From the NCBI GenBank assembly GCA_903890485.1, contig CAITBM010000124.1, forward strand, positions 1-57,307: 57,307 nt of DNA, written 5' to 3'. Under the pieces are notes generated by a model. That model was given only the letters and a program-made list of their open reading frames with translations. It was not told the origin of the DNA and did not search any database. Source of the DNA: an uncultured Opitutaceae bacterium. GTDB lineage: Bacteria; Verrucomicrobiota; Verrucomicrobiia; Opitutales; Opitutaceae. Position numbers and translations under genes: made by a program. Shown piece after piece: positions 1 to 57,307 of this stretch; the stretch's first letter is position 1; each line of letters starts with the position of its first letter.

Positions 1-74
1 ACGCTCTGTTCCCCGGCGTCCGCTTCTCGTAGGATGCGGACTTTCTCCTCTGTACTGTAGCGTTTACCTTTCAT
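1..74 (-). mobile_element. IS3-family transposase OrfA, N-terminal 24 codons (runs off window)
   Basis: Reading leftward from an ATG at 74, the frame begins MKGKRYSTEEKVRILREADA and leaves the window after 24 codons. This is the start of the helix-turn-helix OrfA protein of IS3-type elements, which binds the element ends. The bases just upstream of the ATG (about 75-112, or out to 140) should hold the left terminal inverted repeat. Reading outward on the minus strand, TG dinucleotides that could be the terminus lie at 112 and 140; I cannot choose between them without a second copy. The rest of the element, including the catalytic OrfB, is outside the window. Confidence 0.75.
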
Positions 75-112
75 GGTCTGGGTCCTTTATGTTGGCCCAG
101 ACCGACTCTTCA

Positions 113-484
113 AGCGGCTCGAAGCGGCGGGATCACGTCAAGGCCCATCTCCAGGGCGACCTGCCCGTAGGTTCCCTCGGTTCCCGGCCTTATCTTGAGC
201 GTCTGCCGATAGACCCCGGCCTGGAACGCGGAGACAAGCGACCAGTCGAGGGGCGCGTCCGAGAAGTCCTGGGAGCTGCCGGAGAGGTGCCGACGCACCT
301 TCCCGATCAGGGAGCGGATCCCCGGGGGCGCCTGGTCCTCCGCGACCTCCTCGGATCCGCCGCGGCCAGCCCGCTCCCGCGTGAGGCCCTCGGAGGACTC
401 GGGAAGGTGGAAGCGGGTCACGAGCTCTCCGTCCCAGGCGATGGCGCAGGTTCCGAGTGCTGTGGGGAAAATGACGTGGGGCAT
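113..484 (-). pseudogene. ogt-like methylated-DNA--protein-cysteine methyltransferase, 3' end removed by the IS3-type element
   Basis: From an ATG at 484 the minus strand encodes about 115 residues resembling the N-terminal half of Ogt-type O6-alkylguanine-DNA alkyltransferases. It begins MPHVIFPTALGTCAIAWDG. Later residues include FQAGVYRQTLKIRPG followed by TYGQVA, which matches the start of the conserved DNA-binding half. The reading frame then runs into the IS end and stops at 110-112. The methyl-accepting PCHRV motif, expected roughly 25-35 residues further on, is absent, so the product could not transfer alkyl groups. This is therefore a pseudogene made by insertion. The insertion-host boundary lies between 112 and 140. 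Confidence 0.75.
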
Positions 485-598
485 CGGGGCTCGCTTGGGA
501 CGAAGGGTGTCCCCGGCTGTGCGCCGCGGGCAATCGCAAAGGTCCCCCTTGATCCCGTGCCGCCGGGCCCTTCCAATGGCAATGCGCCACGCAAACCC

Positions 599-1027
599 AT
601 GAAGACCCAACACTGGCTGGTGAAGCAGGAACCCGAGAGCTACGCATGGGAGACCTTTGTGAAGGATGGCCGGACCTCCTGGGACGGGGTCCGTAATTAC
701 CAGGCGAGAAACAACCTTAAGCTCATGCGCCCGGGAGACCCCGTGCTCTTCTACGCGAGCGGGGGCCCGAAGCAGGTTATGGGCGTCGCCCGGGTCAGCC
801 GGGCCGCCTACCCGGACCCGACGGCCGATGAGCCGGCGTGGGTCTCTGTGGAGCTTGAGGCAGTGAAGGCGCTCGCCCATCCTGTATCTATAAACCAGAT
901 ACGGGCGGAGGCCTCGCTTTCCAAGGTGCCGCTTCTCCGGCACACGCGGCTCTCGGTGATGCCGCTCGCCCAAGCGGAGTTCCGGGCGATCGTCGAGCTC
1001 GGGGGCAAGCCCGACCGTTCCCCCTAG
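599..1027 (+). CDS. EVE domain-containing protein
   Basis: This 142-residue protein consists almost entirely of an EVE domain, a PUA-related fold thought to recognise modified bases in DNA or RNA. The sequence shows the family's opening (WLVKQEPESY, residues 6-15), the core WDGVRNYQARNNL near residues 28-40 and the strand GDPVLFYAS near 46-54. An open frame extends upstream to 89, but the extension is low-complexity and antisense to the ogt remnant. The ATG at 599 gives the usual family length of 140-155 residues. It is divergent from the disrupted ogt fragment; stand-alone EVE proteins are often found near DNA-repair genes. The precise ligand cannot be told from sequence. Confidence 0.88.
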   Translation: MKTQHWLVKQEPESYAWETFVKDGRTSWDGVRNYQARNNLKLMRPGDPVLFYASGGPKQVMGVARVSRAAYPDPTADEPAWVSVELEAVKALAHPVSINQIRAEASLSKVPLLRHTRLSVMPLAQAEFRAIVELGGKPDRSP

Positions 1028-1133
1028 CGCCTGGAAACCCCCATGCGCCCAGCGCGCATAGATCGGCCCCCGGTCGCGGCTGGTGCCCGGGTGGGCGACA
1101 AACCGGGAGTCGGGCGCGAGCGTGTTTAGCCGC

Positions 1134-1778
1134 CTATTTCCAGAGTGTCAGGTTGTAGGACAGGACGACGTAGCCGAGTAAATGGTGACGGGAAGAATTG
1201 GTCCAATAGAGGGCCGGATTGAGGGATAGGTCCGGGTTGAAATTGTACGTCAACCCCACAGTTGCGGAGTTGCCCGGGCCGGACTGGAAATCTGTCGAAA
1301 AGGCGACGCGGTCCGTCAGCAGCCGCTTATAGCCGAGCAGCAGTTCGTCGTGCCCAGCCACTTGGATGACACCGGCGACATAACGGTCCTTCTCGGTGTA
1401 GCAGCCGTATTCGATCACCGGCTGAGCCTTGCCACCGAGGGTCGACCAGTTGATCACACCGACCGTCAGCAGGTGCGGGCCGCTTTGCACCAGATTGAAT
1501 TCGGTTGAGAATAGGCCCTCGGAGGGTTTGAGGCCCTGGAACCAAGCAACCTCGAAACGCGGTGTCACGCCCAGCTCGAGTTGCAGCTGCTGGCTGTTGC
1601 CGATATAGGAATGTTCGGCTTGCGCACTCAACGTGAGGACGCCGCGGGGTTGGATCTCAGGGGTGACGATCTGATTGAGGCCCACGATTGTGGCGGATGC
1701 GGTAGGAACGATCGCGCAGGCGGCGAGCACCGCCGAGGAGGCCAGACAGCGGAACGCTACTGAGGGATTTCCACGCAT
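1134..1778 (-). CDS. Secreted, outer-membrane beta-barrel-like hypothetical protein
   Basis: The 214-residue product starts with a Sec signal peptide: a basic start, a hydrophobic stretch to about residue 27, and cleavage near SAS/AT. The mature part alternates polar and hydrophobic residues in strand-like segments, for example TLSAQAEHSYIG, LQLELGVTPRFEVAWF and ATVGLTYNFNPDLSL. It ends SYNLTLWK. This pattern suggests a small periplasmic or outer-membrane beta-barrel, but I do not recognise a named family. A possible 50-codon ORF lies 3 nt upstream and may be co-translated with it. Function is unknown. Confidence 0.7.
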   Translation of the reverse strand: MRGNPSVAFRCLASSAVLAACAIVPTASATIVGLNQIVTPEIQPRGVLTLSAQAEHSYIGNSQQLQLELGVTPRFEVAWFQGLKPSEGLFSTEFNLVQSGPHLLTVGVINWSTLGGKAQPVIEYGCYTEKDRYVAGVIQVAGHDELLLGYKRLLTDRVAFSTDFQSGPGNSATVGLTYNFNPDLSLNPALYWTNSSRHHLLGYVVLSYNLTLWK

Positions 1779-1781
1779 TTC

Positions 1782-1934
1782 TCAGGTTGGCTGGGTTTCA
1801 CCGAGCGCGGCATTCAGGAGGCCGCTGGATTCGGAACGGGTTGCCTCGGCGCCCCAACACGCTGCAACCCGGACGAGGGCGGCCATTGCCCCCGCTCTAG
1901 CGATCCTCTGCGTCAGGTCGTCGTGCCGCGTCAT
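1782..1934 (-). CDS. Possible 50-residue ORF upstream of the barrel-like protein
   Basis: An ATG at 1934 is preceded by a GGAG ribosome-binding site at a good distance (6 nt). It opens a 50-codon frame, MTRHDDLTQRIARAGAMAAL and onward, whose TGA lies only 3 nt before the start codon of the 1134-1778 gene. That downstream gene has a poor ribosome-binding site of its own, so translational coupling is plausible. The peptide has a weak hydrophobic middle and no recognisable domain. Besides this frame, the stretch 1779-2116 between flanking genes shows nothing else I can identify. It may be a chance ORF or a leader. Confidence 0.35.
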   Translation of the reverse strand: MTRHDDLTQRIARAGAMAALVRVAACWGAEATRSESSGLLNAALGETQPT

Positions 1935-2116
1935 GCGTGTCTCCAGGAAGCTCATCGTGCCGGGATGCCAAGGCAGGGATCAAGTCCATCCCTTGGGCTC
2001 AACGAAGATTTAACGCGATCGTAGTGGAACGCCGCTTCCCCGGGTGGGTGTCCCCGGGAGCGCCTGGGTGGGCCCACCGGGGCTTTGAATGGAATTGACG
2101 AGCGCAAGGGGGGCCG

Positions 2117-2518
2117 GTGCCATCGGCGGCCCGGATGAGTGAACCAACCCCATTGCCGCTGTTCCACGTCGTCGGGTTTTCGGGTCATCGGCAGATCGAC
2201 CGCCCCGTGGAGGCCGCGGCAGCGATCCGAAGGGCCCTCGAGGCCCTGAAAGCCGACGGCTCGGGCGAGTGGATCGCGCTCTCGTCGGTGGCGCTCGGGG
2301 GCGACACCCTCTTCGCAGAACAGGCGCTCTCCATGGGCATTACCTGGCATGCCCTCCTCCCGCTGCCCGCGGCCGAATTCCGCCTCGACTTCTCGGCCTC
2401 CGACTGGGGCGCCGCCGAGGCCCTGATCTCCAAGTCCGAGCACGTTCGCGTGATCACCGAGAACGGCTCACGCGAGTTTGTCAGTCATGGGGACAAACGG
2501 CCCTTGGCACCGGAGTGA
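2117..2518 (+). pseudogene. Truncated SLOG/Rossmann-like nucleotide-binding protein
   Basis: The frame starts with GTG at 2117 (a possible AAGGGG site upstream) or ATG at 2135. It encodes a segment like the N-terminal half of SLOG-family proteins, which bind nucleotide-derived ligands in stress and defence systems. Visible features are VVGFSGHRQI near residues 18-27, the glycine loop VALGGDTLFAE and LLPLPAAEFRLDFS. The usual second half, which would include the segment discussing a 'C' and 'D' rich loop before VAVWDG-like strands, is missing. After HVRVITENGSRE the sequence becomes unrelated and stops. At 133 residues it is about half the size of typical homologues. It is probably a 3'-truncated remnant, though expression of a short protein cannot be excluded. 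Confidence 0.55.
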
Positions 2519-2666
2519 TCAGGATGGGCTGGGGCGGACCAGGTTTCACGTTGTCAAAAGATGACAGCCAAGTGCGGCGAAACCACTATTCCCCGGCCGG
2601 AAATACTTGCGACAAATTTCCGGCCTGCGGGCCGGACCCGGACACGGCCGCCCGACCCGGCGGTCG

Positions 2667-3341
2667 CTAGACCTTTTCGGCGATGACGAGGAACTGCTGG
2701 CCGAACAGCCGCCAGAGGAAGGGCAGGGCGAGGTAGAGCCGCAGCAAGACCAAGGGATAACGGGGGGCTCCAACCATCGAATACGGCAGGAACCGGGCGC
2801 GCGAGAGGGTGACGCGGTATCCGTTATTGGTGAGGGCTTCACCGAGGGACATCTCGGTCAGGCAGAGGAAATGATCCCAAAAATCCCAGTAAGCGCCCTG
2901 CACGTGCTTGATATTCGGCCCGAGCGCGATCAGGCGGCCGCCGGGCTTGAGGCAGCGGCGGGCCTCGACGAGCGTGTCGCGGAGGGCCTTCTTGTCGGGC
3001 AGGTGCTCGAAGAAATTGCTCGTGAAGACGACGTCGAGCGAAGCGTCCGGCAATTGCCACCGGGTCGAGCAGTCCTGGGCGAGGAACGTCACGCCCGGGG
3101 CGAGGTGCTCGGGCGACCGGGGATTCAGGTCCATGCCGAATTTCTGCCCGCATGAAATATGGTTGATGAACTCCCCGTAGCCGCAGCCGAGATCGAGGAC
3201 GGAATCGGTCCGGCGTACGAACTGCTGGAAATAGCCCGAGGCCAGAATTTCCCACACCCGGGTGCGGTAGCCCAGCATGGAGGTGAAGCGGTGCTCATAA
3301 ATGCGCTGGAGCTCCGAGGGATCCTTGATGCTTTGGCTCAT
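2667..3341 (-). CDS. Class I SAM-dependent methyltransferase
   Basis: This 224-residue protein carries a Methyltransf_11/25-type Rossmann domain. The AdoMet-binding glycine loop VLDLGCGYGEF lies near residues 48-58, an acidic loop D-L-N follows the second strand, and FTSNFFEHLPD marks motif IV near residue 108. The C-terminal third (PYSMVGAPRYPLVLLRLYLALPFLWRLF) is hydrophobic and may sit against the membrane. Similar enzymes are common in cell-surface polysaccharide or lipid clusters, where they methylate sugars or isoprenoid-linked intermediates. No such cluster surrounds it here; it stands alone between gene remnants. The substrate is unknown. Confidence 0.82.
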   Translation of the reverse strand: MSQSIKDPSELQRIYEHRFTSMLGYRTRVWEILASGYFQQFVRRTDSVLDLGCGYGEFINHISCGQKFGMDLNPRSPEHLAPGVTFLAQDCSTRWQLPDASLDVVFTSNFFEHLPDKKALRDTLVEARRCLKPGGRLIALGPNIKHVQGAYWDFWDHFLCLTEMSLGEALTNNGYRVTLSRARFLPYSMVGAPRYPLVLLRLYLALPFLWRLFGQQFLVIAEKV

Positions 3342-3419
3342 GAAACGGGAGGTGTGAGCGAACGCGGAAAACCCCGGCAGGGCAAGCGCCCAGTCCTGGG
3401 CTGAAGGGTGCCTTCCGGT

Positions 3420-3866
3420 TCAGCGGAATCCAAAGGCGGTCATGTAAGCCCAGTCCCAGGCGTTGTTCCCATTGGGGCCGACCGTGACCCGCAGGCGCAG
3501 CCGGCTGCCGGCAGGCCGGGCGGGCAGCGGCGCATGCATGACCTGGTCCCCACGGTCAGCCGGCACGGTCAGCGGCTGCAGCCAGCGGCGGAAGACCGTC
3601 TCCACGGAGGCGAGGAGCACATGCCGGGTCCGGCCGGTGATTTCGACCTGGAGGTTGGTCTGGGCGTTGAGGTCGATGCGGGTCCCGTCGGCGAGGGTGA
3701 GCGACTGCCGCTGGCCCACGGGGGTGGCCACGGTTTCGAGCTGGGTCTGGGGCCGCGCCAGCCAGACCGTGAGGGCGACCGCGGCGGCGGCGGCGAGGGA
3801 TCCCCCGGCGGTCCATCTGACCCAGCGGGAGCGGCGCCGTGTCGCGGCCGGCGGCAGAAAATCCAC
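3420..3866 (-). pseudogene. FecR-domain fragment fused to an unrelated C-terminus
   Basis: From a GTG at 3866 the frame shows a FecR-type transmembrane regulator segment: a basic stretch, one membrane helix (GGSLAAAAAVALTVWLA), then the FecR motif TVATPVGQRQSLTLADGTRIDLN and RTRHVLLA. FecR proteins relay receptor signals to ECF sigma factors. At about residue 87 the similarity ends. The remaining ~60 residues, including PAGSRLRLRVTVGPNGNN and AWDWAYMTAFGFR, resemble the C-terminus of a carbohydrate-related membrane protein. The frame stays open upstream of the GTG into sequence that in another frame encodes the start of a ParE-like toxin. So two joints are present and no complete FecR remains. 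I see this as a deletion scar. Confidence 0.55.
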
Positions 3867-3879
3867 CGCATCGACGGCG

Positions 3880-3958
3880 GCGTGGGAACCTTCTGCTCGT
3901 AGACTTCGCCCGCCTTGGTCAATTCCGCTGCGGCATCTGGATGCTGGATTACCTGCAT
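3880..3958 (-). pseudogene. ParE/RelE-type toxin, N-terminal fragment
   Basis: An ATG at 3958, overlapping the end of the antitoxin gene by 10 nt, opens with MQVIQHPDAAAELTKAGEVY followed by EQKVP. This is the standard beginning of plasmid-stabilisation (ParE/RelE) toxins. After about 25 residues similarity to the family ends, and the DNA becomes FecR coding sequence in a different frame. The catalytic or gyrase-contacting C-terminal part is gone, so the toxin should be inactive. The end coordinate is my estimate of the breakpoint. Confidence 0.6.
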
Positions 3959-4185
3959 CCGATCGCGCGGCGTGCGGTCTTCATTGCCTCCAAATGGCTG
4001 ATACCGGTCACAGCGCCGGTCGAAAGTTCTTTATCGCGGCGCACGGCTTCGTCCAGAGCCGCTCGTTCGTCGGAATCAGGCAATCCGGCATCAATGCTTT
4101 GCCAGAGTGCTTGTGCCAACGACACCTTCTCGGCGAGGGGAAGTGCCATGGCCTCGGCTGTTAGCTGCTTCGTGGACTTGAACAA
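3949..4185 (-). CDS. Addiction-module antitoxin (PF09720-like), paired with the broken ParE toxin
   Basis: This frame encodes a small acidic helical protein of the 'addiction module' antitoxin type. It has the repeated pattern LTAEAMALPLAEKVSLAQAL then SIDAGLPDSDERAALDEAV. A TTG at 4185 gives a 78-residue protein of normal length. The frame stays open to an ATG at 4275, but the extra residues are unlike the family. Its stop overlaps the toxin start by 10 nt, the classical antitoxin-first arrangement. Because the toxin is truncated, the antitoxin is now unpaired. It would normally neutralise the toxin and repress its own promoter. Confidence 0.65.
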   Translation of the reverse strand: MFKSTKQLTAEAMALPLAEKVSLAQALWQSIDAGLPDSDERAALDEAVRRDKELSTGAVTGISHLEAMKTARRAIGCR

Positions 4186-4374
4186 AAAGTGATCGTCGAG
4201 GCCCCTGCTGTCAAGGTAGCCCGTAGGCCGTCGCGGCGTATTTGGCGCATTGAGTGCCACGCCCGGTGCTCGCACATCAACTCATTGCCCATTCCCCGGC
4301 TTGCTTTTTCAGACGGCAATCCAAGATTGTAGGGCATGACGCGGAAGCAGCTGGTGCTAGCTCCAACCGCAGCT

Positions 4375-4605
4375 ATGATTGTCTCCATCGACGAAATCAC
4401 CGCTGCTGCTCTGGCCCTTCCGGCTGAGGCGAGGGCTGAATTGGCCGACCGGATGGCTGCTAGTATCGCCTCGGGTATTTCTCCCCACGTCCGAAGGGCC
4501 CAATTGGAAGAAGTGCAGAAGCGGCGCACGGAAGTTCTGTCGGGCGAAGTCCAAGGAGTTTCCTCTCAGCAGGTCCGCGATGGAATCGCCTCCTTGCTGA
4601 AATGA
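4375..4605 (+). CDS. Second, orphan addiction-module antitoxin (PF09720-like)
   Basis: From the ATG at 4375 the frame encodes 76 residues: MIVSIDEITAAALALPAEAR, ELADRMAASIAS, and a polar tail ending VRDGIASLLK. The charge pattern and length match the same antitoxin family as the gene at 3949-4185, although the two are divergent in orientation and sequence. The open frame extends 13 codons further upstream, but that part is atypical. No toxin gene follows: the recombinase gene ends 33 nt downstream on the other strand. It is either a remnant of a lost pair or an orphan antidote. Confidence 0.62.
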   Translation: MIVSIDEITAAALALPAEARAELADRMAASIASGISPHVRRAQLEEVQKRRTEVLSGEVQGVSSQQVRDGIASLLK

Positions 4606-4638
4606 CGCGGCTCGACCAGCGAGAGGGAGTTGATCGGG

Positions 4639-5871
4639 TCATACAGCTATCGGCAGAGGGGCAACCTGCTCTGGTGGGAACGCTGCGGGGCGTGCCACTT
4701 TGGGCTGGGCTGCCCTCACGGGCAGGATGCCGAAAAACTGTTCGGCTTCCTCGGTGCTTTTCAGGTCGAGGTAATGTTTGCGAATGATCGCCTCGGAATT
4801 GCCAGCTTGGAGAGCGGCATCGCCCATGGAGCGAAATTTCCCGACGTGCATGCTGATGAATGTGTGCCGAAGGATGTCGTGCGAGAGCTTGAAGTGCTTG
4901 CGGAATTTGAGTCGCAGGCGCCTGAAGCCCACCGGCATGATTGGGAAGTCGTCGAGCGGGTAGGCTTGTAGCCACGCGGCCAGGTTCGGCTGAATGGTGA
5001 TGTTTCGCTTCATTCGGACCTTCGACACCTTCGGTTCGATGTGAATGACGCCCGTGTCCAGGCGGACGGACTTGGGATCAAGCTTGGAGATTTCGCCCTC
5101 ATAGAGGTCGGGCCGGATGCCGGCGAAGAGGCAGAGGGCGATGAACGGGACGAGCTTTCCGCCGTGGTTCTCCTCGGCCCACTTCATGATTTCCGCACAT
5201 TGATCGGCGGTCAGTGTCGGGGCGGACCCGCGCCGATGACCGAGACCCCGGTAGTGCGGCACCTTGTCGATGGGGTTAACGGCGATCCAGTCTTTGACCT
5301 GGAGGCAGTATTTGAGGAATGCGCCGATCAGGCCCCGGCGGTTGTTGTAGGATTTTCTCGAGACCTGGCCTCGCTTGAGGAATTCCGCAAGTACGGCGGC
5401 GGTGAGGTCGCTCACCAGCTTGCCCCGGAACGTGACTTCCAAAGCCCGCAGCTCGCACCGGAAGGAGGTAAATTGCCGGTGCGATAGATGCCCCTGCTTG
5501 TGGTCCAGCTCCCGCAGGGCGAGGTATTCGCGGGCCGCCTCGACGACGGGCTTGTCATTTACCGGGTCGCGGTAGTTCGTAAGCGCGTAATCGAGATAAA
5601 AGCTTAGGGAGCGTGACCGGGTCCCGAGACGTTGAAATGCCGCCTCCGACTCCCGGACCTGCTCGATTGTCAGGCAGGTCGAGATGGAACGCAGGCCCGA
5701 GGCGGCCTGCTCCGCGCCGAGTTCCATCGCCGCTTTGTCGGCGCCGGCCTCTTCTCGGGTCTTGAAGTTCTTCCGGATGCGGACACCTCGGAGCCAGCCG
5801 GATACTCGCCATGAGGTCACGCCATTCCGGTTTTTGTAGCGGATGACGGCAAACGTATTTTCGTGATTCAT
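4639..5871 (-). CDS. Tyrosine-type recombinase/integrase
   Basis: This 410-residue protein has an N-terminal arm-binding region, a core-binding helical domain (about residues 100-210) and a C-terminal catalytic domain (about 220-375). Catalytic residues visible are R253 in AGIRPDL, R335 in HDILRHTF, and the nucleophile Y367 in RKHYLDL, with H366 beside it. The usual LGHS motif reads AGNS here. The sequence ends with a proline- and alanine-rich tail. The gene lies next to tRNA-His and points away from it, the standard layout for an element integrated at a tRNA 3' end. It is probably the integrase of the accessory island to its left. No excisionase is visible. Confidence 0.88.
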   Translation of the reverse strand: MNHENTFAVIRYKNRNGVTSWRVSGWLRGVRIRKNFKTREEAGADKAAMELGAEQAASGLRSISTCLTIEQVRESEAAFQRLGTRSRSLSFYLDYALTNYRDPVNDKPVVEAAREYLALRELDHKQGHLSHRQFTSFRCELRALEVTFRGKLVSDLTAAVLAEFLKRGQVSRKSYNNRRGLIGAFLKYCLQVKDWIAVNPIDKVPHYRGLGHRRGSAPTLTADQCAEIMKWAEENHGGKLVPFIALCLFAGIRPDLYEGEISKLDPKSVRLDTGVIHIEPKVSKVRMKRNITIQPNLAAWLQAYPLDDFPIMPVGFRRLRLKFRKHFKLSHDILRHTFISMHVGKFRSMGDAALQAGNSEAIIRKHYLDLKSTEEAEQFFGILPVRAAQPKVARPAAFPPEQVAPLPIAV

Positions 5872-5874
5872 GCT

Positions 5875-5901
5875 TAGGTTGCCACGTCAACTGGCAACCT
5901 A
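5875..5901. repeat. Inverted repeat, 10-bp arms, directly upstream of the integrase start
   Basis: TAGGTTGCCA (5875-5884) and its exact reverse complement TGGCAACCTA (5892-5901) are separated by 7 bp. The dyad begins 3 bp from the integrase start codon. It could form a hairpin in the integrase leader, act as an operator, or be a recombinase core or arm site. Confidence 0.7.
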
Positions 5902-5903
5902 GC

Positions 5904-5913
5904 TTCGGCCGAA
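5904..5913. repeat. 10-bp perfect palindrome TTCGGCCGAA
   Basis: A fully self-complementary decamer sits between the two larger inverted repeats in the integrase-tRNA gap. Alone it could be chance. In this cluster of three dyads it may belong to the attachment or regulatory site. Confidence 0.45.
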
Positions 5914-5916
5914 AAC

Positions 5917-5941
5917 TTAGTTGTTGGGTTTCAACAACTAA
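5917..5941 (-). terminator. Perfect 10-bp inverted repeat 2 bp beyond the tRNA-His 3' end
   Basis: TTAGTTGTTG (5917-5926) and CAACAACTAA (5932-5941) flank a 5-base loop. Read on the minus strand, the hairpin follows the tRNA CCA end within a few bases and is followed by a run of four T. That fits a tRNA terminator. The stem is AT-rich, and the position is also where integration would take place, so an attachment-site role is an alternative. Confidence 0.5.
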
Positions 5942-5943
5942 AA

Positions 5944-6021
5944 TGGGGCGGCCAACGGGACTCGAACCCGCGACCCCTAGATTCACAATCTAGTGCTCTA
6001 ACCAACTGAGCTATGACCGCC
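5944..6021 (-). tRNA. tRNA-His (anticodon GTG)
   Basis: The minus strand folds into a full cloverleaf. The acceptor stem is GCGGTCA paired with TGGCCGC and the D stem is GCTC/GAGC. The anticodon stem is CTAGA/TCTAG, with loop TTGTGAA carrying GTG. The T arm has loop TTCGAGT. Histidine identity is confirmed by a C at position 73 facing an encoded G at -1 (6021), the extra base required by histidyl-tRNA synthetase. CCA is encoded (5944-5946). A tyrosine recombinase gene lies 72 bp from the 3' end, so this tRNA is a likely integration target. Confidence 0.95.
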
Positions 6022-6091
6022 GTAAATTTGAGAACGGTTACCTTCCCGTCCGGCCCAAGGGCTGTCAACCCGTTTCCCGGTTGTATCCCCG

Positions 6092-6895
6092 GTGGGCTCC
6101 GCCCATCCTATCTGGGTGTCCACGAGGCGTCTGCGTCTGATCACGTTCAACATAGCCCACGGCAGGGGGCTGGCGCCGATCCAGGGATTCACCTCGTCCC
6201 GGAAGCTTCGCCTTAACCTTCGCCGGATCGCCCAGTTGCTGAGCACGCTCGATGCCGATGTCGTGGCGCTCCAGGAGGTTGACCAATGCTCCGTATGGTC
6301 GGGAAGTTTCGACCACCTCGACTACCTCAGGACCCATGCGGGCTTTCCCCACGCCGCTTTCGGGATCAACAACCGCAGGGAGGGCCTGATGAACCTCTCC
6401 TACGGCAACGCCATCCTTTCCCGGTTCCCGATAGCCGAGACCGAGACCATCGTCTTTGGGCGGCGGAAGGTGGGGGAGAAGGGGTTTCTCTTTGCGGAAA
6501 TCGAGGTCGCCGGCCGTCTGTTGCCCGTGGTGAACCTCCACCTTCACTTCAGCTCCAAGCGGCGGCGCCTCCAGCAGCTGGACATGCTCGTCACCTGGCT
6601 CCGGGGCAAGGAGCGGGAAAGGAAGGGGGCATGGACGGTGCCGCCGATCGTCTGCGGGGACTTCAACACCCCCGGGACCAAGGACGACGCCACGGCCGCC
6701 CTCCTGAGCCACCTGTGCGACTACGGGGACTACGTGCTGCACCCGGTCCTCGGCCCGACGTTCCCGTCGCCGTTGCCCCGGCGTTCCCTCGACTTCATCT
6801 TCGTTCCCCCGGGATGCCGCGGCGTCTCGAGCGAGGTGGTTCGCTCCTTCCTTTCCGACCACCGGCCCGTGATGGTCGAGTTTTCAGTGGCGTGA
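6092..6895 (+). CDS. Endonuclease/exonuclease/phosphatase (EEP) family protein
   Basis: This 267-residue protein has the complete EEP fold motif series. The order is LITFNIAHG near residue 16, ALQEVDQ with the metal-binding glutamate near 60, NLHLHF near 148, VCGDFNTPG near 190, LDFIFV near 230 and SDHRPVMVEF at the C-terminus. Members of this superfamily cleave phosphodiesters in DNA, sphingomyelin, inositol phosphates or other lipids using a divalent metal. No signal peptide is evident, so a cytoplasmic role is likely. The gene precedes trpA by about 30 bp on the same strand and may be co-transcribed. The exact substrate is not determinable. Confidence 0.85.
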   Translation: MGSAHPIWVSTRRLRLITFNIAHGRGLAPIQGFTSSRKLRLNLRRIAQLLSTLDADVVALQEVDQCSVWSGSFDHLDYLRTHAGFPHAAFGINNRREGLMNLSYGNAILSRFPIAETETIVFGRRKVGEKGFLFAEIEVAGRLLPVVNLHLHFSSKRRRLQQLDMLVTWLRGKERERKGAWTVPPIVCGDFNTPGTKDDATAALLSHLCDYGDYVLHPVLGPTFPSPLPRRSLDFIFVPPGCRGVSSEVVRSFLSDHRPVMVEFSVA

Positions 6896-6925
6896 CGGGG
6901 CGATTTGCTTTTGATCGACCTTCCT

Positions 6926-7729
6926 ATGGGACGGATCCAAGACGCTTTTTCCAAGGCAAGGTCGCAGAACCGGGCCGCGTTCGTGGCCTACCTCTGCGCG
7001 GGCGATCCCGACTTTGAGACCTCCCTTGCGGCCTGCCGGGCCGTGATCGCCGGCGGAGCCGACGTCCTGGAACTCGGCGTCCCGTTCTCCGATCCCCTGG
7101 CCGACGGGCTCACCAACCAGCTTGCGGCCCAGCGGGCGCTCGAGTCGGGGATGACCGCGGCCCGTGTCTTCGAGCTCGTGCGCAAGATCCGCGAGACGAG
7201 CCAGGTGCCGATCGTCTTCTACACCTACTACAACCTGGTCTTCTCGAACGGTGTCGACCGGTACGTGCAAACGGCAAAGGAGGCGGGAGTCGACGGCCTC
7301 CTGATCCTGGACCTTCCCCCAGAGGAGGCCGGCGAGGCCGGGGCGGCCTGTGCCAGGCACGGCGTCGACACCGTGTGCATCGTGGCCCCGACCACGCCCG
7401 ACTCCAGGCTCCCCAAGATCGCCCGCTCGGCGACGGGATTCATCTACTATGTCTCGCGGGAGGGCGTGACCGGCGTCCGCGCCAAGCTTGCCGTCGGGAT
7501 CCCCGAGGCCGTGGCCCGGATCAAGGCGCACACGGCGCTCCCGGTGGCCGTGGGGTTCGGGATCTCCACGCGGGCCCAGGTCTCCGAGGTCGCCGCCCAC
7601 GCCGACGGCGTCGTCGTCGGGAGCGCGCTCGTGAACGTGATCCGGGACGGGCTCTCGTCGCCCTCCGGGATTGGCCCGGCCCTCGCCACCAAGGTTGCCG
7701 ATCTCCGCGCTGGCGCGGCAAGGCCATGA
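6926..7729 (+). CDS. trpA: Tryptophan synthase alpha chain
   Basis: TrpA splits indole-3-glycerol phosphate into indole and glyceraldehyde 3-phosphate in the cytoplasm, channelling indole to TrpB. The 267-residue product has the family signature LELGVPFSDPLADG with the catalytic glutamate and aspartate. It also has YYNLVFSNGVDRY and LILDLPPEE, and the phosphate-binding glycines VAVGFGIS and VVVGSALV near the C-terminus. The ATG at 6926 matches the usual start (GRIQDAFSKAR); an in-frame TTG 21 bp upstream is less likely. The stop overlaps the next gene's start (ATGA). No trpB lies in the window, so the gene is separated from its partner. Confidence 0.96.
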   Translation: MGRIQDAFSKARSQNRAAFVAYLCAGDPDFETSLAACRAVIAGGADVLELGVPFSDPLADGLTNQLAAQRALESGMTAARVFELVRKIRETSQVPIVFYTYYNLVFSNGVDRYVQTAKEAGVDGLLILDLPPEEAGEAGAACARHGVDTVCIVAPTTPDSRLPKIARSATGFIYYVSREGVTGVRAKLAVGIPEAVARIKAHTALPVAVGFGISTRAQVSEVAAHADGVVVGSALVNVIRDGLSSPSGIGPALATKVADLRAGAARP

Positions 7730-8637
7730 CCCGGGTCCTTGTCATTGACGACGACCGGCTCCAGTTCCGGCTGGTCCAGGCGCATTTCAATCGGTTCCAG
7801 ACGGGCTCCTACGAGCTCGAGTGGTCCGAGACCTACGAGGAAGGGCTCTCGAAGCTCCTCACGGGGGGGTATGCGGTGTGCCTTCTCGATTTCCGTCTTG
7901 GGGAGAAGGACGGCCTGCAGCTCATACGCGAGGCTGCTGCGGCGGGGTGCCGTACGCCGATCGTGTTCCTGACGGCTGAGACCTCCGGCTCGGTTGACAT
8001 CCAGGCCCTGGAGGCCGGCGCTCTCGACTACCTGGTGAAAGGCGAGATATCGCCGCGTTCCCTGGAACGTTCGCTTCGGTACGCGCTCAAGCTTGGGGAG
8101 ACCCTCGAGGCCCTTCGCCGACTCGCGACACGGGACGAACTCACAGGCCTGCTCAACCGGCGGGAGTACGACCGGATCCTGGCTGAGGAGGAGGACCGAG
8201 CGAAGCGCTTCGACCACCCGCTGGCCCTGATCATGATCGACCTCGACCATTTTAAGGCGGTCAACGACAACCACGGGCACCAGGCCGGCGACGCAGTCCT
8301 AAGGGAGGTGGCCCGCCGCCTTTCCGGGTCCATCCGCACGGTCGACCGCGCGGCGCGGATCGGCGGCGAGGAGCTGGCCCTCATCCTGGTCCAGACGGAT
8401 CGGGATGCCGCCGTAGACGTTGCGAAACGGGCGATTAAATTGATCAGCGGTGCCCCCATCGAAGTCGGGGACGGGTTCAAGCTGAGCGTGACCGCAAGCG
8501 CCGGCGTGGCCGAGATGCCGCGGGATGCCGTTGGCGTGCCGGGCCTCGTCGCGGCCTCCGACAAAGCGCTCTACGCGGCCAAGACCCAGGGGCGCAACAG
8601 AGTCGTCTCGGCAGGCGGCGAGCGTGGCGGACCGTGA
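7726..8637 (+). CDS. Response regulator with GGDEF diguanylate cyclase domain
   Basis: The 303-residue protein starts with a receiver domain (about 1-120). It has the acidic pair in VIDDDR, the phospho-acceptor aspartate in CLLDFRLG and the lysine in YLVKGE. A GGDEF domain follows (about 140-300) with LTGLLNRREYD, MIDLDHFKAVNDNHGH and the active-site loop GGEEL. An inhibitory RxxD site (RTVD) stands at the PleD-like position before the loop, so product feedback by c-di-GMP is expected. It should make c-di-GMP when phosphorylated. The start codon overlaps the trpA stop, and its own stop overlaps the miaA start. No cognate sensor kinase is adjacent. Confidence 0.92.
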   Translation: MTRVLVIDDDRLQFRLVQAHFNRFQTGSYELEWSETYEEGLSKLLTGGYAVCLLDFRLGEKDGLQLIREAAAAGCRTPIVFLTAETSGSVDIQALEAGALDYLVKGEISPRSLERSLRYALKLGETLEALRRLATRDELTGLLNRREYDRILAEEEDRAKRFDHPLALIMIDLDHFKAVNDNHGHQAGDAVLREVARRLSGSIRTVDRAARIGGEELALILVQTDRDAAVDVAKRAIKLISGAPIEVGDGFKLSVTASAGVAEMPRDAVGVPGLVAASDKALYAAKTQGRNRVVSAGGERGGP

Positions 8638-9569
8638 GCGGTCGCACCCAGGCGGAACGCGTCCTGCACGTCCTGACGGGGTGCACGGCGGTGGGCAAGA
8701 CCGAGTGGGCCCTCGGGTGGGCCGAGTCCCACGACGCCGAGATCCTCTCCTGCGACTCCCTTCTCTTCTACAGGGGCATGGACATAGGCACCGCGAAGCC
8801 GAGTGCGTCTGAACTTTCCCGCGTGCGCCACCACCTGATCGACATCCGGGAGGTCTCCGAGCCGATGAACGCGGCGGTCTACGCCTCGCTTGCCAGGTCC
8901 GCGGCCGAGGACATCGTCGGCCGCGGGCGCAAGGTCCTGGTCGTGGGCGGAAGCGGCTTCTACCTGAGGACGTTCTTCGCCCCGGTGGCCGACGGGGTCG
9001 ATGTGCCACGGGAGGTGAGGGAGGAGGTGTCGCGCCGTCTGGAGGCCGGGGGCCTGGGCGCCCTCGTGGCCGAGCTCCTGCGCCTCAATCCCGCGGGGCT
9101 TGGAGCGCTCGACACGGCTAACCCCAGGAGGGTGTCTAACGCCCTTGGCCGGTGCCTGGCCTCGGGAAAGACGCTTGCGGAACTGGCCCTGGACTTTGCC
9201 CGGGCGGAGCGGCCGTTCGTGGGGTGGGAGGTGAGGCTCGTCCGCCTGGACCGCGATCCCGCGGACCTCGATGCCCGCATCCATGCGCGGGTCGAGGCCA
9301 TGCTCCGGGCGGGGTTGGTCGACGAGGTTTCCCGGCTCCTTGCGCACGGGCTCCGCTCCAACCCAAGCGCCTGCCGGGCCATTGGCTACCGCGAGACCCT
9401 GGAGGTCCTGGAGGGAAAGGAACCCCCCGGGGGCCTCGCCCTGGCCATAGCCAAGAACACCCGCGCCCTCGTGAAGAAGCAGAGGACCTGGTTCAGGACG
9501 CAGCTTCCCCAACACCAGCGGGTCGACGCCTCCGCGCTCCTCGAGCCCGAGCGGCTCTTCCTAGGGTGA
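8634..9569 (+). CDS. miaA: tRNA dimethylallyltransferase
   Basis: MiaA transfers the dimethylallyl group to N6 of A37 in tRNAs reading UNN codons. The 311-residue protein shows the P-loop GCTAVGKTE near residue 14, then CDSLLFYRGMDIGTAKPS, HHLIDI, VVGGSGFYLR and the C-terminal FRTQLPQH segment. Translation starts at a GTG that overlaps the stop of the diguanylate cyclase gene, so the two are translationally coupled. The 3' end overlaps the convergent gene at 9561-10313 by 9 bp. Confidence 0.95.
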   Translation: MSGRTQAERVLHVLTGCTAVGKTEWALGWAESHDAEILSCDSLLFYRGMDIGTAKPSASELSRVRHHLIDIREVSEPMNAAVYASLARSAAEDIVGRGRKVLVVGGSGFYLRTFFAPVADGVDVPREVREEVSRRLEAGGLGALVAELLRLNPAGLGALDTANPRRVSNALGRCLASGKTLAELALDFARAERPFVGWEVRLVRLDRDPADLDARIHARVEAMLRAGLVDEVSRLLAHGLRSNPSACRAIGYRETLEVLEGKEPPGGLALAIAKNTRALVKKQRTWFRTQLPQHQRVDASALLEPERLFLG

Positions 9570-10313
9570 GGGACGCCTGCGCTGGTAGATGTCCTTGTAG
9601 TACACGAGGGTGTCGCCCACCAGGTCCACGACGCCGCTCTCGGCGGTGGTCAGGCACAGGAGCCCATCGTGCCGGCCGATCCGGTAGCTGTCCTTGGAAT
9701 CGTTGATCGGTCCCTTGGAACCGATCTCGTAGAAGCGGACCTGCCCGGTGGCGGCGACCTCGATCACGCGGTCGCCCACCTTTGCCCCCGTCGCATAGGT
9801 GCCCGCGAGCACCGCCTCCTTGGCCTTCACCTCGTCGGCGTCCGTGAGCAGCTTGACCTCGACCTTCTTGTTCACGCTCTCGACGTAGAAGACCGAGTAC
9901 AGGATGTAGCCGTTGAGGATCAGCCCAAGGGTGAGCATCGCGAAGGCGATCCCGCGGTGGGGTGCCGTCGGGGGGGGCTGCTCGTCGTCGGTCGGGAAGG
10001 GCGCCGTGGTCTCGACCTTGTCGAGCCTTGCGAGGATCCCGGGGACAGTCATCTCCGCGGCGGGGGCGGCATGGTCCCTCACGTCGTAGACTTGGAGGCG
10101 CCCGCGGCTCGTGCGGATGATCAGCTTTGCGCCGCGTCCGGTCACGACCACGCTTGGGTCGTTCTCCTCGTTGTCCGCGGGGTCGATTTCCACGAACGCG
10201 TCCAGGAGGACAGTGAGGTCCGCGGCGCTGAGCTCACCGCGGTCCATGTTCTCGCTGGTCGGGTTGATCCTCCTGGCGTCGGGCCCGAGGCGGCTAGTGG
10301 TTACGCGGTACAT
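9561..10313 (-). CDS. Hypothetical single-pass membrane protein
   Basis: This 250-residue protein has an N-terminal soluble region with acidic stretches (EIDPADNEENDPSVVV) and one central membrane helix near residues 120-140 (IAFAMLTLGLILNGYILYSVFY). The C-terminal half is rich in beta strands and ends RRRPSP. I recognise no family. It follows a pseudopilin gene by a single base and a tolC-like gene further upstream on the same strand, so it may be part of an export or type II secretion-like assembly. The C-terminal part, about 100 residues, would be periplasmic if the N-terminus is inside. Start ATG at 10313. Confidence 0.65.
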   Translation of the reverse strand: MYRVTTSRLGPDARRINPTSENMDRGELSAADLTVLLDAFVEIDPADNEENDPSVVVTGRGAKLIIRTSRGRLQVYDVRDHAAPAAEMTVPGILARLDKVETTAPFPTDDEQPPPTAPHRGIAFAMLTLGLILNGYILYSVFYVESVNKKVEVKLLTDADEVKAKEAVLAGTYATGAKVGDRVIEVAATGQVRFYEIGSKGPINDSKDSYRIGRHDGLLCLTTAESGVVDLVGDTLVYYKDIYQRRRPSP

Positions 10314-10811
10314 TTAGTGCTCCAACACGAATACCGGATAGTTGCGGTATCCGAGGAAAAAATTTCCGGTGGAGAGGTTCCCGTCGTCGAGCTTCACGTC
10401 CAGGTCGGTGAGCTGGTTGGCGTCGGAAGTGACCGGGTTGTCGGTCGTGGAGGCGATGATGATCACGGCGGCGTAGCGCCCGCCCGCCTGGGGGCTCTGG
10501 GTCGCAAACTGGTAATTGCCCCCAATCGGCGTCTTGCGCGACCAATTTGTGCTGCTCAGGTAGCCCTCCATCCCGGTGGGGAAGGTCCCGGGGGCGCCGC
10601 CGCCCGGGGGCCAGTCCCCGTGCTCCTGGGCGTAGGCCTGGTAGGCGCCGGCATAGACCCTCAGGTCGTTCATGACCGCGCTCGAGCGCGCGTTCAGCGC
10701 ATTCTTCTTGAGGGCGGGAACCGAAAGGGCGGCCAGGATCCCAATGATCAGGACGACCACCGCCAATTCAACGAGGCTAAACCCGGCCTGGCGGCCGGAT
10801 CTCTCATTCAG
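10314..10811 (-). CDS. Type II secretion / type IV pilin-like pseudopilin
   Basis: The protein carries a prepilin peptidase site: AG|FSLVELAVVVLIIGILAAL, with the conserved glutamate five residues after the cleavage point. A GspG/GspH-like globular region follows, containing GDWPPGGGAPG and ATQSPQAGGRY and ending VFVLEH. The start is uncertain: the frame is open to an ATG at 10961, inside tolC. The closest plausible codon is CTG at 10811, which would give a short normal leader (LNERSGRQAG). TTG and GTG codons lie further upstream. The gene overlaps the end of tolC by 8 bp. Assembly genes such as gspE and gspF are absent nearby. Confidence 0.78.
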   Translation of the reverse strand: MNERSGRQAGFSLVELAVVVLIIGILAALSVPALKKNALNARSSAVMNDLRVYAGAYQAYAQEHGDWPPGGGAPGTFPTGMEGYLSSTNWSRKTPIGGNYQFATQSPQAGGRYAAVIIIASTTDNPVTSDANQLTDLDVKLDDGNLSTGNFFLGYRNYPVFVLEH

Positions 10812-12318
10812 GAAGGTTGATTCGGTAAAGTTGCAGCGAGCTGCCCTCGAGGAAACGCAGGTTCGCGATCGCCGAGAGCAGATTGACCTTCGCCTGCAAC
10901 TCACTGACGCGGGCGGTTTCAAGAGTGTTCTGAGATTGGAGCACAAGGTAGCTGGTTGCAAGACCCGCGTCGAATTGCGCCTTCGTCAGCTCGTAGGCCT
11001 TGGTGGCAAACTGGGTGTTCTCGGCGGAGCTGCGAACGCTCTGGATCCCGGTCTCGACGGCCCGCACGGCCGAGCGCACGCTCACGACCAGCTTCTGGTC
11101 GGCCTGGTCGTAGGCGACCTGCTGGCTGCGGACCTGAGTGAGGGCCTGGTGGTAGAGGGCGCGGTTTGCCTTCATGCCCCAGGGGATGGTGAGCGAAAGC
11201 CCGGCGGTCCAGTTGTACCCGTTCCAGGCGCCCGTGAGGGACTGGTTGGCCGACGCGGCGTAGGACCCGTAGCCCAGGCCCCCGTCCACGTTGAGCTGGG
11301 GAAGCATGTCGCGCTTGGCCTTGAGCGCGGAGAGCTTGTACTGCTCGATCGTTGCGAGGGCGACCAGAAGGTCCGGGCCGTTGTCGCGGGCGAGCTTGTA
11401 CGAGCGGTCGAAGGAGACCTGGGGCTCACCGATCTCGGGGAAGGAGACGTCCCCGACCAGGGTGCTGAACTGGCGGTCCCCGAGAAGCTGCAGGAGGCTG
11501 TCCTCGCTGTTGCGCACGGCCTGCTGGTCGAGAATCAGGAGATTCTTTGCGGCGGCAACCCCGGCCTTGGCGTTCATGACGTCCAAGTCGGTCAGGATCC
11601 CTGTCTGCCGGCGGATCGTGTTCTCATCGAGAAGCTGCTGGGCCTGCCTCATCTCCTCCTCCTGGACCTTGTACTGCTCGCGCTGGTAGAGGAGGTTGTA
11701 GTACGTGTCCTCGACGTTGAGCACCATGGTGAGGACCGCGCTCCTGAAGTTCAGGTTCGAGATCTTCACCCCGAGCCGCGCGCTCTCCAAGGCGGCGCGG
11801 TTGTAGTCGGTGCCGGCATGCTGGAGAAGGGGCTGCGTGACAAAAATCGAGGTCGTTCCGTTGTAGGAGGGGTTCGGCGGGAAGAAGGCGGGGGTCTCGT
11901 TGGTCCTTACCAGGCTGTAATTGCCGGTGATGGTGGCACCCGTGATCAGCGTATCGTTGATCGACAGGGCTGCCGTCTCGGTGGCCGAGCTCGCGGGAAA
12001 ACCGAACTGCGACTCGTTGACGGTCGGCTGGGAGAACTGCTTGGCGGCGCTGAAGCCGAAGGTCGGCTCGAAGGCGGCCTGCTGCACCGTTACTGCGTCC
12101 ACAGCCTGGAAGACCGAGAACTGCTGGATCCTGACGGCAAAATTGCGGCCGAGGGCCAGGCCGACGCAGTCCTGGAGGCTGACCGAGCGGGAGAGATTGA
12201 TCGGGACAGAGGGGTCCCCGAACGAGTCCCCGGGGGACGGGGCATCGGCGGCACGGGCCGAAAGTGCCGAGGCGATGCAGATCAGGGCGAGGGCTGCGCG
12301 GGCAAGGGATCTGGGCAT
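10804..12318 (-). CDS. TolC-family outer membrane efflux/export protein
   Basis: The 504-residue protein has a Sec signal peptide (about 1-24, ending ARAADA) and two OEP repeats. Long alternating helices include EEEMRQAQQLLDENTIRRQT and AYELTKAQFDAGLATSYLVL, and strands typical of the beta-barrel separate them. The length is usual for TolC, which forms a trimeric channel connecting inner-membrane transporters to the outside. No adaptor (HlyD/MFP) or pump gene lies next to it; instead a pseudopilin and a one-TM protein follow on the same strand. The substrate cannot be inferred. Start ATG at 12318. Confidence 0.9.
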   Translation of the reverse strand: MPRSLARAALALICIASALSARAADAPSPGDSFGDPSVPINLSRSVSLQDCVGLALGRNFAVRIQQFSVFQAVDAVTVQQAAFEPTFGFSAAKQFSQPTVNESQFGFPASSATETAALSINDTLITGATITGNYSLVRTNETPAFFPPNPSYNGTTSIFVTQPLLQHAGTDYNRAALESARLGVKISNLNFRSAVLTMVLNVEDTYYNLLYQREQYKVQEEEMRQAQQLLDENTIRRQTGILTDLDVMNAKAGVAAAKNLLILDQQAVRNSEDSLLQLLGDRQFSTLVGDVSFPEIGEPQVSFDRSYKLARDNGPDLLVALATIEQYKLSALKAKRDMLPQLNVDGGLGYGSYAASANQSLTGAWNGYNWTAGLSLTIPWGMKANRALYHQALTQVRSQQVAYDQADQKLVVSVRSAVRAVETGIQSVRSSAENTQFATKAYELTKAQFDAGLATSYLVLQSQNTLETARVSELQAKVNLLSAIANLRFLEGSSLQLYRINLPE

Positions 12319-12452
12319 TGGTGTGGGTGGTACAGCGGTTATAGGGGATTGAACACCGCTAGGGGTGCCAAAGTTACTCTTTTTCTACATGCGGCTCCCT
12401 TAACCGCCGGGACGGTCGAAACCCACGGTTGAGCGGCACGCCCACGAACCCC

Positions 12453-14102
12453 CTATTTCGCGGCGGGGTCCGAGCGCTTGAGCTCGCTGTCCACGAGCTC
12501 CCTCATGATCGAGGTGGCGTCCGCCCGCGCATAGGTGTCTGAGAGCTGGAGCTTAACCTGGGCAAAGAGGGGGTTGGACTCGTCGGTCGCCGGAACCTTC
12601 TTGTCGGCGGCGTAAACGATCACGCCCTTGTCGGCCGTGGCCTCCATTTCCGAAACGCCGCCCTTTTCCAGGCGCTCGATCAGGGAGAACACCGCCGGGT
12701 CCACGTCGCGCGGCTGCGAGCGCAGGGCGAAGGGAGGGAAGCTCTTCACTTCGATCTTGGTCGAGCCGGCGGCCTCGGTGGCGGCCTTCTCAAAGGACTC
12801 CCCGGACTTCAGGCGGCGCTCGATGCCGGCCCGCAGGGTGCGGCCGAACTCGACAAAGCGGATGCGCTTCTGGTTGTCCCTGGCGTCGGCCAGGACCTTC
12901 TCGCGGATCTCGGCCAGCGCCGGCTGGCGCGAGGCGACCAGCTCTTTCCAGATCAGCACCACGGCGCCATTCTGGGTCGGAAGGCCCTCGGAGTAGAAGC
13001 GGTCGGCGTTCAGCTCGAAGGCGGCGTTCGAGATCTGCGGCGAGCCGCCAAGCTCGGCGGGTCCCGCCTCGCGGGTGAACGGCGCCAGGCTCTGGAGCTT
13101 CACCTTGCGGGCGGAGAGGAAGGAGCCCAGGGCGGCGCGTGCCACCTTGCCCTCGTACAGCGCGTAGGCCAGGTCCGAGGCGGCCTTCACGGCGGCCTGC
13201 CGGGCCATCTCCTGGACCAGGGCCTGGCGGACCTGGGGGGCCACCGCGGCATAGTCGGCCGCGGGATCCGACTTTGCGGGTGCGCCCTTCGCGGCGGCCG
13301 GCTTCGGGAAGAGGGTCGGATTGGCGTCGTAGTAGTCGCGGGCCTGGGCCTCGGTCGGGGCGATTCCCGCCACGTAGTCGGCGGCCGGGAACTGCACGGC
13401 GTCGGCGATCACCTGGGGGGCAATGGTGTAACGGAACATGTTGTCCGTGTAGAACTTGTTGATTTCTGTCTCGCTCAGGCTGATGTCCGGCGAATAGGAG
13501 GCGTAGTCGATCGTGGCCTGGGAGAGGGTCCAGGTGGTGTCGGCCCTCAGGAGGACCTCCTTGACGTCGCTCGAGGTGACGTAGCCCGGGCCCGCCAGGA
13601 ATCTCTGGAGGCGGTTCATGCGCACGTCGTCGCGGATCACGCGGGCGATGTCCGCCTCGGTCACCGCCGAGCCGCCCTTGAGCGAGCTCCGGAAGGCGTC
13701 GTAGCGAGTCACATCGAACTGGCCCTGGGGCCCGGCAAAGATGCGCAGGCGCTTGATGAAATCGGTGATCTCGGTCGGCGTGGGCTGGGGGAGGTGCAGC
13801 TCGTCCGCGAGGTACGCGGCGGCCACGCGCTGGTACATGTAGTACTGGATTTGCTCGGCGGTGACGCTTTGTCCGTACTGCAGGTCGGCGCTAATGCGCG
13901 CGTCCTCGGTCAGCGTTCGGTAGTCAGCCTGGGAGAGCAGGTTATGACTGAAGAAGTCGCGCTTTGCCGTCCTGTTTTCCGCCCGGCCGATGCCCGGGGT
14001 CGAACCGATCGTGAAAATGAACGGGATCACCATGCCCACGAGCAGGACGGCGAAGATGAGGCGGAAGTGGTGCTGGAAGGTACGCTGGATCCAGGAAATC
14101 AT
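12453..14102 (-). CDS. PpiD/SurA-like membrane-anchored chaperone lacking a parvulin domain
   Basis: The 549-residue protein starts with one membrane helix (LIFAVLLVGMVIPFIFTI, about 14-31). A SurA_N-type helical region follows (FFSHNLLSQADYRTLTEDAR and onward), with long charged helices down to DSELKRSDPAAK. PpiD of E. coli, 623 residues, has a peptidyl-prolyl isomerase (parvulin) domain in the middle. Its characteristic HILI and GGDLG motifs are not present here. The protein is probably a periplasmic folding factor for outer-membrane proteins that has no isomerase activity. It lies downstream of a YihY-family gene and before tolC, on the same strand. Confidence 0.75.
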   Translation of the reverse strand: MISWIQRTFQHHFRLIFAVLLVGMVIPFIFTIGSTPGIGRAENRTAKRDFFSHNLLSQADYRTLTEDARISADLQYGQSVTAEQIQYYMYQRVAAAYLADELHLPQPTPTEITDFIKRLRIFAGPQGQFDVTRYDAFRSSLKGGSAVTEADIARVIRDDVRMNRLQRFLAGPGYVTSSDVKEVLLRADTTWTLSQATIDYASYSPDISLSETEINKFYTDNMFRYTIAPQVIADAVQFPAADYVAGIAPTEAQARDYYDANPTLFPKPAAAKGAPAKSDPAADYAAVAPQVRQALVQEMARQAAVKAASDLAYALYEGKVARAALGSFLSARKVKLQSLAPFTREAGPAELGGSPQISNAAFELNADRFYSEGLPTQNGAVVLIWKELVASRQPALAEIREKVLADARDNQKRIRFVEFGRTLRAGIERRLKSGESFEKAATEAAGSTKIEVKSFPPFALRSQPRDVDPAVFSLIERLEKGGVSEMEATADKGVIVYAADKKVPATDESNPLFAQVKLQLSDTYARADATSIMRELVDSELKRSDPAAK

Positions 14103-14151
14103 GTGGGGAAAAGGGACCGAAGGCTAGAATGCCCACCGGTGCTGGCAACGT

Positions 14152-15570
14152 TTAAGTGGAGGCCCGCTCGTCATTGAGGATTTCCTCGACTGACTTTCCG
14201 AGGAAACCCTGGCCGCCAAGCTGCTCGTACTGCAAATCAAACTCCTGGACGGCGGGGTCGATCCGCTCCAAGGCATCTCCCGAGGGGGCGGCCCCGAGGG
14301 CGTCGGCCGTCGTCATGAACTCAAAGAGCGTTATCCGGCTGAGCGGGCGTGCGGGCTGGTAGCAGGACTCCGTCGAGGCGCCGCCGGCGGGGGCGGGGAC
14401 GCTGAGCACGTACCCGGCGTCCACGATCCGGTTCAGGCACTCGTTGACCACCTGGGCGGGCAGGCGGACCGCATCGGAGATCTCGGGGACCGAGATTGCC
14501 GGCTTGCCGGCATAAAAGCGCCGGCACACGGCCATCAGCACGACCAGGGAAAGGCGGTCCCGGTTGGCGGCGCTCAGGCTTCCCCAGGCCAGGCGGCTGT
14601 TGCGAACGTGGACGTTCTGTATGGCGTAGCTGATCTGGCCGCCGATCAGCACGAAGAGCCAGAAGACGTAGAGGCCGAACATGAGTACCGGGATGATCCC
14701 GAGGGAGCCGAAGAGGCTCCGCGTGAGGAGGACGCGCTTCAAGTACAGGAACGCCAGGAAGTTGTTCGCGGACAGGAGGAGGGCGACGGCGAGGGCGCCG
14801 GTCACCGCCGGGACCCACCGGACTCGCGTGTTGGGTATCGCCCGGTAGAAGATGGCCAGGATCGCCACGAGGAAGACGAAGGAGAAGGACGGCAGGGACC
14901 AGGTGAGGAGCCGGGCGATCTCGGCCCCGAAGGGCAGCTTCTCGACGAAGACGTTCACGAATGCGCCGGCACCGAGGAGTGCCACGGCGGCAAAGAAGAG
15001 CACGCCGCCCAGGGTCATCACCGTCCAGTAGAGCGCGACCCGCATGACGATGGTCCTGCCCCTTCTCACGCCCCAGATGTCGTTGAAGGCGTCCTCGATC
15101 GACTTGAAGAGGAAGAGGACGATCATCACGAGCAGGAGGGCGCCAACGGCGCCGGCGGTCTCGGAGCGGGCGCCCTTGATGAAGCCGTTGATCATGTCGA
15201 CCAGCTCCGGGTTGACCTTGACCGAGGCCTTTGCGTCGAGGCTCTCGTACTGGCCGAGCTGCGGGGCAACGAAACTAATCAACCGGTTCAGGGTGTCCAC
15301 GGCCAGGTTCGGGTTGCGCTCCCCGAAGAGGGTGGAGGCCACGAGCATCGCGATCGCGATCATCGGGCCCAGGCCAAGGAGCGTGCTGAAGCTCAGGTCG
15401 GCGGCGCGGCTCGCGGTCTTCGTCTCGTTAAAGGTGGAGGCGGTCGTGGAGACCACCCGCAGGAAGCCGTAGAACCAGCCTATGGGGGAGCGATCCTTAA
15501 GGTGGGCCGTCTGCCAGATGTCCTTGTTCCAGAGGCGGGAGATTCCCGAGGCAATGCCCGCTGGCCACAT
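14152..15570 (-). CDS. YihY/virulence factor BrkB family membrane protein
   Basis: The 472-residue protein has the YihY/BrkB architecture: about six membrane helices over residues 55-320, with a family motif around RAADLSFSTLLGLGPMIAIA. It also has SIEDAFNDIWGVRRGR and the late segment SLFGSLGIIPVLMFGLYVFW. A C-terminal cytoplasmic extension of roughly 140 residues contains a winged-helix-like part (ISVPEISDAVRLPAQVVNECL), which several family members carry. It is an inner-membrane protein of unproven function; some homologues were once called RNase BN. The neighbouring genes on the same strand encode a GYF-domain protein upstream and a PpiD-like protein downstream. Confidence 0.88.
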   Translation of the reverse strand: MWPAGIASGISRLWNKDIWQTAHLKDRSPIGWFYGFLRVVSTTASTFNETKTASRAADLSFSTLLGLGPMIAIAMLVASTLFGERNPNLAVDTLNRLISFVAPQLGQYESLDAKASVKVNPELVDMINGFIKGARSETAGAVGALLLVMIVLFLFKSIEDAFNDIWGVRRGRTIVMRVALYWTVMTLGGVLFFAAVALLGAGAFVNVFVEKLPFGAEIARLLTWSLPSFSFVFLVAILAIFYRAIPNTRVRWVPAVTGALAVALLLSANNFLAFLYLKRVLLTRSLFGSLGIIPVLMFGLYVFWLFVLIGGQISYAIQNVHVRNSRLAWGSLSAANRDRLSLVVLMAVCRRFYAGKPAISVPEISDAVRLPAQVVNECLNRIVDAGYVLSVPAPAGGASTESCYQPARPLSRITLFEFMTTADALGAAPSGDALERIDPAVQEFDLQYEQLGGQGFLGKSVEEILNDERAST

Positions 15571-15579
15571 AATGGGCCG

Positions 15580-16329
15580 TCAGGTCGACAGGAGGAAATA
15601 GGCGGTCCCGGCGGCGCCCAGGACCCCGACCGCCGAAACCACGAGGACCGGCAGCATGTCCACCCAGACGGTGGCCAAGTAGAGTCCCACCGCCGCGCCG
15701 GTCTCGGCCAATAGCGGGGTCGCCGATCCCTGGGCAAAGAACATGAAGCCGAAGAGCCCCAGTCCCAGGGCAGCGCGGAAACGCACGAAGGGGTAGAATG
15801 AGACGACTCCCAGGCCGAGCATGGTTGCCGTGAACAGGTCGAGGGCCCCCAGGAAAAGGAGCGGCTGGCCCATGATCTTGTTCACGTCCATCGCTGCGAT
15901 GGCGTCGGCGCCCGGAAGCACCTCGCCTGCGGCGGCCAGGATCAAGCAGGCGACAGCCGACCACATCCCGATCCGGGCCGCGTGGGCCTGCATGATCGCC
16001 GGGTCGACCTTGTCCTTGGTCTCCGCGGTCCGACCCTCGGCACCGGCAAGCATGTCCTCGACCGTGATGGGGGCCAGGGCGTCCTCCTTTTTCACCTGCG
16101 GGATCGCCTCCTTGACCTTCATCCGGAGCTTGCGCTTCTCGGGGAAGAGCTGGGCCTTCAGGTCGTCGTTGGAGCCGATGGCGGCCCAGTCCTCGAGCGC
16201 GGGATCGTACCAGAGCGTGTCGGCGGTCAATTGGCCGGTCTCGGCCAGCGAGACCAGCTGCTCCATGTGGAACGGGCCGCGGGCCTCGTTTTCAGACGCC
16301 TCGCGAATGTAGTATTCCTGCGTGGCCAT
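15580..16329 (-). CDS. GYF_2 (DUF4339) domain membrane protein
   Basis: The first ~55 residues form a GYF_2/DUF4339 domain: YYIREASENEARGPFHMEQL, then LTADTLWYDPALEDWAAI. In other bacteria this domain is often joined to membrane segments and is thought to bind proline-rich peptides. A charged linker follows. Four hydrophobic helices occupy roughly residues 120-249, including WSAVACLILAAAGEVL and VLVVSAVGVLGAAGTAYFLL. Total length is 249. The gene is the first in a possible unit with the YihY gene, 9 bp downstream, so a shared membrane function is possible. No biochemical role is established. Confidence 0.8.
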   Translation of the reverse strand: MATQEYYIREASENEARGPFHMEQLVSLAETGQLTADTLWYDPALEDWAAIGSNDDLKAQLFPEKRKLRMKVKEAIPQVKKEDALAPITVEDMLAGAEGRTAETKDKVDPAIMQAHAARIGMWSAVACLILAAAGEVLPGADAIAAMDVNKIMGQPLLFLGALDLFTATMLGLGVVSFYPFVRFRAALGLGLFGFMFFAQGSATPLLAETGAAVGLYLATVWVDMLPVLVVSAVGVLGAAGTAYFLLST

Positions 16330-16385
16330 GTGGGGAAAGGCTGGTTTGGGAGGATAGTGGCGGCAAGCGCGTTTTCTTGGAGGGC

Positions 16386-18143
16386 CTACATCCGCTCGAG
16401 CGTCTTAAGGCCCAGCAGCTCGAGGCCGGTCTCCAGGATGAGGAGGGTCCGGGCGCAGAGCAGGAGGCGGCGGGCCCGGACGACGGGGTCTTCGACGATG
16501 ACCTTGTCGGCGTTGTAGAAGCTGCTGAATTCCCCGGCCAGCTCGTAGAGGTAGAGGCAGAGGAAGTGGGGGCAGAGCGTCTCGGTCGCCAGGCGGAGCG
16601 TGTCCGAGAACTTGACCAATTTCCTGGCGAGCGCGATCTCGCCGGGCGTCTGGAACACGTCGGCGCCGGCCTCGGCGGCCGGATCGCCGCAGGAGAGACC
16701 GTGGCGCCTGAAGATCGAGCGGATCCTGGCAAGCGCGTAGAGGAGGTAAGCGGCCGTGTTGCCGTCCAGGGAGATCATCTTGTCCCAGGAGAACAGGTAG
16801 TCGCTCGCCCGATTCTGCGAGAGGTCGGCGTACTGCACGGAGCCGGTCCCGACGATCTCCGCGATCTGGCGACGCTCCTCCTCCGGGAAGTCCGGGCTCT
16901 TCTCGGTCACCAGGAGGTAGGCGCGCTCCGAGGCCTCGTCCAGTAGGTCCTTGAGCTTGATGTTGTCCCCCGTGCGGGTCTTCAGCGGCTTGCCGTCCTC
17001 GCCGAGCACGGTGCCGAAGTCGACGTGGACCAGCTTGGGGACCTTCCTGCCCGTCTTCGCGAACCACTTGCCCGCCGTCAGGAAGAGCTGCTCGAAGTGG
17101 TCGCCCTGGCGCTTGTCCACGACGTAGAGGATGCAGTCGGCGTGGAAGTGCTCCAGGCGGTAGAGGATCGTTGCCAGGTCGGTCGTCGCGTAGTTGGCGG
17201 CCCCGTCCGACTTGCGCACGATCATCGGCTGGGTCTTGAACCTCGGGTGCTCGGGGTGGAAGACGACCTGGGCCCCGTCGCTCTGGCTCGAGATCCCGCC
17301 CTGCGCCAGCTCCGTGTAGACCCGCGTCACCTTGTCGTTGTAGAAGCTCTCGCCCAGGGTCTCGTCAAAGTGGATGCCCAGCCGCTCGTAGATCAGCTGA
17401 AAGGCGGCCAGGCTCGCCGTGTTGATCCGCTGCCAGAGCGCCAGGTTCTCGGGATCGCCCGCCTGGAGCTTCACGAGCTCGTTACGGGCCTCCTCCATGA
17501 CCTTGGGGTCGGCCTCCGAGGCGGTGTTGCCGACCTTGTAGAGCCGCTCGAATTCGGCAATGGGGTCCCGGGCGACGGCTTCCTCGTCCAGGTGCCGTTT
17601 GCAGGCCCAGATCAGCTTCCCGTACTGGGTTCCCCAGTCGCCGATGTGGTTGTCGCGGACGACGCGGGCCCCGGTGAAGGCGAGGAGGCGCGACACCGCT
17701 TCGCCGATCACGGCCGAGCGCAGGTGCCCGACATGCATCTGCTTTGCGGCGTTCGGGGAGCTGTAATCGACCACCCAGGTCTCTCCCCGGTGGGCGGCCG
17801 ATGCGCCAGCCGCCAATTCCGTCGACGAGCGGTGCGCGGTGAGCCAGGCAAGGAGCATCGCGGGCTTGGCCGAGAAATTGATGAAGCCGGGGCCCGCCAC
17901 CGCCACCTCGAAGCTCTCAAGGATGTCGCCGGACAATTGCGCCACAACGGCTTTTGCAATGGGCTGGGGGGGCTTGCCCGCGCGCTTTGCAGCGGCCAGC
18001 ACCCCGTTGGCCTGGAAATCCCCGTGGCGCGGGTCGCTTGTGCGCACCCCGGGCGAGAACGAGCCCGGCTCCAGGCCTGCCGCGTCGGCAGCAGCCCTCA
18101 GGGCCTTCTCCAGCTCGCCAATCAAGTCGAACGCAAGGTGCAT
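16386..18143 (-). CDS. argS: Arginine--tRNA ligase
   Basis: This 585-residue class I synthetase charges tRNA-Arg with arginine in the cytoplasm. An N-terminal additional domain (about 1-110) precedes the catalytic core, which has SSPNAAKQMHVGHLRSAVIG (the HIGH-type motif is HVGH). The sequence then shows DNHIGDWGTQYGKL, VDKRQGDHFEQ and VDFGTVLGEDGKPLKTRTGD in the KMSKS-like region. The C-terminal DALR-type anticodon domain begins near residue 460. It is divergent from the phosphorylase gene at 18282. Confidence 0.97.
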   Translation of the reverse strand: MHLAFDLIGELEKALRAAADAAGLEPGSFSPGVRTSDPRHGDFQANGVLAAAKRAGKPPQPIAKAVVAQLSGDILESFEVAVAGPGFINFSAKPAMLLAWLTAHRSSTELAAGASAAHRGETWVVDYSSPNAAKQMHVGHLRSAVIGEAVSRLLAFTGARVVRDNHIGDWGTQYGKLIWACKRHLDEEAVARDPIAEFERLYKVGNTASEADPKVMEEARNELVKLQAGDPENLALWQRINTASLAAFQLIYERLGIHFDETLGESFYNDKVTRVYTELAQGGISSQSDGAQVVFHPEHPRFKTQPMIVRKSDGAANYATTDLATILYRLEHFHADCILYVVDKRQGDHFEQLFLTAGKWFAKTGRKVPKLVHVDFGTVLGEDGKPLKTRTGDNIKLKDLLDEASERAYLLVTEKSPDFPEEERRQIAEIVGTGSVQYADLSQNRASDYLFSWDKMISLDGNTAAYLLYALARIRSIFRRHGLSCGDPAAEAGADVFQTPGEIALARKLVKFSDTLRLATETLCPHFLCLYLYELAGEFSSFYNADKVIVEDPVVRARRLLLCARTLLILETGLELLGLKTLERM

Positions 18144-18281
18144 CGAGGCACTTCACCACCCCGGTGGTCGATGGCGCAAGCGTGGAGTCGATGCGCCGTT
18201 TTGGCTCGACATTTTCAGGGGAGTGTATTGGTTCTTACGCTTTCCCCGACCCGGGGGTCCTCCTATCCGCAACCACACTCC

Positions 18282-19628
18282 ATGACGAGCAAACGCAATA
18301 TTCCGGCCAGGCGCTTCATCAAACCTTCGTTCAACTTCCTTATCGAAAAGAAGCGTGACGGTGGTGAATTCACGCAGGAGGAGATCAGGTATATCATTGA
18401 TAGCACGCTGGATGGAGAAATGCCGATGCACCAGCTGGCCGCCCTGGCGATGGCCATCTACTTCTCGGGCATGTCCGCGCAGGAGACGGCTGACCTGACG
18501 GAGGAGATGATGCTCTCCGGCGAGGTGATCGACCTCTCCCATATCGCCAAGCCGAAGATCGACAAGTACTCGACCGGTGGCGTGGGCGACAAGACCTCGC
18601 TGGTCCTTGTGCCCCTGGCCATGGCCTCGGGCGTCGTCGTCCCGATGATGTGCGGCGTGGAGCACGACTACGTGATCAACACCCTGGAGAAGCTCGCGGC
18701 GATCCCCGGCTTCAAGGGCCACCAGACCAACGAGCAGTTTGCCCAGCAGCTGGCCAAGATTGGCGGCGCCATCATTGCCCAGAACGAGGACCTGGCCCCG
18801 GCCGACGCGAAGCTCTACGAGCTGCGCAAGGACACGGGCACGATCCCGAGCCTTCCCCTGATCACCGGCAGCGTCCTTTCCAAGAAGCTGGCCGAGGGCG
18901 CGGAGGGCCTGGTGATCGATGTGAAGTGGGGCAACGGCTCCTTCATCAAGGACCTTGAGCAGGCCAAGCAACTGGCCCGCTCGATGACCCGCGTCGGACG
19001 CTCCATGAAGCGCCGCTGCGTTGCCCTGGTGACCGACATGAACCAGCCGCTTGGCGACTCGGTTGGCACCGCCCTTGAGGTCAAGGAGGCGATCCAGCTG
19101 CTGAGGGGCGAGGGCCCCGAGGACGTGAAGGAATTGGTGCTGAAGCTCGGCATGGAGATCGTGCGCCTGGCCGGCGTCGCAGGCTCGACCCTTTCGGCAA
19201 AGCAGACGGTCCAGAGGCACCTGACCGACGGATCCGCCCTTGAGAAGTTCAAGGAGCTCGTGCGCGCCCAGGGCGGCGACACCACCTACATCGACCACCC
19301 CGAGAAATTCCCGCAGGCCCGGCACATCCGAAAGCTGCCCGCCCCGAAGCGCGGCTACGTTCACACCATCAACGCGGCCATGATCGCGCGCGGCGTGCAC
19401 CTCTTGGGCGCCGGCAAGGAGAATCCCCATGACAAGATCGACCACTCCGTCGGCGTCTCCGAGATCAAGAAGGTCGGGACCCAGGTGAAGCAGGGCGAGC
19501 CGCTCATGATGATCCATTACAACGACGAGGCGAAGCTCGAGCAGGCGCTCGAATACTTCAAGAACGCCTACCGCCTCGCCCCGAAGCGCCCGACGCCGCC
19601 CCCGGCGATCGTCGAGCGTGTCGCCTAA
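18282..19628 (+). CDS. Pyrimidine-nucleoside (thymidine) phosphorylase homologue with altered phosphate loop
   Basis: The 448-residue protein aligns along its length with DeoA/Pdp enzymes, which split thymidine or uridine with phosphate. Retained features are the phosphate loop DKYSTGGVGD (94-103), R182, and PLITGSVLSKKLAEG with S197 and K201 for the base. The C-terminal domain is also present. The second glycine-rich signature, usually SGRGLGHTGGTLDKLE, reads CGVEHDYVINTLEKLA at about 124-139, with no length change. This alters residues that normally contact phosphate or the lid. Activity may therefore differ: another ligand, or loss of phosphorolysis. Start ATG at 18282. Its stop overlaps the next gene's GTG by 11 bp. 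Confidence 0.78.
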   Translation: MTSKRNIPARRFIKPSFNFLIEKKRDGGEFTQEEIRYIIDSTLDGEMPMHQLAALAMAIYFSGMSAQETADLTEEMMLSGEVIDLSHIAKPKIDKYSTGGVGDKTSLVLVPLAMASGVVVPMMCGVEHDYVINTLEKLAAIPGFKGHQTNEQFAQQLAKIGGAIIAQNEDLAPADAKLYELRKDTGTIPSLPLITGSVLSKKLAEGAEGLVIDVKWGNGSFIKDLEQAKQLARSMTRVGRSMKRRCVALVTDMNQPLGDSVGTALEVKEAIQLLRGEGPEDVKELVLKLGMEIVRLAGVAGSTLSAKQTVQRHLTDGSALEKFKELVRAQGGDTTYIDHPEKFPQARHIRKLPAPKRGYVHTINAAMIARGVHLLGAGKENPHDKIDHSVGVSEIKKVGTQVKQGEPLMMIHYNDEAKLEQALEYFKNAYRLAPKRPTPPPAIVERVA

Positions 19629-20847
19629 GGCGGGCGCGCCGGTCCCGTCCATCGTGGTCGATCGCTCGTCCTGGTCGCGGCCTTGGGCGCAGCTCAAGTA
19701 CGTCACCTTCCAACCGGCCGTCTTCCCCCGCCTGCTGGGCGAGGTGTCTGACGACGCCCGTCCGGGCGACTGGGTCTCGGTGTACGACAAGAACGGTGAG
19801 CCCGTCGGGGCGGGCCTCTACAATCCCCGGGCCAAGATCCCCTTGAGGGTGGTTGCCCACGGGGCCCAGCCGATCGGGGAGGAGTACTTCGAGCAGGCGA
19901 TCCGCCGCGCGGTGGCGCTGCGCCGTGACCTCTTCAAGCTGGACGCCGTCTCAGACGCCTACCGCCTTGTGAATTCGGACGGCGACGGCCTGAGCGGCCT
20001 GACGATCGACCGCTACGCCGACGTGCTCCTGTGCGAGGTGGTGAGCCTCGGCATGGCCCAGAGGCTGCCCCGGTGGCTGCCGCTCCTCCACGAGCTGGCG
20101 GGCACCAAGTTCGCCCGGGTCCACGTGGACCATGACCTGGGGAGCCTGGAGGGGATAAAACCGTCGACCTTCAACGAGACCAACGCCGCGGCGCCGAGGA
20201 CGGTGAAGATCCGCGAGAACGGCATCCGCTACGAGGTCGACTTCGCCGAGGGACACAAGACCGGCTTCTTCTGCGACCAGAGGGACAACCGGCGCAAGAT
20301 AGCCCAGTTCGCGGCCGGGGCCAGGGTGCTCGACCTGTGCTGCTACACGGGTGGCTTCTCGCTCTCGGCCAAGGTTCTTGGCGGGGCGGGGGAGGTGACC
20401 AGCGTCGACCTGGACGAGGTCTCGATCGCGCAGGCCCGCCGCAACGCGAACCTGAACCAGGTGCGCCTGAGCTTCGTCCACGCCGACGCCTTCGCCTATG
20501 CCCGGCAGATGTTCCAGAACAAGGAGTCCTGGGACCTCGTGGTCCTCGATCCCCCGAAGTTCATCTTCACAAGGGACGCCGCGGGGAACTGGGAGGGCCG
20601 GCAGAAGTACGAGGACCTGAACCAGCTCTCCCTAGGCCTGGTGAAGCCGGGCGGAATCTTCGTGACCTGCTCGTGCTCGGGCCTCCTGAGCCTCGAGGAC
20701 TTTGAGCAGCACGTCATCAAGGCCGCCCACCGCCTCAACCGCAGGCTGCAGTTCTTCGACCGGACGGGGCCAGGGCCCGACCACCCGGTCTACTCGAATT
20801 GCCTTGAGGGCCGGTACCTGAAGGTGCTCTGGGCCCGGGTGCTCTAG
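19618..20847 (+). CDS. RlmI-like class I rRNA (cytosine) methyltransferase
   Basis: The 409-residue protein has a PUA-like N-terminal domain (about 1-85, including YDKNGEPVGAGLYNPRAKIP). A Rossmann methyltransferase follows, with LDLCCYTGGFSLSA near 240, SVDLD and the motif IV VVLDPPKF. RlmI in E. coli makes 5-methylcytosine at 23S rRNA position 1962; this homologue likely acts on the same site. The start is a GTG at 19618 that overlaps the phosphorylase stop. Confidence 0.88.
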   Translation: MSPKAGAPVPSIVVDRSSWSRPWAQLKYVTFQPAVFPRLLGEVSDDARPGDWVSVYDKNGEPVGAGLYNPRAKIPLRVVAHGAQPIGEEYFEQAIRRAVALRRDLFKLDAVSDAYRLVNSDGDGLSGLTIDRYADVLLCEVVSLGMAQRLPRWLPLLHELAGTKFARVHVDHDLGSLEGIKPSTFNETNAAAPRTVKIRENGIRYEVDFAEGHKTGFFCDQRDNRRKIAQFAAGARVLDLCCYTGGFSLSAKVLGGAGEVTSVDLDEVSIAQARRNANLNQVRLSFVHADAFAYARQMFQNKESWDLVVLDPPKFIFTRDAAGNWEGRQKYEDLNQLSLGLVKPGGIFVTCSCSGLLSLEDFEQHVIKAAHRLNRRLQFFDRTGPGPDHPVYSNCLEGRYLKVLWARVL

Positions 20848-20853
20848 CGCAGG

Positions 20854-21411
20854 CTAGGCGCGTCCCAGGTACGAGCCGTCGGCCGTGCTCACCCGAACGA
20901 TCTCGCCTTCCTTAACGAAGAGGGGGACCTGGATCATCAGGCCCGTCTCGAGCTTCGCCGGCTTCTGGACATTGCTGGTGGTGTCTCCGCGGATCCCGTC
21001 GGCCGACTCGATCACCTTCAGGTTCACCGCCGAGGGGATCTCAACGGTGAGCGGCTTGTCGTCCACGAAGAGGACATCCACCTTGCCACCTGCCGTCAGG
21101 TAGTTCTTCACGTCGCCCAGGGTCTCGGCCGTCATCTCGATCTGGTCAAAGGTGTTCGGGTCGATGAACGCGTACGAGTCGCGGTCGGCGTAGCTGAACT
21201 CGAGGGTGCGGCGGTCGGTCGGCAGCACTTCGATCGTGTCCGTGGAGGCGAAGCGCTGGTCCAGGGCCTTGCCGTAGCGCAGGTTGCGCATCTTGACCTG
21301 CACGAACGCGCGCAGGTTTCCCGGCGTGCGGTGCTGGGTTTCCATGACGAGGTGGGGCTCGCCGTTGTGTTTAATGACCTGGCCTTTGCGGATGTCGTTT
21401 GCTGCGGGCAT
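20854..21411 (-). CDS. efp: Elongation factor P
   Basis: EF-P binds ribosomes stalled at polyproline stretches. The 185-residue protein has the normal three beta-barrel domains (about 1-65, 66-125, 126-185). The domain III end YLGRA and the KPAKLETGLMIQVPLFVKEGE region are clear. The domain I loop tip, where E. coli has PGKGQAF with modified K34, reads PGNLRAF here (P30, G31, N32, L33, R34), so the modified lysine is replaced by asparagine. No modification genes (epmA, epmB, earP) are nearby. It is divergent from lpxC-fabZ. Confidence 0.95.
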   Translation of the reverse strand: MPAANDIRKGQVIKHNGEPHLVMETQHRTPGNLRAFVQVKMRNLRYGKALDQRFASTDTIEVLPTDRRTLEFSYADRDSYAFIDPNTFDQIEMTAETLGDVKNYLTAGGKVDVLFVDDKPLTVEIPSAVNLKVIESADGIRGDTTSNVQKPAKLETGLMIQVPLFVKEGEIVRVSTADGSYLGRA

Positions 21412-21554
21412 GGCGGACGTGCTTTTCTTGAGTGAGAAGGGTGTGCGGGAAGGTTCAGTCCTAAGGAAGCTGCCTTGCCTGTCAAGGCCCGGCCCGCCCC
21501 CTCTCCGCGCTTGCGCTGCCCGCCCCCTCTTGACGAAAATCCCTAACCCAAAAC

Positions 21555-22892
21555 ATGAAACAACGCACCCTGTCGCGCTCCGTAACCATCAAGGGAAGCG
21601 CGCTGCACACTGGCGAGGCCGTGACCTTAACCCTTAAGCCCGCGCCCGTTAACCACGGGGTGGTCTTCAAGCGCGTCGACCTCTCCGGTTCGCCCGAGAT
21701 CCAACCCCGGGTTGACCACATCACGGACCTGGTGCGCGCGACGACGATCCAGTCAGGCCACGTGAAGATCCACACCGTCGAGCACGTCCTGAGCGCCCTA
21801 AGCGGATGCTCGATCGACAACGTCGTGGTCGAGATGAACGCCTCGGAGGCCCCGATCATGGACGGCTCGGCCCGGCCCTTCGTGAACCTGATTATCGAGG
21901 GCGAGCCGGTCGAGCAGGAGAAGGAGCGCGAGTATTTCACGCTCGACGCTCCGGTGTCGGTCACGCGGGGCAACTCCTCGATCATCGCCATTCCCCACGA
22001 CGGCCTGAAGGTCTCGTGCACCTCGGCCGACGACCGGGGCATCCACACCCAGCACCTCTCGCTCTCGATCGACCCGGACACCTACGTCTCGCAGATCGCC
22101 CCGGCTCGAACCTTCACGATCTACGAGGACATCGAGGAGCTCCTCAAGCTCGGGAAGATCCGCGGCGGGTCGCTCGACTGCGCGGTCGTGATCAAGGGCG
22201 ACAAGGTGATGTCCAAGGAGCCCCTGCGCTTCAAGGACGAGTTCGTCCGCCACAAGATCCTGGACATCGTGGGCGACATCTCGCTGCTCGGCATGCCGCT
22301 GAAGGCGCACATCGTGGCAACAAGGCCGGGGCACGCCATAAACGCCGAGCTCACGAAGGCCCTCTTTGACCGGCTCCAGGAGCACCGCAAGGGGGGCGGC
22401 GCCAGGCGCAAGGGTGCCCTCCGGCCGACCCCGGCTATCGACGTGAAGTCACTCGATATCCGCAGCATCCTCGACATCCTGCCCCACCGCTATCCGTTCG
22501 TGATGATCGACCGCGTGGTGGAGATCAAGGGGACCGAGGAATTGGTCGCCATCAAGAACGTCACGTTCAACGAGCCGTATTTCAACGGGCACTTTCCGGG
22601 CAACCCGGTCATGCCGGGGGTCCTCCAGTTGGAGGCCATGGCCCAGGCTGCCGGCATCCTGATCGTGCGCTGGAACAACTGGGTCCCGAAGCCGGCGTTT
22701 TTCATGAGCGCCGACAAGGTGAAGTTCCGCAAGCCGGTCAGGCCCGGCGACCAGCTGGAGATCCACGCCAAGCTCACGAAGGTGAGGAGCGGGAAGATCG
22801 CGGTCGCCGAGGTGACCTGCAAGGTCGACGGCCAGGTGGTGTCGAGCGCTGACCTGATGATCACTATCCTCGACGAGGCCGAGATGGACTAG
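21555..22892 (+). CDS. lpxC-fabZ: Bifunctional LpxC (UDP-3-O-acyl-GlcNAc deacetylase) / FabZ (3-hydroxyacyl-ACP dehydratase)
   Basis: The 445-residue protein fuses two lipid enzymes. Residues 1 to about 285 are LpxC, the committed step of lipid A synthesis, with zinc ligands in HTVEH (H77) and [11 protein letters not shown] short basic linker ([13 protein letters not shown]) leads to FabZ, about residues 297-445. FabZ has [11 protein letters not shown] and the catalytic [19 protein letters not shown]. FabZ dehydrates 3-hydroxyacyl-ACP, the substrate also used for lipid A acylation, so the fusion couples competing pathways. The same fusion is known in Bacteroidota and some other Gram-negative lineages. 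It shows the cell makes lipid A. Confidence 0.96.
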
Positions 22893-22905
22893 GCCCCAAA
22901 GGGCC
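22892..22905. terminator. Possible bidirectional hairpin between lpxC-fabZ and hisI
   Basis: GGCCC and GGGCC around a CAAA loop lie between the convergent stop codons. The stem is only 5 bp and no long T run follows on either strand. A very similar hairpin occurs at another convergent end near 31983. Confidence 0.3.
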
Positions 22906-22908
22906 GCC

Positions 22909-23373
22909 CTATTTCTTCTTGTAGACCGCAGCGGGGTCAAACGCCCGCTCCGCCGCGAACTCGAGCGTGAGCGTCTCGGGGCGCTCCGGATCGGCGGACT
23001 TCGACAGCTTGCGGTAGAAGCACGAGGGATAGCCATTGTGGCAGGCGCCGAGGCCCGCGTTCTCGACGCGCAGGAGCAGCACGTCCTGGTCGCAGTCGAC
23101 GTACAGGTCGACCACCTTCAGCACGTTTCCCGACTCCTCTCCCTTCACCCAGAGCTTTCCGCGCGAGCGGCTCCAGTAGGTAGCCTTTTTCGTGCGGATG
23201 GTGTGGCCGAGAGACTCGGCGTTCATGAAGGCGAACATGAGCACCGCTCCCGTGGCGTGGTCCACGGTGATGCAGGGGATCATCCCATCCTCGCCGAATT
23301 TCGGCTGGAGGAGCTTTCCCAGTTCGACCTCGGGGGTCGTCGTGCGGGCGGGGAACGTGGCGGGTGTGGACAT
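22909..23373 (-). CDS. hisI: Phosphoribosyl-AMP cyclohydrolase
   Basis: HisI opens the adenine ring of phosphoribosyl-AMP, the third step of histidine synthesis. The 154-residue protein contains the metal sites DCDQDVLLLRV and GACHNGYPSCFYR. It also has VDHATGAVLMFAFMN and TYWSRSRGKLWVKG. The ATG at 23373 gives the expected length; a longer frame to 23499 lies over the next gene. No hisE domain is fused. Other histidine genes are not in the window. The neighbouring DUF971 gene is 14 bp upstream on the same strand. Confidence 0.95.
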   Translation of the reverse strand: MSTPATFPARTTTPEVELGKLLQPKFGEDGMIPCITVDHATGAVLMFAFMNAESLGHTIRTKKATYWSRSRGKLWVKGEESGNVLKVVDLYVDCDQDVLLLRVENAGLGACHNGYPSCFYRKLSKSADPERPETLTLEFAAERAFDPAAVYKKK

Positions 23374-23387
23374 GGTGGACAAGGGCT

Positions 23388-23696
23388 TCAGGTCGGGGGC
23401 AGGTCGCCCAGTTTCCTCAGGTAGTCGTACGTGTAAAGGCCGCTCCCGTGCCCGTCGCTGAAGTCGAACCGGATCGCGTAGTTGCCGATCTGCTGCCATC
23501 CGACGACGCGGACCCCCGCGTGGTCGGCCTTCGCCTCGCCGCCGTACTTGTTGCCGAACACGTCGTGCTCGCCCATGTTGGAGGCGCTCGGCGAGGCGCG
23601 GCGCAGGAGCTCGTGGGAGATGAAAGATTCGCCGCCGTCGGACCAGGCGATCGCGACGTCGTTTCCGATGGATTGAATGTTGGAGGGCGTCTGCAT
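23388..23696 (-). CDS. DUF971 (gamma-butyrobetaine hydroxylase N-terminal-like) protein
   Basis: The 102-residue protein matches DUF971, a small fold that is also found fused to BBOX1-type hydroxylases and Mrp/ApbC proteins. Recognisable are VAIAWSDGGESFISHELLRR near the start, then VVGWQQIGNYAIRFDFSDGH and SGLYTYDYLRKL near the end. The ATG at 23696 gives a typical length; the upstream extension overlaps the GH5 gene end. Its role is unclear, but some relatives assist iron-sulfur proteins. It likely sits in a unit with hisI. Confidence 0.82.
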   Translation of the reverse strand: MQTPSNIQSIGNDVAIAWSDGGESFISHELLRRASPSASNMGEHDVFGNKYGGEAKADHAGVRVVGWQQIGNYAIRFDFSDGHGSGLYTYDYLRKLGDLPPT

Positions 23697-23766
23697 GCGG
23701 CGGGAGTCGTGGCTCGCGGGGCTCCCACCATCCGATGGGTCGGTCCGGTTCGCAAATCCCATTTGG

Positions 23767-24921
23767 CTAGGGTGCAAGCCCGAGCGCCTTCAGGCACTGT
23801 GGGTCCATCCTTCGAACGCCGGCCGGGTCGGTCGTCGCCACTCGGAACCCCCCCGCGTAGTCCCACATGGTCCAGCCCGCGCCGTTTTTCTCGCAGAGCT
23901 CGCGCACGTCCCGGATCCAGGCGTAGCGGCTCCCCTCGGGCGCAACCTTGGTGTAGACCCCGAACTCGTTGCACGTGAGCGGGACCTTGTGGGCCCTTCC
24001 CCAGGCGAAGGCCAGTTCCAGCCGGGCGGCGATCCATTCGCGCGTGGCGTTGTACGCCTCGAGCTCCCTCTTGGCCGCCGGGTCAGTGAGGGCGGCGATC
24101 TGGGAGGCCTTAGCCGCGGGGTCGACGGGATAGGCGATCCCTGAGAGGGCCTTTTCCCCGGCGCCCGCCCAGCTCGCCCCCTGGTGCGTCTCGGCCATGG
24201 GCTCATAGAAATGGAGATTATAGACCACGTTGTCGTCGGCAAAGGGCGTGAACGCCGCCAGCTCGTCGACACCGCTCCAGCGGTTGGAGGTCACGATGAT
24301 CGTGTGCTTGGGGGCCCCGGCGCGCATGGCGCGGAAGAGCCCCTGCTGGACCCACCTCCAGCGCTCGAGATCCATCTTGCCCGCCGGCTCGTTCATGGTC
24401 TCCAGGAAGACGCGGTCGGGGTTTCGCGCCGAAAGGTGCTTGGCCACCGCGCCCCAGAGCGCGGAGGCCTTGAGCGCGAGCGTGTCGTCGGTTGCGAGCC
24501 GGTTCTTCGTGTCCTCCCGGGCATGCCAGTCGACAATGACGGCGAGCCCGGTCGAGAGGATGTGGTCAAGAGCCAGGTCCAGGTCGGGAAGGAACTCGGG
24601 CTTGAGCACGTCCGGGTGCTCGGGGTCGAAGAACATCTCAAATTCGACGGGGTAGCGGACGTGGGTGAAGCCCGCGTCGGCAATGAGGGCGAAATCCGCG
24701 GGCTTGTCGTAGCTGGCGAACCAGGCGTGCGAGTAGGCGCCGCCCGCACTCGGGATCTGCGAGAACCAGTGGGAGAGGTTCACCCCCCGGGAAAGCGCCG
24801 TTAGCCTGGCCGAGGGAACCTCGGCCCGGGCCGGGACGAAGGCGCAGAGGAAGAGCGCCAAAGCGCACGCCGGGAGAGTGGGGCGGAAAAGGGGGGTACT
24901 TGGGCTCATACCCCGGATCAT
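23767..24921 (-). CDS. Glycoside hydrolase family 5 (cellulase-like), secreted
   Basis: The 384-residue protein has an N-terminal signal peptide (hydrophobic core LPACALALFLCAFVPARA) and a TIM-barrel GH5 domain. Landmarks are RGVNLSHWFSQ, GFTHVRYPVEF, VIVDWHA, the acid/base glutamate in ETMNEP near residue 185 and the nucleophile glutamate in TCNEFGVY near 330. WTMWDYAGGF follows. GH5 enzymes act on beta-1,4-glucans, mannans and related chains. The start may be ATG at 24921 or the nearby ATG at 24909. The sequence does not tell which glycan it cuts. Confidence 0.9.
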   Translation of the reverse strand: MIRGMSPSTPLFRPTLPACALALFLCAFVPARAEVPSARLTALSRGVNLSHWFSQIPSAGGAYSHAWFASYDKPADFALIADAGFTHVRYPVEFEMFFDPEHPDVLKPEFLPDLDLALDHILSTGLAVIVDWHAREDTKNRLATDDTLALKASALWGAVAKHLSARNPDRVFLETMNEPAGKMDLERWRWVQQGLFRAMRAGAPKHTIIVTSNRWSGVDELAAFTPFADDNVVYNLHFYEPMAETHQGASWAGAGEKALSGIAYPVDPAAKASQIAALTDPAAKRELEAYNATREWIAARLELAFAWGRAHKVPLTCNEFGVYTKVAPEGSRYAWIRDVRELCEKNGAGWTMWDYAGGFRVATTDPAGVRRMDPQCLKALGLAP

Positions 24922-24995
24922 GACCCCTTAAGTGTATCTTTCCAGACCGTTTGCAATTGCCCCCATCCGCGCGGCAGGCTATCCCTATCCGCCTC

Positions 24996-25727
24996 ATGGG
25001 ACGCCAATGGCTTCATGCGAAACGCGCGATCGTCAACCTGAAGAAGGGCCAGGTCGTCGGTAAACTGGTCAAGGAGATCACGGTCGCAGCAAAACTGGGC
25101 GGGCCCGATCCCGCCGCCAACGCACGCCTCTTTGCCGCGCTCGAAAAGGCGCGCAAGGCAAGCGTCACGCGCGACGTGATCGAGCGCGCGATCAAGAAGG
25201 GCTCCGGCACGGGTGACGACAAGCACGCCCTTGAGCACGTTGTGTTCGAGGGCTACGCCCCGCACAAGGTGCCGCTGATTGTCGAGGTCTACACCGACAA
25301 CCACCAGCGCACCGCGCCCGAGATGCGGTTCCTGTTCAAGAAGGGGGTGCTCGGCAACGCGGGCAGCAATAAGTTCCTCTTCGACCACGTGGGGATCGTC
25401 GAAGCCCACCATCCCGACCCGACCGTGGACCTGGAGGCCGCCGCGATCGAGGCCGGTGCCAACGACTTTGAGGTGCTCACCCACAATCAAAACGACGACA
25501 TCCCGGAGGGCCACGCCGGGGCGCGCTTCACGACCGACCGGACGGCCGTGCACTCCGCATCCGTGTGGCTCGCGCAGCACGGGTGGGCGGTCGTGACGAG
25601 CGAGCTCGGCTACCAGGCCAAGGTGTTTCCCGAGCTCGACGATACCGCTCGCGCCGAGGTGGGCGAATTCCTGCAAGAACTTGAGGATCACGAGGACGTG
25701 CAACGCGTCTGGGCTGCGGTGAAATGA
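24996..25727 (+). CDS. YebC/PmpR family protein
   Basis: This 243-residue protein is a full-length YebC/TACO1-type protein, a regulator or translation activator. The start MGRQWLHAKRAIVNLKKGQV resembles the family's N-terminus (MAGHSKWANIKHRK), though altered. Characteristic segments are KEITVAAKLGGPDPAANARL, NHQRTAPEMRFLFKK and the acidic end. The variant beginning groups it with the YeeN-like subfamily rather than classical YebC, so a direct PmpR function should not be assumed. ATG at 24996; an in-frame extension upstream to 24951 is less likely. Confidence 0.88.
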   Translation: MGRQWLHAKRAIVNLKKGQVVGKLVKEITVAAKLGGPDPAANARLFAALEKARKASVTRDVIERAIKKGSGTGDDKHALEHVVFEGYAPHKVPLIVEVYTDNHQRTAPEMRFLFKKGVLGNAGSNKFLFDHVGIVEAHHPDPTVDLEAAAIEAGANDFEVLTHNQNDDIPEGHAGARFTTDRTAVHSASVWLAQHGWAVVTSELGYQAKVFPELDDTARAEVGEFLQELEDHEDVQRVWAAVK

Positions 25728-25802
25728 TCGCTACCGCCACCTGATGGCTACAGTTGATACTTCGTCCGGTTTTTCCGAAATGAGACCCGTAACCTCTCCT
25801 CT

Positions 25803-26557
25803 GTGAACATCCTAATCGTCGAAGACGAAGCCACTTCGCGGGAAATGCTCTTGAGTATCCTCAAGTCCGAGGGGGACCATCGAATTTTGACGGCGGCGGA
25901 TGGCGACGATGCACTGAAGCTGATGGAGGACCCGAGGCATCCCTTTGATGTCGTGTTCCTCGACCTGATGCTCCCCTCGATCTCGGGACTTGATCTCCTG
26001 GAGCGGGTTAGGGCGACGCCGGCCTGCCGTTACGTGCGGGTCATCATCTGCACGACCTCGACCGACAGTGCTACCGTGGTGCGCGCCGCCCGCCTCGGGT
26101 GCGGCACTACATGGTCAAGCCGCCGGACAAGATCCGAGTCTTCGAGCAGCTCAACATCATCAAGGCCGAGATCGCCGGACTGCAGAAGATAGAGAAGCCT
26201 GAGGTGGCCGCCGGCCGCCTGGGGATCGACCTGCCGGCCTATAAGGCGAAGGTGAGCTCCACCCTGGAGAACATGGAGCGCTGGCTCACCCACGCCAAGG
26301 CGGGAGCCCAGTCGACCGATCGCCAGGAGCTCGCGAAGGACTCGGGGCGGCTGAAGACCGAGGCGCTCGACTTGGGACTGCGCGAGGTCGGCCGACGCTT
26401 CTCCACCCTTGAGACCCGCCTGACGATTGACCCGAGCGGCGACGTGCCCGATTCCAGGGCCATCGAGATCGCTTTCATCATGAGCCACCTTCACGGGGAG
26501 TTGAACCGCGTGCGGTCGGTCCTCAAGATCATCGTTCCCGACAAGGCGACCTCGTAG
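25803..26557 (+). pseudogene. Response regulator (receiver domain) with single-base frameshift
   Basis: A GTG at 25803 starts a receiver domain: ILIVEDEATSREMLLS, the phosphorylation aspartate in VVFLDLMLP, and VIICTTSTDS. At RLG the reading frame should continue VRHYMVKPPDKIRVFEQ, which is found one frame away from 26099. The point is the three-base G run at 26097-26099: with four G the frame is intact. The rejoined protein (about 250 residues) has a helical C-terminal region with no DNA-binding motif, LENMERWLTHAKAGAQ and so on. Either the gene is broken by a one-base deletion or the assembly lost one G. It might pair with an adjacent unknown sensor. Confidence 0.8.
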
Positions 26558-26584
26558 GGGCCCTGTCAGGCCAAGCCGGGCGGC

Positions 26585-28632
26585 TTACTGCGGAGGAGCG
26601 GGAGCCCGCCTCCAGAAACCCACGCGCCGTCCGTCCTCGTCCTGGTAGGTGAGGATGTCGCACCAGGTGTATTCCGGGGAGAGTTCCCTGTTGATCTTCT
26701 CCCAGAGGGCCGGCGTGTCGCCGGGCCGGTACCACAGGACGTAGTCCACGCCCTGGGCAACCCACCACCTGCCCGCATCGGGAAAGTCGCCGGTGTAGAA
26801 CTTCATCAGCTTGTCGTGGCGCCTGCGGACGTCCTCGCTGTTCGCGCGCCAGAGAAGCTCGTGGCCCCACCAGCCGAGCCACATCCGCTGCCCCGCGAAG
26901 AGCGGGATGACGGCCGAGTCGGTGAAGCCGCCCTTCTCCTCGGGGCGCTCGATCACGACGCCCGGCTTTTCCAGCTTGAGGCGGCCGAGCATGAGCCGCG
27001 GGAATTCCTCCTTCGTGAGGAAGTTGTGGCCCTCCAGTTTCCCGACGGAGGCCTTCGGCCAGTCGCGCAGGGGCTTCCACAGGTCGTAGGCGTAGAAGCA
27101 GGGGTAGAGGCAGAACAGGTACCCGGCCAGACGGACAGAGCGCCGCTTGGACTGCTCGAGCACGACGGGGGCCAGCGTCATCAGGGTGCCCGCCATCACC
27201 CAGGGCCACCACTTGAGGGTCGTGTTGAAGCGGTCGTAGAGGCCCGAGTACTCGTCGTCCACGTAGAAGAACTCGGTGAAGAGGAGAAGCGTGAGCCAGA
27301 GGAGGGCAAGCCTGCGCCCGTTGGGGCTTCCCGAGACGTACCCGAGGACGATGAGGGCTATCGTCGGAAGGAAGAAGAGCAGGAAGAGGATCGGGGGGGT
27401 GTGCTCATTCCAGGGGACCAGGCGGACAGCGGTGTCGTAGCCCGAGGCCGAGGAGGTGAAGGCCGACGGTAGACCCAAGCGGCGAGCCAGACCAATGCGG
27501 CGCCGCCGAAAAGGGACGGAACCAGGCGCCTCCAGTCCCGGCCGTTCACGGCTAGCCAGAGGACCACGGCCAATCCCTGCAGGGGCAAGACCCAGGTGTT
27601 GGCCAGGAGCGTCCAGGTGAGCGTCCCGCCCACGATCGCGGCGTAGCGACGCTGCCGGAGTCGGGCCCACAGGAGCATCCCCATGCCGCAGAGGCCGAGG
27701 AGGTAGTAGCCCGAAAGCGGGGCGTGGTAGTCGCCCAGGAAGACCACGTAGGAGTAGATTTCCCCGGGCAATTCCATCACGTGGGTGTGGCCCTCGGGGT
27801 CGAGGATCGGGTACCGGGCGTTGTAGGCCTTCAGCCACGGGCCGAGCGGGGGCTTGTCCATCTGGGCGCTCCCGATGAAGCGCATGTTGGTCCAGGGGGT
27901 CACGTCCTTGTCGGTGAAGTGGTCCAGGATCGTCATGCCGGTTCCCCCGATGACAAAGCAGGCGAGGACAACGGCCCGGGTGCGAAACGTACGGGCCGCC
28001 AGGGTGACGGCGCCGGCGAAGGCGGTTCCCCCGAGGGCCACCAGGAGGCAGTACCCGAGGTTGTACGCCGAGCCCGGCGGCAGGAGGAGCACTCGGCCCA
28101 TCAGGGCGGCTCCGTAGTGCTGGAAGCTGTAGTACTGTGTCGAGAGGTACGGGCTATACCAGGAGTCGGGGACGGGGATCGTGGTGCCGGAGTAGTAGCT
28201 GCAGATGTAGGAGAAGTCCGCGATCTTCTCCGAGCCCCCGTCCACGTCGGGGAACGTGAAGCGCCACATGAAGGCGTACGCGAAAACCGCGGCGAACACG
28301 GCGAAGCACCCGAGGAGCCGCGGGAAGGCGAACTCCTGCCGCCATTCCCTCAAGAGCGCGGCGGCCCAAGCTGGGAGCCCGCGCGGCTCCCAGGCGACCA
28401 GGGACATCGCGACCACCAGGACCGAGAGCGCCGTCGAGGCGAGCTCAAGGCCCGGCAGGGACGGCCCGAGCCCGTGGTGGCACTCGACGGCGTAGACGAG
28501 CGTCACGGCAAGGAGCGGGCCCAGGGGGAGGGCAAACCAGCGGTTTCTCCAGTACAGGCCCGCGATCAGCATCAGGCCCCACAGGTTCACCCCGAGAAGG
28601 GTCAGGGTGAACAGCAGTCCGAGGTAGGGCAT
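26585..28632 (-). pseudogene. DUF2298-type polytopic membrane protein with single-base frameshift
   Basis: Two overlapping minus-strand frames join into one protein of about 680 residues. The 5' part (from 28632) has many membrane helices, the DUF2298 segment DVDGGSEKIADFSYICSYY, and HTHVMELPGEIYSYVVFLGDYHA. The 3' part has DEYSGLYDRFNTTLKWWPW and ends VGFWRRAPAPPQ. The shift is near 27465-27475: one frame ends in VWLAAWVY and the other resumes LPSAFTSSASGYDTAV. DUF2298 proteins resemble lipid-linked glycosyltransferases. A deletion of one base, real or from assembly, explains the break. Confidence 0.78.
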
Positions 28633-28760
28633 GAGTCGTGGCGGGCGTTTTTTTCCAGCTGCGGCCGATCATGGCCCGCCGGGGCGCGCGGGCAAGATAA
28701 TGTCCCGCTGCGCCAAGCTTTTAGCCAAAAATTGCCAAGGGGCTGGATGCCCCTTCTACG

Positions 28761-29801
28761 CTAGGCGCCCTTGCAGGTGTAGAGCGCCACCAGGGCGGCG
28801 CCGATCGACTGGGAGAGCTCACCCAGCTCGGAGGCCGCGAACTTGATCGTCGCCCTCTGGGCCGGCCAGAGGTACGGCATCGCCGACTCCCTGAGGACGT
28901 TGATGTAGCGCTCGCGGAATTCGGGGGTCGTGGACTCGTGGTCCATGAGCCCGCCGCCCACGACCACGAAGCCGGGGTCCAGGGCGAGGCAGAGCGTCGC
29001 GGCATGGATGCCGAGCGCGCGGGCCTGGAAGTCGAAGATCTCGATCGCCAGCGGGTCGCCCTTCTGGGCCAGGCCGCGGATCGACATCGCCTTCTCCTTG
29101 GGCGAGAGCTTGGACTGGGCCAGCTCATGGTCGGGATGCCTCTTGAGCATCTCCTCCACCAGATGGGGCATTCCCGAGAGGGTCGTGTAGGCCTCGATGC
29201 AGCCCCAGGTGCGTCCGCACCCGCAGGGCAGGGGGCGCATGCCGAGGAGCTGGAGCGGGGCGGGCATGTGGGCCGCCTCCATCCCCGCCAGGGTCTCGCC
29301 GTCAAGGGGAAGGCCGTTCTGGTCGATGTAGGCGCAGCCGAGGCCCGAGCCGGGGGCCAGCATGAGCACCGAGGACTTCTTGCCCGCGCGGACAAGCTTC
29401 GCCTCGGCAACCCCGCCGAACTTCCCGTCGTTTCCGACCACCAGCGGGACGGCGCGCCCGGCCGCAGCCGAGAGCGCGCGGCTGTAGTCCTCGTGGAAAT
29501 TCCAACCGTCGAACGCGGCGGGCAGGTTCGCCGTCCGGCCCAGCACCCCGTACCTCTGGTAGGGCCCGGGTATCGCCAGGCCCACGCCGCGCACCTGGGT
29601 CCAGCTCAGGTTGTTCTGGGCCATGAAGTCGACGACCCCCTTCACCCAGCCCTTGACCACCGCCTCGGTGCCGGCCTGGGAGTTGGTGGAGCTCTGCATG
29701 AGCTTCATGGAGACCATGGAGCCATCGGCCCAGACTCCGCCGGTTTTCGACGTCGTGGCGCCGCTGTCAGTTCCGATGTAGACAAGCCGTGGTGAGGTCA
29801 T
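28761..29801 (-). CDS. ROK-family protein (sugar kinase-like)
   Basis: This 346-residue ASKHA-fold protein shows the N-terminal phosphate loop in YIGTDSGATTSKTGGV, the sugar-binding LVVGNDGKFGGVAEAKL, the glycine motif LAPGSGLGCAYID, and the ROK zinc motif CGCGRTWGCIEAY near residues 198-210. It lacks an N-terminal helix-turn-helix, so it is a kinase-type rather than repressor-type ROK member. Likely substrates are glucose, N-acetylhexosamines or fructose. It is not adjacent to obvious sugar genes. Confidence 0.87.
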   Translation of the reverse strand: MTSPRLVYIGTDSGATTSKTGGVWADGSMVSMKLMQSSTNSQAGTEAVVKGWVKGVVDFMAQNNLSWTQVRGVGLAIPGPYQRYGVLGRTANLPAAFDGWNFHEDYSRALSAAAGRAVPLVVGNDGKFGGVAEAKLVRAGKKSSVLMLAPGSGLGCAYIDQNGLPLDGETLAGMEAAHMPAPLQLLGMRPLPCGCGRTWGCIEAYTTLSGMPHLVEEMLKRHPDHELAQSKLSPKEKAMSIRGLAQKGDPLAIEIFDFQARALGIHAATLCLALDPGFVVVGGGLMDHESTTPEFRERYINVLRESAMPYLWPAQRATIKFAASELGELSQSIGAALVALYTCKGA

Positions 29802-29915
29802 AGGGGCTATGCCCGATCAGAACACTCCTCCCACTAACTGCAAGTCCGCAGGAAACGGGCGGAATGGGGGAAAACCGTTTGCTAGATATTCATTTGCGGG
29901 GGAGAGTCTCCCGGT

Positions 29916-30839
29916 ATGAGACCGAACACCGTCCCGGCACACCTCGACGTGACGGTCCGGGTTGGCTGCAGCCTGGTCTACGAATCGACGGGCAGGGCCT
30001 CTGTGCTTCTGAACGTGAGTCCCCGGCCGGACCCGCGCCACCAGGTGCTTGCCGAGGCGCTGACCCTCGGGGACAACCTCCCCTGCGACCCGTTTACCGA
30101 CAGCCACGGAAACGCCTACCGCAGGGTCGCCCTGGCACCGGGGAGCAACTATTTCCGGCACGACGCAGTGATCGCGGTTTCCTCCCAGCCCGACAACCAC
30201 GGGATACCGATCCCGCCGGCCCAGGATCCGGGGGAGCTTCCCCCCTCGGTGCTTCGCTACACGCTCCCGAGCCGCTACTGCGACTCCGACAAGCTGATCA
30301 ACTTCGCATGGGAGAAATTCGGCGCGGTCGAGCACGGCTGGACGCGCGTCCAGGCCATCAGCAAGTGGATCCACGAGAACATCGAATACCGCTACATGTC
30401 GGGCCGCTCCGACCTGTCGGCCTGGGATGTCCTCCAGCGAGGCTACGGCGTCTGCCGGGATTTCGCCCACCTGGCGGTCGCGCTCAACCGCACGTTCAAC
30501 GTCCCGGCCCGCTACGTCACCGGGCACCTCCCCGACATCGGTTTCCCCGACCCGGAGGGGCACATGGACTTCCACGCCTACAGCGAGGTATTCCTCGGGG
30601 GAACCTGGCTGACCTCGGACGCCCGGTTCCACGTGCCGAGGATCGGCCGGGTCACGGTCTCCTGCGGAATGGACGCGGTCGATGGCGCCTTCTCGACCAT
30701 CTACGGGGGGGCCACGCTCACCTATTTCCAGGTGTGGGCCTACCAGGTGGCCCGCGGCACCGTCGGGGTCGGGGACCCGCTCGACCTGTCCCTGCGGCTG
30801 GACAACAAGTGGGCCGTCCAGCACGACCCAAATGTTTAA
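29916..30839 (+). CDS. Transglutaminase-like family protein
   Basis: The 307-residue protein has an N-terminal strand-rich region (about 1-110) and a transglutaminase-like core. The catalytic cysteine lies in RGYGVCRDFAHLAV near 190, the histidine in HMDFHAYSEVFL near 215 and the aspartate in WLTSDARFHVPR near 235. No signal peptide is obvious. In bacteria this architecture is usually a cysteine protease or a peptide-modifying enzyme rather than a cross-linker. The gene is monocistronic, with a separate promoter region likely before the next gene at 30927. Confidence 0.85.
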   Translation: MRPNTVPAHLDVTVRVGCSLVYESTGRASVLLNVSPRPDPRHQVLAEALTLGDNLPCDPFTDSHGNAYRRVALAPGSNYFRHDAVIAVSSQPDNHGIPIPPAQDPGELPPSVLRYTLPSRYCDSDKLINFAWEKFGAVEHGWTRVQAISKWIHENIEYRYMSGRSDLSAWDVLQRGYGVCRDFAHLAVALNRTFNVPARYVTGHLPDIGFPDPEGHMDFHAYSEVFLGGTWLTSDARFHVPRIGRVTVSCGMDAVDGAFSTIYGGATLTYFQVWAYQVARGTVGVGDPLDLSLRLDNKWAVQHDPNV

Positions 30840-30926
30840 GGAAGGGCTGGCCCGCGGAGCATTCGCGGTGCAAGGATTGGGGCCATCCACCCTCCTCCCA
30901 TGGCCCTCCCGCTTCTCTATTAGAGT

Positions 30927-31979
30927 ATGAACATTGTCTACGGAGTCTCAGGCGAGGGCCTGGGGCATGTCTTTGAAGCCAAGGAAATCATCGTGCGGCT
31001 GAGGAGCGAGGGCCACCGGGTGAAGGTCCTCACCTACGGGCAAAGGGCGCTCGCCTCGCTGCGCGAGTTTGAACCCACCCGGATCGAGGGGATTCACCTC
31101 TACTTTGACTCGCGCGGCATGTCGCTCGCCCAGACCGTGGTCAGGAACCTGCCCTGCATCCCGTTCTTCCTCCGGAACTGGGGCGCTCTGCGACGGGAGA
31201 TCCTGGCCTTCGGCCCCGACGTGTTCCTGACGGCCTACGAGCCGTTCACGATGGTCGCCTCCCACGTCCTGGGAAGGCCCCTGATCAGCATGGACAACCA
31301 GAACGAGCTCCTGCACATCGACCCGCCGGTCGGCACAAACCTGCTTTCCTTCCTGCTCGCAAGGGCGGCGACCCTGGCGTGCACGCAGGGCGCCACCTTC
31401 TACGTCGTGAAGTCATTTGCCAAACCCTGCCGCGACACCGAGCGGGTCCGCTTTGTCTCGCCGATCATCCAGCAGGAGATCCGCAGGCTGCGGCCCCAGA
31501 AGGGCGACTACGTCTTCGCGTACCTGACCAAGCCCAATCCCCCCCTTGAGGCGATCATGAGGGAGATGGACGAGCGCTTCATCGTGTACTGCAACAACCG
31601 GGTCGAGGAGCTGGGCAACATCTCCTACAGGGCGCAGGGGGGCTCCTACCTGAGCGACCTGGCCGGCTGCAAGGCCATCATCGCGACGACCGGGTTTTCG
31701 CTGATCGCCGACTCGCTCTTCCTCGGCAAGCCCTACTTTGGCGTGCCGCTCAAGGGCCAGTTTGAGCAGACCCACAACGCGCGGTTCCTCGCGCAGTCGG
31801 GCCTCGGGGAATACGCGGAGGATCCCACGCGGGGGCAAATCGAGAGCTTCCTGGGGAGGCTACCCGTCTTCGAGGCCAGGCTCGCGGGCCACCGGATCGA
31901 CCCGGCGGAGCAGGAGGAGACGCTCCTGGGTCTCCTGCGCGAGCTTCGGGGCAGCGAGGCGGGGGCGCCCGTGGTCTGA
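30927..31979 (+). CDS. Glycosyltransferase of the MJ1255/GT-B type
   Basis: The 350-residue protein resembles the 'glycosyltransferase family protein' clade related to MJ1255 and MurG-like GT-B enzymes. The N-terminal Rossmann part has YGVSGEGLGHVFEAKEI, and PDVFLTAYEPFTMVAS lies in the middle. The C-terminal nucleotide-sugar site shows CKAIIATTGFSLIADSLFLG followed by GVPLKGQFEQTHNA. The donor is probably a UDP-sugar; the acceptor is unknown. The gene lies 87 bp after the transglutaminase and converges with nadB. Confidence 0.82.
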   Translation: MNIVYGVSGEGLGHVFEAKEIIVRLRSEGHRVKVLTYGQRALASLREFEPTRIEGIHLYFDSRGMSLAQTVVRNLPCIPFFLRNWGALRREILAFGPDVFLTAYEPFTMVASHVLGRPLISMDNQNELLHIDPPVGTNLLSFLLARAATLACTQGATFYVVKSFAKPCRDTERVRFVSPIIQQEIRRLRPQKGDYVFAYLTKPNPPLEAIMREMDERFIVYCNNRVEELGNISYRAQGGSYLSDLAGCKAIIATTGFSLIADSLFLGKPYFGVPLKGQFEQTHNARFLAQSGLGEYAEDPTRGQIESFLGRLPVFEARLAGHRIDPAEQEETLLGLLRELRGSEAGAPVV

Positions 31980-31982
31980 ACG

Positions 31983-31995
31983 GGCCCCACGGGCC
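31983..31995. terminator. Possible hairpin between the glycosyltransferase and nadB
   Basis: GGCCC and GGGCC flank a 3-bp CAC loop between convergent stop codons. The stem is short and lacks a long U-tract, so support is weak. The core matches the hairpin at 22892. Confidence 0.3.
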
Positions 31996-33551
31996 TATTC
32001 CTCGTCGGCCACGAAGTGGCAGCCCTTGCTCACGGGGTTCAGCGCAGCGGCGTGCACCACCAGAAGCGCCGTCTGAACGGCGTTTCGAAGCTCGATCAGT
32101 TCCCGGGTGGGCGCGCACCCGCGGTAGAATCCCTGGATCTCCTCGCGGAGCTCGGTGAGGATCCGCCGCGCGCGGGAGAGGCGCCTGGGCGAGCGCACCA
32201 CGCCGGCGTAGTTCCACATGGTGTGCTGGATCTGGAGCATGTCCTGGAGCACGAGGACCTGGTCCGCCCGCCGGGTGGGACTCTCCCAGGGTCTCGGGGT
32301 GGGGTTGGGAAAGCTGCCGGACGAAACCTCGGCGACATCGGCCTCGGCCGCGAACCAAGCGCTCGTCAGGCACTCCAGGAGCGAGGTGCTCGCCAGTCGA
32401 TTGGCCCCGTGCAGGCCCGTGCAGGCCGTCTCCCCGATCGCGCCGAGGTGGGTCACGTTGGTCCGCCCCCGGAGGTCGGTGTGGACTCCTCCGCAGGCAA
32501 AGTGGGCGGCCGGGACGACGGGTATCGCCTCACGCTCAATGTCGACCCCGTGGGAAAGGCAGCGCTGGTAGATGCTGGGGAACCGGTCGCGGGCAAATCC
32601 CTTCGGCATCGCCGACAGGTCGAGGTAGACGCAGGGTTCGCCGCTCGCAACGAGCTCATGGCGGATCGCGCGCGAGACGACGTCCCTGGGCGCCAGCGAA
32701 CCCCTGGGGTCGCTCTTCTCCATGAACCGTTCGCCCCGCGAGTTCACCAGCACCGCGCCCTCCCCGCGAAGGGCCTCCGAGATCAGGAAGGGAGGCGCAT
32801 TCTTCGCGGCAAAGACTGTCGGGTGGAACTGGACGTACTCCAGATCGATCAGCCGGGCGCCCACCCGGTACGCCATCGCGACCCCGTGGCCGACGCTTCC
32901 GGGCTGGTTGGTCGAGTGGAGGAAAATCTGCCCCAGTCCACCGGTCGCCAGGATCGTCTTCTTGGCCACGATGGCCGCGACCTCGCCGGTGGCGGCGTCC
33001 AGGACGTAGGCGCCGAAGCAGGTGAGGGGATGGTACTTGTCGGCGGGGTCCGCCGAGCTGTGGGAGAGGGTGAGCAGGTCGATGGCAACCCAGCCGCTGC
33101 GGCGCGTGATCGACCGGGTGGCGTCGACCTTGCGGGCAACCGCAGCCAGGATCGCGTGGCCGGTGGTGTCCTTCGAGTGGATGATCCTCCGCTCCGAGTG
33201 CCCGCCCTCGCGGGTCAGGTCAAGTTGCCCCTCCGAGTCCCTGTCGAAGGCGACCCCGGCGTCCTCGATCAGCATTTGCCTCACGATCCGCGGCCCCTCC
33301 TCCACGAGCTGCCGGACGGCCGCGGGATTGGACATGTGGTCGCCGGCGACCATGATGTCGTTAGCGAGGGATGTGGTGTCGGGGTGGGTGTCGAAGATGA
33401 TGCCGCCCTGCGCCCAGTCGCTGTTGGCTGCCAACGGGTCGCCAAGGGAAAGCAGCTCGCAGGAGAGGCCCGCCGCGGCCGCCCTGAGGCAATACGCCGA
33501 GCCCGCGAGACCGGAGCCAATCACCAGGCAGTCGGTGTGGAGCACCCTCAT
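31995..33551 (-). CDS. nadB: L-aspartate oxidase
   Basis: NadB oxidises L-aspartate to iminoaspartate with FAD, the first step of NAD synthesis. The 518-residue flavoprotein has the dinucleotide-binding CLVIGSGLAGSAYCLRAAA near the start and SDWAQGGIIFDTHPDD-like sequence. HSERRIIHSKDTTGHAI, the substrate loop around LEYVQFHPTVF, and HFACGGVHTDLRGRT with the FAD- and fumarate-reductase-family histidine and arginine follow. It is the third gene of a nadA-nadC-nadB minus-strand set, 6 bp after nadC. Confidence 0.96.
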   Translation of the reverse strand: MRVLHTDCLVIGSGLAGSAYCLRAAAAGLSCELLSLGDPLAANSDWAQGGIIFDTHPDTTSLANDIMVAGDHMSNPAAVRQLVEEGPRIVRQMLIEDAGVAFDRDSEGQLDLTREGGHSERRIIHSKDTTGHAILAAVARKVDATRSITRRSGWVAIDLLTLSHSSADPADKYHPLTCFGAYVLDAATGEVAAIVAKKTILATGGLGQIFLHSTNQPGSVGHGVAMAYRVGARLIDLEYVQFHPTVFAAKNAPPFLISEALRGEGAVLVNSRGERFMEKSDPRGSLAPRDVVSRAIRHELVASGEPCVYLDLSAMPKGFARDRFPSIYQRCLSHGVDIEREAIPVVPAAHFACGGVHTDLRGRTNVTHLGAIGETACTGLHGANRLASTSLLECLTSAWFAAEADVAEVSSGSFPNPTPRPWESPTRRADQVLVLQDMLQIQHTMWNYAGVVRSPRRLSRARRILTELREEIQGFYRGCAPTRELIELRNAVQTALLVVHAAALNPVSKGCHFVADEE

Positions 33552-33557
33552 TGCGGA

Positions 33558-34415
33558 TCAGTGGCGCCGGGCCACGACAGTCAGGCTGAGGTCCGCGGCC
33601 GGGGCCGAGTGGGTGAGGGCGCCGACGCTGATCACGTCAACCCCGGCAATCGCGTAATCGCTCAGCGTTTCAAAGCGAACGCCCCCCGAGACCTCAACCT
33701 GCGCCCGGCCGCTGATGACCGAGACGGCTCGCGCCACCTGCTTTGGGGTCATGTTGTCCAGGAGGATCGCATCCGCCCCCGATTTGAGGGCTTGGCGGAC
33801 TTCGGCCAAGGACTTGGCCTCCACCTCGATCTTGCAGAGGTGGGGCGAGCCGGCGCGGGCGCGGGACACGGCGCGGGAGAGGGATCCCGCCGCGGCGATG
33901 TGGTTGTCCTTGATCAGGACGTGCTCGCCCAGGGAGCTCCGGTGGTTGTGGCTCCCGCCGCAGCGCACCGCGTATTTCTCAAGGGCCCTGAAGCCCGGCG
34001 TGGTCTTCCGGGTGTCGACGATTTTCACCCGGGTTGAGGCCACAGCCTCGGCGTACCTGCTGCTCAAGGTGGCGATTCCAGAAAGCCTTTGCAGGAAATT
34101 GAGCGCCGTGCGCTCGGCGGTGAGCACGCCCTCGGTCGGGCCTGAAACCTCGAGCACCCTCCTGCCGCGGCGGATCCGCGCGCCGTCGCGGACAAGGACC
34201 CTCACCCTCGCCTTGGGGTCGACCCTTGAAAAGACCCGAGCGGCGACATCAATCCCGCACAGGACCAGGTCCTGCCCCGCCTCGATGAAGGCCCTGCAGG
34301 CGTGGTTTTTCGGGAAGATCGCTCGACTGGTTAGGTCGCCGAGGCCGGCATCCTCCTCAAGGGCGAGGTCGATCAGGTGGTCAGTTCGTGGGTGCAAGGG
34401 CGAACATCCTTTCAA
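33558..34415 (-). CDS. nadC: Nicotinate-nucleotide diphosphorylase (carboxylating)
   Basis: NadC converts quinolinate and PRPP to nicotinate mononucleotide, CO2 and pyrophosphate. The 285-residue protein has LALEEDAGLGDLTSRAIFP near the start, then TALNFLQRLSGIATL and the KIVDTRKTTPGFRALEKYAVRCGG active-site region. ILLDNMTPKQV and EVSGGV follow. The start used here (34415) overlaps the nadA end by 35 bp; an internal start near the conserved LIDLAL could be the true one. It is the middle gene of the NAD cluster. Confidence 0.95.
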   Translation of the reverse strand: MKGCSPLHPRTDHLIDLALEEDAGLGDLTSRAIFPKNHACRAFIEAGQDLVLCGIDVAARVFSRVDPKARVRVLVRDGARIRRGRRVLEVSGPTEGVLTAERTALNFLQRLSGIATLSSRYAEAVASTRVKIVDTRKTTPGFRALEKYAVRCGGSHNHRSSLGEHVLIKDNHIAAAGSLSRAVSRARAGSPHLCKIEVEAKSLAEVRQALKSGADAILLDNMTPKQVARAVSVISGRAQVEVSGGVRFETLSDYAIAGVDVISVGALTHSAPAADLSLTVVARRH

Positions 34416-35424
34416 TGCATTTCCCTGCCTTCTGGCGAAGGGATTCCTCCAGGGTGACGATCTGTTCTGGGCGCGGCGAGAGGAGGGCGTCGCGCACTTT
34501 TTCCAGCGTGTTCAGCTTCATGTAGGGGCACAGGCGGCATCCGCCAATGAACGCCTTTTCAGGGGCCTCGACCTCGAGTCGCCCGACAAGGCCGCATTCC
34601 GTGAGCATCAGGAAATAGGGGGCCTGGGTCTGCTTCACGTACTTCATCATCGCCCCGGTGCTCCCGACAAAGTCTGAGGCGGCCGCAACCTCCCGGGTGC
34701 ACTCGGGGTGGGATACCACCTTTAGGCCCGGAAACTGGAGCCGGGCGGCGCCGATCTGGTCAACTGTGAACGTGTCGTGGACGATGCACGTCCCGTCCGA
34801 GGAGATCACTTCCTTGTTCACCCCGCGCCTCCTCAACTCATCCCTGAGGTTGTCGGCCATCAGGCGGTCCGGGACGAAGATCACCTGGGAGGCCGGCAGG
34901 CCGGCGACGATCGAATAGACGTTTCCGGAGGTGACGCACACGTCGGACTCGGACTTCACCTCGGCCGTGCTGTTGATGTAGCAGACAACGGTCGCACGGG
35001 GATAGAGCGCCTTCAGGCGCCTGACGCCGTCCGCCGTGATGGAGTCGGCCAGCGAGCAACCCGAGCCGCGGTCGGGGACGACAACTGTGGCCTCGGGGGA
35101 GAGTATTTTTGCCGTCTCGGCCATGAAGACGACCCCCGCGAACACGATCAGTTTCGCTCGGGAGCGCTTTGCCTCCAGACTCAGGTAGTAGGAGTCGCCC
35201 TTAAAGTCGCCGACCCCGTAGATGATCTCTGGCTCCACGTAGGAATGGGCGAGGATCACGGCATCCCTCTCCTTCTTCAGGCGGTTGATCTCCAGGGTGA
35301 GCGGGGCGATCTCAAGGCATGCCGCGAAGTCCCATTTCCGGCCGCGCGGGTCGCAGTCCACGTTCATGAGCGCGCGCAGGAGGCGTTCGGCCTCGATTTC
35401 GACGGGTGGGGAGACAGTTCCCAT
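34381..35424 (-). CDS. nadA: Quinolinate synthase A
   Basis: NadA condenses iminoaspartate with dihydroxyacetone phosphate to make quinolinate, using a [4Fe-4S] cluster. The 347-residue product carries the expected cysteines: VCYINSTAEVKSESDVCVTS, HPECTREV and GGCRLCPYMK, the last providing the third cluster ligand. HSYVEPEIIYGVGDFKGDSYY, near residue 60, is the substrate region. The ATG at 35424 gives family length; the open frame runs further to 35874 through unrelated sequence. It is separated by 67 bp from the upstream PfkB gene, so it may have its own promoter. Confidence 0.95.
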   Translation of the reverse strand: MGTVSPPVEIEAERLLRALMNVDCDPRGRKWDFAACLEIAPLTLEINRLKKERDAVILAHSYVEPEIIYGVGDFKGDSYYLSLEAKRSRAKLIVFAGVVFMAETAKILSPEATVVVPDRGSGCSLADSITADGVRRLKALYPRATVVCYINSTAEVKSESDVCVTSGNVYSIVAGLPASQVIFVPDRLMADNLRDELRRRGVNKEVISSDGTCIVHDTFTVDQIGAARLQFPGLKVVSHPECTREVAAASDFVGSTGAMMKYVKQTQAPYFLMLTECGLVGRLEVEAPEKAFIGGCRLCPYMKLNTLEKVRDALLSPRPEQIVTLEESLRQKAGKCIERMFALAPTN

Positions 35425-35491
35425 GGAACCACACGCTAGGGCGGGTTGGCGCCGTGTAAAGTGCCCGCCAAGGATTGGGCGGGCCTGTGCA

Positions 35492-36511
35492 TTAGCCCCG
35501 GGTGAGGTCCCAAAAACCGTGGGCGCGGCCGAAGGCGAGGCATTCCTCGAAGGGGCGCACCCCCTCCGAGCAGGTCGGGTGAAGGAGCGAGGCCGCCGCC
35601 GTGGATGCTCCAAGTTCAAGGGATTCCTCCATCGGCCATCCCTCGTGGATTCCAAACAGGACACCCGCGGCGAGAGCGTCGCCGGCGCCGACGGCGCACG
35701 AGATCTTTTCGGGCGGGACGCGAACGGAGGGCTGCCAGACCACGTTCCCGTCGCCTGAACACGCGCACGCACCCCTCGGAAAGTGGACGATCGCCCAACC
35801 GCGTACGCCCATCGTGATGAGCGCCCGCGCCGCGGCCTCGGCTGCTTTGGGGTCCAGGGAAGGGGAGTCGCCAATAACGATTCCGGTCAACTCACCGGCC
35901 TCGTACTCGTTTGCAAAAAGAACGTCGACCTCAGGCAATACGGGCGCCACCGAGCTGCCGAACCTCCCGCTTGCGGCGCTCACCAGGTCGAGCGCCGTGG
36001 TGAGTCCGGCCGTGCGCGCCCTTCGCAGTACCTCGGCTGCCCGGGGCTTCCCGTCGCCCCCGGCGGCGTCAAGCGAGTCGAGAAGCAGGAGGTAGCCCAG
36101 GTAGAGGATCCGGTCCTCCGAGCCCTCGAGGGCGAAGTGCTCGGGCCCCAGGAGCGCGTTGGCGCCCCGGTGGTGAAAGAAAGTGCGCCTTCCGGAACCG
36201 CGCACGGCCATCACGTCCGTGTAGCTGGTACTCAGGCCAGGCGCCGTCCGTAGTCCCTCGGTGTCGATCCCGCTCGACGCGCAGTCGGCGAGGATTGCCC
36301 GGCCATCGGCGTCGTCGCCAACCAGGCCGATCCCGCGGAGCGGGAAGGGGGCACGCATCCGCGAGAGGTCCTTGAGGATGTTGTAGGGGCCCCCGCCGTT
36401 TCCCGTGGTCTGGTCGATGATGTTGGCAAGGCCGTCCTGCGGCGGCCAGACGTCAACCGTCTTCACGTGGTCCCGGATCCAGTTGCCCGCGGCTATGATT
36501 CCTGAGCGCAT
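35492..36511 (-). CDS. PfkB-family carbohydrate kinase
   Basis: The 339-residue kinase of the ribokinase/PfkB fold has the early glycine region GNGGGPYNILKDL near residue 40 and ANEYEAGELTG. Near the C-terminus it has the catalytic signature CAVGAGDALAAGVLFG, whose aspartate is the base. PfkB proteins phosphorylate ketoses, nucleosides or hexose phosphates. It follows the lyxose isomerase-like gene by only 6 bp, and with the aldolase and oxidoreductase forms one likely transcript. It would phosphorylate the ketose made by the isomerase so that the aldolase can cut it. The sugar itself is not identified. Confidence 0.88.
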   Translation of the reverse strand: MRSGIIAAGNWIRDHVKTVDVWPPQDGLANIIDQTTGNGGGPYNILKDLSRMRAPFPLRGIGLVGDDADGRAILADCASSGIDTEGLRTAPGLSTSYTDVMAVRGSGRRTFFHHRGANALLGPEHFALEGSEDRILYLGYLLLLDSLDAAGGDGKPRAAEVLRRARTAGLTTALDLVSAASGRFGSSVAPVLPEVDVLFANEYEAGELTGIVIGDSPSLDPKAAEAAARALITMGVRGWAIVHFPRGACACSGDGNVVWQPSVRVPPEKISCAVGAGDALAAGVLFGIHEGWPMEESLELGASTAAASLLHPTCSEGVRPFEECLAFGRAHGFWDLTRG

Positions 36512-36517
36512 GGTTTC

Positions 36518-37090
36518 CTATTCGCTCACGAGGCGCACAGCTGCCGGCTCGTCCTCATCGATGCCCGGGAATCGGCCGACCGCCGGGTCCAGGAAAAAAT
36601 TGTCGTTCTGGTCGTCGTTGGCCGTCGAGACCTCCCCGATGACGCAGTCGCCCCCCTGGGGTGCGAACAGGTGCCACACCCCGGGAATGAGCGTGACGCG
36701 CGAGCCGGCGGCGAGGACCAGCGGCTCACCTGAGACGACCTGGACCTTAACGCCGTCCACCTGCACGGGGAACGATTGGCCCTCGCTTGCGCCCGTTCCC
36801 GGGCGGGCGGGCCAGAGCTTGAGCATCAACCTTCCCGACCTGCAGATGATGTCCTCCTTCTTCCTTGCGTGGCAGTGGCACGGGGTCGTTTGCCCGTCGC
36901 GTGCAAACATCAGCTTTTCACAGTACTCTGGCTCGGTGGCCAGGTTCACGAGCGTGAGCCCGAAGGCGTCGAAGTCGCCGAGGCCGAAGTCGGTGATGTC
37001 CCAGAGGGGTCGCGGCGGCAGGGCCCACCCGTTGCGGGTTAAACAGGCGAGGGCGTCGCGGTACGCGCGGTTGATTGCGGAGCGCCTCAT
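36518..37090 (-). CDS. D-lyxose ketol-isomerase-like cupin
   Basis: The 190-residue protein matches the D-lyxose/D-mannose isomerase cupin family (YdaE-like). The metal-binding residues appear in EYCEKLMFARDGQTTPCHCH, the strands KKEDIICRSGRLMLKLW follow, and late in the sequence comes LIPGVWHLFAP with GEVSTANDDQNDNFF. The metal site is usually manganese. These enzymes convert D-lyxose to D-xylulose and also D-mannose to D-fructose, so the substrate could be either or an unusual sugar. It begins 4 bp after the oxidoreductase gene and precedes the kinase by 6 bp, a tight arrangement suggesting translational coupling. Confidence 0.85.
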   Translation of the reverse strand: MRRSAINRAYRDALACLTRNGWALPPRPLWDITDFGLGDFDAFGLTLVNLATEPEYCEKLMFARDGQTTPCHCHARKKEDIICRSGRLMLKLWPARPGTGASEGQSFPVQVDGVKVQVVSGEPLVLAAGSRVTLIPGVWHLFAPQGGDCVIGEVSTANDDQNDNFFLDPAVGRFPGIDEDEPAAVRLVSE

Positions 37091-37094
37091 CGGG

Positions 37095-38234
37095 TCACCC
37101 CCTGAGGGCCACGACCGACTGCAACCGGTGGCTCTCGAGCGCCGCAGCCCAGAGCTCGTGGTGGGCCACGGCCTCGTCCGGCGTCGCGCACCCGAAGCGT
37201 TCCCCGAGGACTCCCTGGCGCTCGGCGAGGAATGCCGCCCACATCTGCATGAGGATATCGGGGAAACCCGGTTCGAAGATCGAGCCGGTGATGGTGCGGA
37301 AGGCCGTGTCGAATCCGAGATCGGTCTTCTCCCAAGTCTGCTCCTTGCCCCTGCGGTAGGTCCAGAACGTCTTGGGCTCCTTGGTCGAGTACCGAAAACC
37401 CGCCTCGGTCCCGAGGGCCTCGAAGATCCAGGTGTTGGTCTCCGTGGGCGCCATGCGCTTCATCTCGAGGGTCATCGGAACGGGTTCCCCCCCCAGGGTC
37501 ACCGTCGTGTGCAGGACGGCATTGTCCCAGGTGTCGCACGGGGCCGTGCCCCCTTTGCCGTCCGGCCGGGTCGTGTAGACCTTCTGGAGGTGGGCGTGGA
37601 CAAGGGTCGGCCTCCAGCCGAGGCGAAGCGGCAGGTGGGCCACGTGCAGGCCGAGGTCGTTCATGACGCCGGCCTCGCCGCACTGGGCGCTGCGGCGCTT
37701 CCAGTTGATCGGCTTGGAGGGATCCAGGTCGCTTGAGTGGAGGAACGCGGAACGGACCTCCAGAAGGCGCCCGAGTTGCGCGGCCGAGGCCATCTTGAAG
37801 GCCCTCCTTGCTCCGGGCAGGAACGGGAACTCCGATGAGACGCGAACGAATCGTCCCAGGCGCCGCGCCTCGTCCCGTATCCGGACGGCCGCCGCCAGGT
37901 CTATCCCGAAGGGTTTCTCGGCGAAGAGGTCCTTGCCCGACCTGACGACGTCCAGGTAGAGCGCCTCGTGCAGGTCGTGGGGCACGGCGACATAGACCAC
38001 GTCGATGTCGGCCCGGGCGAGAAGCGCGCGGTGGTCCGTGTCGAAATGCCTCACCGTGGGCACCTGTCGGAACCAGTCGAGGGCTGCCGCGTTCACATCA
38101 CACACGGCGCGGAGCTCCGGGGTCACCGGGCAGTCGAGCAGGGCGAACCAGCGGCCGAAGGCGCTCGCGACCTCGCGACCCATGAGCCCGGCCCCGATCA
38201 CTCCGACCCGGACCAATTGGCGCTCGGCGCTCAT
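37095..38234 (-). CDS. Gfo/Idh/MocA-family oxidoreductase
   Basis: The 379-residue NAD(P)-dependent oxidoreductase has the N-terminal Rossmann GVIGAGLMGREVASAFGRW and VYVAVPHDLH. The EKPF motif (DLFAEKPFGID) contains the catalytic lysine, and the C-terminal dimerisation domain begins near residue 150. Family members oxidise hydroxyl groups of sugars or inositols or reduce aldehydes. Its start overlaps the aldolase stop by 4 bp, so they are co-translated. In a sugar isomerase-kinase-aldolase set it could reduce the product aldehyde or oxidise the incoming sugar; which of these cannot be judged. Confidence 0.88.
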   Translation of the reverse strand: MSAERQLVRVGVIGAGLMGREVASAFGRWFALLDCPVTPELRAVCDVNAAALDWFRQVPTVRHFDTDHRALLARADIDVVYVAVPHDLHEALYLDVVRSGKDLFAEKPFGIDLAAAVRIRDEARRLGRFVRVSSEFPFLPGARRAFKMASAAQLGRLLEVRSAFLHSSDLDPSKPINWKRRSAQCGEAGVMNDLGLHVAHLPLRLGWRPTLVHAHLQKVYTTRPDGKGGTAPCDTWDNAVLHTTVTLGGEPVPMTLEMKRMAPTETNTWIFEALGTEAGFRYSTKEPKTFWTYRRGKEQTWEKTDLGFDTAFRTITGSIFEPGFPDILMQMWAAFLAERQGVLGERFGCATPDEAVAHHELWAAALESHRLQSVVALRG

Positions 38235-39061
38235 TTGAGGAATCCGAGGGCCTCGGCGGGCGACATGCCGTCGTGGACGACCGCCATCAGGGCCCGGGTG
38301 ATCTTGGCCGGATGCGGGTGCTGGATGATGTTGCGCCCGTAGACGATGCCGGAGGCTCCCTGCGCGATCAGCGCTGCCGTCCGAGCGAGGATCTCGGCCT
38401 CGGGCGCGCGACCGCCGCCGCGGACCAGCACCGGGATTCCGCCCGCGGTTTGCACCACCTTGTGGTAGACACTGACTTCGTCGGTCGGGTCCGCCTTGAT
38501 GATGTCGGCCCCTAGCTCCACGGCCTGCCTCACGAGCGGAATGATCTTCGCCGGGTCGCCGTCAACCATGTAGCCGCCCGCCTTCGCGTTGGGCTGGAAG
38601 ACCAGGGGCTCGATCATGAGCGGCATCCCGTAGTGGTAGCACTCGGGCTTGAGCTTGAGGATGTTGCGGATGCACTGGTCTGCGACCTCCGGCTCGTCGG
38701 GGATCGAGAAGAGGTTCACGACCACGCAGGTGGCGTCGAGCCTCACGGCCTGCAGGACGGGCTCCTCGATCATCCGCGAGAAGAGGGCCCTCGGCAGGCG
38801 GGTGCCGTAGACATTGGCGACGTCGGTCCTGAGCACGAGGGCCGGCTTCGGCCGGATGGGCAGCTTCTGAAGGTGGGCGGCCTGGCCCACCGTCAGCTGG
38901 ATCGCGTCGGGTGCGCTCTCGACCAGCGTGGCGACGGCCTTGGGAAGGTCCTCGATGCCGCTCAGAAACGCGCCCTCGTTGAAAAAACCGTGGTCAATCG
39001 CCACGTCGAAGCAGCGTCCGGTTTTGGGGTTGAAGAGGCGGTTTAGGCGGGCGGCTTTCAT
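38231..39061 (-). CDS. Class I aldolase, DeoC/LacD/FbaB (LsrF-like) superfamily
   Basis: The 276-residue TIM-barrel protein has the Schiff-base lysine in ADIIKADPTDEV near residue 187. It also has FDVAIDHGFFNEG near the start, QLTVGQAAHLQ, and the phosphate-binding end LVRGGGRAPEAEIL with GIVYGRNIIQHPHPAK. This end motif is typical of FbaB/LsrF-type enzymes that cleave or thiolyse phosphorylated ketoses. The ATG at 39061 fits the family; the longer open frame to 39160 is unlike it. It is first in a four-gene overlapping set and probably produces a triose phosphate and an aldehyde. Confidence 0.87.
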   Translation of the reverse strand: MKAARLNRLFNPKTGRCFDVAIDHGFFNEGAFLSGIEDLPKAVATLVESAPDAIQLTVGQAAHLQKLPIRPKPALVLRTDVANVYGTRLPRALFSRMIEEPVLQAVRLDATCVVVNLFSIPDEPEVADQCIRNILKLKPECYHYGMPLMIEPLVFQPNAKAGGYMVDGDPAKIIPLVRQAVELGADIIKADPTDEVSVYHKVVQTAGGIPVLVRGGGRAPEAEILARTAALIAQGASGIVYGRNIIQHPHPAKITRALMAVVHDGMSPAEALGFLK

Positions 39062-39178
39062 AGGGTTTGGGCCGGGTCGCAAAGGGCGGGAGCTGCAACG
39101 ATGCTCCTCCCTCCGGTGGCTTGGGCACAATGCCCAAATTTCCCCGGCATTGTCGACCAAATCGACGCGCGGGGGGAC

Positions 39179-41758
39179 CTAGGGGCGGGCGGGGGCTGCG
39201 GTGTAGCGGATCTCGCGGACCTCGATCGCCCCGGACACCACGCGCAGGAAGGGCTTCCCGTCGGCGACGCCGACGGTCCCGTACCCGGTCGCCGTGCTGA
39301 TGAAGCTCTTGAAGTCGCCGGGCTCGGGGGGAGAAAGGTGAAGGACCTTCTCCAGGGCATCGTAGCGCGCCCCGCTGAGCGCCTGGAGCAGGGCGTAGGA
39401 GGCCATCGCCCTCGCGTACCAGTGGCCCCACTCATACTCGTCGAAGGGGTTGCGCGTCCTCCCGTCATAGCGCGCCCTGCACGTGCGGACGATCTCGAGG
39501 CCCTCCTGGACCATGCCCATCATGATCATGTGCGAGGCGGCCTGGTACTCGATGCCGGTCCAGACCTCGTTCGAGTAGACGAAGGGCAGCGACGGCATGC
39601 CGCCGAGCGGCCAGGAGCACAGGAGCAGGCCGCCGTCCTTGCCGTTCGCGTAGGTCGGGCGCTGGGGATTGGCGTGCGCGGATAGGTCCGACTTGAAATT
39701 GTGGCGGTAGACCGACTTCAGGTGGCTGGCGACCTTGTCTCGGTCGAGGGCGTTTCCAAGCCCGCAGGCCTCGGAGAGCCATGCCCCGAGCACCCCGTCG
39801 GAAAGGCATCCGTTCCCGTACTGGTACTTGGGGCCCTCCTTCTCCAAGAGTTCCAGGGCCTCCTTCGAGTAGTGGCCCCCGTAGGACTTGCTGGCGGGGT
39901 CGTCGACCTTGGCGCAAAGCCCCTTCCACTGGGTCTGCTGGCGGTAGTACTGGCCGTTAAAGAGCTCGCGGTTGGCGCGCGCGCTTCCGCGGGCGAGAAG
40001 GTCCTCATAGGCCGAGACGTTGTCGCCCAGGGCCCTTCCCATGGCGACAGCCGCGCCGAGCGCCCCCAGGTAGAAGCTCGAGATCATCCCCGAGGGCCCC
40101 CAGAACTCGATGTCGTAGGTATTGTGCTGCGGCTCCTCGGGAAGGCCGCGGTGCTCGGGGTCCCAGGTCGAGATGCAGTAGTCCAGGCTTGCCCGCACCC
40201 GGGGCCAGAGCGCTTTCAGCCACGCCGTGTCCCCGCTGATTCTCCACTCGCGGTGGACCTTCATGATTCCTCCCAGCTGCCCGTCGGCGGCCGCGTAGAA
40301 GTCATGGGGGGCGGGCTGGATCGGGAGGGCCACCCGGAAATTCTGGTGTCCCCGGTCGTCCTGGGCCGCGCCGAACTCCGTCTCCCTGAGCGTGCGCTCC
40401 AGGGAGGGGAAAAGGTGGGCGATGGCCTGCGCATAGTTCCAGACGTGGGTGCAGGTTCCCGGCCCCTGGGCGTTGTCCTCGTCGCACCCCTCCCAGCCCC
40501 AGAGCCTCCCGTCGGCCTGGCGCATGACCGTCGGCGACTTCAGGATGCACAGGTTTGCCGCAACCGCCTCCACGGCCTCTGGCGCCAGGGTGCTGTCGAA
40601 GAAACAACCCGAGAATCGCTCGGAGCGCCTCCTGAGCTCGTAGTAGTTGTCCGTCCAGTAGGAGGAAAGCGCCTCGATCCCGGGAAAGCGGCCGGCGTAC
40701 CAGGGCCTGTAGTAGTCCGCGGGGTCGTAGGGCTTGGTCTCCGGGAACTGGACCATGGCGGAGATCCGCGAGGTCGGGACGTACCAGGCGAGCCTTAGCC
40801 GAATGGTCCGCACTTGGCCGGGGACCATGTGTAACGGGACGAAGAGCGAGGCTCCCGGCGGGGGCCCGCCGTCGGCGGGCGCCGGCCGGTCGAACGCCGC
40901 CCCCTGCTCCACGTCGCGCCAGGCCATCGTCACCGAATCAAACCATCCCCCGCGGAACCAGGCCAGGTTCACCCGGGCTTCGGGCTCGTCGACAGCGGCC
41001 GAGAACCAGGCCTCGCGCCGGCCCGCTGTCGAGCCGTTCCCGCCGTGGAGGGCGAACCCGCCGGGCAGGGCGCGGATCCCCTGGCCGGGTTCCGGGGGGG
41101 CGCCCCAGACCTCCTCGGCGAGGAAATTCTTTGCGTTGAACGAGAACACCGCGTCGATCTCGTCATGGCTGGTGTTGGTGAAGGTGTACTCGACCCCCGC
41201 CACCGGGAGGCTCGAGTTGTCGGGGTCGCCCGGCTCAAACGGGCTCCACCCGGTGATGCGCGCCGACACCGGCAGCGCCGGGTCCTCAAGCTCGACCCGG
41301 GCAAAAGGGAAATGGGCCCGGAAGGTCGCCCGGGTGAAGCGGGGGAGGCCGGCCCCCATCGGGGCCGTGCCGCTGGTGGCGTGCCTGCGCTCGTAGAGCT
41401 TCCAGCGGGGAACGGGGCCCTCCACGACGCGCGCCACCTTGCCGGGCCCCCCGATCGAGATGGCGGCAAACATTCCGGGCTCGTTCTGGATGGAGGGCTG
41501 GTGCCGGAGCGAGACATGGGTCAGGGCGCCGCTGCCCGAAAGGCAAACCGTGCCGGCCCCCATCCCTCCAAGGGGAAAGGCGACCTGCTCGAGGAACTCC
41601 CCCGAGTAGGTGAAGTCGGGGAGCCGCGGCTCGGCCACCGCGGCGGGGGTGGGGGCCTGGTCTTGCCCCTTGGACAGCGACGCGCCAACGGCCATGGCGC
41701 CGAGGGTGGCCACCGAGTTCCTGAAGAATTCCCTTCGGGCGATGAGTTTCTGGGGCAC
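39179..41758 (-). CDS. Glycoside hydrolase family 116 (GBA2-like), Tat-exported
   Basis: The 859-residue protein begins with GTG at 41758 and a twin-arginine signal: ARREFFRNSVATLGAMAVGA. It is then exported in folded form. The mature part has an N-terminal beta-domain (GGMGAGTVCLSGSGALTH) and a C-terminal (alpha/alpha)6 catalytic barrel with GWEGCDEDNAQGPG, CTHVWNYAQAIAH and TYDIEFWGPSGM. These segments match GBA2-type beta-glucosidases, beta-xylosidases and N-acetylglucosaminidases of GH116. Which linkage it cuts is unknown. The next gene in the same direction is the aldolase, 117 bp later. Confidence 0.88.
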   Translation of the reverse strand: MPQKLIARREFFRNSVATLGAMAVGASLSKGQDQAPTPAAVAEPRLPDFTYSGEFLEQVAFPLGGMGAGTVCLSGSGALTHVSLRHQPSIQNEPGMFAAISIGGPGKVARVVEGPVPRWKLYERRHATSGTAPMGAGLPRFTRATFRAHFPFARVELEDPALPVSARITGWSPFEPGDPDNSSLPVAGVEYTFTNTSHDEIDAVFSFNAKNFLAEEVWGAPPEPGQGIRALPGGFALHGGNGSTAGRREAWFSAAVDEPEARVNLAWFRGGWFDSVTMAWRDVEQGAAFDRPAPADGGPPPGASLFVPLHMVPGQVRTIRLRLAWYVPTSRISAMVQFPETKPYDPADYYRPWYAGRFPGIEALSSYWTDNYYELRRRSERFSGCFFDSTLAPEAVEAVAANLCILKSPTVMRQADGRLWGWEGCDEDNAQGPGTCTHVWNYAQAIAHLFPSLERTLRETEFGAAQDDRGHQNFRVALPIQPAPHDFYAAADGQLGGIMKVHREWRISGDTAWLKALWPRVRASLDYCISTWDPEHRGLPEEPQHNTYDIEFWGPSGMISSFYLGALGAAVAMGRALGDNVSAYEDLLARGSARANRELFNGQYYRQQTQWKGLCAKVDDPASKSYGGHYSKEALELLEKEGPKYQYGNGCLSDGVLGAWLSEACGLGNALDRDKVASHLKSVYRHNFKSDLSAHANPQRPTYANGKDGGLLLCSWPLGGMPSLPFVYSNEVWTGIEYQAASHMIMMGMVQEGLEIVRTCRARYDGRTRNPFDEYEWGHWYARAMASYALLQALSGARYDALEKVLHLSPPEPGDFKSFISTATGYGTVGVADGKPFLRVVSGAIEVREIRYTAAPARP

Positions 41759-41892
41759 TTGGGGTGGGGGATGGGGCGGGTCCAAGCTTAGGGACCCAGA
41801 GCGCATTTGTGCCGCAGAGGGGCCCCATGGCAAATGCTTTGGTCCTCTGCGCCTCCCGCCTGGGCTCCGGGCAGGGGGCTGTCGGGCGTCGC

Positions 41893-42969
41893 CTACTTCG
41901 GGGAGACCTCCATGTGGTACTTGTAGGTCCCGTCCACAAACTTCCCGTGGTCCACCGCTCCCACAAAAAGGCACCCGCGCTTAAAGCCTGAGGTAAACAT
42001 CGCCACCATGTTGGGCTGCAGCCCCTCGGGGTTCACCTCCACCGAGGTCACAGTTCCATCCGCAGCGACCTGGAACGTGGCGTCGATCTTGTAGACCTTC
42101 ATCGCGCGAAGCTTCGCCTCGTCGAGCGGGTTCCCGATCAGGACCGGGTCGCACTTGCCGTCGGCGTAGGCCACCGGCTGCACGGCCTTGGCGTAGTAGG
42201 CGCGTGCCCCCCATCCCTTCATGTCCTGGGGGCGCATGTGCTCAAGGAGCCCCGAGAACTTCGCGAATGTCGCCTTGACCTGCTCGTCCGTCTGGGACTC
42301 CGGCCCGAAGATGGGGACGCCGTCCCGGGTCATGACCACGATTCCGTAGAGGTTTGTGGGGATCGTCTTCTGCAGGGTGCGCATCTTCACCTCCTCGTGG
42401 AACTGCGTGTACATCCACTCGCCCTTGGTGTTCGTGGCGACGTCCATAAAATCCTGTATGGATTCCTGGGGGTGGCCGAAAACGACGCCCTGCACGAGGC
42501 CGGGAAATTCGGAGACCAGCTTCGAGTAGAGTGAGGGAGTCGAGCGGCTAAGTTCATCCCACGACTGCACCTTGTCGTCATTGGTGTAGAAGATGATGTA
42601 GAACTCGGGCTCGGGGCGCCCCTCCTCGTTGTCCCCTTCAAGGCTGTTGCCGTTGTAGTGCAGGAGGCGCCCGTAGAGCTCCGCGCTGACCTTGCTCTGG
42701 GCGTTCTTCCAGTCGGCCGCGCGCGGGGGGACGTCCTTTAGCCCGCGGTAGAAGCGGACGCAGTCCTCCGGGGTGAGAAGGTTGAGCGGCAGGAGCGTGC
42801 CGTCGTCAAAGAGGGCCCAGGGCCCGAGGATGTCCGAAGGGGCGGCCTCAAAGCTTTCTCCCTTCGCGTTCTTCCAGTGCTCGGACTTCGCGCTGGCGCT
42901 AGGCAGGAGGGCGCACGTGGCGGCAAGCGTTGCGATGCAGTATGCCAATCGGGGTAGTCTAAGGTTCAT
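41893..42969 (-). CDS. Unrecognised secreted protein upstream of the GH116 gene
   Basis: This 358-residue protein has a Sec signal peptide (MNLRLPRLAYCIATLAATCA, cleaved near SASA) and a mature region that I cannot assign to a family. Notable segments are WKNAKGESFEAAPSDILGPW, resembling a two-stranded SLA1-like start, EPEFYIIFYTNDDKVQSWDE in the middle and a C-terminal VTSVEVNPEGLQPNM with MEVSPK. The terminal region resembles TonB C-terminal-like or thioredoxin-neighbour periplasmic proteins only weakly. It lies upstream of the GH116 gene on the same strand, separated by 134 bp, so it may be co-regulated. Function unknown. Confidence 0.6.
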   Translation of the reverse strand: MNLRLPRLAYCIATLAATCALLPSASAKSEHWKNAKGESFEAAPSDILGPWALFDDGTLLPLNLLTPEDCVRFYRGLKDVPPRAADWKNAQSKVSAELYGRLLHYNGNSLEGDNEEGRPEPEFYIIFYTNDDKVQSWDELSRSTPSLYSKLVSEFPGLVQGVVFGHPQESIQDFMDVATNTKGEWMYTQFHEEVKMRTLQKTIPTNLYGIVVMTRDGVPIFGPESQTDEQVKATFAKFSGLLEHMRPQDMKGWGARAYYAKAVQPVAYADGKCDPVLIGNPLDEAKLRAMKVYKIDATFQVAADGTVTSVEVNPEGLQPNMVAMFTSGFKRGCLFVGAVDHGKFVDGTYKYHMEVSPK

Positions 42970-43031
42970 AACGGGGAATTATCGCGCATGCTAGCCCTCC
43001 TACGGGCCCCCGGCAAGGGGCAAGATAGCCC

Positions 43032-44282
43032 CTAGGCGGCCTCGATCACCGGCTTCGGGTGGAGTGTCGCGTGCACCATATCCAGCAGGGCCTGCACCTT
43101 GAAGGGCTTGTAGAGAAAGGCCGCGCCGAACCGTTCTGCCCTCACGTTGCTCCCGTTGCTCGAAAGTCCGCTCATCGCCATCATCTTGGTGCGCGGGTTC
43201 AGGTGCTTGATGATCGCCGCCAGCGCGCTCCCGTCCAGGTTGGGCATTACCAGGTCCGTGATCACCAAATCGATGTCCCTGCTGTGCGTCGCGAAGGTGG
43301 CAACCGCCTCGGCACCGTCGCCCGCGGTGAGGACCCGGTAGCCGTTCCTCTTGAGCATCGCCGCCGTCATTTCCTTGATCTGGGGCTCGTCGTCGACGAC
43401 GAGAATCATCTCCCCATTGCCGTTCTCGCGCTTGACCGGCTGCACCTCGGTTCGGCGCTCCTTCTGCGAGACCTCGGCCGCCGGCAGGTAAACGCGGAAC
43501 GTCGTGCCCTGCCCGCGCTGGGTCTTCAGGTTGATGAACCCGTGGTGGTTCTCGACGATGCTCCGCACCGTTGAGAGTCCCAGGCCGGTGCCCTTGCCCG
43601 CGCCCTTCGTCGTGAAAAACGGCTCCCATATCCGTGAAAGCGCCTCCGGCGGGATGCCGACCCCGGTGTCCTCCACCCGGATGATGACCCAGGCACCGGG
43701 CTTGCCCCCCTCAAGCTTCATCGCCGTGCCGTCATCAAGGAGGCAGTTCTCGGCGCTCAGGCTGAGCGTGCCCCCGTCGGGCATCGCGTCGCGGGCGTTC
43801 ACGCAAAGGTTCAGGAGCACCTGGTGGATCTGGGTCGGATCGGCCATGATTGGCCAGAGGTTGTCGGGAAACCCGAACTCGACCGCGATGCTCTTCGGGA
43901 ACGTCTCCCGCATGACGGCGAGAGTCTCCCTGAGCAGGTGCTTGATCTGGACCAACTGGGGGACGCTTGCCGCGCCATGGGCGAACGAGAGGATCTGGCG
44001 CACCAGGTCCACCCCCCGCTCCGCGCTCTTTTCCAGAGAGGTGATGATCCTCAGGTCCTCGGGATTGGTGGCGTGCTCCCGAAGGATCGGCGCTGCGAGA
44101 ATGATGGGGGAGAGGACGTTGTTGAGGTCGTGGGCGATCCCCGAGGCCAGCATCCCGATGCTCTCCAGGCGCTGGGCCCTGAGGTAGCGCTCGTCGGCGC
44201 CCTTCTTCTCCGGGTCGACCAGGGGCAGCCCCGTCCCGGCCTTGGCCTCACTGCCGTCGTCACAGATGAGCGAGGGGTTCAT
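43032..44282 (-). CDS. Hybrid histidine kinase with C-terminal receiver
   Basis: The 416-residue cytoplasmic kinase lacks membrane helices. The HisKA region has the phospho-histidine in GIAHDLNNVLSPI near residue 50, and the ATPase domain has LLNLCVNARDAMPDGG, VEDTGVGIPPEAL and GTGLGLSTVRSIVENH. A linker leads to a receiver domain (about residues 290-410), with MILVVDDEPQI and the aspartate in LVITDLVMPNLDG. It resembles ATPase-receiver hybrids that feed into phosphorelays. It starts at 44282; the open frame upstream is unlike it. The NarL-type regulator gene at 44526 is divergent and may be its partner. Confidence 0.92.
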   Translation of the reverse strand: MNPSLICDDGSEAKAGTGLPLVDPEKKGADERYLRAQRLESIGMLASGIAHDLNNVLSPIILAAPILREHATNPEDLRIITSLEKSAERGVDLVRQILSFAHGAASVPQLVQIKHLLRETLAVMRETFPKSIAVEFGFPDNLWPIMADPTQIHQVLLNLCVNARDAMPDGGTLSLSAENCLLDDGTAMKLEGGKPGAWVIIRVEDTGVGIPPEALSRIWEPFFTTKGAGKGTGLGLSTVRSIVENHHGFINLKTQRGQGTTFRVYLPAAEVSQKERRTEVQPVKRENGNGEMILVVDDEPQIKEMTAAMLKRNGYRVLTAGDGAEAVATFATHSRDIDLVITDLVMPNLDGSALAAIIKHLNPRTKMMAMSGLSSNGSNVRAERFGAAFLYKPFKVQALLDMVHATLHPKPVIEAA

Positions 44283-44525
44283 CGGCCTGCCTCCACCCGG
44301 GGCCGCACCCCACCTGCTCGGGCGTAAAAGTATGCCGAAAGGAAGTGGCTCAGGAGCCCAGTCTGGAGGCCGAAGTCTTCCATTCCCGCAAACTGAGTGC
44401 GTCGTTAAGAGCCCTCGACGCCGAATTCTACGTCTTTTTACGTAATCGCATACAATTTTCATCGGACTCCACGGGACTCGGAAGCATGCTTGAGGTTGTG
44501 AGAGCCCCTTTGTAAGACTGCCCGC
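44283..44525. promoter_or_regulatory. Divergent intergenic region between the hybrid kinase and the NarL-type regulator genes
   Basis: A 243-bp gap with no supported gene separates two divergent signalling genes, so promoters for both should lie here. AT-rich blocks occur around 44430-44465, unlike the surrounding GC-rich coding DNA. I could not identify a convincing -35/-10 pair. Confidence 0.45.
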
Positions 44526-45141
44526 GTGAAAATCGTTATCGTCGAAGACCATTTGATGATCCGGGACGTTGTACGAAAGGTGTGCAGTTCGGATTTCGGC
44601 TACACGGTGGTCGGCGAAACGGACTCGGGCGTGCAGGCTGTCGAGCTGATCATCAAGCACCGGCCGGATGCCGTGATCCTCGACCTCTCGCTGCCCGACA
44701 TGGATGGATTCAATGTGGCGGACCGGGTGTTGAGAGTGATCCCGAGCCTAAGGATCCTCATGCTCTCCTCGCACTGCGACGACTACACGCTCTTCCGGGT
44801 CGAGAAGTCGGGCGTGCACGGGTTTCTCGACAAGAACTCGAACACGATCGAGACCCTGCGTGACGCGCTCAAGGCGATCGGCGAGGGCAGGATCTATTTC
44901 TCGCAGGCCTTCCAGGCTGCGCGCATGGCGCGGCGCACCGACCCGAGGTCCTTCATCAAGGTCCTCTCCGACTGGGAGCGCGCGATCCTTTCCCTTATAG
45001 GCCAGGGCCTTACCGACGAGGAGATCGGGGAGCGGCTCAACCTTTCACCGAGGACCGTCCAGACCCACCGCAGCAACATCCTGCGCAAGCTGGACCTGAA
45101 GGGGACGCCCAAGCTGATCGCTTTCGCCGTCGAGAACGGGT

Positions 45142-48969
<3,828 letters not shown>

Positions 48970-49106
48970 TTCGTTAGCTAAAGGGAATGGAAGGAATGCT
49001 TCACGTGCAGTGCCTATAACTACAGAGAAAAACGTACCGACCGGCGTCAAATTAGGCGATTTAAGAAATAGTCGAATGGATGGGGGAGGTCGTAGCTTCG
49101 TCCCCG
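48970..49106. promoter_or_regulatory. Divergent region between the hybrid sensor and the peptide/YcaO genes
   Basis: This 137-bp stretch lies between divergently read frames and is more AT-rich than its surroundings. Both promoters probably lie here, but no clear sigma-70 boxes stand out. A TATAAC-like element occurs near 49014. The assignment depends on the peptide ORF being real. Confidence 0.35.
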
Positions 49107-49289
49107 ATGAAAACACTAAATCGCATGGCTCTAGGAACGATCTCAAGCCTGCTGCTCGCAGCCGGCTTCTCACGCACCGCCCAGAAGCTCGATCCTCTCT
49201 CCCAATCGCTAAACGCTTCGTGTTTTGGTCTGGAATCACACCCGTCAAGCCCCTGCATGCCCTGCTTCCTCTGTGACGAAGGCATCTAA
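49107..49289 (+). CDS. Candidate 60-residue Cys-rich peptide (possible modified-peptide precursor)
   Basis: An ATG at 49107 opens a 60-codon frame with an N-terminal stretch resembling a signal or leader (MKTLNRMALGTISSLLLAAG, then FSRTAQKLDP). The C-terminal tail is SQSLNASCFGLESHPSSP, then CMPCFLCDEGI. Cysteines lie at 39, 50, 53 and 56, with many serines. It ends 36 bp before a stand-alone YcaO gene on the same strand. YcaO enzymes act on Cys, Ser or Thr residues or on backbone amides of precursor peptides, so this is a plausible substrate. The ribosome-binding site (GGGGGAGG at 49082-49089) is 17 nt upstream, farther than usual. It could be a chance ORF. Confidence 0.45.
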   Translation: MKTLNRMALGTISSLLLAAGFSRTAQKLDPLSQSLNASCFGLESHPSSPCMPCFLCDEGI

Positions 49290-49325
49290 TAGCCGAGGAC
49301 AACACGCTACAAAAACGATGCCGTC

Positions 49326-50219
49326 ATGATCAGCGTTGCAGGATTCCGCTACCGAAATGCTCTCGAGGCGGACGGGGGCCCCATCAGCAGGATCTCCCTG
49401 CGCGAGTTCCCCGTTTACGGGCGTCCGATGTACCAGGCCAACGCGTGGCTGTCGGACAAGATCGTCCCCCGCAGGAAGAAGTTCGCGCTCTACAGTGACG
49501 CGGACGGCACGGGGACGGCGGAGACTCCCATGGTGGCCCGCTACATGGCGATATCCGAGTCGATGGAGCGCTGGGCCTACCGCGTGAAGGCGAAGGCGAA
49601 CGACCGCGAGCTCTACGGCTTCGACATCGATGAGTCCTCGAACGGCATGGCGGCATTCCCCGGAATCTTAGCGACCGAGGCCCGCAAGCGGGCCCAGCTG
49701 GAGGCCGTGGAGCGGTCCAGCGTGATTGCCTGGTGGGAGGGTGCCCTCGACGGGGAGCTGAAGCAGACGGAATGGCCCGGCATCAGCGCGCTCGTGTTGC
49801 CAAGCCCGATTGAGCACGGGGTCACGGTGGTGGCGTTTCGCGAGGTGAGGCCCGACTGCTTCGCCTACGGCATGGGTGCGGGGATGAACTACTTCGGGGC
49901 GTGCGAGCGCGCCGTGATGGAGCTCGCCCGCAACGAGTACGTGCTCGGCCTGAGGCGCGTTTCGCTTGGGCTGGCGGTGCAGGACTCCCCGTCGGATCTC
50001 TTTGAGCGCCGGTGCCTCTTCTTCTCGACGGCGGAGGGGCACGCGATGTTCAGGGAGAGGCTGGGGCGGAAGATCACCGGCCCGCGCTTCACCTCGGAGG
50101 TGATCTGTGACGCCGAGATCGAGGGGCCCTGGACCGAGTACGCCTCGGTCTGGCGGGTCCTCATCCGCCCCTCGTCGACCGAGTTCCTCCTGGACACCGA
50201 GCGGTACTTCTTCTGGTAG
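49326..50219 (+). CDS. Stand-alone YcaO-domain protein
   Basis: The 297-residue protein shows the YcaO ATP-binding signature elements in order: TAETPMVARYMAISESMERWAYR (ExxxER), SNGMAAFPGILATEARKRAQ with LEAVERSSVIAWWEG, and GACERAVMELARN. YcaO enzymes use ATP to activate peptide amides; they make azoline rings, thioamides and macrocycles in RiPPs, and help RimO modify ribosomal protein S12. It is shorter than most (about 350-450 residues) and lacks the fused or adjacent E1-like (ThiF), dehydrogenase or TfuA partners. The only neighbour on the strand is the small peptide ORF at 49107. The specific reaction is unknown. Confidence 0.85.
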   Translation: MISVAGFRYRNALEADGGPISRISLREFPVYGRPMYQANAWLSDKIVPRRKKFALYSDADGTGTAETPMVARYMAISESMERWAYRVKAKANDRELYGFDIDESSNGMAAFPGILATEARKRAQLEAVERSSVIAWWEGALDGELKQTEWPGISALVLPSPIEHGVTVVAFREVRPDCFAYGMGAGMNYFGACERAVMELARNEYVLGLRRVSLGLAVQDSPSDLFERRCLFFSTAEGHAMFRERLGRKITGPRFTSEVICDAEIEGPWTEYASVWRVLIRPSSTEFLLDTERYFFW

Positions 50220-50255
50220 GCCTAGATCCCGCAGGCAGCTCGACACCGGCCGGCC

Positions 50256-52508
50256 TTAGGGCGCCGACCGGATCATCTCCAGCATCTTCTCGGCGGACGG
50301 GTCGTTTGGCCGGAGCTTGAGGACCAGCTCAAATTCCTGGGACGCCTCCGCCCGGCGGCCCGACTGCAGGAGCGCAAGCCCCCGGATGAAATGAGCCGGA
50401 GCGAAGTCGGGCTTCGCCCGGATGGCGGCCTCGATGTGCGCCAGGCCCTCCGGAATATGCCCGGAACGGCAAAGGATCATGCCCAGGTTGTTGTTCGCCT
50501 CCGCCATGTTGGGGTCGATGCGCAGGGCTTCCTGGTAGTGGCCCACGGCCTCCGGGATCCGCCCGGACTGCGCGAGGACATTCCCGAGATCGTAGTGGGC
50601 CTTTGCGTAGTCCGGGTTGATCTGGAGCGCGGCCTCGATCCTTCGGGTACCCTCGGAGACCTGCCCGGAGGCGCAGAGGAGGACGCCAAGGTTGGTGCTC
50701 GCCTCGGCAAAGTCGGGCCGCAGCGCAAGCGCCTGCTCGTACTCCGCGATCGCCTCGGGGGAGCGTCCCTGGGCGGAGAGCGCAACCGCTAGTCCGTAGT
50801 GGGCCGCGGTGAGGTCGGGCTTAAGGCGGATCGCCTGCTCGTAGCGGGCGATCGCCTCCGGGCCGCGGCCGCTCAACCCCTCAAGCGCGTCACCGAGCCC
50901 GCTGTAGGCCTCAGCATAGTCCGGCTGGACGCGGATCACCTCTAGGTAGCGCGCAATCGCCTCCTCGGTGCGTCCCTGCCGGTAGAGGGCCTTCGCGAGA
51001 TTGAAGAGCGCCGGGGCAAAGTCGGGCTGTATCCTGAGCGCCGACTCGTATTGCGCGATCGCCTCGTCGGTCCTGCCCAGGCGGTCCAGGGCATTGCCGA
51101 GGTTGCTGTGCGTGCCCTGGTCCCCGGGCTCGATGGCGATCGAGGTCCTGTAGTGGCTAATCGCCTCGGCGTCGCGCCCCAGGCGGAAGAGAGCCAGGCC
51201 GAGGTTGTTGTGGGCGCGGGCGTTGCCTGGCTCCTTCTGCGCCGTGTCGCCCCAGAGGGAGAGGGTGCTCGCATAGTCGGCGTTCCGCGAGCGCGTGAGC
51301 ATGAAGGAGACCAGGATGCACGCGGCCACAAGGACCCAGCTCCACCGGCCTGCCAGACGGTAGGCTCCCAGCACAAGCCCGACCACGATGGCGGCCAAGG
51401 GAAGGTACATGCGGTGCTCGGCCATGGTCTGCGTTGCGACCGGGACCAGCCCGCTCGGGGCAAGGATGACGAAGAACCAGGCGCCGAGGAACCCGACGCG
51501 GGGCAGCGCCCTAAGGGCAAAGGCCACCGCGGCCGCCAGGGCGATTACGGGTAGGGCAAAAGGGAGGGCTGCCCCGGCGCCCCTTAGCAGGTGGGTGCCG
51601 TAGTCGAACACCAGGGGGCTCGGAAACACCGACAGGCGCAGGTAGCGGGAGACGGCCTCGAACTGCGTGAGCCAGTAGGCGAGGGCGGGAGCCGACCCGA
51701 AGCCCGCGGAGCCGCCGCGGCTGAACCCTGTCGTGGCCACTAGACCCGCCAAGGGTAGCCACGTTGCCGCGAGCCCGGCGTAGAGCCCGCGGCGCTTGCC
51801 GAGGGCCTCCCTGAAAGACGCCGACAGGAATGTCCGGTCGTAGAGCAGGACCACGAGCGGTGCAGTCGCCACGACCTCCTTGGTGCACACGCCGGCAAGG
51901 CAGGCCGCCACGGCGGCCGCGTTCCAAAGGCCCCCGCCGGCCCCGGCGCCCCTCAGGGCGCAGTAGAGCGTCACCAGGTAGAAGAGCCCGGCCAGGGATT
52001 CCACGCGCTGCACCACATAGGTGACCGACTCCGTCTGCAGAGGGTGGAGGGCCCAGAGGAGGGCGGTCGCGAGACCGAGAGCGAGGGCGTCCCGGCCGAA
52101 GCGCTCCCTTAAGGGCGCCAAGAGGAGCGTGCGGCGAACGAGGCCCAGAAGGGCGAGGCCCGCCAGCGCGTGGATCAGGATATTGAGCGCGTGGTAGCTC
52201 CAGGGATCCGTGCCGCTCACGGCGTAATTTAGCGCTAGGGTTAGGTTTGCCAGGGGCCGGCCCCCGACAGTCGTGGCCTGTGGCGGGGGACGAAGGGTTG
52301 CCCACACGGGCCACATCGAGCGGATGCTCGGGTTCTCGGGGATGGCCGTCAGGTCATCGAAGACAAAGGGAGACCTCAGGGCGTTCGAGAAGGCGCAGGC
52401 GACGGCCAGGGCCAGGACCGCGGCGGCGAGAAGCACCCGGTTGCGACTGGCCGAGCCCAGCGTGCTCCCGCTCCCGGGTCTGCTCATGGGGGAAACCCAC
52501 CTGTGCAT
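50256..52508 (-). CDS. TMTC-like membrane protein with C-terminal TPR repeats
   Basis: The 750-residue protein has about 10 membrane helices in the first ~400 residues, with the TMTC-type segment SPFVFDDLTAIPENPSIRSM and its paired acidic residues. About nine tetratricopeptide repeats fill the rest (YESALRIQPDFAPALFNLAK and similar units, every 34 residues). Eukaryotic TMTC1-4 proteins are O-mannosyltransferases acting on cadherins, using lipid-linked mannose. Bacterial relatives are common and mostly uncharacterised. A start at 52487 is also possible. It is divergent from a GT39-like gene, 191 bp away, supporting a glycosylation theme. Confidence 0.85.
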   Translation of the reverse strand: MHRWVSPMSRPGSGSTLGSASRNRVLLAAAVLALAVACAFSNALRSPFVFDDLTAIPENPSIRSMWPVWATLRPPPQATTVGGRPLANLTLALNYAVSGTDPWSYHALNILIHALAGLALLGLVRRTLLLAPLRERFGRDALALGLATALLWALHPLQTESVTYVVQRVESLAGLFYLVTLYCALRGAGAGGGLWNAAAVAACLAGVCTKEVVATAPLVVLLYDRTFLSASFREALGKRRGLYAGLAATWLPLAGLVATTGFSRGGSAGFGSAPALAYWLTQFEAVSRYLRLSVFPSPLVFDYGTHLLRGAGAALPFALPVIALAAAVAFALRALPRVGFLGAWFFVILAPSGLVPVATQTMAEHRMYLPLAAIVVGLVLGAYRLAGRWSWVLVAACILVSFMLTRSRNADYASTLSLWGDTAQKEPGNARAHNNLGLALFRLGRDAEAISHYRTSIAIEPGDQGTHSNLGNALDRLGRTDEAIAQYESALRIQPDFAPALFNLAKALYRQGRTEEAIARYLEVIRVQPDYAEAYSGLGDALEGLSGRGPEAIARYEQAIRLKPDLTAAHYGLAVALSAQGRSPEAIAEYEQALALRPDFAEASTNLGVLLCASGQVSEGTRRIEAALQINPDYAKAHYDLGNVLAQSGRIPEAVGHYQEALRIDPNMAEANNNLGMILCRSGHIPEGLAHIEAAIRAKPDFAPAHFIRGLALLQSGRRAEASQEFELVLKLRPNDPSAEKMLEMIRSAP

Positions 52509-52699
52509 CCCGGTGGGGGAAGGGTGAAAGTTGCGCGCGGGTAGGTCACGGTCGGGGATCGACAGCCTGTCTGACCGCTGGCCAACAAGCCTTCAATCCC
52601 AATGCTCACACGGCGCTTGCCGGTGGGTTCCCGCGGCCGTTAGCGTTGCCCCTGCCCACGCCAAATAAAAATGGCGGGTAACCGCACCGCCGACACCCC
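52509..52699. promoter_or_regulatory. Divergent intergenic region between TMTC-like and GT39-like genes
   Basis: A 191-bp gap holds the start regions of two divergent membrane glycosyltransferase-like genes. I saw no coding potential and no convincing promoter boxes. Confidence 0.35.
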
Positions 52700-55174
52700 A
52701 TGACACCCAGAGAAGCCCCCCCGCGCTCGACCCCGGCCCGCGGCAACTTGAGGGGATGGGCGGACGCTTTCACCGGCTTGCCGGCGGCCTGCGTCGTTCT
52801 GGCCATTTTTTCGGTCCTGCTCCTGGCGTCCGTCCGCAGCAAGAGCCCCACGTATGACGAGGTCGCGCACGTGGCAGCCGGTTACTCCTACTGGCATTTC
52901 GGAGACTACAGGCTTCAGCCGGAAAACGGCCAGTTGCCCCAGCGCCTGGCCGGCATTGCCCTGGCGCTCTCACCCACGCCCCTGCCGGCGCCGGATCCCT
53001 CGGCCTGGCGGGACTCCGACGACTGGCTCCTGGGTTACCAGTGGCTCTTCAGGTCCGGCCTGGACCCGGGCTCCATTGCCGCCCAGGGGCGCCTGTGCTG
53101 CGCCCTGTTTGCCGTGGCGCTCGGCGCCCTTGTTTGGACTTGGTCGCGCAGGCTGTTTGGCCCGGCCGGCGCCATGGTGTCCCTGCTTGCTTACGCCCTG
53201 AGCCCGATCGTCCTGGCAAACGGGGCGCTCATGACCTCGGACACGGCCTCGGCGCTCTTCTTCCTTGCCGCCACCGGGGGCATCTGGGGCGTGCTCGGCC
53301 GGGTCACGCCCCTTCGCGTGGCCTCAAGCGCCCTGATTCTCTCGGCCCTTTTCCTGACCAAGGTCTCGGCGCTCCTCATCCTTCCGATCGCAGCGGTCCT
53401 GGTGGCCGCGCGGCTGGCGGACGGACGGCCGCTCGCGGCTTCCGGCTTGGGGAAGATCAGGGAAGTCGCGGGCCGCGGCCACCAGGCGCTCCTGTTCCTC
53501 CTGGTCCTTGGGATTCATGCGCTCGTGGTGGTGGCGGTCCTCTGGGCCAGCTACGGCTTTCGCTACAGCGCTTTCGCGGACAAGGGCTCCGAAGGAGGAC
53601 GGTTCAGGCAACCCTGGGAGTACCTGCTGGCAAAGCCCGGCCCGGCGGCGGCACTCCGCGCGCTGGACCTAAGCTCCGAGCAGAAGGCCCAGGTCCAGTC
53701 GATCCTGGTGTCGAGCGGGGCCTCGGAGGCCGTGTGGAGCAACCGAACGCTCGACGCCATGGCCGCCGTCCGCCGGGACGTCCTGAGCGCCGCCCAGGCA
53801 GCGAGGCTTGACGGGATAATCTCAAGGCCCTCACCCGAGGCCTGGGTGAGGGGGGTGGAGGCGGCACGCCGCCTTCATTTCCTGCCCGAGGCCTGGATCT
53901 ACGGGTTCACCGACGTCTACCGCCGCTCCCAGGTCCGGCCCGCGTTCCTGAACGGGCAATTCCGGCTCCAGGGGTGGAGGGAGTTTTTCCCCTACACCTT
54001 CCTGGTAAAAACCCCCTTGAGCGTCTTTGCCCTGATGGCGCTTGCCCTGGCCGCCGCCCTAGGGGGAGCCGGTGCGCGACGGGCGGCCCCGGGCCGCCCG
54101 CTTTGGATGCGTGCCTTCCCGGCATTGCCCCTGGTTTCCCTGATTGTGATCTACGCTGCCGCTGCGGTGGCGAGCCATCTGAATATCGGGCACCGCCATC
54201 TCCTGCCCCTTTATCCGCCGGTGTTCATCCTTTGCGGAGCAGCCGGGGAGTGGCTTTGCGCCTCTCCCCTCGCGGGACGGGAGCGGGGGTGGGGCGCACG
54301 GGCCCTTGCCGCGGCCACGGGAGTCTCCCTGGTGGCACTCATGGTCGAAACCGTCTCCTTTTTCCCGAACTACCTCGCCTATTTCAACGGGATCGTGAAC
54401 CCCCGCGAAGCGTACCGTCACCTGGTCGACAGCTCCCTGGACTGGGGGCAGGAGCTGCCGGCGGTTCGCGCCTACCTCGAGCAGCACCACGCCCGGGACG
54501 ACTCCACCTATTTCTCGTATTTTGGAACGTCGAGCCCCGAGTCCTATGGCATCCGCGCCCGCCCGCTCTTTTCGGTGGCGGGCCTGGACAATCGGGACCA
54601 GCAGGACTGGAAGAACATCTTCATCCCGGTGGAGGGAGCACAGGAAAAGATCGACGAGCTCAGGCAGACCCTTGCCCGGTACGACCTGCTCGGCGCGCAG
54701 CGCCTGGGGGACACGGTCGTTGCCACGTTCCTCAAGAAACCGGAGGAATTGGCGCTCGGCGCGGGGACCTACCTGGTGAGCGCCTCGATGCTCCAGCCGG
54801 TCAATTTCGACCTCCAGGGCCCTTGGGGACCCTGGAACCGCAGGTATGAAGCGACGTACCGCGAGCTCGACTTGGCCGTCCGCCCGCTCCTCTCCCCGAG
54901 TCCTTCCGAGCGCATTACCGCCCTTCGGCTGCACCGGGCGGGCGAATGGCCCATGCTCCTCGACCGCTTCGAGGAATACCGGTTCGGAAGGCTGAGCGCC
55001 TACCTCAGGCACCGGGAGCCGGACGATGAGATCAACTTCTCAGTGCTCGTCTACCGTCTCACCTCGTCCGAGTTGGAACTCGCCCTGAACGGCCCGCCCC
55101 CTGAGTTGGCCGACGACGTCCTTTCGGAAGAGAAGGCAAAGCTCCCGGCCAACGGATCCGACGACGTGCCTTGA
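52700..55174 (+). CDS. GT39-like membrane glycosyltransferase
   Basis: The 824-residue polytopic protein has the GT39/PMT-like opening motif: SKSPTYDEVAHVAAGYSYW with an acidic D-E pair near residue 53, following the first membrane helix. Other landmarks are GDYRLQPENGQLPQRLAGI, TSDTASALFFLAATGG, and HLNIGHRHLLPLYPPVF. At least nine hydrophobic helices precede a large soluble C-terminal region beginning around residue 550 (SLDWGQELPAVRAYLEQHH). These enzymes use polyprenyl-phosphate sugars to glycosylate proteins or lipids. Together with the divergent TMTC-like protein and the DUF2298 remnant it suggests protein glycosylation in the envelope, but this is an inference. Confidence 0.83.
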   Translation: MTPREAPPRSTPARGNLRGWADAFTGLPAACVVLAIFSVLLLASVRSKSPTYDEVAHVAAGYSYWHFGDYRLQPENGQLPQRLAGIALALSPTPLPAPDPSAWRDSDDWLLGYQWLFRSGLDPGSIAAQGRLCCALFAVALGALVWTWSRRLFGPAGAMVSLLAYALSPIVLANGALMTSDTASALFFLAATGGIWGVLGRVTPLRVASSALILSALFLTKVSALLILPIAAVLVAARLADGRPLAASGLGKIREVAGRGHQALLFLLVLGIHALVVVAVLWASYGFRYSAFADKGSEGGRFRQPWEYLLAKPGPAAALRALDLSSEQKAQVQSILVSSGASEAVWSNRTLDAMAAVRRDVLSAAQAARLDGIISRPSPEAWVRGVEAARRLHFLPEAWIYGFTDVYRRSQVRPAFLNGQFRLQGWREFFPYTFLVKTPLSVFALMALALAAALGGAGARRAAPGRPLWMRAFPALPLVSLIVIYAAAAVASHLNIGHRHLLPLYPPVFILCGAAGEWLCASPLAGRERGWGARALAAATGVSLVALMVETVSFFPNYLAYFNGIVNPREAYRHLVDSSLDWGQELPAVRAYLEQHHARDDSTYFSYFGTSSPESYGIRARPLFSVAGLDNRDQQDWKNIFIPVEGAQEKIDELRQTLARYDLLGAQRLGDTVVATFLKKPEELALGAGTYLVSASMLQPVNFDLQGPWGPWNRRYEATYRELDLAVRPLLSPSPSERITALRLHRAGEWPMLLDRFEEYRFGRLSAYLRHREPDDEINFSVLVYRLTSSELELALNGPPPELADDVLSEEKAKLPANGSDDVP

Positions 55175-55180
55175 GCGGGC

Positions 55181-56602
55181 CTAGGCTGCCCCCGTTTTGG
55201 GGACGCCGATCGCAGGCAGACGAAGGGTGAAGCGTGCCCCGCCAAGGGCCGCGTCGGCGACTGTCACTGTTCCCCCGTGCGCCTCGGCGACCGCCTTCAC
55301 CAGGCTCAGGCCGAGACCGAGCCCGCGCTGCGACCGGCTTTGGTCGCCGCGGTACAGCCGCCGAAAGATCGCTTCCCGCTCGGCGGCGGGAACGCCCGGG
55401 CCGTTGTCCTCGACCACGAGACTCACGCCGTGCGGGTCGGACTCGGCAGAGAGAACGACCCGGCCCCCGCTCGGCGTGTACTTGAGCGCGTTGTCGAGCA
55501 GGTTGTTGACTGCCTGCCCAAGGCGAACGGGATCCGCCTCCGCCACGGCGGGCACCGGCAGCCTCAGCTCGACCACAATTGCCTTCTCCTCAGCCACCTC
55601 CTTGTACAGCTCGGCCGCCTTCTCGGCCAGGCTCCTCATGTCGACCGGGCGGGTGTGGAGCTTGAGGGCGCCGCCCTCGGCCGCCGAGATGTCGAGGAGG
55701 GTCTCGATCACGTGGAGGAGGCCGTCGGTCTCGTCAACGCAGTGGGCGAGCGCCTCCTTTGCTTCGCTGGGATCCTGCCCGTCGGCGAGGGCGAGCTCCG
55801 CCGTCCCGCGCAGGCGGGTGAGGGGAGTCCGCAGGTCGTGGGCGAGACTGTCCAAGGTGTTGCGCAGGACCTGGACATGCGCCGCATTGCGTTCAAGGAG
55901 TGCATTGAACTGGCGGACGAGCAGTGCGAGCTCGTCGGATCCCCCGGGACTGGCGACCCGCGCGGAGAGGTCGCCCGTCTCGATGATCCTGCGGGCGGTG
56001 TCGGATAGGAGCCGGATGGGGCGGGTGGCCCGCCAGGCGAGGATAGTCCCGGCGACGATGGAAATCGCCAGCGCCGCGGCGCCGACCCAGGCGAAGGCCA
56101 GCCGGAAGGGCTGCAGGAGGACGGCGCGGCTATCAGTGCTTCGGCCAACCTGCAGGACGCCCCCGTCGGGCAGCTGCGCCGAGGCGACGGCGTAGTCCTT
56201 GAGCGCGTTCAAGGGCACGCGAACGGTGCTGATCTGGCGCATCGCCTCCAGGCCGCCGCTGCCGGGGATCGGGATGCTCAGCACCTGGGTTTGGAGCCAG
56301 TCCGGGGGGACGGACACGAACACGGTCTCGTTGCTGGCGGTCACCACGCGGACAAAAAACGAACGGACCTCGGGGGCGGTGTTCGAATTGATTTCGCCCC
56401 TTAGCGCCAGGGCGCCGCCCTCCTCGTAAACGCGGCTTAACCGGCCGGCAAGTTGCTCGACGGCGGCCTTCTCCCTGGCTTCCAGGGCATTGGCCAGGAC
56501 CCAGTAGAGGACCGCAAAGAGGAGGGCCGCCGCGAGGGCGAAGACCAGCGTGTAGAGGCTCGCCAGCCGGAGCGCCAGGGACCTGCGCAGTCGTTCAAAC
56601 AT
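55181..56602 (-). CDS. Sensor histidine kinase (EnvZ/CusS-like)
   Basis: The 473-residue membrane kinase has two helices around a periplasmic region: YTLVFALAAALLFAVLYWVL near 16-35 and FAWVGAAALAISIVAGTILA. A HAMP domain, HisKA with SLAHDLRTPLTRLRG, and HATPase with LLDNALKYTPSGGRV and VEDNGPGVPAAE follow. GLGLGLSLVKAVAEAHGG ends the ATPase. The ATG at 56602 overlaps the preceding regulator gene by 8 bp, which supports a co-transcribed pair. The length and layout match heavy-metal or envelope-stress sensors (CusS-type), but the stimulus is unknown. Confidence 0.92.
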   Translation of the reverse strand: MFERLRRSLALRLASLYTLVFALAAALLFAVLYWVLANALEAREKAAVEQLAGRLSRVYEEGGALALRGEINSNTAPEVRSFFVRVVTASNETVFVSVPPDWLQTQVLSIPIPGSGGLEAMRQISTVRVPLNALKDYAVASAQLPDGGVLQVGRSTDSRAVLLQPFRLAFAWVGAAALAISIVAGTILAWRATRPIRLLSDTARRIIETGDLSARVASPGGSDELALLVRQFNALLERNAAHVQVLRNTLDSLAHDLRTPLTRLRGTAELALADGQDPSEAKEALAHCVDETDGLLHVIETLLDISAAEGGALKLHTRPVDMRSLAEKAAELYKEVAEEKAIVVELRLPVPAVAEADPVRLGQAVNNLLDNALKYTPSGGRVVLSAESDPHGVSLVVEDNGPGVPAAEREAIFRRLYRGDQSRSQRGLGLGLSLVKAVAEAHGGTVTVADAALGGARFTLRLPAIGVPKTGAA

Positions 56603-57266
56603 GGGGCCTGAAGATGTAGCCGACCCGTCGGACGGTTTCGATCCTCGTGTGCTCCGGGTCGATCTTGGACCTGAGGCGCGACACGACGACATCGACGACG
56701 TTGGTCTGGGGGTCGAAGCTGTAGTCCCAAACGTGCTCCAGGATCATGGTCTTGCTCACCGGCCGGCCGGCGTGGCGCAGGAAAAACGCCAGGAGGGAGA
56801 ACTCCCTGGGCTGCAGCTCGACCCTCTCACCGGCGCGCGTGACCTCGCGGCTCACCAGGTCCAGCTCCACGTCCCCGGCGCAGAGCCGGGTCGCCTCCGG
56901 CGCCTGGGAAGCCCGCCGGATCAGCGCCTGGATCCTCGCGACGAGTTCCGAGAACGCGAACGGCTTGGTCATGTAGTCGTCGCCCCCGCTCTGCAGCCCG
57001 CGCACGCGGTCGTCGACCGAAGTGCGCGCGCTCAGGATCAGGACAGGCACGGGGATGCGGGCGGCCCGCAGGCGTTTCACCAGGCTAAGGCCGTCAAGCT
57101 TAGGGAGCATGATGTCGACCACCGCCGCGTCGTAGTTTGTGCACTGGGCCATCTCCAGGCCCGCCTCGCCGTCAGGGGCGTGGTCCACGGCGTAGCCGGC
57201 CTGTTTAAGGCCCCTAACGATGAATGAGGCGATCTTGTCATCATCCTCTACCACGAGCACGCGCAT
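56595..57266 (-). CDS. OmpR/PhoB-family response regulator
   Basis: The 223-residue regulator has a receiver domain with VLVVEDDDKIASFIVRGLK at the start, the phosphorylated aspartate in AAVVDIMLPKLDG near residue 51, and the lysine in MTKPFAF. A winged helix (about 125-220) contains ELQPREFSLLAFFLRHAG and VDVVVSRLRSKID. It is upstream of the sensor on the same strand and overlaps it by 8 bp, the usual order. The 41 bp left at the window edge should include its promoter. Confidence 0.94.
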   Translation of the reverse strand: MRVLVVEDDDKIASFIVRGLKQAGYAVDHAPDGEAGLEMAQCTNYDAAVVDIMLPKLDGLSLVKRLRAARIPVPVLILSARTSVDDRVRGLQSGGDDYMTKPFAFSELVARIQALIRRASQAPEATRLCAGDVELDLVSREVTRAGERVELQPREFSLLAFFLRHAGRPVSKTMILEHVWDYSFDPQTNVVDVVVSRLRSKIDPEHTRIETVRRVGYIFRPHV

Positions 57267-57307
57267 GGGGGGAATAATGCGGTGCGCCGCCGCTTTTTAA
57301 AGGGTCA

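Follow-up and report, generated by a model that had tools for sequence, protein, structure and literature searches.

Organisation of the locus

We analysed a stretch of 57,307 nucleotides from an uncultured Opitutaceae bacterium, referred to throughout as the window. It contains a short open reading frame (ORF) with four cysteines, followed on the same strand by a stand-alone YcaO gene, with 36 bp between the stop codon of the ORF and the YcaO ATG. The direct neighbours of this pair are a hybrid histidine kinase gene and a TPR protein gene, both on the reverse strand. The features discussed below are as follows.

44526..45188, forward strand: LuxR-family response regulator gene (REC and GerE domains), convergent with the kinase gene
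45142..48969, reverse strand: hybrid histidine kinase gene, with a probable TTG start at 48969, divergent from the peptide gene
46795..48885, reverse strand: fast-diverging sensor region of the kinase, limits approximate
48970..49106: divergent promoter region, intergenic between the kinase and peptide genes
49020..49037: CTAC-N10-GTAC, an operator-like inverted repeat 87 bp upstream of the peptide start codon
49107..49289, forward strand: precursor peptide gene, ATG to stop, 60 residues, with C39, C50, C53 and C56 and the C-terminal end SSPCMPCFLCDEGI; a signal-peptide-like leader (about residues 1–30) precedes a variable linker and the Cys core
49326..50219, forward strand: stand-alone YcaO gene, ATG to stop, 297 residues, C-terminal FFW

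The first-pass annotation had reported the Cys-rich 60-residue ORF, and its coordinates, frame and four cysteines, which all lie within the last 22 residues, proved correct. It had also seen no partner enzyme beside the YcaO; among the adjoining genes in the window we likewise found no ThiF/E1-like, dehydrogenase or TfuA gene, so the YcaO is stand-alone. Its proposal of a minimal two-gene system had to be abandoned on comparison of neighbourhoods, which links a divergent sensor kinase, a LuxR-type regulator and an operator-like repeat to the pair. The TPR gene beside the window YcaO was left out of the module; homologues occur in 5 of 81 neighbourhoods. A further HisKA-HATPase-REC protein is encoded at 43032-44660 on the reverse strand, adjoining the LuxR-type regulator.

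The short ORF encodes a conserved precursor

Relatives were collected by a pattern-based scan of the genomes of 84,980 species, which returned 97, and 80 loci were analysed (78 verrucomicrobial and two from Bacteriovoracaceae, L102 and L103). A leader profile of 20 seeds, 19 of them from these loci, was run on 22,317 six-frame segments. At E<1e-3 its 69 matching segments, spread over 65 loci, each lie immediately before YcaO on the same strand, and it matched nowhere else in the 80 loci; given the 19 shared seeds, fifty of the 69 matches are non-seed. At E<1 the profile reached 70 loci, with a single match elsewhere (L043, E 0.63). Upstream DNA is available for 78 loci, and 75 of these have a precursor before the YcaO, identified by the profile at E<1e-3 in 65, at E 0.02–0.23 in five, and by eye in five (L085, L087, L093, L096 and L098). 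L081 and L101, where the sequence ends too soon upstream, stand outside this count, and no evident precursor was seen before the YcaO of L082, L102 and L103. L082 (genome G034) has a YcaO, a kinase and two regulator matches; the other copy, L084, has a precursor.

A precursor profile was also run against 26 chosen genomes, where it matched all 13 that carry the YcaO and none of the 13 that do not. Eleven of the 13 YcaO-bearing genomes had supplied rows to the profile; G015, G018 and the second copy in G035 had not. One stray weak match was seen, in G003 (E 0.004).

The reading frame is under constraint. Across 28 same-genus pairs the leader pN/pS has a median of 0.27 and a maximum of 0.80, while the two alternative frames of this DNA give medians of 1.00 and 2.17. 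Taken by itself, the closest pair, between the window (genome G000) and G004 of the same genus, is less clear (leader omega 0.76 on 36 codons). This value, and the richness of GC-rich DNA in short ORFs, would suit a frame that is open by chance, or a secreted peptide that is unrelated. The frame kept over 28 pairs, the fixed position and the co-occurrence with YcaO together make that reading extremely improbable, and refute the earlier concern that the ORF might be fortuitous; conservation, which had been named as the decisive test, comes down in its favour at the level of both gene presence and codons.

The leaders upstream of YcaO share the pattern M..nR..lG..SSLLLa.Gf.RaA.rLDP, followed by the variable linker and the Cys core. 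In a crude signal-peptide test of 75 precursors (not SignalP), K/R near the start was present in 71, a hydrophobic stretch in 73 and a small-x-small site in 72, with all three features in 67 leaders. A precursor with a conserved leader and a variable core beside a YcaO is the arrangement expected of a RiPP locus. We considered leaderless transcription of the peptide gene from the TANNNT-like bases before some ATGs; no such signal appeared in the column profile.

Variable cores retain a Pro-Cys motif

Core statistics were taken from 75 precursors, 74 from the loci plus that of the window, with Cys counted after residue 30. Post-leader Cys is present in 71 of the 75. The four precursors lacking it are the second paralogues L048, L051 and L099 and the edge locus L052; the cores of L093 and L096, read by eye, also lack it. 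Pro lies directly before 74 of the 155 post-leader Cys, against a Pro background of 8.9% in this region, and before the last Cys in 45 of 71 precursors. The Cys spacing is 4 in 36 cases and 3 in 18. The cores are variable between species, yet a Pro-Cys or C-x-x-P-C motif is kept. Thus, the expectation of conserved Cys before YcaO holds for the motif near the C-terminus but not for the exact Cys positions.

Some cores are repeated in tandem: five-fold in L083 (AFSELPCQFS), three-fold in L063 (AFTETVCNF), L094 (DTCTWPCE) and both L086 and L091 (GCAQLPCYHRDF), and two-fold in L100 and L032. Single-Cys cores are common (L067, L068, L070 and L075-L079). Three Cerasicoccus loci carry PTWPCEV (L098), PTYPTEV (L096) and PTFPTEV (L093) at the same core position, and this Cys/Thr exchange is as expected of a cyclodehydratase. 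A second tandem precursor with a like leader and a Cys-free or unusual core was observed at L048 7746-7907, L051 4502-4663, L099 7750-7899 and L047 1123-1284.

The YcaO enzyme

The window YcaO is matched above the cut-off by Pfam PF02624 (E 8.6e-7), with the partial profile match covering residues 103–203, and by no NCBIfam family above its cut-off. TIGR03604 (SagD) scored 12.1 bits against a cut-off of 219.25, placing the protein outside the SagD-type model. No E1/ocin-ThiF-like fusion or partner was found in the 297-residue protein, in the adjoining genes or among the representatives of ten neighbour clusters described below. The TfuA-associated thioamidating class is marked by an adjacent tfuA, a position occupied in the window by the kinase and TPR protein genes. 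Nor does the locus belong to the MNIO/bufferin class, the enzyme beside the precursor being a PF02624 protein.

A sequence search of solved structures gave only weak YcaO matches (McbD, E 0.14; TruD, E 0.64), so a comparison of folds was needed. The structure model (pLDDT 92.6, 77 sequences) has YcaOs as all of its 14 best structural matches, with Z of 10.0–16.9, and the next, unrelated, match has Z 6.1. The model was most similar to McbD (6gos_D, Z 16.9, 262 residues aligned, rmsd 4.0), and further fold matches include 6ci7_D (Z 16.3), 4v1v_B (Z 16.1) and TruD (4bs9, Z 10.0). Foldseek placed only 6gos_D below E 0.001 (1.7e-6).

We aligned the window YcaO with those of 76 of the 80 loci, leaving out four partial loci; the YcaOs of G022, G078 and G129 are not in this alignment. 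S77, E78, E81, R82, E126, R130 and E199 are invariant, and E129 is conserved in at least 90%. We take S77-E78, E81-R82, E126, E129-R130 and E199 to be the ATP/Mg-binding acidic motifs of the YcaO superfamily. Most family members end in FFW. Azoline-forming YcaOs have a Pro-rich C-terminal tail. For the predicted modification, an azoline at Pro-Cys appears the most likely chemistry, and the gene content seen gives no support to a +16 Da modification.

Some putative catalytic residues are lost in the YcaOs of G022 and G078 (genus g11) and of G129. These proteins are L178 (G022), L177 (G078) and L179 (G129); Pro-rich repeated cores occur in G022 and G078, and no precursor was seen with the G129 YcaO.

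A divergent kinase with a double-propeller sensor

The window kinase comprises a signal peptide, a periplasmic double β-propeller (Reg_prop), a transmembrane helix and HisKA, HATPase_c and REC domains. A Y_Y_Y-like domain and a weak Hpt-like C-terminus (E 0.02) lie below the cut-off. The protein probably starts at TTG 48969, judging from the conservation of this codon in the eight rows from other genomes that reach it (seven of seven others), and with this start the kinase gains its signal peptide.

A sensor-similarity search with eight query sensors, seven from the 80 loci, placed a divergent kinase within 1.5 kb upstream, on the opposite strand, in 67 of the 80 loci. In L058, L060, L069 and L090 a divergent kinase of the same build was recognised by size and domain scan, while L084 and L097 have a divergent ORF of similar size in the same broad similarity cluster. 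Four loci are too short on DNA to judge, and L047, L102 and L103 showed no divergent kinase in the DNA covered. In the window's genus the sensor orthologue accompanies the enzyme: all nine YcaO-bearing genomes have it (two as fragments) and none of the four YcaO-free genomes does, the best match there having 26% identity (G012). It is well supported that a conserved stand-alone-YcaO RiPP pair sits inside a sensor-kinase module.

All 34 kinases that were scanned (the window's and those of 33 loci) carry HisKA, HATPase_c and REC, with Reg_prop matched in 26, Y_Y_Y in 18 and Hpt in 13. No AraC-type DNA-binding domain appeared in the matches of the window kinase or among the 10 families listed for the 34. 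Classical hybrid two-component systems (HTCS) of the BT4663 type are defined by a C-terminal AraC-type DNA-binding domain in the same chain, and the YcaO-linked kinases fall outside this definition. The sensor itself is like theirs: the structure model (pLDDT 91.2, 36 sequences) aligned full-length with 4a2l (BT4663; 653 residues, Z 25.8, rmsd 4.3) and with 3v9f (BT3049; 652 residues, Z 25.1, rmsd 5.2). Single WD40 propellers rank above these two, but over only about 277 residues.

The regulator, the inverted repeat and the neighbourhood

Among the 57 loci whose upstream DNA reaches 5.4 kb, 49 have a regulator like that at window positions 44526-45188 convergent behind the kinase, two have it behind YcaO, and six have it in neither place. 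Precursor, modifying enzyme, membrane kinase and regulator are thus linked, the gene set expected of a peptide-pheromone two-component system.

Of 69 loci, 38 carry the repeat TAC-N10-GTA in the 250 bp upstream of the peptide start codon. When the spacing was varied from 4 to 16, the twelve alternatives occurred in 0–6 loci each, and the 250-bp regions downstream of YcaO contain it in 1 of 66; since the repeat was discovered in the same regions, the spacing test is post hoc, and the 69 upstream regions include related species with shared ancestry. Most copies start at fixed places, -64 to -66 or -84 to -89, 22 bp apart. The repeat is absent from 31 of the 69 upstream regions, including the Lacunisphaera loci L061, L062 and L066. 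A strict genus pattern derived from nine promoters gave 10 matches in nine genomes, each promoter plus one extra, and the reversed control gave 6; this indicates that few further strict copies exist and shows no regulon there.

With the palindrome CTACCGGANNTCCGGTAG and at most one mismatch, we found 32 sites in seven chosen genomes, seven of them at the peptide promoter, compared to two for the reversed pattern. At the other 25 sites (L148-L172) the longest nearby frame was read mechanically and three were put to Pfam, giving one PAS/REC hybrid kinase and two TonB-dependent receptors; the remaining sites include more such genes by eye, and others that are unrelated. The recurrence of the palindrome CTACCGGAnnTCCGGTAG in the seven genomes, partly before PAS/REC hybrid kinases and TonB-dependent receptors, raises the possibility of a regulon. 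This is a lead, as the motif may be common to other regulators.

The neighbour scan covered 81 neighbourhoods within 8 kb, calling frames of at least 90 residues mechanically with the longest frame winning. In 25 of the 81 a longer overlapping frame displaced the YcaO frame itself, so that further genes, if small or overlapped, may have been missed. Ten further recurring clusters were looked at through one representative each: six had no Pfam match, some of them maybe antisense frames, and the other four were a conserved hypothetical/methyltransferase, a TonB-dependent receptor, a glycosyl hydrolase and a carbamoyl-phosphate synthase. The genes downstream of YcaO were considered as part of the module and set aside; they are mixed, with kinases (hybrid or short) and LuxR regulators in 10 of 33 scanned. 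We found neither an RRE domain nor a dehydrogenase, protease or exporter in the module, and its genes thus do not explain how the leader would be recognised or how the peptide would mature and cross the outer membrane.

The sensor diverges faster than YcaO and the kinase domain

We compared the kinases of six same-genus genomes in which the gene is whole. Sensor identity is 38–57% and kinase domain identity 67–83% (44–57% and 76–83% without G005). As a control we used a paralogous, unlinked propeller hybrid kinase (L121, G000:C22, with the orthologues L122-L128) from eight genomes of the genus, where the sensor is 52–77% and the kinase domain 59–82% identical. Ten genome pairs are shared by the two sets; they include G005, of the same genus, and do not use G003, whose control kinase (L130) is broken in two. 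In all ten, identity is lower for the YcaO-linked sensor than for the control sensor (38–54% vs 52–63%) and higher for the YcaO-linked kinase domain than for that of the control (67–80% vs 60–71%). Thus, the divergence of the YcaO-linked sensor is disproportionate. The window and G004 illustrate this, with YcaOs 92% identical and kinase N-termini (262 codons) 58%.

Over ten pairs from five genomes, dN is 0.33–0.53 for the sensor, 0.10–0.15 for YcaO and 0.11–0.20 for the kinase domain, such that sensor dN is 2.5–4.6 times that of YcaO or the kinase domain. Sensor dS (1.5–2.2) is near saturation, compared to 0.7–1.3 for YcaO and kinase, and omega is 0.19–0.33 for the sensor, 0.09–0.15 for YcaO and 0.11–0.23 for the kinase, all below 1. 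The higher sensor dS together with omega below 1 indicates fast divergence or old alleles, and does not prove positive selection. A changing environmental ligand could be an alternative cause.

Core distances were related to those of the other parts in 54 of 71 precursors, leaving out those with a kinase below 1150 residues or none, plus L035, L059 and L071 (no recognised His box). The partial correlation of core with sensor distance is 0.18 once kinase, YcaO and leader distances are removed, and 0 of 2000 permutations reach it, in a test that removes phylogeny incompletely. The partial correlation of core with YcaO distance is 0.19 and with kinase distance -0.18. In 165 close pairs the raw correlations with sensor (0.59), YcaO (0.52) and kinase (0.50) are nearly alike. 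With a weak r and such similar raw correlations, the support for co-divergence of core and sensor is modest.

A proposed peptide signal and its alternatives

The linked kinase, the LuxR-type regulator and the operator-like repeat shift the likely function of the pair towards a peptide signal, and a peptide autoinducer is the most likely function of the module. We think it somewhat more probable than not that the four genes form an autoinducer module, in which a YcaO-modified, exported peptide is sensed by the linked kinase. We infer the following sequence of steps. The short Sec-leader precursor would be modified in the cytoplasm by the stand-alone YcaO, through ATP-dependent cyclodehydration of the core Cys (Thr in some species), often after Pro. 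Sec would export the modified peptide, the leader would be cut off, and the core peptide would bind the double-propeller sensor of the hybrid kinase, in the periplasm or outside. Phosphate would pass from the kinase to its REC domain, to an Hpt domain where present, and on to the LuxR-type regulator, which would bind TAC-N10-GTA before the peptide gene to give more peptide, and perhaps control a small regulon in some lineages. The broader proposal carries a chance slightly better than even: that these are YcaO-made, Sec-exported autoinducers of Gram-negative Opitutales, sensed by periplasmic propeller kinases, with core and receptor co-diversified into species-specific pherotypes and a YcaO-kinase link that recurs, together with an oligopeptide-binding protein, in Bacteriovoracaceae.

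Two other roles for the peptide deserve weight. The kinase might sense an environmental cue (metal, redox or glycan) and induce a secreted, metal-binding Cys peptide, as the resemblance of the Cys core and signal-peptide-like leader to bufferin precursors, which bear Sec signal peptides and chelate copper (PMC12452194), would allow. There is also a likeness between the sensor and the periplasmic part of BT4663, which senses heparin. The many single-Cys cores, the Thr in L093 and L096 and the variable residues round the Cys are unexpected for a metal site, and the sensor diverges faster than its own kinase, unlike the paralogue; the ten neighbour-cluster representatives, six of them without a Pfam match, include no metal-transport family. 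We therefore regard this reading as unlikely, and give no better prospects to the idea that the peptide is an antimicrobial RiPP, with the kinase and regulator controlling and perhaps autoinducing its production. Bacteriocins, too, are known to have variable cores, multicore precursors and control by kinases; against that, no exporter, protease or immunity family is found among the same ten representatives (within 8 kb, six without a Pfam match), and core distance follows sensor distance.

It is also improbable, if anything slightly more so, that the module works as proposed while its YcaO performs thioamidation, amidine formation or ATP-dependent peptide cleavage. The structural neighbours include the archaeal YcaOs 6ci7 and 6peu, which act in thioamidation, as well as 7u58, an entry for a YcaO peptidase, and most family members end in FFW in place of a Pro-rich tail. 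Cyclodehydration most directly explains both the Cys kept in 71 of 75 precursors and the Cys/Thr exchange, and no TfuA gene lies beside the window YcaO.

Relation to known systems

The autoinducer reading has its closest parallel in the Agr/ComX-type pheromone systems of Gram-positive bacteria, which comprise a precursor, a modifying enzyme, a kinase and a regulator, with a variable peptide and sensor. The likeness extends to the grouping of a small precursor and its dedicated enzyme with a membrane histidine kinase and a regulator at a single locus, and to the variability of peptide and sensor while the remainder is conserved. The differences here are the YcaO enzyme, the Sec-like leader, the periplasmic double propeller and the Gram-negative, verrucomicrobial host, and the ligand role of the peptide is inferred. 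Most known cases of signalling by modified peptides come from Gram-positive bacteria, and most known YcaO products are antibiotics or modifications of enzymes. The module appears to represent a new type of signal between Gram-negative cells that relies on a modified peptide. We found no description of it among the matches listed from the literature searched, which is weak evidence of novelty because most subscription papers lie outside that literature.

Compared to the BT4663/BT3049 hybrid two-component sensors, whose periplasmic domain matches the sensor model full-length, the module has a separate LuxR-type regulator, no AraC-type domain found, and a link to a RiPP pair. It shares with the bottromycin-type stand-alone YcaOs the lack of a C protein. 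The bottromycin pathway has two YcaOs, one of them suspected of making thiazoline from Cys, and several methyltransferases (PMC4603692), whereas one YcaO with a linked kinase and regulator is present here. Bufferins and other MNIO-modified RiPPs likewise have a Sec-type leader on a Cys-containing precursor. PMC12452194 describes Sec signal peptides on bufferin precursors and copper chelation, and calls Sec-type leaders on bacterial RiPP precursors rare. Our loci differ in having a YcaO beside the precursor and short cores that are often single-Cys and sometimes repeated.

If the proposal is correct, a YcaO-dependent signal in Opitutales would open cell-cell communication in Verrucomicrobiota to study and would exemplify a RiPP pathway of two genes whose leader is of the Sec type. 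Receptor specificity could then be studied on about 65 natural pairs of precursor and sensor.

Distribution of the module and the Bacteriovoracaceae loci

The YcaO is present in 20 of 57 related genomes (the window's own included) and in 88 of 252 genomes of the family. Of 384 genomes sampled across the class, 16 have it, and these belong to five families of a single order. Named isolates of Cerasicoccus and Coraliomargarita have the module and, with the predicted repeat, make it directly testable.

In Bacteriovoracaceae the YcaO directly follows a gene for a solute-binding protein of the SBP_bac_5 family (E 2.4e-15 and 4.5e-20), which we take to be a family of oligopeptide-binding proteins, and a different histidine kinase is near. 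This recurrence of the YcaO-kinase link supports the signalling reading. In these loci the 700 nt before the YcaO showed no Cys precursor. The SBP_bac_5/YcaO/kinase arrangement is found at L102 6477-7994 and at L103 821-2335 and 5345-6859. Between the kinase and the second SBP gene of L103, at 5143-5310 on the forward strand, lies a Cys-free, signal-peptide-like ORF of 49 residues from its ATG, which is a possible precursor there.
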